A stretch of DNA of 34,438 nt from Candidatus Nitrosopumilus sp. (lineage in GTDB: Archaea > Thermoproteota > Nitrososphaeria > Nitrososphaerales > Nitrosopumilaceae). This document shows positions 1 through 34,438 of this stretch, piece after piece (positions within the stretch are counted from its first letter, which is position 1; each line of letters opens with the position of its first letter). Both the position numbers and the translations under genes were made by a program. The DNA is taken from positions 1 to 34,438 of the forward strand of contig REGJ01000011.1 of assembly GCA_003702525.1 (NCBI GenBank). The letters run 5' to 3'. The notes below the pieces were generated by a model. That model searched no databases. It was not told where the DNA came from and worked only from the letters and a program-made list of their open reading frames with translations.

Positions 1-174
1 AATTATGGTGATTGTTCCTACAATTGCTATTTGCATTCCATAGGTAATCCAATCTGGATTCTTATACATGAATGATGACTCTGGTCCTACTATCGATTGC
101 CCCTGAAGATGAAAGATGATTCCCAAAATTGAGATAATTCCGCCAACAATTGCTACTACTATGCCTAGTTTCAT
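1..174 (-). CDS. Small membrane protein, C-terminus cut by window edge
   Basis: An open frame of 58 codons starts at ATG 172-174 and is still open at base 1, so the C-terminus is missing. The protein opens with MKLGIVVAIVGGIISILGII, a clear hydrophobic segment at residues 3-21. A polar stretch with Gln, Ser and Pro follows at 22-45, and a second hydrophobic segment begins near residue 48 (MQIAIVGTITII). That predicts at least two membrane helices with a loop of about 25 residues. I do not recognise a named family. It resembles small unnamed membrane proteins of marine thaumarchaea, which is inference. It diverges from the six-helix protein at 278; the 103 bases between them hold both promoters. 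Confidence 0.65.
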   Translation of the reverse strand, partial: MKLGIVVAIVGGIISILGIIFHLQGQSIVGPESSFMYKNPDWITYGMQIAIVGTITII

Positions 175-277
175 GACCTGATTGGTCTGTTTGTCCTAAA
201 AAGGGTAAAGAGAATTGATAATTTGACCAAATGATTTTTGGATTTGGTCTTTAATGATTTTTGCATGACTGTGTATA

Positions 278-964
278 GTGTATAACTGGGCTGACACTTA
301 CGAGTCAAACAATCACAAGTATCTAGGCTTGATTCTATTTGGCTCATCAGCCTTACTAGCAATAATTCTATTTTTGGTGTTTCACCCTCAAATTGAGGCA
401 ATCAACAAGGAATCCCCCATACTGATCAATATCATGTTCATTCCTGCCATGGCAGTTGGTTTTCTTTATGGTATGAGAATTACTGAAAGAGCTGTAAAGC
501 CTTCAGAAATTCGTAGTCCCTTCAAGCGCTCTATTGTCAAAATCTTCTTGTTCTTCTTTGTTATTGGAGGAATGTTTAGCTCTGTAAACTTTGCAATAAA
601 TGGAGGAAGCATAATGCCTGATGTCTCAATTCTTGAGGAAGGTTTACTTCCTTGGGCTAACAACTTTATCACTGCAAATGGCGGTGCAACATTTCTAATT
701 ATTACCAGCATTGCATTGATGGCAGCAGCAACAAAAAGAATTGTTGGCATGAATTCTGGGTTCTTAAACAGAATGGTAACGTCAGTTGGAACCTTTGTCT
801 TCTTTACAATGCTGGCACTCAGCTTTACAAAGTCAGATCCTACATCTTCAGGTGTATTCTTGTACACATTCTATCAAGCAGGAATTGTTGGTGGTGCATT
901 TTTTGCAATGAATAGACTGACAAAGAATCAAAATATGTTAGAAGACTTTTCAAACGGATATTAG
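278..964 (+). CDS. Six-helix membrane protein of unknown function
   Basis: A 228-residue protein starting at GTG 278. The upstream ATG at 265 is out of frame and stops after six codons. Hydrophobic segments at about 16-37, 48-68, 86-107, 137-153, 165-184 and 192-212 predict six membrane helices. A polar loop with several Pro and acidic residues lies between helices 3 and 4 (about 108-130). No catalytic motif is visible. The C-terminal part (VFLYTFYQAGIVGG then an Arg/Lys tail) resembles the end of the membrane protein at 14706-15278, so the two may be distant paralogues. It ends three bases before the convergent stop of the 968-1216 gene. Function unknown; probably a thaumarchaeal lineage family. 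Confidence 0.8.
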   Translation: MYNWADTYESNNHKYLGLILFGSSALLAIILFLVFHPQIEAINKESPILINIMFIPAMAVGFLYGMRITERAVKPSEIRSPFKRSIVKIFLFFFVIGGMFSSVNFAINGGSIMPDVSILEEGLLPWANNFITANGGATFLIITSIALMAAATKRIVGMNSGFLNRMVTSVGTFVFFTMLALSFTKSDPTSSGVFLYTFYQAGIVGGAFFAMNRLTKNQNMLEDFSNGY

Positions 965-967
965 AAA

Positions 968-1216
968 TTATTCATCCAAATCTACATAGATTCCTGAGAT
1001 TTGATTATTGATTCTATCATGGTATTTTTCACAACCCTCAGTTTTGAAGTCATTTGCTTTACATTCGTTAAAGTGTATTGTATTGTCTCTTTGCAAATTG
1101 TCTGCATACAATACATCGTTTGCCATAAACAAAGCCATTATTCCAATCACTGCTAGTGAAGCTGCTACTACAATCATAGAATATCCTACTTTTGCGTGAT
1201 TGTGAGGCTCTTTCAT
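968..1216 (-). CDS. Small single-helix membrane protein
   Basis: An 82-residue protein starting at ATG 1214-1216. A short His- and Lys-containing N-terminus (MKEPHNHAKVGYS) is followed by one hydrophobic helix at about 13-33 (MIVVAASLAVIGIMALFMA). A polar domain of about 50 residues follows with two Cys (about 53 and 62) and an acidic end. The layout suggests a membrane-anchored protein with its C-terminal domain outside the cell, where the two Cys could form a disulfide. No family is recognised. It is convergent with the 278-964 gene and divergent from the zinc-ribbon protein at 1337, sharing a 120-base promoter region with it. Confidence 0.7.
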   Translation of the reverse strand: MKEPHNHAKVGYSMIVVAASLAVIGIMALFMANDVLYADNLQRDNTIHFNECKANDFKTEGCEKYHDRINNQISGIYVDLDE

Positions 1217-1336
1217 CTAAAAAAAATCAATTACTCTTGAATTTAATCTTTTCAAGTTGGTATTTTGCGATCAATTCTGTGGCACTAGGTAATTCTTTCC
1301 GAAAAGAAGAAAAGGCAATTCCTCAAAACATCTCTG

Positions 1337-1825
1337 TTGAGCATTCAAATTCTACAATATGAGTTCCTAGGTCCTATTCCACTAGATGAATGGGGGCCTC
1401 CAATGGAAAAACTGGTGTTTCTTATCATGTCTAGGGATAAGGATAGATTCAACATTGTTTATGTCGGTGACTGTGAAAAGACTGAAGACAAGTCATTTTT
1501 TGTACAACATTCAGGTTTCAAATGCTGGGTTGAACAATCTGGCTCTGAAAAATCACTATATCTTGCAATATTGCCTTTGTTTGATGCAAGCAAGGAACAT
1601 CGAGAAAATGTGCTAAACAAAATCAAAGCAGGTTACAAACCTTCATGCAATGCAGGTGAGATTGTTGAACCAAAACCTGATTATGTCATTCGAAAATCTC
1701 CTGACTCTGAAAAACTCTCTTGTCCTTGCTGTGGTTCTGAAATGAAAGCAGAACAGTTTCTAGAAAAATCTACACTTTACAGATGTAGCAGTTGTGGAAT
1801 TAGTGATACTAAGCTTAACTCTTGA
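1337..1825 (+). CDS. Unknown conserved protein with C-terminal zinc ribbon
   Basis: A 162-residue soluble protein starting at TTG 1337; no ATG lies nearby in frame. The first 100 residues form a mixed alpha/beta domain with the signature FLGPIPLDEWGPP near the N-terminus and a conserved-looking strand (FNIVYVGDC). The last 35 residues hold a rubredoxin-like zinc ribbon: CPCCG near 128-132 and CSSCG near 150-154, two CxxC knuckles that should bind one zinc. The fold of the N-terminal domain is not recognised. The zinc ribbon suggests nucleic acid or protein binding, but this is inference. Its 3' end overlaps the convergent 1815-2048 gene by 11 bases. Confidence 0.75.
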   Translation: MSIQILQYEFLGPIPLDEWGPPMEKLVFLIMSRDKDRFNIVYVGDCEKTEDKSFFVQHSGFKCWVEQSGSEKSLYLAILPLFDASKEHRENVLNKIKAGYKPSCNAGEIVEPKPDYVIRKSPDSEKLSCPCCGSEMKAEQFLEKSTLYRCSSCGISDTKLNS

Positions 1826-2048
1826 CCTTATTTTGAACATCAAATAGTTGTAGTGTCAGTAAATCAATTGCCTTTTTCAAATGTCCAAATTCGTTTATTG
1901 AATGAATTTGTCCTTCCACTAGAGCTCTCATAATTTTGATAGAGTTTTTTTGATAGTCATCTGATGCAACAATTTCCATGGCGTTAATTTTTGATAATAA
2001 ATTGTCTAACTCCTTTATCATCTCTTCAGATGGTTTGTGTTTGTCCAT
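1815..2048 (-). CDS. Small helical protein of unknown function
   Basis: A 77-residue protein starting at ATG 2046-2048. It is almost entirely helical, with heptad-like hydrophobic spacing (for example MIKELDNLLSKINAMEIV and LKKAIDLLTLQLFDVQNKV), no Cys and no membrane segment. A helical hairpin or dimeric coiled coil is likely. It lies 32 bases downstream of the tiny Cys/His protein at 2081-2233, which itself lies 33 bases downstream of the alcohol dehydrogenase, all in the same direction, so the three may share a transcript. Its 3' end overlaps the convergent 1337-1825 gene. Function unknown. Confidence 0.65.
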   Translation of the reverse strand: MDKHKPSEEMIKELDNLLSKINAMEIVASDDYQKNSIKIMRALVEGQIHSINEFGHLKKAIDLLTLQLFDVQNKVKS

Positions 2049-2080
2049 GAATGATTGAAATGATTTTGATATATGAATTG

Positions 2081-2233
2081 TTACAACAACTCTTCATCAA
2101 TTTCTTGAATTGGGTCTAGATATTGCTGACATGTACATGTTGGAATCTGACATTCTCCCATTTTCATTAATGACTTGCTTTGCTCATTTGGAATGTGAGC
2201 CTCATCAGTATGATGGCATCTCTTACAATTCAT
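2081..2233 (-). CDS. 50-residue Cys/His-rich putative zinc-binding protein
   Basis: A short frame from ATG 2231-2233 to TAA 2081-2083 encodes 50 residues. Potential zinc ligands are C3, C6, H7, H8, H13, C28, C33 and C35, with the ending pattern C-x4-C-x-C (CQIPTCTC). This ligand density is far above chance and argues that the frame is real despite its size. The same ending pattern, preceded by Cys and His residues, occurs in the C-terminal half of the 78-residue protein at 31154-31390 (CLVAECDC), so the two look like members of one small zinc-binding family. The gene sits between the alcohol dehydrogenase and a helical protein in one orientation. Function unknown. Confidence 0.7.
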   Translation of the reverse strand: MNCKRCHHTDEAHIPNEQSKSLMKMGECQIPTCTCQQYLDPIQEIDEELL

Positions 2234-2266
2234 GTTTTTGACTCACCATTTTGATATTTAACCCAA

Positions 2267-3301
2267 TCATGGGATTAAAACTGCTCTAGCTTCAATCTCT
2301 GAATCTTTTAATTTTTTGAGAACTTTGTTTGCATCCTCTAATGGAAATACTTCAGACACTACTTCGATATTTTTTTCATCACATGTCTTGATAACCTCTT
2401 CCATGTCTTTAGTTGAACCAATCAAAGTTCCTCTGATTGTCTTTTCTTCAAATGCTACAAAAGATGGATTCTCACCAATTGTTGCAATTACTACCATTCC
2501 GCCTTTCTTTATTGCCTTAATTGCAGTATCAGTTACAATATCTGCTGGTGCAAAAACAATTGCAGCATCAAGTAGTCCATGCTTTTCTTTTAATTTCTCT
2601 AGAAATTCTTCTTGATTTTCAGAAAACTGCATGGCATCAATTGCACCTAATCTCTTTGCAACATCTAGATGACTTTGAGATCTTGAAAATGCAATTACGT
2701 CACAATCTTTGACCTTTGCAAATTGTACTGCCATGTGTCCCACTCCTCCAATTCCAAAAATTCCAATCTTTTTGTGGTTTTGTGGTTCTGCAGCTTTCAC
2801 TGCTTTGTATGCAGTGATTCCTGCACAAAAAAGCGGAGCTGCATACTCTGGTTTCATAGAATCTGGCACCTTTGTTGCAAAGTCTTCAGTTACTGTAACG
2901 TATTCTGTATATCCTCCTTTGAGAGTTTCACCTAAAATAATTGAAGATTCACACAAGTACTCTTTTCCTTCTTTACAATATTGACATTCTTTACATGCTT
3001 CTAGTAATGGTGTAATTCCTGCCCTATCTCCAACTTTGAATTTTGTAACTCCACTTCCAACTTCAACTACTTTTCCTACCACTTCGTGTCCTGGAACTGT
3101 TGGTAGTTGTGGTGGAATTCCAAGGTCTTTCCAATCTCCTTCTATTCCATGTAGTTGTGAATGGCAAACTCCACATGCTTCAATTTTTAGTAAAATTTCA
3201 TTTGATCTTTCAATTTTATGTCTGTCAATCTCTGTTAGCTTTAGTGGATTTGTCTCAATCGCTGCACATTCAGATAGTACCATTGCACGCATCTTATCCA
3301 T
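2267..3301 (-). CDS. Zinc-dependent alcohol dehydrogenase (MDR family)
   Basis: A 344-residue medium-chain dehydrogenase/reductase. The catalytic zinc ligands are visible as C46 (CGVC), H72 and E73 (PGHE) and C159 (LFCAG). The structural zinc site is the four-Cys lobe C103, C106, C109, C117 (CKECQYC then LC). The nucleotide fold carries GIGGVG at 183-188. It should oxidise alcohols or reduce aldehydes with NAD(P); substrate cannot be read from the sequence. Length is normal for the family. Start ATG 3299-3301 lies about 26 bases after a TATA-like box, as expected for a leaderless message. The 50-residue Cys/His protein and a helical protein follow downstream. Confidence 0.93.
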   Translation of the reverse strand: MDKMRAMVLSECAAIETNPLKLTEIDRHKIERSNEILLKIEACGVCHSQLHGIEGDWKDLGIPPQLPTVPGHEVVGKVVEVGSGVTKFKVGDRAGITPLLEACKECQYCKEGKEYLCESSIILGETLKGGYTEYVTVTEDFATKVPDSMKPEYAAPLFCAGITAYKAVKAAEPQNHKKIGIFGIGGVGHMAVQFAKVKDCDVIAFSRSQSHLDVAKRLGAIDAMQFSENQEEFLEKLKEKHGLLDAAIVFAPADIVTDTAIKAIKKGGMVVIATIGENPSFVAFEEKTIRGTLIGSTKDMEEVIKTCDEKNIEVVSEVFPLEDANKVLKKLKDSEIEARAVLIP

Positions 3302-3323
3302 GAAATATACAATTTCTCAAATA

Positions 3324-3331
3324 ATTTTAAG
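3324..3331 (-). promoter_or_regulatory. TATA-like box of the alcohol dehydrogenase gene
   Basis: On the minus strand an A/T-only box (CTTAAAAT region) is centred about 26 bases upstream of ATG 3301. That spacing puts transcription start at or next to the start codon. It shares the 92-base divergent region with the promoter of the HYR protein gene. Confidence 0.45.
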
Positions 3332-3363
3332 ATTCGCTAAATATGACTGATAATAACTGAACG

Positions 3364-3371
3364 TTTTATTA
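3364..3371 (+). promoter_or_regulatory. TATA-like box of the HYR-domain protein gene
   Basis: The box TTTTATTA is centred about 26 bases upstream of GTG 3394, which supports the GTG start and a leaderless transcript. Confidence 0.5.
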
Positions 3372-3393
3372 CTTCTATTCTGGTTCATACTGT

Positions 3394-4725
3394 GTGCAAA
3401 AATTAGTTCTTTTTTCGTTATTAGTATTGATTGCAGGTACTGCTTTAGGAGAAGTTTATGCTCAAACAACCCCCGAACCCGAACCATCTGATGTAATTCC
3501 TCCTACGCTAAATATTCCTGAAAATTTCACTGTAGCTCCTGATAGTATTTTTGGTACAACAATTGTATTTTCTGTTAGTGCTGTTGATGATGTAGATGGT
3601 GCAATCCTCCCTGTTTGTGTTCCTGCATCTCCTGCTTTTGTTAATATTGGAACTACTACTGTAACTTGTACTGCAACTGATACTGCAGGTAATGTAGCAG
3701 AAGCATCATTTGATGTAACTGTAGCTGATCAGGCTCCTCCTGAAATTACTGTTCCTGAAGATATCACCATTGATTCAACTGTTACAACTGATACAACTCT
3801 AACTTTTACTGCTACTGCTGTTGATGATGTAGATGGTGCAATCCTCCCTGTTTGTACTCCTGAATCCGGAAGTCAATTTTCAGTTGGAACTACTACTGTA
3901 ACTTGTACTGCAACTGATACTGCAGGTAATGTAGCAGAAGCATCATTTGATGTAACAGTCAATAATTTGCTTACCATTCTTGAAGTTGAATTATTGACAT
4001 TAGGCGAACTAGATCCTTCCAATGTAGAAAATGTTGGAACACATGTTTCTGACTTTGTTAGAACTTCCAACATTTTGTTTCAATTAGAGCAACAAGGACT
4101 CAAAGACCTGAGAACCGAATACCATGAGTCTGGTATGACTAGAAGTGAACTCAACCAAGAATTATCTCAATATAGGATTACCATTCAAGATATGAGACAA
4201 GACTATCAAGAAATATTTGAAAACTATCGTGATACTGTAAAACAACTTGTTAAAGAGAAAAATGGTTTGAGTGTAGAAGATAAGAGAAACCTACAACAAC
4301 TTGAAAAAGCCAAACTTCAAATCCGACATAACAATATAGAATCCCTTGACACACTTGACTCATTTATTGATGATAGTTTGTACCAAGAATTGAAAATAAA
4401 TGAAAACAAACTTAGAAAACTCAATAATTTAATTGCCTTGTCAAACTATCCTCTTACTGTATATTCTGATTCTCAAGTAGCAAAATGGAAACAAGAACAA
4501 ATAGAATTATTCAGTACTGTTAAAGCACTAAAGATAGTTCTAAGTGGCGCTGATAAAGATTCAAAATCTGATATCCTATCTACAATAAAGGAAATCAAAA
4601 ATCAGATAAAAGATGAGAAACAAAAAGAGCAAAAACAAAAAGAAAATAATTCCAAAAAGAACTCTGACAAAGGCAAGAGTGAAGAAAAATCTAAAAAATC
4701 TTCAAACAAAGGCAAGAAAAAGTAA
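3394..4725 (+). CDS. Secreted protein with two HYR domains and coiled-coil tail
   Basis: A 443-residue protein starting at GTG 3394. Residues 1-23 form a signal peptide (hydrophobic core LVLFSLLVLIAGTALG, likely cleavage after VYAQ). A Pro/Glu-rich linker leads to two hyalin-repeat (HYR, Ig-like) domains at about 35-110 and 114-189, each with the typical DxxDG and TVTCTATDTAGN motifs and paired Cys. Residues about 195-410 are highly helical with many Gln, Glu and Lys, probably a long coiled coil. The last 35 residues are a Lys/Ser tail. HYR domains are usually found in extracellular adhesion proteins. No C-terminal membrane anchor is visible, so it may be released or bound to the S-layer. The two HYR copies contain identical DNA blocks. 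Confidence 0.85.
   Translation: MQKLVLFSLLVLIAGTALGEVYAQTTPEPEPSDVIPPTLNIPENFTVAPDSIFGTTIVFSVSAVDDVDGAILPVCVPASPAFVNIGTTTVTCTATDTAGNVAEASFDVTVADQAPPEITVPEDITIDSTVTTDTTLTFTATAVDDVDGAILPVCTPESGSQFSVGTTTVTCTATDTAGNVAEASFDVTVNNLLTILEVELLTLGELDPSNVENVGTHVSDFVRTSNILFQLEQQGLKDLRTEYHESGMTRSELNQELSQYRITIQDMRQDYQEIFENYRDTVKQLVKEKNGLSVEDKRNLQQLEKAKLQIRHNNIESLDTLDSFIDDSLYQELKINENKLRKLNNLIALSNYPLTVYSDSQVAKWKQEQIELFSTVKALKIVLSGADKDSKSDILSTIKEIKNQIKDEKQKEQKQKENNSKKNSDKGKSEEKSKKSSNKGKKK
3580..3956 (+). repeat. Tandem duplication of the HYR-domain coding sequence
   Basis: Two exact block pairs lie 237 bases (79 codons) apart: 3580-3618 equals 3817-3855 (39 bases) and 3647-3719 equals 3884-3956 (73 bases). 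The sequence between the blocks has diverged. Perfect identity at synonymous positions points to a recent duplication or gene conversion between the two HYR domains. Confidence 0.9.
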
Positions 4726-4771
4726 TCTAGATGCCCATTAGAAAAATAAAGGACGCAAATTATTCCATTTT

Positions 4772-5005
4772 ATGCCTGAAATCACTGATGAAGACAAAGA
4801 ACGAGTAGAGTTACTACGTCTTGTATCTAGCTCAAAACATGAATTCAAAAATCTTACTTTGGAACAACTAAAGAGACTGCAAGAACTAGTTGAAAAGAAA
4901 GATTACAGCCATGACAAAAAGGCTCACAGATCCAAAGTAAAATTACTTGGAAAAATCAATGTTCGAATTTATGAGATAACTGAAGGCAGAGGTATTTGGG
5001 GTTAA
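4772..5005 (+). CDS. Small charged helical protein of unknown function
   Basis: A 77-residue soluble protein starting at ATG 4772, with no membrane segment, no Cys and a high content of Lys and Glu. It is mainly helical (for example LTLEQLKRLQELVEKKDYS) and ends in a basic segment and GRGIWG. It lies 46 bases downstream of the HYR protein and 38 bases upstream of the YyaL-like gene, all on the plus strand. The basic half could bind nucleic acid, but nothing in the sequence settles this. No family recognised. Confidence 0.65.
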   Translation: MPEITDEDKERVELLRLVSSSKHEFKNLTLEQLKRLQELVEKKDYSHDKKAHRSKVKLLGKINVRIYEITEGRGIWG

Positions 5006-5043
5006 CCAATTAAGTACAAATATCAAAACAAATCTGAAAAACT

Positions 5044-7071
5044 GTGGCAGAAAATAATCTAATTCATGAAACAAGTCCTTATCTTCTTCAACATGCACAT
5101 AATCCCGTTGATTGGTATGGATGGAATGATGAGGCATTAAAAAAAGCAAAAGATGAAAACAAACCCATCTTTCTTAGCATTGGTTACAGTTCTTGCCATT
5201 GGTGTCATGTAATGGCACATGAATCATTTGAGAATGATGAAGTTGCAAAATTCATGAATGAAAATTTTGTAAACATCAAAGTGGATAGAGAAGAACGTCC
5301 TGACATTGATGACATTTATCAAAAAGTTTGTCAGATAGCTACCGGACAAGGAGGATGGCCTTTGAGCATTTTCTTAACTCCTGATCAAAAACCATTCTAT
5401 GTTGGAACTTATTTTCCAGTTTTAGATTCGTATGGCCGTCCGGGATTTGGCAGCATATGCAGACAACTCTCTCAAGCTTGGAAAGAAAAGCCTAAAGATA
5501 TTGAAAAATCTGCAGACAATTTTCTTGATGCACTAAACAAAACTGAAAAAGTTTCAGTTCCTTCAAAATTAGAAAGAGCAATTCTTGATGAGGCAGCAAT
5601 GAATCTCTTCCAATTAGGTGATTCTACATATGGTGGATTTGGTTCGGCACCAAAATTCCCAAATGCCGCAAATGTCTCCTTTTTGTTTCGTTATGCCAAG
5701 ATGTCTGGGCTATCAAAATTCACAGAATTTGGGCTCAAAACTCTCAAAAAAATGGCAAATGGCGGAATATTTGATCAAATTGGAGGTGGATTCCATAGAT
5801 ATTCTACAGATGCAAAATGGCTTGTACCTCACTTTGAAAAGATGCTTTATGATAATGCACTAATTCCTGTAAATTATGCAGAGGCATATCAAATAACAAA
5901 GGATCCTTTCTATCTTGATGTTTTGAAAAAAACACTTGATTTTGTATTACGTGAAATGACTTCGCATGAAGGTGGATTTTATTCTGCATATGATGCCGAC
6001 TCTGAAGGTGTAGAAGGAAAATTCTATGTCTGGAAGAAAAGCGAGATTAAAGAAATTCTTGGTGATGATGCTGATATCTTTTGTTTGTTTTATGATGCCA
6101 CAGATGGTGGAAATTGGGAAGGAAACAACATTCTTTGCAATAATCTAAATATTTCTACAGTTGCTTTTAACTTTGGAACAACTGAAGACAAGGTACGAGA
6201 AATTCTTCAAGCATGCTCAAAGAAACTACTTGATGTTCGTTCTAAGAGAGTTGCTCCTGGATTAGATGATAAAATTCTAGTTTCCTGGAATTCCCTAATG
6301 ATTACAGCATTTGCAAAAGGCTATCGTGTAACAAATGATTCGAGATATCTTGGTGCAGCAAAAAATTGTATCTCATTTATTGAAAACAACCTGTTTTCAG
6401 GAGACAAGTTACTGAGAACTTACAAAAACAAAACTGCAAAAATTGATGGCTATCTAGAAGACTATTCTTACTTTGTAAATTGTTTGTTAGATGTCTTTGA
6501 AATTGAACCTGATCCAAAATATCTAAAACTTGCACTAAAACTAGGTCATCATCTGGTAGACCATTTCTGGGATTCAGAAAACAATAGTTTCTTTATGACC
6601 TCAGACAATCATGAAAAACTGATTATCCGACCAAAGAGTAACTATGATTTGTCTTTGCCCTCTGGAAACTCTGTTTCTGCATTTGTCATGCTCAGACTGT
6701 ACCATTTCTCTCAAGAACAACAATTCTTGGAAATCACCACAAAAATCATGGAATCTCAGGCACAAATGGCTGCTGAAAACCCATTTGGATTTGGACATCT
6801 GCTAAACACAATTTCAATTTATTTAGAAAAACCTGTTGAAATCACAATCATAAACACTGAAAATTCTGAACTTTGTAACTCTGTAATTTTAGAATATTTA
6901 CCAAATTCAATTATTGTAACTGTTCAAAACTCTGATCAATTATCTGCACTGTCTGAATATCCTTTCTTTGCTGGAAAGTCTTTTGAAGAAAAAACCTCCG
7001 CGCTTGTTTGCAAAAACTTTACCTGTTCTTTACCTTTACACACAATTGATGAAATAAACGCTCAACTTTAG
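5044..7071 (+). CDS. Thioredoxin-domain protein, YyaL/SPATA20-like (DUF255)
   Basis: A 675-residue protein starting at GTG 5044, full length for the family. The N-terminal DUF255 thioredoxin-like domain has the family signature [14 protein letters not shown] (about 14-27) and the redox-like motif C51-H-W-C54, followed by [10 protein letters not shown] and [18 protein letters not shown]. The remainder is a long alpha-rich region expected to fold as an (alpha/alpha)6 barrel, as in N-acylglucosamine epimerase-like enzymes, with the family's [20 protein letters not shown] stretch. Biochemical function is unknown across the family; a redox or carbohydrate-related role is suggested by the two domains. 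No signal peptide, so cytoplasmic. It overlaps the convergent gene at 7068 by four bases. Confidence 0.92.
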
Positions 7072-7512
7072 ATTTTCTTAAAGTTTGCTTCAATAGTACT
7101 TCCTACTTGTGGCCTTCCCATAGAGTCATATCTTGATTTTGGCATTGCGATTGTAATTTGAGTTTGCTGATATGATTTGATGTTTACTGTAGGTTGAGCT
7201 GACATTATTGCCTCTAACAATGGCATTACTTGCTCTTTCGTTTCCTGATCAAGTTTTTTTGAAACATTCTCAATAATCATCTGTTTTTGTGAGATAGGTT
7301 CTGTTGATACATTCTCAATTAGTGTCAACTGTACTACTTGACCATTATCCACAATTTGTTTGATTTTAAATTCATTAGTTGCTGACAATATTATCTTAGA
7401 ATTTCTTTGTGATTTATCTTTAACGAATCGAGAAATACAATGCAACCATTGCTGTGACTACTGCAGCAGCAGTACCCCCCCAAAAAATTATCTTACTGCC
7501 GTCTACTTTCAT
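7068..7512 (-). CDS. Membrane-anchored small protein interrupted by an apparent +1 frameshift
   Basis: From ATG 7510-7512 the first frame reads 30 codons: a short polar start (MKVDGSK), a hydrophobic helix ([20 protein letters not shown]) and SIR, then hits TAA at 7420-7422. Skipping one T after the CGT codon joins [20 protein letters not shown] and continues open to TAA 7068-7070, giving a coherent 147-residue protein with an N-terminal anchor and an external domain of about 115 residues. The downstream frame alone would start at TTG 7445 with an implausible MHCISRF and no anchor. So the locus is either a recent frameshift mutation, a sequencing error, or a programmed +1 shift at CGT-TAA. 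The domain family is not recognised. It is convergent with the YyaL-like gene. Confidence 0.6.
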
Positions 7513-7572
7513 ATTCTTGCAATCTTGTATCAGAATTAAACTGTATTGATTTTTTTTGAAATGTTTCTGTGT

Positions 7573-7914
7573 TTAATCCTCTTCTTCTTTTCCAACTTCT
7601 GAATCGTCAGATTCTTCTTTGATTTCTTCTGTCTTGATAGGCTCAATTATTGCCTTTTTTATGGATGCTGCACGATTTTTGATTATTTCATTGAATTCTC
7701 GCACATCTTCCAAACTTGGAGTTTGCTGCTGGTTCTGATATGCCTGCAAAAATCCTGAATAAACACATCCTGTGATTATTCCAAACGCTGTATCTGGAAC
7801 AGATTCTACTTCTGGAACAAAATTTTCTGCAATCTGAGTGTATGCTTCAGACTCACTAATGTAATAATCAATTAAACTCTCAATGAAATCTTTATTTTCT
7901 TTTGAGATTGCCAT
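7573..7914 (-). CDS. Conserved acidic protein of unknown function
   Basis: A 113-residue soluble protein starting at ATG 7912-7914. Residues 1-85 are helical with a moderately hydrophobic centre (TAFGIITGCVYSGFLQAY) that is probably a buried helix, not a membrane span. The last 25 residues are a highly acidic, disordered tail (Glu/Asp-rich, ending GKEEED). No motif is recognised. It is transcribed in the same direction as its neighbours at 7068-7512 and 7965-8723, with gaps of 60 and 50 bases. An acidic tail of this kind is common in small archaeal proteins that bind partners, but no role can be assigned. Confidence 0.65.
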   Translation of the reverse strand: MAISKENKDFIESLIDYYISESEAYTQIAENFVPEVESVPDTAFGIITGCVYSGFLQAYQNQQQTPSLEDVREFNEIIKNRAASIKKAIIEPIKTEEIKEESDDSEVGKEEED

Positions 7915-7964
7915 ACCCTTCTTTAACTTCTGTTTATTTAACTGTCGTTAACTAAAATTTTTTT

Positions 7965-8723
7965 CTACTTTAGATTTGTTGCAGAAAAGATATTTGTTAC
8001 AATTTTTCCAGAATATCGTGTAATTCCAATATATGCTGACAATGTTAGTATGAGTAAGATAGCTGTACCTATGGGAAATTCTGGGACTGCTGCAAATTCT
8101 TCAGATTCTGCAATTAATGTATATTCATTAATTTCTTCAGTTTGAATTTTGTCTGGTACTGATAACAAAAAGAATGCACTGTCTTCAGCTCGTAAATAAT
8201 CTGGTTCTGGATTAACTTTTGAAACTGCTGCAACATTTCCTTGTTTATCATAAAGTGTGGCAATAACTGAGACCATATTTGCTGTAATTTCTCCATTATT
8301 TACTACCGTTCCTGTAATCATCAAATTATTGTGATTATCCCTTGTTAGTTCTGATTCTGTAATGTCTATGACTTGGCTTTTTGGAGGACTAGATTGAAAA
8401 CTTAATTCCATAGAATATGATTTTGCATTTTTTGCCTCACTATTTGTTAAAATGAGATCAAATGGACCTTTCATTCCAGGCATTATGGTGTTGACCAGTG
8501 AGTTTGTCTCTTTAGATTGAATTAACTGCTCATTTTCATCAAACAAATCAATTTTCACATGAATTTGATTCAGAGGTATGCCTAGATTATTCACAATTTC
8601 ACCTACAATGTGAACTGCTCCATCATCCCCAATGTATTGCTGATCATTTTGAATATACACATCTGCAAATGCAAATGGTGTCATACTAGCAAAAATTATT
8701 CCAATGATGAATATTTTATCCAC
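7965..8723 (-). CDS. Secreted protein with FxLYD-like repeats and PEF-type C-terminal anchor
   Basis: A 252-residue protein starting at ATG 8721-8723. Residues 1-20 are a signal peptide (IFIIGIIFASMTPFAFA). Two related beta-rich domains follow at about 21-115 and 120-205; each has the pattern of FxLYD-type domains (VHIVGEIVNNLG...VKIDLFDENEQLI and LMITGTVVNNGE...VIATLYDKQGNV). The C-terminus has VPEFPIG at about 214-220, a hydrophobic helix (TAILLILTLSAYIGI) and a basic end. A PEF motif before a terminal helix recalls archaeal PEF-CTERM sorting signals processed by archaeosortases, but the tail after the helix is longer than usual, so a simple membrane anchor is equally possible. Likely cell-surface protein of unknown role. 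Confidence 0.8.
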   Translation of the reverse strand: MDKIFIIGIIFASMTPFAFADVYIQNDQQYIGDDGAVHIVGEIVNNLGIPLNQIHVKIDLFDENEQLIQSKETNSLVNTIMPGMKGPFDLILTNSEAKNAKSYSMELSFQSSPPKSQVIDITESELTRDNHNNLMITGTVVNNGEITANMVSVIATLYDKQGNVAAVSKVNPEPDYLRAEDSAFFLLSVPDKIQTEEINEYTLIAESEEFAAVPEFPIGTAILLILTLSAYIGITRYSGKIVTNIFSATNLK

Positions 8724-8775
8724 GATTATTCTTTGTCTGGTTCTTTAAAGTATTTTTTGAGATTTTTACCATTTA

Positions 8776-9465
8776 TCATGGAAGATGGTCTATCTTCCAT
8801 TTTTTAGCCTCATTTATGCAGTTAAACCACTCGATTTCTATCTCATCAGAATCAAATTCTCCTGATTCATTTTTGAACTCTTCATCACATTTGATTGCCA
8901 TGTTTTCTGCAACTTGAATGACTTTTTGTGTTAATCCTGTTTGTGGAGCTTCAAACTTTGCATCTTCATCATAGTTTTTGATTCCTGTTTTTGCTGAATA
9001 AAATTCAACCAATCCTTGCAACTCATACTCTACTGATTCTTGAAATTGTGAGTCTGATCTTACTTTAGCTGATTCGTCTCCTGTTTCAATCCATTTGATA
9101 TATTCTGAATCACTTGATAACTGTGTCTCTGATGAAAGTTTCAACAATTCTACTGAACTCTCAAACAGTTCTGGGGAATTAAGGTCATCATATTTTGAAA
9201 TAATTTCATTGAATTCATTCAAATGTGTATCATAAAATTCAAACAACTCTTCTTTTGTAATGTCTCCTTCCTCCCACTTTGTTTTCTCTGAATAGAAATT
9301 ATTTTGCAAATCTTTTACCTCTAGTTGAATCTGTTCTAACTCTACACCAAATTGTAATCCTTTTTGTTTAGTTTGATCTACTGAATAATTGTATGCTACA
9401 ATTGTTCCAATAATGCTGATTGCGATTATTCCTATTGTGATATTTTGAATTTTTTTCTTCTTCAA
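8776..9465 (-). CDS. Membrane-anchored helical protein of unknown function
   Basis: A 229-residue protein with a Lys-rich start (KKKK), one hydrophobic helix at about 8-25 (ITIGIIAISIIGTIVAY) and a long helical, acidic outer domain. Three Cys-containing spots near the end (CDEEF and CINEA) could form a disulfide. No signal peptidase site is obvious, so the helix is probably an uncleaved anchor. The start is TTG 9463-9465, inside a four-base TTGA overlap with the stop of the 9462-9752 gene, which implies coupled translation. No family recognised; four-helix bundle sensor-like folds have this look, but no signalling domain is present. Confidence 0.72.
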   Translation of the reverse strand: MKKKKIQNITIGIIAISIIGTIVAYNYSVDQTKQKGLQFGVELEQIQLEVKDLQNNFYSEKTKWEEGDITKEELFEFYDTHLNEFNEIISKYDDLNSPELFESSVELLKLSSETQLSSDSEYIKWIETGDESAKVRSDSQFQESVEYELQGLVEFYSAKTGIKNYDEDAKFEAPQTGLTQKVIQVAENMAIKCDEEFKNESGEFDSDEIEIEWFNCINEAKKWKIDHLP

Positions 9466-9752
9466 AGATAATCTATGTAGTTCCCATTTTCGTCTAATTT
9501 TAATTCAATTGTAAATTCAGTACCGCTGATAAAAGAATCATTACGAGTTGATCTTACTCTGCCTATAACAAGCTCATAAGGCCAAATTTCTACTACAATT
9601 GCGCCTATTTTTGCAGTTGGAGTTTCAGTAATTTCCATATCTTCGCGCTTTACTCCGTGTCTTTCTAGCATGTGTATGGCGTGATCTAAAAGCGGTTCTG
9701 GATTATTGTAATTTAGTACCCATACTGGTGCCTCATAATCAATTTTTTGCAA
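9462..9752 (-). CDS. Conserved protein of unknown function
   Basis: A 96-residue soluble protein starting at TTG 9750-9752. It has no Cys and no membrane segment and shows an alternating strand/helix pattern (for example PEPLLDHAIHMLERHGV, then IGAIVVEIWPYELVIGRV, then FTIELKLDENGNY). It overlaps the following gene (8776-9465) by four bases and lies 33 bases downstream of the Lrp-like domain protein, in the same direction, so the three probably form an operon. I do not recognise the family. Confidence 0.7.
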   Translation of the reverse strand: MQKIDYEAPVWVLNYNNPEPLLDHAIHMLERHGVKREDMEITETPTAKIGAIVVEIWPYELVIGRVRSTRNDSFISGTEFTIELKLDENGNYIDYL

Positions 9753-9785
9753 TTTGATTCAATCCTAAATTTTCTCATATAACAA

Positions 9786-10019
9786 TTATTCGGGACGAAT
9801 AACGTTGAGTGTCATGGTGCTGACTACTCTAGATAATTTTCTAATTACGGCAATTGCTTTTTCAAATCCTTCTTGATCTTCTGTCTCTATTTCTGCTATG
9901 ACATCATATGCCCCAAAAGTCAGATACGCATTTTTTACATCTTGCATCTGGTTTAATTCATCTACAATGTATTCTTCAGCTCCAAGATCACAATTTAATA
10001 AAATGAACCCTTTGTGCAT
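9786..10019 (-). CDS. Stand-alone Lrp/AsnC-type ligand-binding domain (RAM domain)
   Basis: A 77-residue protein starting at ATG 10017-10019 that matches only the C-terminal effector domain of Lrp/AsnC regulators. The beta-alpha-beta-beta-alpha-beta order is visible: KGFILLNCD, helix EYIVDELNQM, strands VKNAYLTFGAYDVIAEIE, helix GFEKAIAVIRKL, strand VSTMTLNVI. The GAYD signature of the domain is at about 46-49. There is no helix-turn-helix, so it cannot bind DNA alone. Such stand-alone domains form decamers or bind amino acids and can modulate full-length Lrp proteins; the ligand here is unknown. It sits between the RNA helicase and two unknown genes. Confidence 0.85.
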   Translation of the reverse strand: MHKGFILLNCDLGAEEYIVDELNQMQDVKNAYLTFGAYDVIAEIETEDQEGFEKAIAVIRKLSRVVSTMTLNVIRPE

Positions 10020-10067
10020 TACTTTACCTTGAATTAATTATGTGGTTGGACTCTTTAAGTTTTACAG

Positions 10068-11390
10068 TTACCATCTACTGCGGCCGCCGTAACTATTTCT
10101 GTTACCGCCTCTGTCATTGTATTTTCTTCTGCCTCCTCTATCATCTCTAGAGTCGCGTCTTCCTCCGCCTCCTCTGCTATATCCTCCAGAGCGACCTCCT
10201 CTGGAATAATTTGATCTTGATTGACCGCCATATCTTCTTGATGGCATTTGTCTTTTTAGTGGATCTGGAATTGCAATTTCTATTCCCATCTCTTCATTCA
10301 AATCTTTGAGCGGAACTTTGATTTGACGTTTGATAAGATTCCAATCTCCTACTGATGAATATGAAACAAATGTCACTGCTTTACCTTTTGCTCCTGCTCT
10401 TGCAGTTCTTCCAATTCTGTGGAAGTATGCCATTTCTTGATTTGGAACATCATAATTAATTACCAATTCTACTCTTGGAACATCAATACCTCTTGATGCA
10501 ACATCTGTTGCTACAAGAATGTCTGCTTTACCACTACGGAATTTTCCCATTGATTGTTCTCTTCTATGCTGTGACATGTCTCCTTCAATTGCAACTGCAT
10601 CAAATTTTTCTTGATGTAGGAATTTTGCGACATCTCTAGTTCTATATTTTGTAGAACAAAATACAATGGATTGACCTTTTACTGGTTTGATGAAATCAAT
10701 TAGATACTTGAATTTGTCTCGGTCTTTAATGACTAGGTATGATTGATCAATTCCTTCCCCACTAAGATCATCTGCATCTAGCAAGAATTGTTTTGGATTT
10801 TTCAAATATTCTTCAGACAATCTGAGAATCTCAGTTGGCATTGTTGCTGAAAACAATGACATGACTCTCTCTTCAGGTGCAAGATCTAAAATAAATGAAA
10901 TATCATCAACAAATCCCATATCAAGCATTGTATCTGCCTCATCCAAAACAATGTGTGATACATCTCTGAGCTCTATTGAACCTCGTTTGAGATGATCAAT
11001 TAATCTGCCTGGTGTTGCTACAACAATCTCTACTCCTCTCTCAAGAGCATCTAACTGGAGTCCCATTCCTTGTCCTCCATAAACTGTTGCTACTCTAATC
11101 CCTGTATACTTTCCAAATTTTTTAATCTCATCTGTAATCTGCATTGCAAGTTCTCTTGTAGGTGCCATGATCAAACCTTGAATACCGTTTTTTGGTTGAA
11201 TCTCTTGCAACATTGATAATGAAAATGCTGCAGTCTTACCTGAACCTGTGTGTGCTTGCCCTACAACATCTCTTCCTGTAAGTAATACTGGAATAACTGC
11301 CTCTTGGATTGGAAATGCTTCTTCAAATCCAAGATCTTTGATTCCTTTTAGTATATCTTCTTTTAATCCTAATTCTTGAAATTTTGTCAT
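10068..11390 (-). CDS. DEAD-box ATP-dependent RNA helicase with Arg/Gly-rich tail
   Basis: A 440-residue DEAD-box helicase. All core motifs are present in order: Q motif around FPIQ (26-29), motif I AHTGSGKT (46-53), Ia PTREL (77-81), TPGR (126-129), II DEAD (150-153), III SAT (181-183), IV IVFCSTK (242-248), V VATDVASRGIDVP (293-305) and VI HRIGRTARAG (324-333). Residues about 384-440 are a disordered tail of RGG, GGYSRGGGG and Tyr/Asp repeats, typical of RNA-binding extensions in cold-shock or ribosome-biogenesis helicases. It unwinds RNA using ATP in the cytoplasm. The start is ATG 11388-11390. A 7-bp hairpin lies in the likely leader just upstream. Confidence 0.96.
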   Translation of the reverse strand: MTKFQELGLKEDILKGIKDLGFEEAFPIQEAVIPVLLTGRDVVGQAHTGSGKTAAFSLSMLQEIQPKNGIQGLIMAPTRELAMQITDEIKKFGKYTGIRVATVYGGQGMGLQLDALERGVEIVVATPGRLIDHLKRGSIELRDVSHIVLDEADTMLDMGFVDDISFILDLAPEERVMSLFSATMPTEILRLSEEYLKNPKQFLLDADDLSGEGIDQSYLVIKDRDKFKYLIDFIKPVKGQSIVFCSTKYRTRDVAKFLHQEKFDAVAIEGDMSQHRREQSMGKFRSGKADILVATDVASRGIDVPRVELVINYDVPNQEMAYFHRIGRTARAGAKGKAVTFVSYSSVGDWNLIKRQIKVPLKDLNEEMGIEIAIPDPLKRQMPSRRYGGQSRSNYSRGGRSGGYSRGGGGRRDSRDDRGGRRKYNDRGGNRNSYGGRSRW

Positions 11391-11408
11391 TTTATTTTCT
11401 TCTCTTTA

Positions 11409-11430
11409 GCAATGACGAAAAGCTCATTGC
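11409..11430 (-). promoter_or_regulatory. Hairpin in the likely 5' leader of the RNA helicase gene
   Basis: A perfect 7-bp inverted repeat (GCAATGA, 8-base loop, TCATTGC) lies 19 bases upstream of the helicase start. An A/T-rich stretch near 11476-11483 on the minus strand could be the TATA box, giving a leader of roughly 60-70 bases that includes the hairpin. A structured leader fits a temperature-controlled helicase but is inference. Confidence 0.35.
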
Positions 11431-11491
11431 CAGACGTCATTATTCCGATGCGTAAAGTCGCAGTTTAGGTCTAATAAACGCTTGTTATTTT

Positions 11492-12304
11492 TTATGCCTC
11501 TAACTGTGCATCAATAATTTTTTTGAAGCTTTCAAAGGGCTGTGCACCTTTTAATTCCACATAACCTATCTCATCATTCCCTACAAAAAATCCTGGAGTT
11601 CCTGTAACATCATAACTTCTACCATCATCAAGATCATTTCGTATCTCTTCAATGTATTTTCCACTAGTAAGACATGAATCAAACGTTTCTTGCTCCAGTC
11701 CTATTTGAGTTGCATATTGACTAAACATGGATAATGCATCTACTGTTTCTTGATTACTCCATTGTTTTTGATTATCAAATAGTATATCGTGCATTGCTTT
11801 GAATTGACCTTGTTCATTTGCACATTCTGCAGCTACTGATGCAGGAAGTGCATTTGGATGTATACTTTGTATTGGAAAGTCTCTAAAAACCAACTTTACT
11901 TTTCCTTGTTCTATGTATTGTTCAAGAAGTAATGGAAGTGTTTGAACATGGAATCGTGCACAAAATGGACATTGAAAATCAGAAAACTCGATTATTGTAA
12001 TTGGGGCGTCTGGATCTCCGATTACTGGGTCATCATCGGCTGAAATTTTTACAGGCTCTGATGGTTGATTTGTAGGTAATCTGTTTTGCAACATTTTGAG
12101 TTCTAGCTTGGCAATTGCATCATCTAGGTCTTCTTGTGAAATTTGATTTGAACTCATATTTGAGAAGTACATTCCTGCAAAAAAGGCTGCAACTCCTACT
12201 GCAACAATTAATCCTATTATCAGTCTATTTGATTTTGATTTATTATGAGAAATCCCGTTTTGTTTAATCCCCTCACCTTCAAAACTCATGTAAGATTGTT
12301 CCAA
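11492..12304 (-). CDS. Membrane-anchored DsbA-like thioredoxin-fold oxidoreductase
   Basis: A 270-residue protein with a cytoplasmic N-terminus of about 27 residues, a membrane helix at about 28-47 (LIIGLIVAVGVAAFFAGMYF), a short helical linker and a DsbA-type thioredoxin domain at about 88-268. The active site is C112-P-F-C115 (FSDFQCPFCARF), and GTPGFFVG near 233-240 carries the cis-proline. A second Cys pair (about 160 and 209) lies in the helical insertion. It probably makes or reshuffles disulfides outside the membrane. The listed start is TTG 12302-12304; ATG at 12287-12289, five codons later, is an alternative that changes nothing in the domains. Marine thaumarchaea carry several such proteins, which is general knowledge. 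Confidence 0.92.
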   Translation of the reverse strand: MEQSYMSFEGEGIKQNGISHNKSKSNRLIIGLIVAVGVAAFFAGMYFSNMSSNQISQEDLDDAIAKLELKMLQNRLPTNQPSEPVKISADDDPVIGDPDAPITIIEFSDFQCPFCARFHVQTLPLLLEQYIEQGKVKLVFRDFPIQSIHPNALPASVAAECANEQGQFKAMHDILFDNQKQWSNQETVDALSMFSQYATQIGLEQETFDSCLTSGKYIEEIRNDLDDGRSYDVTGTPGFFVGNDEIGYVELKGAQPFESFKKIIDAQLEA

Positions 12305-12351
12305 AATGCAGTATACTTAATCGTATTGCCAAATATTTTGTAGAATTTTAA

Positions 12352-12426
12352 AGCCAATGATGGGATCTGAACCCATGACCTTTCGCTTACAAGGCGAATG
12401 CTCTAGCCAGGCTGAGCTACATTGGC
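12352..12426 (-). tRNA. tRNA-Thr (anticodon UGU)
   Basis: Read on the minus strand, the acceptor arms GCCAATG (12420-12426) and CATTGGC (12353-12359) pair over seven bases. The D arm, an anticodon stem TTCGC/GCGAA around loop CTTGTAA (anticodon TGT), variable loop AGGTC and T arm ATGGG-TTCAGAT-CCCAT are all intact. The discriminator is U (12352). There is no intron and no encoded CCA. The gene lies between the DsbA-like gene and a small membrane protein gene and has its own box A upstream. Confidence 0.96.
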
Positions 12427-12452
12427 ACGAAGTAAAATGAAATTTTTGAAGG

Positions 12453-12458
12453 TTTAAA
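12453..12458 (-). promoter_or_regulatory. Box A (TATA-like) of tRNA-Thr
   Basis: TTTAAA on the minus strand is centred about 29 bases upstream of the first base of mature tRNA-Thr, the usual spacing for an archaeal tRNA promoter with a short 5' leader. Confidence 0.5.
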
Positions 12459-12513
12459 GTGTTACCTGAGTTCATTTTGAAAGGATTTTTCTGGAGATTT
12501 TCCTAACCGTCAG

Positions 12514-12520
12514 TTTATAA
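12514..12520 (+). promoter_or_regulatory. TATA box of the small membrane protein gene at 12545
   Basis: TTTATAA is centred about 27 bases before ATG 12545, which supports that ATG, not the in-frame TTG at 12533, as the start of a leaderless message. Confidence 0.55.
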
Positions 12521-12544
12521 TAATGCGATTTTTTGATACCCTTT

Positions 12545-12775
12545 ATGAGATACATTGAACCAACTCGAATCAAAGTTTTGATGATGATGTTCTTTGGAAC
12601 TGGCATTTTGGGCATCATAATTGGTTTGTCTCCTATTGCTGGAAAAGAACAAACAATGTTCATCACATTCATGGGTGTAGTCAATGTTGGATTGGGAGCA
12701 TTCTTCACATTCCTCTTTCTAACTCAAGAAGCAAAGGCTCCTGATAAAAGAAAAAAGAAAAAGAAACGAGATTGA
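12545..12775 (+). CDS. Small two-helix membrane protein with Lys-rich tail
   Basis: From ATG 12545 the protein has 76 residues; an in-frame TTG at 12533 would add four (MIPF). The ATG is preferred because the TATA box at 12514-12520 puts transcription start right at it. Two hydrophobic helices are predicted at about 11-30 (VLMMMFFGTGILGIIIGL) and 38-60 (TMFITFMGVVNVGLGAFFTFLFL), followed by a very basic cytoplasmic tail (DKRKKKKKRD). No family is recognised. The basic tail might contact nucleic acid or lipid head groups. It is followed by the arginine decarboxylase gene on the same strand. Confidence 0.75.
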   Translation: MRYIEPTRIKVLMMMFFGTGILGIIIGLSPIAGKEQTMFITFMGVVNVGLGAFFTFLFLTQEAKAPDKRKKKKKRD

Positions 12776-12861
12776 TTTCAAAGAATCTTGAAAATCTTTT
12801 TGAACGAATTTAGTCTTTGATTAAAAAGTTAAATATCAACTTATTTTCTAAAATTTTGAAA

Positions 12862-13413
12862 ATGTTAGATTTAGTTGCCAAGAAATTATTTCTTACAAGA
12901 GGAAAAGGAGTTCATGAAGATAGGTTAACTAGTTTTGAATATGCTTTGAGAGATGCTGGTATTGCTGGAACAAATCTTGTTTTGATTTCTAGTATATTTC
13001 CACCAAAAGCAAAATTGATTTCTAGAAAAGAGGGACTAAAACAAATCAAACCTGGGCAGATTCTATTTACAATTTATTCCAAGAATCAAACAAATGAACC
13101 TCACAGAATGTGTTCTGCATCTGTGGGAATAGCTCAACCAAAGGACAAAGAGCGATATGGCTACCTTTCTGAATACGAAGCTTTTGGACAAACCGAGACT
13201 AATGCAGGTGATTATGCTGAAGATATAGCTGCACAAATGCTTGCGTCGTCACTAGGAATTCCATTTGATGTTGATAAAAACTGGGATGAAAAAAGACAAC
13301 AATGGAAAATTTCTGGAGAGATTTACAAAACTCATAACATTACTTCACAAACACGTGGTGACAAAGATGGTAAATGGACTACTGTCTTTGCAGCAGCAGT
13401 ACTTTTAATTTAA
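12862..13413 (+). CDS. pdaD: Pyruvoyl-dependent arginine decarboxylase
   Basis: A 183-residue protein that converts arginine to agmatine, using a pyruvoyl group made by self-cleavage. The cleavage site is the Ser-Ser pair at residues 43-44 in NLVLISSIFPP, where the second Ser becomes the pyruvoyl. Other family segments are seen: YALRDAGIAGTN before the site, and EYEAFGQTETNAGDYAEDIA later. Agmatine feeds polyamine synthesis and TiaS-made agmatidine in tRNA-Ile(CAU), essential in archaea. An in-frame TTG at 12817 would add 15 residues, but ATG 12862 fits the family N-terminus and a TATA-like TTAAATAT at 12829-12836. Its stop codon directly abuts the convergent gene at 13414. Confidence 0.93.
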   Translation: MLDLVAKKLFLTRGKGVHEDRLTSFEYALRDAGIAGTNLVLISSIFPPKAKLISRKEGLKQIKPGQILFTIYSKNQTNEPHRMCSASVGIAQPKDKERYGYLSEYEAFGQTETNAGDYAEDIAAQMLASSLGIPFDVDKNWDEKRQQWKISGEIYKTHNITSQTRGDKDGKWTTVFAAAVLLI

Positions 13414-14559
13414 TTATTTTCTATATCCTTTAAGATAAAACAAAGCAGCTGCGATTGCAACTATTGCAATTATTGCTACAACAATAAATGACTCTTCTGA
13501 TGATTCTGGTTGCATAGGTTTTGCATCGCCTATTGAAAATTTCAATTTGTCTTTGTTAACTGAGGTTTCTTCTCCGAAAATGTATTTTCCTTGAATCCTT
13601 TGTCCTTCTTCAGGGTCAAAAATCCATCCTTCTTTTGAAATGTCTGTTGGAATTTTCTCATTGTCAATTATTTGCGTTGGAATAATATTTCCTCTAATAT
13701 TTGAAATGATTTCATCCTCTGGTGATAATATTACTACTTGAATGATTGAATTAAGTGGATAAAATCCTGATGAAAAATAATCTGATCTGCTAATTTTGTC
13801 TGTTTTTAGTAAATCTAATGGGCTAACTTCAGAAATTGTAGGTGCTTTGTTAGGGTAATCAACTGATAATTTTAACTGTAAAAGCGATTTTGAATCTAAA
13901 GGTATTATTGAAAATGTCATTTTTGCATTTTCTTCAAATGAAAGATTTTTTGCAATTTCATAAAATCCTCCACCATCTCTGATTATTTTTGGAATTAGAA
14001 TTGCTGATATTTTTTCATACATTGCATTGGTGTCTTCAGGTGACATTGTATACACGACTGAAATCATTCCTTTTCCTGAAATGATTCCTGATGTCTCAAA
14101 TGCTTCATTTGATGCATCATCACTGTGCACAAAAACTGAATGAAGTTCTGCCTTGGTATCAAAAACTTGGTTTATTTCATCAATGTATGGCATTGCAACT
14201 TCTTTGGCTGCATCTTGAATCTCAATGATTCCTTTTGCATCTGGGTCTCTAACTACATTAATCATTATGCATGATTCATCAAATACTCCCAAAACACATT
14301 GTTCTTGATTTGTAACAACTACTGCTTTGATCATTTCATCTTCACGTAATTTTTGTTCTAATTCTGCTGGGATTCTGATTTCTTGTATGCTGGTACTTTG
14401 TAAGGTGATTGATGCTGTAACATTTTGAGATATGCTTCTATCTACTATTACTTGTGCAGTTTCCTGAAAAGTGGCTAATCCCATTTCTTGCGAATATGCA
14501 AAATTTGTAGAGATCCCAATAACTGCCATTGCTAACAAAATTCCAAGTATTTTCTGCAT
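13414..14559 (-). CDS. Secreted protein anchored by a C-terminal helix, unknown function
   Basis: A 381-residue protein starting at ATG 14557-14559, with a Shine-Dalgarno-like GAGGG seven bases upstream. Residues 1-22 are a signal peptide (ILGILLAMAVIGISTNFAYS). The large outer region is mixed alpha/beta with two Cys at about 87 and 96 (EQCVLGVFDESC) that could form a disulfide. A linker with Pro, Glu and Ser (about 345-355) leads to a terminal membrane helix (FIVVAIIAIVAIAAALFYL) and a basic end (KGYRK). This is a type I surface protein layout. No enzyme motif is recognised. Similar secreted proteins of this length occur in marine thaumarchaea, which I infer from style only. Confidence 0.82.
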   Translation of the reverse strand: MQKILGILLAMAVIGISTNFAYSQEMGLATFQETAQVIVDRSISQNVTASITLQSTSIQEIRIPAELEQKLREDEMIKAVVVTNQEQCVLGVFDESCIMINVVRDPDAKGIIEIQDAAKEVAMPYIDEINQVFDTKAELHSVFVHSDDASNEAFETSGIISGKGMISVVYTMSPEDTNAMYEKISAILIPKIIRDGGGFYEIAKNLSFEENAKMTFSIIPLDSKSLLQLKLSVDYPNKAPTISEVSPLDLLKTDKISRSDYFSSGFYPLNSIIQVVILSPEDEIISNIRGNIIPTQIIDNEKIPTDISKEGWIFDPEEGQRIQGKYIFGEETSVNKDKLKFSIGDAKPMQPESSEESFIVVAIIAIVAIAAALFYLKGYRK

Positions 14560-14705
14560 TGGTTGTCCCTCTAGTCATGAAATTATTAACTTTACTCTAT
14601 TTTGTTTATTTTCCAAAGAATATTTTGATGAATTTTTTTTATTTTCTTTACGAAAAATAGTCATCACCTAACTAATATCCTGTTTTTATGAAATTATGAC
14701 TAGTA

Positions 14706-15278
14706 TTGGCACTAATTCCATTTCTTGTTGATGTATTTCAAGATCCAATTTTCTCTGTTCTTGCAGTAATAGGTGCATTTGGGGTTGGATTATTTCAAGG
14801 AATAATTTTGGGACGTGCAATTCTCGTCAGATTTCCTCGACTGCAAAATCATCTAAAAACCGTATCAATTACTTTGTTTGTTTTGTTTTTGGCAAATGCA
14901 ATCCTTAGTGTACCTAGATTTGCATCTCCTGAAAAAATTCAACTTTCTAATCTATCTGCTGGCAGTCCTGCAGAGCTTGCATCTGTATTGTTTCTTATTT
15001 TTGGAATGAACACTGGATTTCTTACAGTATTGGCAATTTCTGTAACTGTTATGACTTTTGTAATTTTGAAATTTACAAATCTTAATGGGGTTGTAAAATT
15101 ATTTGTCTTCTTCTTTAGCTCTTTATTGTTAATTTTAACTGGAATTAGTCGATTCACAGATCTTACTCCTAGTACATTTGAGGTTTTATTGTATTTCTTG
15201 TATCAATTGGGAATCACAATTGGAATATTGGGTGGTACTATACGTAAAATCAAACCTAAAAAATTAGACTTAGAATAA
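14706..15278 (+). CDS. Multi-helix membrane protein of unknown function
   Basis: A 190-residue protein starting at TTG 14706; upstream ATGs at 14688 and 14696 are out of frame or stop at once. Hydrophobic segments at about 15-37, 51-67, 88-118 (probably two helices), 127-145 and 157-178 predict five or six membrane helices. The end carries VLLYFLYQLGITIGILGG followed by a basic tail, which resembles the end of the protein at 278-964. No transport or enzyme motif is visible. It diverges from the secreted protein gene at 13414-14559 over a 146-base promoter region and ends 27 bases before the structured intergenic element. Confidence 0.75.
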   Translation: MALIPFLVDVFQDPIFSVLAVIGAFGVGLFQGIILGRAILVRFPRLQNHLKTVSITLFVLFLANAILSVPRFASPEKIQLSNLSAGSPAELASVLFLIFGMNTGFLTVLAISVTVMTFVILKFTNLNGVVKLFVFFFSSLLLILTGISRFTDLTPSTFEVLLYFLYQLGITIGILGGTIRKIKPKKLDLE

Positions 15279-15305
15279 TTTCAAACGTTTAAATCAGATA
15301 ATCTG

Positions 15306-15379
15306 CGATGTGGTTTTGACATCGAATTCAAACCGTTCGGGGAACAAGCTGGCAGTCCTTGCGTTGGACTGTCAGCCCC
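15306..15379 (+). ncRNA. Candidate structured RNA with hairpins and possible pseudoknot
   Basis: The 114 bases between two convergent genes hold a GC-rich block (41 of 76 bases from 15305 to 15380 are G or C) in a strongly AT-rich genome. Hairpin 1 is CGATGT/ACATCG (15306-15311 with 15319-15324). Its loop GGTTTTG can pair with CAAACC at 15329-15334, as in an H-type pseudoknot. A short GTTC/GAAC hairpin follows at 15335-15345. Hairpin 2 is a 10-bp stem (15349-15358 with 15366-15375, one GU), extended by GGGG/CCCC (15339-15342 with 15376-15379), which competes with the short hairpin. A TATA-like TTTAAAT lies at 15288-15294. It is not a tRNA. It could instead be a 3'-UTR or terminator element of either gene. 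Confidence 0.45.
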
Positions 15380-15392
15380 ATTTATTAAAAAT

Positions 15393-17165
15393 CTAGTTTA
15401 ATGATGAGAGTGCTTTTACTTGTTCACTAACATAATCAAAACCTTCTTGCCAAAACTTGGATGATTGGATATCTAATCCATGTTCCTGAAGTAATTTTTC
15501 AGGTTTTTTTGAACCTCCTGCTGCAAGAATGTCAATATATGCTGGAACAAAATCTTTACCTTCTTTTTTGTATCTCTGGAATAATGATAATGCGAGTAGA
15601 TTTCCAAATGAATATGCGTAGCAGTAAAATGGTGTGTGGTAAAAGTGTGGAATGCAACTCCACTCTATTGCAAAATCATCTGTAACCTCTACTGATTTTC
15701 CAAATTGATTTTTTAGATTTTGTAAATATGTCTTTGAAATTTCATCTATGGTTGTCCCATTACCAATTTGTTTATGAGCATCAACTTCAAAAATTGTAAA
15801 AAATGATTGTCTTAGAATTGTAGCATATAGATCATCAATTTTTTCAGATAACATGATTTTTTTCTCATCGTCTGAAATTTTATCTGAAATATTGTCATAA
15901 AGCAACAATTCTGAAAATGTTGATGCTGTTTCAGCTAATGGTAGAGGTGCATCTTGGACTAGAATTGATCTGTTTTGAGCAGCTTGACTATGAACTGCAT
16001 GGCCTAGTTCGTGTGCTAGTGTAAACACATCCCTTGATTTTCCTGTAAAATTGACCAAAACATAAGGTGTAATTTTAGGTGTTAATGTGCTACAAAATGC
16101 CCCATCCCTTTTTCCTTGTCTTACTGATGAGTCAATGTGATTTTCATTGAAAACTTTTCTTGCAAAATCTTCTAATGTATTGCTAAATCTTCCAAGTGAC
16201 TCAAAAACTAATTTTACAGATTTGTTGTATGAATAATTTTTTTCTTTGATATTTGCAGCCGCTGGTGCATAAATGTCATATCTCCTTAGCTTTTTCATTT
16301 TGAGCATCTTTGCTTTTTGAACAAAGAACTTTTGAAAAACTGGAGCATTTTTTTCACAAACTGTAAGAAGTGATTCTATTGTTTTATCATCTACATCATT
16401 TCCAATATTCCTCATTGAAATTGGAGTTTTGTAGCCTCGAATGTCAATTCCTTCGTCTTTCCAGTTAAGTACAATGTTTTGGTAAATTTCTCCAACAACT
16501 CCTTTATTCTCATTGTATTTTCCAAGAATCGTTTTGTATGCTGTTTCACGAATTTTTGGATTTGTATCTCTGACATAATTTGTCAACTCTTCTCTTGTCA
16601 TCTTTTTTGTTTTGTTTCCGATTTTCATTTGGTATTCAAATGCATTGGTTATCTTGTCATACAATTTTACAAGTGCAGAAATTCCTGTAACATCTAATGT
16701 ATTGATAATTCTCTCTTCTGGCTCACTAAGTGAGTATTTTGCAATTAGTCTTTTATGTGCTAGATATTCTGATAATTCTCCTGCCTCTTTGATCAGTCTC
16801 TTTGCATTTTTTTCATCAACTTGTGTCTTCCACCATAAATCAAAAAATAGAATCATGTTTGAAATATCTGAACCTAATTTTGACATTCTAGTCATTAATG
16901 ATGTTGCTTCATCTGATTGGGTATCTGAAGAGTAGGATAGAGATGCATACCCCCCAATCTTGCTCATCTTTTCAGAAATTTCTTCTACTTGGGCTAGTAT
17001 ATCCATGAACATTTTAGAAGACATTTTTGGGTCTAGTTTTGATTTAATTTTCTCAAATTTTTTAGCCTGATTTTCTAATTCTTTGATTTGTTTTTGAAAT
17101 GCTGGACTTTTTGGATTTTTTGCCAGTTCTGAGAGATCCCATGTTCCTAATTGATACTGTGACAT
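15393..17165 (-). CDS. pepF: M3B-family oligoendopeptidase F
   Basis: A 590-residue zinc metallopeptidase that cleaves short peptides in the cytoplasm. The zinc-binding motif is H385-E386-L-G-H389 in FTLAHELGHAVHSQAA, and the third ligand is E412 in LAETASTFSE. The N-terminal helical PepF domain covers about residues 1-190 and the catalytic domain about 195-575. The family end is recognisable (HFYHTPFYCYAYSFGNLLA, about 507-526), with Tyr and His residues that line the active site. Length is normal and no signal peptide is present. The start is ATG 17163-17165. It is convergent with the 14706-15278 gene across the structured element. Confidence 0.95.
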   Translation of the reverse strand: MSQYQLGTWDLSELAKNPKSPAFQKQIKELENQAKKFEKIKSKLDPKMSSKMFMDILAQVEEISEKMSKIGGYASLSYSSDTQSDEATSLMTRMSKLGSDISNMILFFDLWWKTQVDEKNAKRLIKEAGELSEYLAHKRLIAKYSLSEPEERIINTLDVTGISALVKLYDKITNAFEYQMKIGNKTKKMTREELTNYVRDTNPKIRETAYKTILGKYNENKGVVGEIYQNIVLNWKDEGIDIRGYKTPISMRNIGNDVDDKTIESLLTVCEKNAPVFQKFFVQKAKMLKMKKLRRYDIYAPAAANIKEKNYSYNKSVKLVFESLGRFSNTLEDFARKVFNENHIDSSVRQGKRDGAFCSTLTPKITPYVLVNFTGKSRDVFTLAHELGHAVHSQAAQNRSILVQDAPLPLAETASTFSELLLYDNISDKISDDEKKIMLSEKIDDLYATILRQSFFTIFEVDAHKQIGNGTTIDEISKTYLQNLKNQFGKSVEVTDDFAIEWSCIPHFYHTPFYCYAYSFGNLLALSLFQRYKKEGKDFVPAYIDILAAGGSKKPEKLLQEHGLDIQSSKFWQEGFDYVSEQVKALSSLN

Positions 17166-17205
17166 CTATATTTCGTAATTTTCTAACTATTAAAAAATGA
17201 ATACA

Positions 17206-17421
17206 CTATAGTTTGGATTCTTTTGATTTTACAATTCTTCTAATAGTGGAGTATGTGATTAAACCAATTCCGAAAATTACCCATCCGTAACTGTATGTGA
17301 TGGTTTCCTCTACAAAACTTGCTGGGCCTTCTCCTGCAAGTAAAATTGCCCAACTGATTCCCCCTGCTATTAGAAATCCTACGCCTACCCAAAATGTCCA
17401 ATGAAATTTTTTCTTGTCCAA
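17206..17421 (-). CDS. Small two-helix membrane protein
   Basis: A 71-residue protein starting at ATG 17419-17421. Two hydrophobic helices are predicted at about 8-29 (WTFWVGVGFLIAGGISWAILLA) and 42-61 (TYSYGWVIFGIGLITYSTI), with a short acidic loop between them and a basic C-terminus (RRIVKSKESKL). No motif is recognised. It lies 29 bases downstream of the UBP zinc-finger gene in the same direction and may be the last gene of the pyrophosphatase operon. Confidence 0.7.
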   Translation of the reverse strand: MDKKKFHWTFWVGVGFLIAGGISWAILLAGEGPASFVEETITYSYGWVIFGIGLITYSTIRRIVKSKESKL

Positions 17422-17450
17422 TTACCTGTAATTTTCTAATTTGTTGAAAA

Positions 17451-17708
17451 TTAATAGTATTCTTTATGGTGATAACACCACTTCCAAATGTCTCCTGGAA
17501 TTGCTTTCATAACTGGGTGACCTGTTTCTTCAAAATGTTTTGTTGCATGTTTTCCAATAGATGAATCACAACATCCAACATGTCCACATGTTAGACACAT
17601 TCGTATTGCAACTACTGGAAGATGTTCTTTTTCACATTCTTCACAGCTTTTTGTATTTGGTGTTATTCCTTTTCTCTCTTCTAAAAAATGGTTACACTCT
17701 TTTGACAT
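17451..17708 (-). CDS. UBP-type zinc finger protein
   Basis: An 85-residue protein consisting of a single ZnF-UBP domain. The ligand set is complete: C5 and H7, C22 and C25, C38 and C41 (MCLTCGHVGCC), C46 or C47, H54, H58 and H64, with the family segment KHATKHFEETGHPV. In eukaryotic deubiquitinases and HDAC6 this domain binds the free C-terminal Gly-Gly of ubiquitin. Stand-alone copies occur in bacteria and archaea with unknown partners. It starts one base after the stop of the pyrophosphatase gene, so it is almost certainly co-transcribed. A ubiquitin-like small modifier as partner is speculation. Confidence 0.9.
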   Translation of the reverse strand: MSKECNHFLEERKGITPNTKSCEECEKEHLPVVAIRMCLTCGHVGCCDSSIGKHATKHFEETGHPVMKAIPGDIWKWCYHHKEYY

Positions 17709-17709
17709 C

Positions 17710-18249
17710 TTAAAATTTCTTCAAAGTATTCTTGTATCTTTTAATTGATTCAACAATTATGTTCTTTGCTTCTTTTGCTGATTGCCATCCTAGTATCTCT
17801 ACTTTTTTCCCTTCCAAGTCTTTGTACACTTGGAAAAAGTGAGCAATTTCAGAACGATAGTGATCTTCAATATCTGTGATATCTGTTGTGTGCAAATATC
17901 TTGGATCATTTGTTGACACACAAATAATTTTGTCATCCAAATCTCCGGCATCTTTCATTTGAAGTAGTCCTATTGGTCTAGCTTCAATCAAAATTCCTGG
18001 ATATGTTGGATTTGTGACAAGTACTAGTGCATCTAATGGATCTCCATCTTCAGAAAGTGTTTGAGGAACTAGTCCATAATCTCCTGGATAGTGAAATGGT
18101 GAAAACAAAACTCTGTCAAGTTTTATCATGTTGTGTTTTTTGTCATACTCGTATTTGTTCATAGAACCCTTAGGAATCTCTACTACTACATTGATAATTT
18201 CAGGAATATCTTCTCCTGACTCTATATCGTGCCAAAAATTTTTACTCAT
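17710..18249 (-). CDS. ppa: Inorganic pyrophosphatase, family I
   Basis: A 179-residue soluble pyrophosphatase that hydrolyses pyrophosphate to two phosphates, pulling biosynthetic reactions forward. The signature D68-G-D-P-L-D73 (EDGDPLDALV) supplies metal-binding Asp residues, with D100 and D105 (MKDAGDLDDK) as further ligands. FHYPGDYGLVPQT (52-64) and the Lys/Arg residues in KGSMNKYEYDKK are also family features. Length matches the bacterial/archaeal family I enzyme. The start is ATG 18247-18249. The UBP zinc-finger gene follows after one base and a small membrane protein after that. Confidence 0.96.
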   Translation of the reverse strand: MSKNFWHDIESGEDIPEIINVVVEIPKGSMNKYEYDKKHNMIKLDRVLFSPFHYPGDYGLVPQTLSEDGDPLDALVLVTNPTYPGILIEARPIGLLQMKDAGDLDDKIICVSTNDPRYLHTTDITDIEDHYRSEIAHFFQVYKDLEGKKVEILGWQSAKEAKNIIVESIKRYKNTLKKF

Positions 18250-18305
18250 TTCTTAGCTAGCGTTTTCTTGAATAGTATATGAATTCTGTGAAAAATAAAG
18301 AATGT

Positions 18306-18725
18306 TTAGACTAGTTGATTTGAGTTAGGAATGACTCTGTGTATTACCACAGTATATTCGCCTTCAAAGGCTTTTTCCATACTTCCATTTTCATCAATAC
18401 TAGTTACTCTAAACTTGTATTCGTAAGAACCATCTCCTTTGACATCGACTTGGGCAACATGTACCAAATCATCTGAATCATCAAAGAATTGGATGATTAC
18501 TGGATGTCTCTCGACATATTCTGAAGGACTGCCTGTAACAAATCCCCATGGTAGTGTATTGTCTTCAGGGACAATCATTGTTGTGACTGTTTTTTGTAGA
18601 CTAATCTCTTCGTTGATTGGAGTGATTGTTGTAGTTTCAGAACTCTCTGCAATAATCTCTGATGGAAACATCAGAACTGCAAATGATGCAATAACTGCTA
18701 GAAAGATACTTGATTTTGTTCTCAT
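18306..18725 (-). CDS. Secreted protein of unknown function
   Basis: From ATG 18723-18725 the protein has 139 residues; an in-frame TTG at 18743 would add six. The ATG is preferred because a TATA-like stretch on the minus strand (TTTTTTAAGTA) is centred about 25 bases upstream. Residues 1-26 form a signal peptide (SSIFLAVIASFAVLMFPSEIIA). The mature part of about 110 residues is beta-rich (for example HPVIIQFFDDSDDLVHVAQV and GSYEYKFRVTSI), resembling an Ig-like or carboxypeptidase-regulatory-like beta sandwich. There is no C-terminal anchor and no Cys. Function unknown. Confidence 0.75.
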   Translation of the reverse strand: MRTKSSIFLAVIASFAVLMFPSEIIAESSETTTITPINEEISLQKTVTTMIVPEDNTLPWGFVTGSPSEYVERHPVIIQFFDDSDDLVHVAQVDVKGDGSYEYKFRVTSIDENGSMEKAFEGEYTVVIHRVIPNSNQLV

Positions 18726-18774
18726 TTGACTAGTTTTTTTCAAAGTTACTTAAAAAATTTATTACAAATTCATA

Positions 18775-18906
18775 CTATGGTAACTCGTCTTCTAAATCAG
18801 AACATGCTGCATGAACCCATTGTTCTTTAGAGTTTTTTAGAATCTCTTTTCCTACTTTGATTGCTTCCCCACATTCTACACATTTTCCAGGGAATCTTGC
18901 TTTCAT
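18775..18906 (-). CDS. 43-residue zinc-finger protein
   Basis: A short frame from ATG 18904-18906 to TAG 18775-18777. Four probable zinc ligands are spaced C9-x2-C12-x19-H32-x2-C35 (KCVECGEAI, then WVHAAC), similar to half of a PARP-type or LIM-like finger. A longer frame could be read upstream, but it would run through tRNA-Val, so the ATG is used; a TATA-like TTAAAAT about 26 bases before it supports this. The basic N-terminus and CCHC finger suggest binding to nucleic acid or protein. It is transcribed in the same direction as the tRNA and lies 34 bases after it. Confidence 0.75.
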   Translation of the reverse strand: MKARFPGKCVECGEAIKVGKEILKNSKEQWVHAACSDLEDELP

Positions 18907-18940
18907 GATTTTTCTGACATCCTGTCTAATTTTAAGTAGA

Positions 18941-19035
18941 TGGACCGGATGGGATTTGAACCCACGACCTTTGCGGGGAATTATTCCCTTACGCAGTGTG
19001 AGTGCGTCATCCAAACCAAACTAGACGACCGGTCC
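18941..19035 (-). tRNA. tRNA-Val (anticodon CAC) with a 20-base intron in the variable arm
   Basis: On the minus strand, GGACCGG (19029-19035) pairs with CCGGTCC (18942-18948), with discriminator A at 18941. The anticodon stem ACGCA/TGCGT encloses loop CTCACAC, anticodon CAC, so it decodes GUG valine. The T arm GTGGG-TTCAAAT-CCCAT is intact. Between the anticodon stem and T arm there are 25 bases where 5 are expected. Removing 20 bases leaves variable loop AGGTC, identical to that of the tRNA-Thr in this window. Mature length is then 75 bases. No CCA is encoded. The elongator identity is clear; the intron makes simple scans likely to misplace it. Confidence 0.93.
18970..18989 (-). other. Non-canonical tRNA intron with bulge-helix-bulge motif (position 44/45)
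   Basis: The pre-tRNA can fold with central helix TGCG/CGCA (4 bp), a 3-base bulge TAA on the 5' side and a 3-base bulge AAG on the 3' side, and an inner hairpin GGGAA-TAA-TTCCC. This is the bulge-helix-bulge target of archaeal splicing endonuclease. Cutting after the second base of each bulge removes exactly 20 bases and gives a standard variable loop. Confidence 0.82.
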
Positions 19036-19129
19036 AACAAAATTACAAAACTACAAGCTTTTTTGTCTTTAGATTCTGGATATTTTGTAATAACCTCTGC
19101 CTTTAGTACTCATTTTTGTAAATTCTAAC

Positions 19130-19378
19130 ATGTCCTTACAGGAATTTGATGCATTAATTGACAGGATGAAGTTGGCATTTGAGTATGCTGAAAATCTTGG
19201 ACAGTATGTTGATGCTGCCAAAATTCTTTATCAAATGAATGAGGAATTGCCTGATGATCTACAAATCCAACTAGAAGAGTTAGACGACCCTGAATTGGCA
19301 AAATCTTTTGTAATGAGATACCATTCCAACATAAAATCTGCAATTGTTGATTATCGACAAAGATTGATGAATTTCTAA
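19130..19378 (+). CDS. Small conserved helical protein of unknown function
   Basis: An 82-residue soluble protein starting at ATG 19130. It is almost wholly helical and acidic, with amphipathic segments (FDALIDRMKLAFEYAENLG, AAKILYQMNEELPDDLQIQL) that suggest a compact helical bundle. No Cys, membrane segment or known motif. It diverges from tRNA-Val and ends two bases before the convergent stop of ribosomal L40e. Probably lineage-specific; function unknown. Confidence 0.72.
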   Translation: MSLQEFDALIDRMKLAFEYAENLGQYVDAAKILYQMNEELPDDLQIQLEELDDPELAKSFVMRYHSNIKSAIVDYRQRLMNF

Positions 19379-19380
19379 TT

Positions 19381-19548
19381 CTATTTCTTTACGCCGAGAT
19401 TTCTGTTCTTTAATCTCAAGTATGGGTTTCTACATTTTCTACATCTAGAAGCGTCAATGTCGTTTCTACATCCACAATTAAAACAAATTCTCATGACAAG
19501 TCTTGCTTGCTGTGCGATTCGTTTCTTTTCTGGGTCTGTAATAGGCAT
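19381..19548 (-). CDS. rpl40e: Large-subunit ribosomal protein L40e
   Basis: A 55-residue frame from ATG 19546-19548 to TAG 19381-19383. The protein begins MPITDPEKKRIAQQARL and has a four-Cys zinc ribbon, C22-x2-C25 and C36-x2-C39 (CFNCGC and CRKC), followed by a basic end (NPYLRLKNRNLGVKK). In eukaryotes this protein is made as a ubiquitin fusion; in archaea it stands alone, as here. A Shine-Dalgarno-like GGAG lies eight bases before the ATG. It follows sucD by 31 bases in the same direction. Confidence 0.95.
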   Translation of the reverse strand: MPITDPEKKRIAQQARLVMRICFNCGCRNDIDASRCRKCRNPYLRLKNRNLGVKK

Positions 19549-19579
19549 TTGATTCTCTCCTAAATCTCTCTCTTTTAAT

Positions 19580-20497
19580 CTAATCGGATTTTTCCATCTT
19601 TCCTGCTAGTAAAACAGGTACTTCTGCAGGTCTTTTTGCTACTGGGATGTTTGCTTTGTTAAACATTGAAACCTTGGATTCTGCTGAACCATATGTTCCC
19701 ATTACAATTGCACCTGCGTGTCCCATTCTCTTTTCTTTAGGAGCAGCTCTTCCTGCAATGTATGCAACAGTTGGTTTGTTAAATCCTGAATCAATAATTT
19801 TCTGAGCTAACATCTCTTCAGAGTCTCCTCCAATTTCTCCTACAACTACCATTCCTTCCAAATCTGGAATGTCTTTTACCATATCAAATGCATCAATGAG
19901 TCTTGTTCCATTAACTGGATCTCCTCCAATACCAATTGTAATTGACTGACCAAACCCTGCATTAGTTAATGCATCTGAAATTTCATAAAGTAATGTTCCA
20001 CTCTTTGATAATACTGCAATTTTTCCTGCTTTGAAAGGCATTGGTGGCATGATTCCAATTTTGATTAATTCTGGAATCATGATTCCTGGTGTGTTTGGAC
20101 CAATGATTACTGCTCCTTTTTGTTTTGCTAGATCTAATGCTTCCATTGTGTCTCTAACTGGGACATGTTCTGGGATTGCGACTAGCAGTTTGATTCCTGC
20201 CTCTAGTGCATCTTTTGCAGCACCAAGGAAGAACTTTGCTGGAACAAAGACAATTGAAATTTTGGCATTTGTTGCATCAACTGCTTCTTGCATTGAATTG
20301 TAAATTGGAACTTTATCTTCAAATTTCTGACCACCTTTTCCCGGAGTGACTCCTGCAACAACATTTGTTCCGTATGCAATCATTTGTTTAGCGTGTAGTG
20401 ATCCATATGCTCCTGTGATTCCTTGAACAATCACTCCTTTCTTTTCATAATCAGAATCCTCTGGTTTTCCTTTTAGTAATCCAAAAATGTCTGTCAA
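19580..20497 (-). CDS. sucD: Succinyl-CoA synthetase, alpha subunit
   Basis: A 305-residue subunit that binds CoA and carries the phosphohistidine of succinyl-CoA synthetase, which interconverts succinyl-CoA and succinate with NTP formation. The active His is H260 in KRMGHAGAIVMG. The N-terminal CoA-binding Rossmann domain shows VQGITGAYGSLHA (24-36) and PGKGG; SKSGTLLYE (164-172) and the GIGGDPVNG loop (189-197) belong to the ligase domain. The start is TTG 20495-20497 inside a four-base TTGA overlap with the end of sucC, so translation is coupled. Length is normal (about 290-305). Confidence 0.96.
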   Translation of the reverse strand: MTDIFGLLKGKPEDSDYEKKGVIVQGITGAYGSLHAKQMIAYGTNVVAGVTPGKGGQKFEDKVPIYNSMQEAVDATNAKISIVFVPAKFFLGAAKDALEAGIKLLVAIPEHVPVRDTMEALDLAKQKGAVIIGPNTPGIMIPELIKIGIMPPMPFKAGKIAVLSKSGTLLYEISDALTNAGFGQSITIGIGGDPVNGTRLIDAFDMVKDIPDLEGMVVVGEIGGDSEEMLAQKIIDSGFNKPTVAYIAGRAAPKEKRMGHAGAIVMGTYGSAESKVSMFNKANIPVAKRPAEVPVLLAGKMEKSD

Positions 20498-21600
20498 TTC
20501 TTTACTCCCATTACTGCTGCGTTAATTGCCTCTTCGACCGTACTGAAAATTTTGGTTCTAGAACCTTGTAGCATCTCTGTTGCTTTTTCTGATTCGGTTC
20601 CCTTTAGTCTTGAAAATACTGGCAAGTCAATTAGATTATCCTCATATGCTTTTAGAAATGCCTCAGCTACTACTGTTGTTTTTACAATTCCTCCATAGAG
20701 GTTTACTAGAATTCCTTTCACTCTATCTAATTTGCTAATCAAAGTCAATGCCTCATAAACTGATTCAGTTGTTGCACCGCCACCCACATCTAAGAAACAT
20801 GCTGGCTTTCCTCCGTTATCGGACAACATATCTAGTGTAGACATTACTAACCCTGCACCGTTTCCAACAACTGCAATGTCTCCGTCTAATTCTACTAATG
20901 AAAATCCACTCTTCTCAGCTTGTTCTTCAATTGCTGATTTCTCTTGATATTTTTCTAACTCTGGATGTCTAAAGTTACTGTTATCATCTGTAACAAATTT
21001 TCCATCTAGTGCCATAATTGTGTCATCTTGCATAATTGCAAGTGGATTAATTTCTACAAGTTCTGCTTCTTTTTCAATTGTAAGTTTTGATAATTTCTTC
21101 AAAGTGTCTACAACACCTTCTGCTGGTTTTCCTTCTAGTCCCATCTCTTTTGCAACTTCTTGTGCAAGTTCATCTGAAACTTCACCTAATCCTATCTCTT
21201 TGATGATTTGGTTTTTTACTGATTCAATCTCAACGCCACCTTCGGCTGATGCAATAATTGTGTAGCATCTCTTTGAACGGTTCAAAAATATTGAAAGATA
21301 CAGTTCTTTTTTGATGTCTGCCATCTTTTCAAGAAGAATTGCTCTTGCTTTTTCTCCCTTTATTGTCAAGTCCATGACTTGAGGGTATTTTATCTCAAAT
21401 TCGTCGTCATTTTGGCATTTTTGGATTCCTCCAGCCTTGCCTCTGCCTCCTACTGGAACCTGAATTTTAATTACAAATGGATATCCTAACTCTTTTGCAT
21501 GCTTTCTACCCTCTTCGATATTGGTAGATGAAATACTATCTAGGAGATTGATTCCATATTCTCTAAACAACTCTTTTGCTTGAAATTCTAGTAATTGCAT
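20494..21600 (-). CDS. sucC: Succinyl-CoA synthetase, beta subunit
   Basis: A 368-residue subunit with an N-terminal ATP-grasp domain and a C-terminal ligase domain. Family features are LLEFQAKELFREYGI at the N-terminus, the lysine- and glycine-rich nucleotide loop VPVGGRGKAGGIQ (48-60), ELVEINPLA with the metal-binding residues, and GNGAGLVMSTLDM and FLDVGGGAT in the ligase domain. It pairs with SucD. The subunit is slightly shorter than the bacterial form (about 388). The start is ATG 21598-21600. In thaumarchaea this enzyme belongs to the central C4 reactions linked to the hydroxypropionate/hydroxybutyrate cycle; its direction cannot be told from sequence. Confidence 0.95.
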   Translation of the reverse strand: MQLLEFQAKELFREYGINLLDSISSTNIEEGRKHAKELGYPFVIKIQVPVGGRGKAGGIQKCQNDDEFEIKYPQVMDLTIKGEKARAILLEKMADIKKELYLSIFLNRSKRCYTIIASAEGGVEIESVKNQIIKEIGLGEVSDELAQEVAKEMGLEGKPAEGVVDTLKKLSKLTIEKEAELVEINPLAIMQDDTIMALDGKFVTDDNSNFRHPELEKYQEKSAIEEQAEKSGFSLVELDGDIAVVGNGAGLVMSTLDMLSDNGGKPACFLDVGGGATTESVYEALTLISKLDRVKGILVNLYGGIVKTTVVAEAFLKAYEDNLIDLPVFSRLKGTESEKATEMLQGSRTKIFSTVEEAINAAVMGVKN

Positions 21601-21640
21601 GCAAAAATCATGAATTTTACGGTCTTTATTAATTATGACG

Positions 21641-21970
21641 TTATCTCAATTGCTCATCAAGAAAATCAATCATTTCTAAAAAGCGATCCTTGCTTTTCCT
21701 CAATAATTCCTGAGGATACTCTTCAATGGTAAACACAAACTGCTGGTGAAAACTTGGAACCAGAATTCCTCCTGATGTTACCATTTGCTCAATCACATAC
21801 CCTTTGGTAAGAGTACATACAATCTCTTCATAGGACTCTTCTTCTTCTTCAAGGGTTTGTCTGTAAAGGACAATGGGGCGATTAGTTTTTTCGACAATTT
21901 TTGAGCCTTTTTCAAGTAGATCTGCTAAATGTTGAATCTGCCATGCATCAAGACTAATCTGCTTTACCAT
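21641..21970 (-). CDS. Conserved small protein of unknown function
   Basis: A 109-residue soluble protein starting at ATG 21968-21970. It begins with a helix (LDAWQIQHLADLLEKGSKIVE), has a very acidic turn (LEEEEESYEE), two strands (IVCTLTKGYVIEQM and QQFVFTIEEY) and a final helix (LLRKSKDRFLEMIDFLDEQL). No metal-binding or catalytic motif is visible. It lies 40 bases upstream of sucC in the same direction and could be transcribed with it. A small regulatory or adaptor role is possible but nothing in the sequence shows it. Confidence 0.72.
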   Translation of the reverse strand: MVKQISLDAWQIQHLADLLEKGSKIVEKTNRPIVLYRQTLEEEEESYEEIVCTLTKGYVIEQMVTSGGILVPSFHQQFVFTIEEYPQELLRKSKDRFLEMIDFLDEQLR

Positions 21971-22072
21971 ATTATCAATACGTGATTTTTCTATTTAACC
22001 GTGATAAAACAATGTATTTTCACTATTTGTCGTCATTCAAAGCTAGGCTGAAATGAAAAAAGGAAAAAAGTA

Positions 22073-22657
22073 TCAGAGACTATCAAGTGATCTAGAATGT
22101 TTACTTGTATGTGGTCTTTCACCAGAATATCTTCTTCTCATATGTCCTGATGGTCTGCCGTCAAGTAGTTCTAAGAACCATGATTCGTGTTCTATCTCCT
22201 CAGCAAGAATGCTTTGTGCGATATCATATGTCATAGGATCTTTTCCATGAGTCATTTTGCAGACTTTGTTCCAATTGATAATGGCTCCTTGTTCTGCTTT
22301 GAGACATTTCTCTAAAATTTCATTTAGAGTTGTGCTCTTGTCTGATTGTAAGAAATCAGCTCCTGCAGATTTGCAAAAGTCAACAATGTCTTTTGGAAAC
22401 TCTCCTCCTAGTTGGAAGATTCTGTCAATGCATGACTCAAAGTGGCTCAAATCTTCGAGCCTGGCATCTTCAATTACTCCTTTGATACCTTCGCCTTCCA
22501 TTCCTGTACAGAATGAACGGAGGTTGGTGAAGTAGTAATATGCCACAAATTCGACTGCTGCGTTTTTCTTGAGTTCTTCAATTAACTCATCAACGTCAAC
22601 GCCGTTTTGCTTGAGAAATTCTACACCTACAACATGATGTGGTTTTGAATCTGACAT
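22073..22657 (-). CDS. DPS-like ferritin (DPSL/thioferritin-type)
   Basis: A 194-residue ferritin-superfamily protein. Putative di-iron ligands are E36, E68, H72, E122, E154 and H157 (EIEHE), in the order expected for a four-helix ferroxidase bundle. Two Cys, C95 and C118, sit about 23 residues apart, as in archaeal DPSL proteins, where a Cys pair lies next to the ferroxidase site. Such proteins form 12-subunit cages that oxidise and store iron with hydrogen peroxide and protect DNA. The last 25 residues (Arg, His, Ser, Lys) form a basic tail that could bind DNA. ATG 22655-22657 lies about 26 bases after a TATA box, so the message is probably leaderless. Confidence 0.87.
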   Translation of the reverse strand: MSDSKPHHVVGVEFLKQNGVDVDELIEELKKNAAVEFVAYYYFTNLRSFCTGMEGEGIKGVIEDARLEDLSHFESCIDRIFQLGGEFPKDIVDFCKSAGADFLQSDKSTTLNEILEKCLKAEQGAIINWNKVCKMTHGKDPMTYDIAQSILAEEIEHESWFLELLDGRPSGHMRRRYSGERPHTSKHSRSLDSL

Positions 22658-22679
22658 AGAATGCTCACTTTTTGTTTGC

Positions 22680-22687
22680 CATAAAAA
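22680..22687 (-). promoter_or_regulatory. TATA box of the DPS-like ferritin gene
   Basis: TTTTTATG on the minus strand is centred about 26 bases before ATG 22657. The structured element at 22728-22780 therefore lies upstream of this promoter and outside the ferritin message. Confidence 0.5.
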
Positions 22688-22727
22688 GTTTTTTTTGAAT
22701 CTATGATTATGTTATGAAGTTAATTCT

Positions 22728-22780
22728 CAGAAGAGGTGACAGAAAATTCTGGTTGGGGACCTAGAGGCCATCCTCTTCTG
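22728..22780. ncRNA. Candidate structured RNA element, strand uncertain
   Basis: In the 194-base gap between the ferritin start and the ileS stop, a perfect 9-bp stem CAGAAGAGG/CCTCTTCTG (22728-22736 with 22772-22780) closes a 35-base interior that can form smaller hairpins (CAGA/TCTG at 22740-22751; GGT/ACC around 22751-22762). Half the bases are G or C (27 of 53) against AT-rich flanks. On the minus strand, TTTATTAATT (22805-22814) sits about 26 bases before 22784. On the plus strand, T-rich stretches after 22790 could terminate a transcript. It could also be a 3' element of ileS. A 16-codon frame (ATG 22714-22716) crosses it on the plus strand. Confidence 0.35.
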
Positions 22781-22851
22781 GAATATGATTAATTTTTTCA
22801 TTTTTAATTAATAAAAAGTAAGTCTGCACTGCAATCAAATTTTTTCAGGAA

Positions 22852-25800
22852 TTATTCTACGGAAATTCTTATCTTTTGTCCGTCTATGTCATCATCTTTG
22901 TATTCTTTACATGATTCTGTAAAGTTTACTTGTTTTACTCTTACCAAGAAAGCCAAATCATCTGCTTTTTCTTTAATCATTTCAAGTGATTCTTCATCTA
23001 GATCAAGAATTGATGCAACTCCTAAAACATCAGTTGGATTGTATCCTCTCTCTTTTCTCAAAGTTTGTAATCTTCTTGCAACATCTTTGATCAATCCTTT
23101 TGCCATCATCTCTTTGTTTCGTGCTGTTGAGATAAACACAACATAATCATCTCTCTTTGATACTGCAAAATTTTCATCTGCATCAAAATCTATGACAAAA
23201 TCTTCATTGTCAAGTGAAATGACTTCACCATCAATATCAAAATCAAATTTTGAATTCGTTTGTAATGATGAAACTATTTCCTCATGATCTGTTTCAGAAA
23301 ATTTTGCTACTAGTTTACCCATGTGTTGTTTTGCTTTAGGTCCTATTCTTTTTCTCTCCAATTCTATGATTGGTTTTGCAGGCAACTCCAATTGTTTTAA
23401 TTCTAAAATTTGTTCCAAGCCTGACTCTTTTTCAGTTTCAATTACACTGAACTTTTCTACATTTAATTGAGATTGAAGTAGTTCTGATAATGACTCTAAC
23501 TTTGTCTTTAGTCCTTTCTTAACACAAATCTTTGCTTCATTTAATGGCCATCTTCTTTTGAGCTTACCTTTCATTCTTGCAGCTGATGAAATTGACACTA
23601 CATCTTTCATAATGTCAAATGATTCTTCAATCTCTTCGTTGACAAGTGATTCTTGTGATTCTGGCCATTTGTCAAGTAGGATACTTTGTTTTCCATCAAA
23701 TACTGTTTGGTATAGGTACTCACTGGTAAATGGACAAAATGGGTGAATCAAAATATCTAGTGTTTTAAGAACTTCTCCTAACACTGCATAGATTGCTAGT
23801 CTCCTCTCTTTCTTCTCCTCATCTTCATCCCATAATTCTCCTCTTGTGATTGGAATGTAGATTTGGCTTAGGTTGTTAATGATAAAGTCATCAATTGCTT
23901 TTGCACCCTCATGGAATTTACATGAATTGTTTCTATCTGTGATTTTTAAAATTAATTTTTGTAATTTTGATAATAACCAAATGTCTGGTGATGTTAAGAG
24001 TTCCTTTTGTTTTGCCCATTCTACAGTGTTTGATTTTTCAAAATTGTCATACTGGCTATTTTGTTTAAAGTACAAATGCAAATTGAATAATGTGTTGATT
24101 ACCTGATATGGTCTTGACATCAACTCTTCTGTACTGAAACTTAGAGGTTCAATTGGACTTGCTTTCCACATAAAATAAAATCTAATCAAATCTGCAGGGT
24201 ATTTTTCTAGTAACTCAATTCCTTCCAAAACATTGCCTTTGCTTTTACTCATCTTACCTCCTTTCTCATCAAGCACATGTCCTTGGAACAAAAATGATTT
24301 GTATGGTGGAGTTGGTCTATTATTCAGAATTACATTTTCAATAAGTAGAGTATATGCCCAACCTCTAGTCTGATCAATTCCTTCAGTAAAGAATGGTGCT
24401 GGAATTTCATTTGAATACTCTTCATCAGTTAGTGATGAATATGGTGCTGAACCACTATTGTGCCAAGTATCCAAAACATATTCTTCTCTCTTTGTTTTTG
24501 TACTGCCACATTTTTTGCATTTTATTGTAATGTTGTCAATCCATGGTCTGTGCAATTCAAAGTCTGGACCGTCAGGAAGACTGTCTGCTGATTCTACAAT
24601 CTCTTTTCTTGTAAAGAACCAGTTTCTTTCATTGCACTCTTCACATGTCCACACTGGTAATGGGCATCCCCAAATTCTCTCCCTTGAAATACACCAAGGA
24701 TGTCTTTCTTTGATAATTCCTAGGAATCTGTTTTTTGGTTGTTCAAAATAATACTCTACACTTTCTGCTGCATCAATTGCTTTGTTATCTAGTCTATCTA
24801 ATTTGTAAAACCAGCCTTTTCTTGCAAGCCAAACAATTGGATGATGTGATCTCCAACAAAGTGGATACTTGTGTTTGATTTTACCAATTCTTACTAGGGC
24901 ATTGCACTCCTTTAGATCCTCTACAATGGGTCTGTCTGCATCTCTGACAAACATTCCTTGGTATTTTCCTGCCTGAGAAGTGAATTTTACCTCGTCATCT
25001 ATGGGGCTGAAAACCTTAACTTTTCTCTTGTTTGCAATTTTGATATCTTCCTCACCGTTTGCAGGAGATAGGTGTACCAATCCGCTACCCGTACTTGCAT
25101 CTACAAATGACTCTGACACTGCTACATGGAAATTGTCTGCTTTTGAGCATTCGTTTAACTCTGGAATCAAATCCAATAATGGATGGATGTATTTTTTTCC
25201 TTCAAATTCTGAACCTTTTACAGTCTTTTCAATTTTGTAATCTTCGATTTTTACTTCTGTCATAAATTCCTCTAATCTTGTTTTTCCTACAACCCAAGTT
25301 TCATTTTCTACTTTGACGTAGACATAATCTTCTTCTGGTTGTAATCCTACCATTGCATCAGTAACTAGAGTAAATGGCATTGTAGTCCATACAATGAGAA
25401 ATGCATCTTCGTCCACCAGTTTTACTTTGTAGTATAATGATGGGTCCTTTACTTCTTCATACCCTTGATTAACTTCTGCATGACTAAGTGATGTTTGGCA
25501 ACTTGGACAATATGCAATAACTGTAAAATCTTCTTCTAAAATTCCATTTTCATGTGCTTTCTTTAGAACTTGCCATTCTCTTTCAATAAATTCATCTCGA
25601 AAAGTCCAGTATGCTTTATCATGATTAAATGACATCCCAAGTAATTCATCTACTTCAACCCATGTCTTGTTGTATTTTTCAACAACCTTTTTGCATTCAG
25701 ATACAATTCTCTCTACTCCAAATTCCTTGATTGCTTCTGTCTTTCCCCCTGTAACTCCTAATTCTTTTTCAACTTGTAGTTCTACGGGAAGTCCTTGAGT

Positions 25801-26049
25801 ATCCCATCCTCCGTTGAATTCAATCTTCTTTCCTTGTAGGGTGTTGTATCTATACCACAAATCTTTGATAACTCTGCCTCTGAGGTGACCTGCATGTGGA
25901 ATTCCGTTCATTGTTGGTGGACCTTCAATGAATCTAATCTTCTCAGGTTTGTCTGATGCAAAAATTTGTTTTTCTAAATCAATTGATTTTACATATTTCT
26001 TGATTTCTGACTCTATTGCCTTTGCATCAAACTTTGTAGAGAGTTCCAT
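22852..26049 (-). CDS. ileS: Isoleucyl-tRNA synthetase
   Basis: A 1065-residue class I synthetase that charges tRNA-Ile. The HIGH motif reads H52-A-G-H55 in PPTMNGIPHAGHLRGRV, and KMSKS is at 599-603 (GGKMSKSKGNV). An editing (CP1) domain lies between them, with the family stretch TTMPFTLVTD (222-231) and a terminal DADRP segment near 370. Zinc-binding Cys pairs C469/C472 and C511/C514 are present. The C-terminal anticodon-binding region resembles the eukaryotic/archaeal type, with WPLNEAKI and later beta domains. The start is ATG 26047-26049. It diverges from purD over 83 bases. Confidence 0.97.
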   Translation of the reverse strand: MELSTKFDAKAIESEIKKYVKSIDLEKQIFASDKPEKIRFIEGPPTMNGIPHAGHLRGRVIKDLWYRYNTLQGKKIEFNGGWDTQGLPVELQVEKELGVTGGKTEAIKEFGVERIVSECKKVVEKYNKTWVEVDELLGMSFNHDKAYWTFRDEFIEREWQVLKKAHENGILEEDFTVIAYCPSCQTSLSHAEVNQGYEEVKDPSLYYKVKLVDEDAFLIVWTTMPFTLVTDAMVGLQPEEDYVYVKVENETWVVGKTRLEEFMTEVKIEDYKIEKTVKGSEFEGKKYIHPLLDLIPELNECSKADNFHVAVSESFVDASTGSGLVHLSPANGEEDIKIANKRKVKVFSPIDDEVKFTSQAGKYQGMFVRDADRPIVEDLKECNALVRIGKIKHKYPLCWRSHHPIVWLARKGWFYKLDRLDNKAIDAAESVEYYFEQPKNRFLGIIKERHPWCISRERIWGCPLPVWTCEECNERNWFFTRKEIVESADSLPDGPDFELHRPWIDNITIKCKKCGSTKTKREEYVLDTWHNSGSAPYSSLTDEEYSNEIPAPFFTEGIDQTRGWAYTLLIENVILNNRPTPPYKSFLFQGHVLDEKGGKMSKSKGNVLEGIELLEKYPADLIRFYFMWKASPIEPLSFSTEELMSRPYQVINTLFNLHLYFKQNSQYDNFEKSNTVEWAKQKELLTSPDIWLLSKLQKLILKITDRNNSCKFHEGAKAIDDFIINNLSQIYIPITRGELWDEDEEKKERRLAIYAVLGEVLKTLDILIHPFCPFTSEYLYQTVFDGKQSILLDKWPESQESLVNEEIEESFDIMKDVVSISSAARMKGKLKRRWPLNEAKICVKKGLKTKLESLSELLQSQLNVEKFSVIETEKESGLEQILELKQLELPAKPIIELERKRIGPKAKQHMGKLVAKFSETDHEEIVSSLQTNSKFDFDIDGEVISLDNEDFVIDFDADENFAVSKRDDYVVFISTARNKEMMAKGLIKDVARRLQTLRKERGYNPTDVLGVASILDLDEESLEMIKEKADDLAFLVRVKQVNFTESCKEYKDDDIDGQKIRISVE

Positions 26050-26106
26050 CTGGCTTTTGGTAGATCTGTGCCATTATAAAGCTAAATTGGTTTTCTGAGA
26101 CTTGGA

Positions 26107-26114
26107 TTATATAA
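26107..26114 (+). promoter_or_regulatory. TATA box of purD
   Basis: TTATATAA is centred about 26 bases upstream of 26136. This places transcription start at the second of two TTG codons and supports a leaderless purD message. Confidence 0.5.
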
Positions 26115-26132
26115 TTGAGCAAAAAATAATTT

Positions 26133-27398
26133 TTGTTGGTAAATGTACTAGTGGTTGGCTCTGGAGGAAGAGAACATGCATTGTCATGGAAATTATCTCA
26201 AAGCACCAAAGTCGATACTGTATTTACTGCTCCTGGAAATGGCGGAACAAAAAACAATGTCTCAATTGATGTTGACGATTTAGATACTCTTGCAGATTTT
26301 GCTCAAAAAAATAATTGTTTTACTGTAGTTGGACCTGAAGCTCCTCTAGCTGCAGGGATTGTTGATAAATTTAATCAAAAAAATCTCAAAATTTTTGGTC
26401 CAGCAAAAGATGCAGCACAACTTGAATCAAGTAAAATCTGGGCAAAAAACTTCATGAAAAGAAATGATATACCTACTGCTAGATTTGAAATATTTGATGA
26501 TGCTGAGAAAGCTCAAGATTATGTAAAATCCCTTGATTACAATGTTGTAGTCAAAGCAGATGGATTGGCTGCTGGAAAGGGTGTGATTGTTTGTAACAGT
26601 GCCAATGAGGCAATTTCTGCAATCCAAACAATCTTGATAAAGAAGACATTTGGTGATGCTGGAAATCGAATAATAATAGAGGAGAGAATTGATGGTATAG
26701 AAGCCTCATACATTGCTCTCTCTGATGGTAATGTTGCCATTCCTATGGCCTCAAGTCAGGATCACAAGCGAATTTTTGATGATGACAAGGGGCCAAATAC
26801 TGGTGGAATGGGTGCATATTCTCCAACCCCTATAATTGATGAAACTTTGGCAAAAAAAATTCAAGAAAAAATTATTGATAAAACAATCCAGTCTATGAAA
26901 AATGAGGGAATCACATTCAAGGGATTTCTTTATGCTGGAATCATGCTAAAAGATAATGAACCATATGTTTTAGAATATAATGTTAGAATGGGTGATCCTG
27001 AATGTCAGCCCATCACAATGAGAATGGATTTTGATTTGTATGATTATTTTGTTGCAAGTGCTGATGGCAAATTATCTTCAATGCCTCAAATCGCTTGGAA
27101 GAATCAATATTCCGTATGTGTTGTTTTGGCTTCAGAAGGATATCCCGAGTCCTATCCAAAGAATGATGAGATTGTTGGTTTTGATTCCATCCCTGACAAT
27201 GCATATGTCTTTCATGCTGGAACAAAACAAGTTGATGGCAAAATCCTTTCAAATGGAGGACGTGTTTTGGGTGTAACTGCATTAGGTGATACTTTGGAAT
27301 CTGCAATTTCTAATGCCTATGCTGCATCTGAAAAGATTTCTTGGGCACATAAATTCTGTAGAAAAGATATTGGCAAAAAAGGCTTGGCCTATCTCTGA
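26133..27398 (+). CDS. purD: Phosphoribosylamine-glycine ligase (GAR synthetase)
   Basis: A 421-residue ATP-grasp enzyme that joins phosphoribosylamine and glycine, the second step of purine synthesis. The N-terminal motif VVGSGGREHAL (7-17), the nucleotide-binding KADGLAAGKGV (141-151), DHKRIFDDDKGPNTGGMGAYSP near 210-231 and YNVRMGDPECQ near 284-294 are family hallmarks. Two adjacent TTG codons (26133 and 26136) can start; the TATA box at 26107-26114 fits the second, which would give 420 residues. The end overlaps the convergent cyclo-ligase gene by ten bases. The product, GAR, is the substrate of PurN, encoded 2.1 kb further on. Confidence 0.96.
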   Translation: MLVNVLVVGSGGREHALSWKLSQSTKVDTVFTAPGNGGTKNNVSIDVDDLDTLADFAQKNNCFTVVGPEAPLAAGIVDKFNQKNLKIFGPAKDAAQLESSKIWAKNFMKRNDIPTARFEIFDDAEKAQDYVKSLDYNVVVKADGLAAGKGVIVCNSANEAISAIQTILIKKTFGDAGNRIIIEERIDGIEASYIALSDGNVAIPMASSQDHKRIFDDDKGPNTGGMGAYSPTPIIDETLAKKIQEKIIDKTIQSMKNEGITFKGFLYAGIMLKDNEPYVLEYNVRMGDPECQPITMRMDFDLYDYFVASADGKLSSMPQIAWKNQYSVCVVLASEGYPESYPKNDEIVGFDSIPDNAYVFHAGTKQVDGKILSNGGRVLGVTALGDTLESAISNAYAASEKISWAHKFCRKDIGKKGLAYL

Positions 27399-27952
27399 GT
27401 TTCTATAATTCTATCTTCAGTTACAACCCAATCAATTAACATATCATGATCTGATTTTGGAATATTCTTTACGACTTGTTTTTCTAGCGTCAGAGAAATT
27501 GATGATGTTTTATGATTTGCCAAAAATCTATCATAGAACCCATGACCGTATCCTAATCTGACTCCTTTAGGTGTAATGCCTACTGTTGGGACTAGAATCA
27601 CATCCAAGTCATTTTCAGTCTCACATTCTATTTTTGGCTCCATTATGTCAAAACTACCACTTTCTAGGCTCGAAAAATCACTAATTTTCTTAAAATCCAT
27701 GTCTTCTCCTGACACTCTTGGCAAAAATACCTCTTTTCCATTACTAAGCAATTCTTGGATGATATCTTGGGTTGATACTTCACTTCCAATTGGATAGTAT
27801 GCCCCAATTTTTTGTGCATCTCTGAATACTCTTATTTTTTTTAATTTTTTACTAATTTTATCACTGGCAATTTTCATCAAATCAAACGATGTCCCATCTC
27901 TTTTCTCTAAAAGAAGATTTCTCAGTGAATTTTTTTCAGGGTTATCTTCCAA
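27389..27952 (-). CDS. 5-formyltetrahydrofolate cyclo-ligase
   Basis: A 187-residue protein that converts 5-formyl-THF to 5,10-methenyl-THF using ATP, rescuing a storage form of folate. The family signature RLGYGHGFYDRFL lies near 131-143, with the preceding VPTVGITPKGV segment and the N-terminal Lys/Arg-rich helix (SLRNLLLEKRDG) that contacts ATP. The start is TTG 27950-27952, 11 bases inside the end of folD, so the two are translationally coupled. Its product is a substrate or product of FolD. It is convergent with purD. Confidence 0.92.
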   Translation of the reverse strand: MEDNPEKNSLRNLLLEKRDGTSFDLMKIASDKISKKLKKIRVFRDAQKIGAYYPIGSEVSTQDIIQELLSNGKEVFLPRVSGEDMDFKKISDFSSLESGSFDIMEPKIECETENDLDVILVPTVGITPKGVRLGYGHGFYDRFLANHKTSSISLTLEKQVVKNIPKSDHDMLIDWVVTEDRIIETQR

Positions 27953-28805
27953 TTTGACTACTCAATGATGCTGCAGTAATTGTGTTTTTCAAAAGCATTG
28001 CAACTGTCATTGGACCGACTCCTCCTGGAACTGGTGTTGCAAAAGATGCCTTTTGAATAATGTCTTCATAGTCTGCATCTCCTACTAGTTTCTCCTGGAA
28101 TCTTGATATTGCCACATCAATAACAACTGCTCCATCTTTTATCATGTTTGAAGTTAATGTGAACTTGTTTCTATCTCCCACTGCTGTAATTATGATATCT
28201 GCTGATTTACATAGTTCTGTCAAATTCTTTGTTCTAGAATGACATGTAATCACAGTTGCATTTTTGTCTAGCAATAAATGGTATAGTGGTTTACCAACAA
28301 GATTACTTCTGTTAATCAATACTACATTTTTTCCTTCTAACTCTATTCCATGATAATCAAACATCTCCATTACTCCTGATGGCGTACATGCAACAAGTGC
28401 TGCTTTTTTCATTGCCAACAATCCTGCATTATGAGGTGTTAAACCATCTACATCTTTTAGTGGTGAAATTCTTGATGTTGTAGTAAATTCATCTAATTGT
28501 TCTGGCAGTGGTAATTGAACTAGTATTCCATGAACTGAACTATCTTTATTCAAATCCTCAATAATTTCATTAAGTTGGGCCTGAGTTGTATTTGCATCAA
28601 GTTTGTGGTCTTTAGTCGCAATTCCTACTTCTTCACATGCTCTATGCTTGTTTCTAACGTATGTGGCAGAAGCAGGATTGTCGCCTACAAGGACTGTTGC
28701 CAGGCACGGATTGATTCCCTGAGCCTTTAACTCCTCAGCGGCTTTTTTTACTCTGTCTTTAACTGATTGTGAAATTTCCTTACCATCAATCTTGGTTCCT
28801 GTCAT
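27942..28805 (-). CDS. folD: Bifunctional methylene-THF dehydrogenase / methenyl-THF cyclohydrolase
   Basis: A 287-residue FolD that interconverts 5,10-methylene-, methenyl- and 10-formyl-THF. Catalytic Y49 and K53 (ATYVRNK), Q97 (LVQLPLP) and D120 (KDVDG) are in place. The cofactor loop reads VINRSNLVGKP near 163-173, with Asn where many FolDs have Gly, and the C-terminal signature PVPGGVGPMT is near 258-267. Length is normal. The start is ATG 28803-28805. Together with the overlapping cyclo-ligase gene it supplies formyl-THF for PurN. It diverges from the ABM-domain gene. Confidence 0.96.
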   Translation of the reverse strand: MTGTKIDGKEISQSVKDRVKKAAEELKAQGINPCLATVLVGDNPASATYVRNKHRACEEVGIATKDHKLDANTTQAQLNEIIEDLNKDSSVHGILVQLPLPEQLDEFTTTSRISPLKDVDGLTPHNAGLLAMKKAALVACTPSGVMEMFDYHGIELEGKNVVLINRSNLVGKPLYHLLLDKNATVITCHSRTKNLTELCKSADIIITAVGDRNKFTLTSNMIKDGAVVIDVAISRFQEKLVGDADYEDIIQKASFATPVPGGVGPMTVAMLLKNTITAASLSSQIGR

Positions 28806-28897
28806 GGTTTGTTTTTGATTAGTAGATATTTAATTCTTGGAATTCTATCATTGAAATCCTAGAAAAGAAATTTAATGTCATTTTCTCTAGTTTCATC

Positions 28898-29182
28898 ATG
28901 TTTGTAATGATAGCAGACGTTCAACTCAAAGATGGTGCTGAAGATGACTTCAAAAGTTGGTTTTCAGAGTCAAACAAAGTTTTGGCAAACTTTCCTGGAT
29001 TCATTTCTAGAAAATTTCTAAAATCTGCTGATGGCAGTTATAGAATTGTTGTAGAACATGAAAGCAAGGAGACTTTTATCAAAATGCATAACAGTCCTGA
29101 ACATGAAAAACTTCATCCTCAAGGACATTCTTACATGAGTGAACCGCCACAAAGAAAAACATACACCGTAGCTGCTGAATAA
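28898..29182 (+). CDS. Antibiotic biosynthesis monooxygenase (ABM)-domain protein
   Basis: A 94-residue ferredoxin-like ABM-fold protein starting at ATG 28898, about 25 bases after a TATA-like AATTTAAT. The pattern is typical: strand FVMIADVQLKDG, helix DDFKSWFSESNKVLANFPGF, strand ISRKFLKSADGSYRIVVEHES, helix ETFIKMHNSPEHEKLH. ABM proteins include haem-degrading IsdG-like enzymes, quinol monooxygenases and many of unknown substrate; the IsdG catalytic Asn-Trp-His set cannot be confirmed here. The cupin gene begins two bases after its stop, so the pair is co-transcribed. Confidence 0.87.
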   Translation: MFVMIADVQLKDGAEDDFKSWFSESNKVLANFPGFISRKFLKSADGSYRIVVEHESKETFIKMHNSPEHEKLHPQGHSYMSEPPQRKTYTVAAE

Positions 29183-29184
29183 AA

Positions 29185-29505
29185 TTGAAACTAGAATTTG
29201 ATTTAACCACATATCTAGAAAAAATCAAAAACAGCAGTGATTATTTTCACACTTTTATTAATCGAGATAGCCTGGCTGCTGGAGTTTTAGTTCTCCAACC
29301 TGGAGAAGAAGATACTCAAACTCCTCATGATAGTGATGAAGTGTATTATGTAATATCTGGTGATGGATTTTTGAAAATTAGAGATAAAGATTACACAGTT
29401 TCAAAAGATAAACTATTTTTTGTGGCAAAAGATGTTGAGCATTATTTTCATGGCAATACAAAAGAACTCAAAGTTTTGTACTTTTTTGGCGGTCCTGATT
29501 CCTAA
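29185..29505 (+). CDS. Small cupin-domain protein
   Basis: A 106-residue single-domain cupin starting at TTG 29185, two bases after the ABM gene. Cupin motif 1 is PGEEDTQTPHDSDEVYYVISG (40-59): H48 and E52 are in place, and Asp replaces the second usual His (position 50). Motif 2 includes VAKDVEHYFHG with H86. A divalent metal site from H48, E52 and H86 is plausible. Substrate unknown. The close link to an ABM protein suggests a joint role in a small-molecule oxidation or sensing step, which is inference. Its end overlaps purN (convergent) by four bases. Confidence 0.87.
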   Translation: MKLEFDLTTYLEKIKNSSDYFHTFINRDSLAAGVLVLQPGEEDTQTPHDSDEVYYVISGDGFLKIRDKDYTVSKDKLFFVAKDVEHYFHGNTKELKVLYFFGGPDS

Positions 29506-30119
29506 CTGATTTTTGTTCTACGACCTATCACTTTGATCTTTTTTCTTGCAAAGAGATTTACTGCTTCAGGATAAATTCTGTGCTCCTCTTTTAGAATTCT
29601 TTTTGATAGTGATTTTTCAGTATCGTTTTCTTTTACTTTGACTACTGACTGGATGATTACTGGACCAGTATCCATTCCTGCATCTACAAAGTGAACTGTG
29701 CATCCCGAAAACTTTGCTCCATATTCTAATGCCTGTTTTTGTGCGTCTAGACCGGGAAATGATGGTAATAATGCTGGGTGAATATTGATGATACGATTCT
29801 TGTATTTTTTTACAAATTCTGGACTGATTATTCTCATAAACCCTGCCAAACACACCAGTCCGTTTCTTGGGGTGACTCCGTATTTTGTCAAAACTGAAAT
29901 AATTTGTTTGTCATATTCTGCTCTACTTCCTTTGAATCCTTTACTTTCAACAACCTCGATGTTTACTCCAAGTTTTTGTGCAATCTTTAGACCCTTTGCA
30001 TCTGGTTTGTTTGAGATAACTACTGCTGGGTTAATTGGTATCTTTTTTTTCTTAATTGACTTTAGGATGGATTCCATGTTGCTCCCGCGACCTGAGATTA
30101 AAATTCCAAGATTTAGCAA
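29502..30119 (-). CDS. purN: Phosphoribosylglycinamide formyltransferase
   Basis: A 205-residue enzyme that transfers a formyl group from 10-formyl-THF to GAR in purine synthesis. The phosphate-binding loop ISGRGSNM (8-15), catalytic N112 and H114 (INIHPALLPSFPG) and D150 (DAGMDTGPVI) match the family, as does HF at 143-144. Length is normal. The start is TTG 30117-30119. It diverges from the MBL-fold gene and is convergent with the cupin gene. It belongs functionally with purD, folD and the cyclo-ligase nearby. Confidence 0.95.
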   Translation of the reverse strand: MLNLGILISGRGSNMESILKSIKKKKIPINPAVVISNKPDAKGLKIAQKLGVNIEVVESKGFKGSRAEYDKQIISVLTKYGVTPRNGLVCLAGFMRIISPEFVKKYKNRIINIHPALLPSFPGLDAQKQALEYGAKFSGCTVHFVDAGMDTGPVIIQSVVKVKENDTEKSLSKRILKEEHRIYPEAVNLFARKKIKVIGRRTKIS

Positions 30120-30177
30120 CTAGTCAATAGTAGATCAAACCTGCAATTTATATCAAATCTTATTTTCATGAATTTCA

Positions 30178-31161
30178 TTGCCTAGGAAAGTCAGGATGAC
30201 AAAAAATGGTATCCTGTGTGAGGTAAATGATAGACGTGTATGTTTAGATCCAAAAAATGCTGATGCCACAGGAATAAATTTTGTATCTCATGCTCATGCT
30301 GATCACCTCCCATCAAAAAATGGCGGAACAATCTTGTCTTCAATTGAAACTAATGAAATTGCAAATCTACGTGGATTCAAAATGGAAAACCACATTGAAT
30401 CCCTTGATGATTTTTCTCTAATTGACAGTGGTCATATTCTTGGTGCAAAAGGGCTTCTCTTTGATGATATTTTCTATACTGGTGATATCTGTACTAGGAA
30501 TAGAGGATTTCTTCAAGGTGCAAAAATTCCAAAATGTAAGACCTTGATTACTGAATGCACTTTTGGTTTACCCGAATTTGTATTTCCAACAATGGAGGAA
30601 ATTCAAAAACAGGTAAATGAACTGATTTCAGAATTGTATGGTAAAGGTATACCTGTAATCTTGATGGGATATCAATTGGGAAAGGCTCAAACTATAACTC
30701 AACTATTTGGTCATTGGGGGCCACTTTACTTCTATGATTCTGTAAAAGAGATGAATGTACTTCATCAGAAATTTGGCGTTGACCTAAAAGATGGTATGGG
30801 ACATTCTGAGGCTCAAAAAAATGGATTGCTAGACAAAAAACCCTGGATCATGGTTGCACCTATGATGTCTTCAAAAAGTAAATTTGTTCAAGATATGAAA
30901 TCAAAGTATGGTGCAGTAACAATTGGATTTAGTGGATGGGCTCAATCAACAAAATTTTCTTTTGGAAGAAGAACTGATTATTCTATTCCAATGAGTGATC
31001 ATTGTGATTTTAATGAACTTGTTGACATGGTAGTACAGTCTGGTGCAGAACAAGTATACACAATACATGGATTTGTTGAGGAATTTGCAGAACACTTGAA
31101 GAAAAAACTTGGTATAAGCGCTCAACCCTTAATTGAAAATTCTTTAGATGATTTTACTTGA
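30178..31161 (+). CDS. Metallo-beta-lactamase-fold nuclease-like protein (COG1236 type)
   Basis: A 327-residue single-domain protein starting at TTG 30178, about 28 bases after a TATA-like ATTTATAT. The metal motif is H38-A-H40-A-D42-H43 (VSHAHADHLP), then H86 (DSGHILGA), D103 (YTGDIC) and, late in the protein, SDHCDF. The segment LITECTFGLPEF and the beta-CASP-like middle (VILMGYQLGKAQTI, VAPMMSS) place it with the mRNA 3'-processing exonuclease/Ysh1-like or ligase-associated nuclease group. It lacks the KH domains of archaeal CPSF-like FttA proteins. RNA or DNA processing is the likely role. It overlaps the convergent 31154-31390 gene by eight bases. Confidence 0.88.
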   Translation: MPRKVRMTKNGILCEVNDRRVCLDPKNADATGINFVSHAHADHLPSKNGGTILSSIETNEIANLRGFKMENHIESLDDFSLIDSGHILGAKGLLFDDIFYTGDICTRNRGFLQGAKIPKCKTLITECTFGLPEFVFPTMEEIQKQVNELISELYGKGIPVILMGYQLGKAQTITQLFGHWGPLYFYDSVKEMNVLHQKFGVDLKDGMGHSEAQKNGLLDKKPWIMVAPMMSSKSKFVQDMKSKYGAVTIGFSGWAQSTKFSFGRRTDYSIPMSDHCDFNELVDMVVQSGAEQVYTIHGFVEEFAEHLKKKLGISAQPLIENSLDDFT

Positions 31162-31390
31162 TAAATTTATGACAGTCACATTCCGCAACTAGACAAGTTT
31201 CAGCATTTCTTATGTGATCATGGGAGTAATGTCTGCATTTTTCATTTTTACAAATTCTTCTTTGGGCTTCTTTTTGGACTACTGATTGGGCAATCTCATT
31301 TGCTTTTTCCTTAGAATATCCTTTTTTATCCATGTAAAAATGGACTATTCTGTTATAGAGCACATCAGGGTTGAATTGTTTTTCAAGCAA
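31154..31390 (-). CDS. Small Cys/His-rich putative zinc-binding protein
   Basis: A 78-residue protein starting at TTG 31388-31390. Residues 1-45 are helical (VLYNRIVHFYMDKKGYSKEKANEI in part). The C-terminal half carries C47, C52, H54, H57, H59, C66, C71, C73 and H74, ending CLVAECDCHKFIK. The C-x4-C-x-C ending and preceding Cys/His cluster match the 50-residue protein at 2081-2233, which looks like this domain without the helical part. Zinc binding is likely; the biological role is unknown. It is convergent with the MBL-fold gene and follows no obvious operon. Confidence 0.8.
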   Translation of the reverse strand: MLEKQFNPDVLYNRIVHFYMDKKGYSKEKANEIAQSVVQKEAQRRICKNEKCRHYSHDHIRNAETCLVAECDCHKFIK

Positions 31391-31449
31391 ATTGATTCTG
31401 TCTAAAATACGGCATTATGATATTAAAAGATCAGTTATTGGCTAGTTTA

Positions 31450-32736
31450 CTATCTCAAAATAATTCCTATGTCCATGAGATTTGTATGTGTAAAGCCAGT
31501 CTCAATGTTTCCTTTTTGTTTTTGAAAGAACCTACCTGAATCACTATTTTTTAGAAATTCTTTCATCGTGTCTAGGTCTACCTTGACGTTTTCAGTTATT
31601 GCTCCTGCAAAAAGAGAGTTACCATCTATTCCATCAGTGCCCATTGAGGCAATTACCATTTTTTTTGATTTTTGAGTGTTCTTTAGCAGTCTTAAGACCA
31701 ATTCTTGGTTTCTTCCTCCCATGCCTTTTCCAAGAACTCTAACTGTTGTCTCACCTCCAAAAATTAGGCACATTTTTTGCCCTTCAGAAACATTATTGAG
31801 AATCTCCTTAACTGCCTCTTTTATGTCTCCAAAAATTTGAATTGTTTTGACTTTGTAGCCTTTCTTTTTAGCTACAGTTTCCATTGCTTTGAGACAATCC
31901 TTGTTATTTGCTATTACTTGATTTTCAATTTTTGATTTTTTTGGAGTTTCTACTTCATTTTCTAATCCTTTTTCTAAGACTTGAAGAACTTCAATTGGTG
32001 TTTTTCTTTTTAGTTTGTATTTTTCTAAAATCTCTAATGCATCTGCAAATGTTGTATTATCCATGTATGTTGTCCCTGATGCAATAGATGAAAGATCATC
32101 TCCTTCAACATCAGACATTATCAAACTTAATCCGTGGCATTTCATGTTTTCAACCAGTTTCCCTCCTTTGATTTTTGAGAGATGCTTTCTAACACAATTG
32201 AATTCTTGAATTGTTGCTCCTGACTTTAGTAATAACTTTGTAACATAGATTTTGTCATCAAGAGTAATTCCACTTGGCATGGCCAAAAGTGATGAACCCC
32301 CTCCTGAAACTAGGAAAATTATTAAATCATCACTTTTTTTATTTTGAATAAACTTCATTACTTCTTTTGCTGCTTTGACACTAGTTTGATCTGGTTCTGG
32401 ATGTCTTGAATTAAAAATTTGAAATTTTTTACCTTTGATTATTGATTTTGATCCTTTCGGAATAACTATAATTCCACTCTTAATTGGGATTATTGCATTA
32501 AGCGCTCTTGTCATTGAATCAGCTGCTTTCCCAAATGCTACAGAATAGATGTTGGAATACTTTGCAATGTTGATGGTTTTTCCATTAATTTTGATTTTTT
32601 CAGGTGTAACATACTTTGATATGATATTCTCAGGGTTTGCTGCTTGAAGCCCCACTTCTAAAATTTCTAGACACTCTTGCTTTTTTTGAGAATCTGCAAG
32701 AACATAAAAATTTTTTATCATCATGTCTTTGGGCAA
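31450..32736 (-). CDS. Glycerate 2-kinase (MOFRL family)
   Basis: A 428-residue protein with the two domains of the family: an N-terminal DUF4147 domain (about 20-260) and a C-terminal MOFRL domain (about 310-425). Landmarks are VAFGKAADSM near 67-76, FLVSGGGSSLLAMP, MSDVEGDDLSSIASG (phosphate/ATP site region), and in MOFRL GGETTVRVLGKGMGGRNQEL and SMGTDGIDGNS. It phosphorylates D-glycerate to 2-phosphoglycerate, linking glycerate to lower glycolysis/gluconeogenesis. The listed start is TTG 32734-32736; ATG at 32722-32724 (residue 5) is equally possible and loses nothing. Confidence 0.93.
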   Translation of the reverse strand: MPKDMMIKNFYVLADSQKKQECLEILEVGLQAANPENIISKYVTPEKIKINGKTINIAKYSNIYSVAFGKAADSMTRALNAIIPIKSGIIVIPKGSKSIIKGKKFQIFNSRHPEPDQTSVKAAKEVMKFIQNKKSDDLIIFLVSGGGSSLLAMPSGITLDDKIYVTKLLLKSGATIQEFNCVRKHLSKIKGGKLVENMKCHGLSLIMSDVEGDDLSSIASGTTYMDNTTFADALEILEKYKLKRKTPIEVLQVLEKGLENEVETPKKSKIENQVIANNKDCLKAMETVAKKKGYKVKTIQIFGDIKEAVKEILNNVSEGQKMCLIFGGETTVRVLGKGMGGRNQELVLRLLKNTQKSKKMVIASMGTDGIDGNSLFAGAITENVKVDLDTMKEFLKNSDSGRFFQKQKGNIETGFTHTNLMDIGIILR

Positions 32737-32840
32737 TTTTTGTGCTATCTAAACATATTTTCTAAAATCTACTCTTTACGTCTGTTTTCATTAAGAACTC
32801 CAACTTGGTCTCCAATTTACTTGAAAATCACTAGACAATT

Positions 32841-32849
32841 TTTATAATT
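32841..32849 (+). promoter_or_regulatory. TATA-like box upstream of the mini-ORF and Ig-repeat gene
   Basis: TTTATAATT is centred about 26 bases before ATG 32871, predicting a transcript that starts at the mini-ORF and carries a leader of about 64 bases to the Ig-repeat gene. A second A/T-rich box near 32897-32906 could start a shorter transcript. Confidence 0.45.
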
Positions 32850-32870
32850 AAAAGTCCATATTATATTACT

Positions 32871-32942
32871 ATGATAATATGCTATGGGTGTTCATATTTT
32901 ATTTTAATAATTCAAGATTTTGGAGTTAATTTGCATGGGTAG
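32871..32942 (+). CDS. Possible leaderless 23-residue leader peptide
   Basis: A frame of 23 codons plus TAG begins at ATG 32871, exactly where the TATA box at 32841-32849 would start transcription. It encodes MIICYGCSYFILIIQDFGVN followed by LHG. It overlaps the start of the Ig-repeat gene (ATG 32935) by eight bases in another frame. It could couple or tune translation of the large gene, or be chance: the frame is short and has no homologue I recognise. Confidence 0.25.
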   Translation: MIICYGCSYFILIIQDFGVNLHG

Positions 32943-34438
32943 AAAAAAATCTATTTTTATTCCAATTCTGTTTTTATTTTTATTATCTGTAATCTTTACT
33001 TCATTTTCAATCCCTTCTGCATACGCTGCAGTTCCAACAGTAGAAGCAACACAAACCCATTTAGTCATATCAAACGCAGAGACATCTGGTATAATTAATT
33101 TCAGTTTGGGATCTCTTTCTGAAAATGATATTATTTTGATTCACGTTGCATTAGATGGTTCTGTTACTAATCTTGCAGCAGCAGGTTATACCTCATTTGC
33201 ATCTCACAATGATGGAAGCAGTGTTGATGGTTATTGGTTGTGGAAAAGAATGGGCGGAACACCTGATACAAGTGTTACAATTACATGGACTGGTTCAGAA
33301 CAAGCAAGAATTACTCTGTTAAGAATTTCTGGTGCTATAAACACTGGGGATATAATAGATACAACTGGTGCTGTTTCCTTTGGTACTGGAACTAGTGTGA
33401 CTCCAACATCTCCTGCATCTACCGTAGCAAATACATTATTCATTGCATCTGTTACAGTTGATAGAGACAGAGTTGATGATTTAGATTCTGTCTCTGGCAC
33501 TGGTTGGACAAAAATTAGTACTAGTGGTTCATCTGATGTTGGTGCACATGCTGTTGGTTCAATAATTGCAACATTAAATCAAGAATTCATTGGAACTCCT
33601 GCAGATCCTACTTTTGATTCATGGGCAAGTGATGGATACGCTGCAATTGTTTTTAATATCAAAGAACTTGATACCACATCTCCAACACCTACTATCACAT
33701 CTAGTGATGGCGCTAGTGGTTCAACAACTAACGCAAATCCAATCAATTTCTCAATATCTTTTGATGAATCAGTAACAGGATTCACATCTGGCGATGTATC
33801 AGTATCTGGTACTGGAAGTCCTGGTGCAGTAACCGGATTTACTGGTTCTGGAGCTGGTCCTTACACGTTTACAATTGCACCTGGCTCTGATGGCACAGTG
33901 ATTGTTGATGTTAACAGCTCTGTTGCAACTGACTTGGCAGGAAACAATAACGTTGCAGCAACACAATTCACAATTACTTCTGATACCACTGGGCCAACTG
34001 TAACCATTACTTCCTCCACTGGTTCAGATGGTGACACAGTAAACAATACCACACTTAGCTACACTGCAACATTTAGTGAATCCGTATCTGACTTTGTTAT
34101 TGGAGATATCACAGTCTCTGGTACTGCCAATGGTGGTTCACCTGCAGCAACTAACTTTGCAGGTTCTGGAACAACTTACACCTTTGATGTCCTGAGAGGT
34201 TCATCTGATGGTACTGTTGCAGTTACAATTAACGCTGGTGTTGCAACTGATACTTATGGCAATACTAACTCTATTTCAAACACATATGACTTTACAATTG
34301 ATACCACATCTCCAACACCTACTATCACATCTAGTGATGGCGCTAGTGGTTCAACAACTAACGCAAATCCAATCAATTTCTCAATATCTTTTGATGAATC
34401 AGTAACAGGATTCACATCTGGCGATGTATCAGTATCTG
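32935..34438 (+). CDS. Large secreted Ig-repeat surface protein, C-terminus beyond window
   Basis: Open from ATG 32935 to the last base (501 codons), so the protein is incomplete. The start has a Shine-Dalgarno-like GGAG (32922-32925) nine bases upstream. Residues 1-31 form a signal peptide (FIPILFLFLLSVIFTSFSIP, cleavage near SAYA). Residues about 33-245 form a beta-rich domain of the type SENDIILIHVALDGS...GYTSFASHNDG seen at the start of many large surface proteins. From 246 there are bacterial-type Ig-like repeats (Big_12-like), each opening with DTTSPTPTITSS or DTTGPTVTITSS and holding FSESVSDF/FDESVTGF motifs: 246-349, 350-455 and 456 onward. It is probably an S-layer-associated or adhesin-like protein. 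Confidence 0.87.
   Translation, partial: MGRKKSIFIPILFLFLLSVIFTSFSIPSAYAAVPTVEATQTHLVISNAETSGIINFSLGSLSENDIILIHVALDGSVTNLAAAGYTSFASHNDGSSVDGYWLWKRMGGTPDTSVTITWTGSEQARITLLRISGAINTGDIIDTTGAVSFGTGTSVTPTSPASTVANTLFIASVTVDRDRVDDLDSVSGTGWTKISTSGSSDVGAHAVGSIIATLNQEFIGTPADPTFDSWASDGYAAIVFNIKELDTTSPTPTITSSDGASGSTTNANPINFSISFDESVTGFTSGDVSVSGTGSPGAVTGFTGSGAGPYTFTIAPGSDGTVIVDVNSSVATDLAGNNNVAATQFTITSDTTGPTVTITSSTGSDGDTVNNTTLSYTATFSESVSDFVIGDITVSGTANGGSPAATNFAGSGTTYTFDVLRGSSDGTVAVTINAGVATDTYGNTNSISNTYDFTIDTTSPTPTITSSDGASGSTTNANPINFSISFDESVTGFTSGDVSVS
33668..34438 (+). repeat. Higher-order direct repeat inside the Ig-repeat gene
   Basis: Bases 33668-33808 and 34298-34438 are identical over 141 bases, 630 bases (210 codons) apart, and the second copy is cut by the window end. 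The unit is a pair of Ig-like domains, not one: the domain between them (from 33982) is related but clearly diverged. Identity at the DNA level suggests recent duplication or gene conversion. Confidence 0.92.

What the first reader, a model, noticed from the sequence alone, without database searches (positions are those of the whole stretch)
15306..15379. GC-rich intergenic element with a potential H-type pseudoknot and a 10-bp hairpin
The gap between two convergent genes contains three possible stems, and loop 1 (GGTTTTG) is complementary to CAAACC downstream. GC content is about 54% in an AT-rich genome, a classic sign of structured ncRNA in such organisms. A TATA-like TTTAAAT lies upstream at 15288-15294. 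It does not fit a tRNA, C/D-box or H/ACA RNA that I can recognise. It may be an undescribed small RNA or an elaborate bidirectional terminator.
Basis: partly seen in the sequence, partly recalled or inferred. Interest (0 to 1): 0.62.

Follow-up and report, generated by a model that had tools for sequence, protein, structure and literature searches.

The report
Small RNA complementary to ribosome's core
Between two genes of an ammonia-oxidizing archaeon lies an apparently unannotated gene for a ~65-letter RNA, found once per genome in most members of the two main ammonia-oxidizer families, and its most conserved letters are complementary to the catalytic centre of the large ribosomal RNA, which suggests that it helps to build, or blocks, the ribosome.

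Summary
The element is real, but its anatomy differs from the finding. What is conserved is a TATA box (15288-15294), then a predicted start at G15318 of a ~62-70-nt RNA. The RNA has three near-invariant blocks (ACAUCG, CAAACCG, GGGG), the sequence AACA, and a hairpin whose stem covaries. It is found in 125 of 131 near-complete Nitrosopumilaceae, almost always as one copy, and is widespread in Nitrososphaeraceae. It was not found in the other lineages tested, including two amoA-bearing families, nor in Rfam or viral contigs.

The blocks are collinearly complementary to 23S rRNA 5'-CCCC-G-CGGUUUG-GUACCU-CGAUGU-3': the 3' strand of helix 89 plus peptidyl-transferase-centre residues 2501-2506 (E. 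coli numbering). Outside the RNA's own gene, this bipartite complement occurs almost only in 23S rRNA. In five genomes, 0-4 of 400 shuffles reach the duplex energy, and the RNA's variable positions are the unpaired ones.

Best reading: an undescribed, box-less rRNA-pairing sRNA, most likely acting on the nascent PTC/H89 during 50S assembly. Conservation and complementarity are shown; expression and function are inferred.

The parts
15282..15294 (+). promoter: BRE-like CAAACG (15282-15287) and TATA box TTTAAAT (15288-15294)
   Evidence: TATA box present at 29-33 nt before block 1 in all 199 unique loci, 30-31 nt in 194; TTAAAT invariant in the 32-row footprint alignment
   Evidence: not conserved; CGATGT arm in only 3 of 199 loci
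15318..15385 (+). predicted small RNA, start at G15318, 3' end roughly 15380-15390 (ends not measured)
   Evidence: R1 match 15317-15388; start inferred from TATA spacing of 30 nt and a pyrimidine-purine step
15319..15324 (+). block 1 ACAUCG, complementary to 23S CGAUGU (E. coli 2501-2506)
   Evidence: ACATCG in 197 of 199 loci, GCATCG in 2; complementarity
15329..15335 (+). block 2 CAAACCG, complementary to 23S CGGUUUG (2488-2494)
   Evidence: invariant in the footprint alignment; complementarity
15339..15342 (+). block 3 GGGG, complementary to 23S CCCC (2483-2486); in the free RNA it can instead pair with CCC at 15377-15379
15343..15346 (+). conserved AACA, not paired with the rRNA; role unknown
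15348..15376 (+). 3' hairpin: arms 15348-15358 and 15366-15376, loop TTGCGTT; shape conserved, sequence covaries
   Evidence: 6 of 12 stem pairs change on both sides, 0 of 500 shuffles as high; hairpin present in Nitrososphaeraceae with different sequence
15377..15394 (+). CCC and AT-rich 3' tail
15393..17165 (-). convergent M3-family peptidase gene (context only, not part of the RNA)
   Evidence: PF01432; downstream of the RNA in Nitrosopumilaceae, not in Nitrososphaeraceae

Best explanation
A free-standing gene for a ~62-70-nt non-coding RNA of ammonia-oxidizing archaea. It has its own TATA/BRE promoter and starts at about G15318. Its first ~25 nt are a three-block antisense domain (ACAUCG / CAAACCG / GGGG) that base-pairs with the 3' strand of helix 89 and the adjoining peptidyl-transferase-centre strand (2483-2507) of 23S rRNA. 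A covarying 3' hairpin and AT-rich tail form and protect the 3' end. Because this rRNA segment is buried and self-paired in a finished 50S subunit, the RNA most likely acts on nascent or immature 23S rRNA, as an assembly chaperone that keeps H89/PTC open until late folding, in the manner of non-modifying snoRNAs. Shown by computation: gene, promoter spacing, conservation, covariation, collinear complementarity. Inferred: transcription, ends, binding in vivo, chaperone role.
For: 125 of 131 near-complete Nitrosopumilaceae and 21 of 22 genera; widespread in Nitrososphaeraceae, 0 hits for the reversed-pattern control (names). TATA-block spacing fixed. Stem covariation. Tripartite collinear complement in 23S rRNA of all seven genomes read, in no 16S. 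In ten whole genomes the bipartite complement lies only in 23S and in the antisense of the RNA gene itself, bar one extra hit. Duplex energies -30.6 to -33.0 kcal/mol, all at the same site, 0/0/1/4/0 of 400 shuffles as good. rRNA shuffles: bipartite match 2 in 3000, tripartite 0. Net energy -11 to -21 kcal/mol after unfolding both partners, best window in 23S. Variable positions are the unpaired ones; the one change in block 1 keeps a G-U pair. Late PTC/H89 folding and snoRNA chaperones are documented elsewhere (PMC11260487, PMC11024185, PMC6393466, PMC8536713).
Against: No expression data were available. The target is identical in all lineages, so there is no compensatory change between RNA and rRNA to prove pairing. 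Two amoA-bearing families (f2, f3) and the reduced lineage g48 have no detectable copy, so the RNA is not essential for every AOA ribosome. AACA is conserved but unpaired. The five tested genomes are related, so the energy tests are not independent.
Confidence: 0.5

Rival explanations
1. Ribosome-silencing RNA: the same pairing, but used to inactivate or mark large subunits (stored, stalled or damaged) rather than to assemble them.
For: Same complementarity data; pairing would cover A2503-U2506 of the PTC.
Against: The segment is buried and self-paired in finished subunits (general knowledge), so the RNA would need a remodelled particle.
Confidence: 0.15
2. Unusual modification guide: the RNA positions an enzyme on the PTC, for example at the unpaired rRNA bases 2495-2500 inside the duplex, without the standard boxes.
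For: The duplex leaves GUACCU (2495-2500) looped out opposite the variable linker; this region is a modification hotspot in other organisms (PMC4644070).
Against: No C box in 169 copies, no C/D pair; no upper stem between the blocks as in H/ACA guides.
Confidence: 0.12
3. A conserved regulatory or protein-binding small RNA whose complementarity to 23S rRNA is a coincidence; the real partner is an mRNA or a protein.
For: Architecture (conserved 5' domain plus terminator-like hairpin) is that of many trans-acting sRNAs; AACA is conserved without an rRNA partner.
Against: Three blocks match collinearly and nearly uniquely in the genome; shuffles rarely or never reach it.
Confidence: 0.18
4. Only a terminator or other DNA/RNA element of the two flanking genes.
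For: Hairpin between convergent genes in the window and in most Nitrosopumilaceae.
Against: Fixed promoter spacing and sequence-conserved 5' domain; neighbours differ and are often not convergent in Nitrososphaeraceae.
Confidence: 0.03
5. A small protein-coding gene.
For: Some copies have a short open frame by chance.
Against: 94 of 169 unique copies have no start codon with an open frame in the first 40 nt and none exceeds 20 codons; linker indels of 1-2 nt break any frame; stem changes are compensatory.
Confidence: 0.01

Closest known systems
Archaeal box C/D sRNAs, including those proposed as rRNA chaperones (PMC4644070, PMC7994747)
   Same: Small archaeal RNA with short antisense elements to functional cores of rRNA; chaperone role proposed
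   Different: No C or D box, no kink-turn layout; one antisense domain in three short blocks at the extreme 5' end; extremely conserved instead of fast-evolving guides; own promoter and terminator-like hairpin
Yeast non-modifying snoRNA chaperones such as snR190 (PMC8536713)
   Same: Would pair with domain V of the nascent large-subunit rRNA without needing to modify it
   Different: snR190 is a box C/D snoRNA with two distant pairing sites; this RNA has one contiguous target and no boxes; no relation by sequence is claimed
Bacterial trans-acting sRNAs (seed region plus terminator hairpin)
   Same: Architecture: conserved 5' pairing region, variable 3' hairpin, AT-rich tail, own promoter
   Different: Best complement is 23S rRNA rather than mRNA; archaeal promoter; nearly universal single-copy gene in its families
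Tan1, an abundant 229-nt ncRNA of marine group II Euryarchaeota (PMC5069720)
   Same: Lineage-specific archaeal ncRNA of unknown function
   Different: 229 nt against about 65 nt, different phylum; the sequences were not compared here

Membership tests
Box C/D sRNA | C box RUGAUGA and D box CUGA flanking a guide | tested here: not met
   C box in 0 of 169 unique copies, C followed by D in 0
Box C/D sRNA | Antisense element to rRNA of about 10 or more bases | tested here: inconclusive
   6 + 7 + 4 complementary bases in three blocks, not one uninterrupted guide
H/ACA sRNA | ACA/ANA box just 3' of the hairpin | tested here: not met
   ACA after position 55 in only 18 of 169 copies; the conserved AACA lies 5' of the hairpin
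H/ACA sRNA | Two guide arms separated by an upper stem, target U unpaired | tested here: not met
   blocks separated by only 1-5 nt, no stem between; U2504 would be paired
Known Rfam families | Covariance-model match above gathering score | tested here: not met
   no match in the window element nor in five relatives' loci
   5' arm in 3 of 199 loci and upstream of the predicted start
rRNA-chaperone RNA (functional class) | Complementarity to rRNA in an assembly-sensitive region | tested here: met
   collinear complement to H89/PTC, unlikely by chance
rRNA-chaperone RNA (functional class) | Association with pre-ribosomes and an assembly defect on loss | not testable with these tools
   needs wet-lab work
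Independent sRNA gene | Own promoter, discrete transcript | tested here: inconclusive
   promoter conserved; transcript not measured

The most novel reading that the evidence does not exclude
A previously unknown class of box-less antisense RNA, nearly universal in Nitrosopumilaceae and widespread in Nitrososphaeraceae, that binds the nascent peptidyl transferase centre and helix 89 of 23S rRNA and controls the last steps of large-subunit maturation, or silences the subunit: a dedicated small RNA for the catalytic heart of the ribosome outside the box C/D and H/ACA guide systems.
Probability: 0.45. Interest if true: 0.9.

Novelty: new variant of a known kind. Interest (0 to 1): 0.78.

Why it matters
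Ammonia-oxidizing archaea are among the most abundant archaea in ocean and soil (general knowledge), and I found no functionally characterised small RNA of theirs in the papers searched. An RNA shared by Nitrosopumilaceae and Nitrososphaeraceae, almost always in one copy and with its antisense blocks nearly unchanged, is likely to be important. If it acts on the PTC, it makes directly testable whether archaea use dedicated RNA chaperones without guide boxes and how archaeal 50S maturation is timed. It would also be a convenient marker RNA for these organisms in metatranscriptomes.

Tried and rejected
Pseudoknot: rejected. tRNA, tmRNA and Rfam families: none; sub-threshold Rfam matches (SNORD102, MIR172) lie outside the element and look like chance. 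C/D or H/ACA guide: boxes absent. Small protein: indels break the frame. Terminator only: rejected. Functional link to the neighbouring peptidase: constant in Nitrosopumilaceae but absent in Nitrososphaeraceae. Virus-borne element: no exact pattern match in viral contigs. Homologues in other families: weak R1 hits L127 and L129-L132 lack promoter and blocks and were discarded; R2 gave no convincing hit in f2, f3 or the non-AOA families. Loop UGCGUU as a second rRNA guide: it differs between genera. Minus-strand rRNA loci were read in the wrong orientation; corrected. Literature searches found no earlier description, but the library lacks most subscription journals; one obvious paper on ocean small RNAs (Shi et al. 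2009, cited in PMC5069720) could not be read.

Full report
1. The observation. The region 15306-15379 lies between a + strand gene for a 190-aa protein without a Pfam match (14706-15278) and a convergent M3-family peptidase (15393-17165, PF01432). The + strand folds better than shuffles (z -3.2), and an 11-bp hairpin with one G-U pair is present. No tRNA and no Rfam family lies there. The pseudoknot needs CGATGT at 15306-15311; among 199 unique loci only three have it, and it lies between TATA box and predicted start in a stretch that is not conserved. I regard it as chance.

2. Conservation. A DNA search gave convincing matches in 49 of 60 genomes of the same genus, counting the window's own. 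The aligned relatives share one layout: TTTAAAT (or CTTAAAT), about 22-24 variable bases, then in this genus (T/C)GACATCG-AATT-CAAACCG-TTC-GGGGAACAA with few variants, a hairpin, CCCC and an AT-rich tail. The distance from TATA box to the first block is 30-31 nt in 194 of 199 loci. That is the spacing expected of an archaeal promoter (general knowledge), so the RNA should start at G15318. A covariance model (R1) finds it in 210 of 250 Nitrosopumilaceae genomes, 125 of 131 near-complete ones and 21 of 22 genera, almost always once per genome. The weaker hits in family f8 are genuine where TATA box, blocks and hairpin are all present. The pattern ACATCGN{0,6}CAAACCN{1,6}GGGGAACA hits 230 of 400 genomes of the class, all in f1 and f8, with 0 hits for the reversed control in the rows shown. 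Hits in the genome collection are labelled Nitrosopumilus, Nitrosarchaeum, Nitrosopelagicus, Nitrosotalea, Cenarchaeum, Nitrosocosmicus, Nitrososphaera, or as uncultured relatives. From these names I infer that f1 is Nitrosopumilaceae and f8 Nitrososphaeraceae. No exact match exists in viral contigs.

3. Limits of distribution. Archaeal amoA (PF12942) is found in f1, f8, f2 and f3 and in none of the other families tested. A sequence model of promoter plus 5' domain (R2) gives no convincing hit in f2 or f3. The 0.8-Mb lineage g48 has amoA but no detectable RNA; in G289 the peptidase gene is present and the RNA is not next to it. Three other genomes without the RNA (G039, G028, G125) also lack the peptidase gene, so either that locus is missing from the assembly or both were lost. 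In G152 the peptidase gene is present but followed by another gene.

4. Structure. In 18 distinct sequences from the genus, 98% of the cells of the structure model pair, 6 of the 12 hairpin pairs change on both sides, and 0 of 500 shuffles reach the covariation score; sliding the partner destroys it. This control does not remove relatedness of the sequences. The small 5' helix (CGAAU/GUUCG in the window) varies only by wobble-compatible changes in the genus and is not preserved as such in other genera, so I do not regard it as established. In Nitrososphaeraceae the hairpin differs in sequence but is present. The hairpin is thus conserved as a shape and the 5' domain as a sequence.

5. Context. 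In nearly all Nitrosopumilaceae loci tested the convergent peptidase gene lies downstream; in none of 29 Nitrososphaeraceae loci with enough flank is it found. There the neighbours differ between genera and are often not convergent. The RNA is a free-standing gene.

6. What the conserved letters match. The blocks ACAUCG, CAAACCG and GGGG are collinearly complementary to 23S rRNA 5'-CCCC-G-CGGUUUG-GUACCU-CGAUGU-3'. By alignment with the E. coli sequence (my own knowledge of the numbering) these are C2483-C2486, C2488-G2494 and C2501-U2506: the 3' strand of helix 89 and the PTC strand. The site is identical in all seven 23S rRNAs read. In ten whole genomes the bipartite pattern CGGTTTGN{0,12}CGATGT occurs in 23S and in the antisense of the RNA gene itself, with one additional hit in G218. 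In G000 only the latter is seen, presumably because its rRNA operon is not in the assembly. Best duplex energies in five genomes (Nitrosopumilus, three other Nitrosopumilaceae genera, Nitrososphaeraceae; the last RNA taken as the family consensus) are -30.6 to -33.0 kcal/mol, all at this site; 0, 0, 1, 4 and 0 of 400 shuffled RNAs do as well. In 3000 shuffles of the rRNA the bipartite match arose twice and the tripartite match never. After paying for unfolding both partners the net energy is -11 to -21 kcal/mol, and for the Nitrosopumilus RNA the target window is the best in 23S rRNA. The positions that vary among the RNAs are the ones that do not pair. The only substitution seen in block 1, ACAUCG to GCAUCG in two loci, keeps a G-U pair. 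The genomes are related, so these tests are not independent of each other.

7. Mechanism. In a finished 50S subunit helix 89 is formed and these bases are buried (general knowledge), so pairing needs an immature or remodelled particle. Abstracts seen here report PTC maturation as a late, assisted step in bacteria and eukaryotes and an alternative secondary structure within the nascent PTC (PMC11260487, PMC6393466, PMC11024185). Yeast uses non-modifying snoRNAs such as snR190 as folding chaperones (PMC8536713), and archaeal C/D sRNAs have been proposed to act likewise (PMC4644070, PMC7994747). The most economical reading is an RNA that occupies the 3' strand of H89 and the PTC strand in nascent 23S rRNA and is displaced when H89 forms. 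In the window and its close relatives the GGGG block can instead pair with CCC at the foot of the hairpin, which could be a free/bound switch; this is inference. Silencing of ribosomes and guiding of a modification remain open rivals.

8. Membership and novelty. The RNA lacks the boxes of C/D RNAs and the layout of H/ACA RNAs and matches no Rfam family. It is not a member of those families, although it may work like an rRNA-chaperone snoRNA. I found no description in the literature held here, which is incomplete. Not shown: transcription, ends, partner in vivo, function.

Noticed in passing
window 18939-19036 (-): tRNA-Val (CAC) of 98 nt, longer than a standard tRNA, so it may carry an intron.
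   Followed up: no
G287, G289 (genus g48, 0.8-Mb genomes), L330: A reduced lineage with amoA and the peptidase gene but no detectable copy of the RNA: a natural loss that could be used to ask what replaces it.
   Followed up: partly
L094-L106, L116-L117 against L001 and L090: The hairpin loop is genus-specific: UGCGUU in many genera, GGGGGCGC in g41/g44, AUGGCUC in g40.
   Followed up: no
L204, L178, L251, L259, L271 (Nitrososphaeraceae): Several Nitrososphaeraceae copies have longer hairpins with a recurring (GG)TGAGAAA loop.
   Followed up: no
window 15339-15352 against 23S 2445-2457: GGGGAACAAGCU (GGGGAACAGGCC in GC-rich relatives) resembles, in sense orientation, the PTC strand GGGAUAACAGGCU; mimicry of the 5' strand of helix 89, or chance.
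   Followed up: no
window 15278-15393 and relatives: The order RNA gene / convergent M3 peptidase is kept across Nitrosopumilaceae although the spacer and the gene upstream vary.
   Followed up: partly
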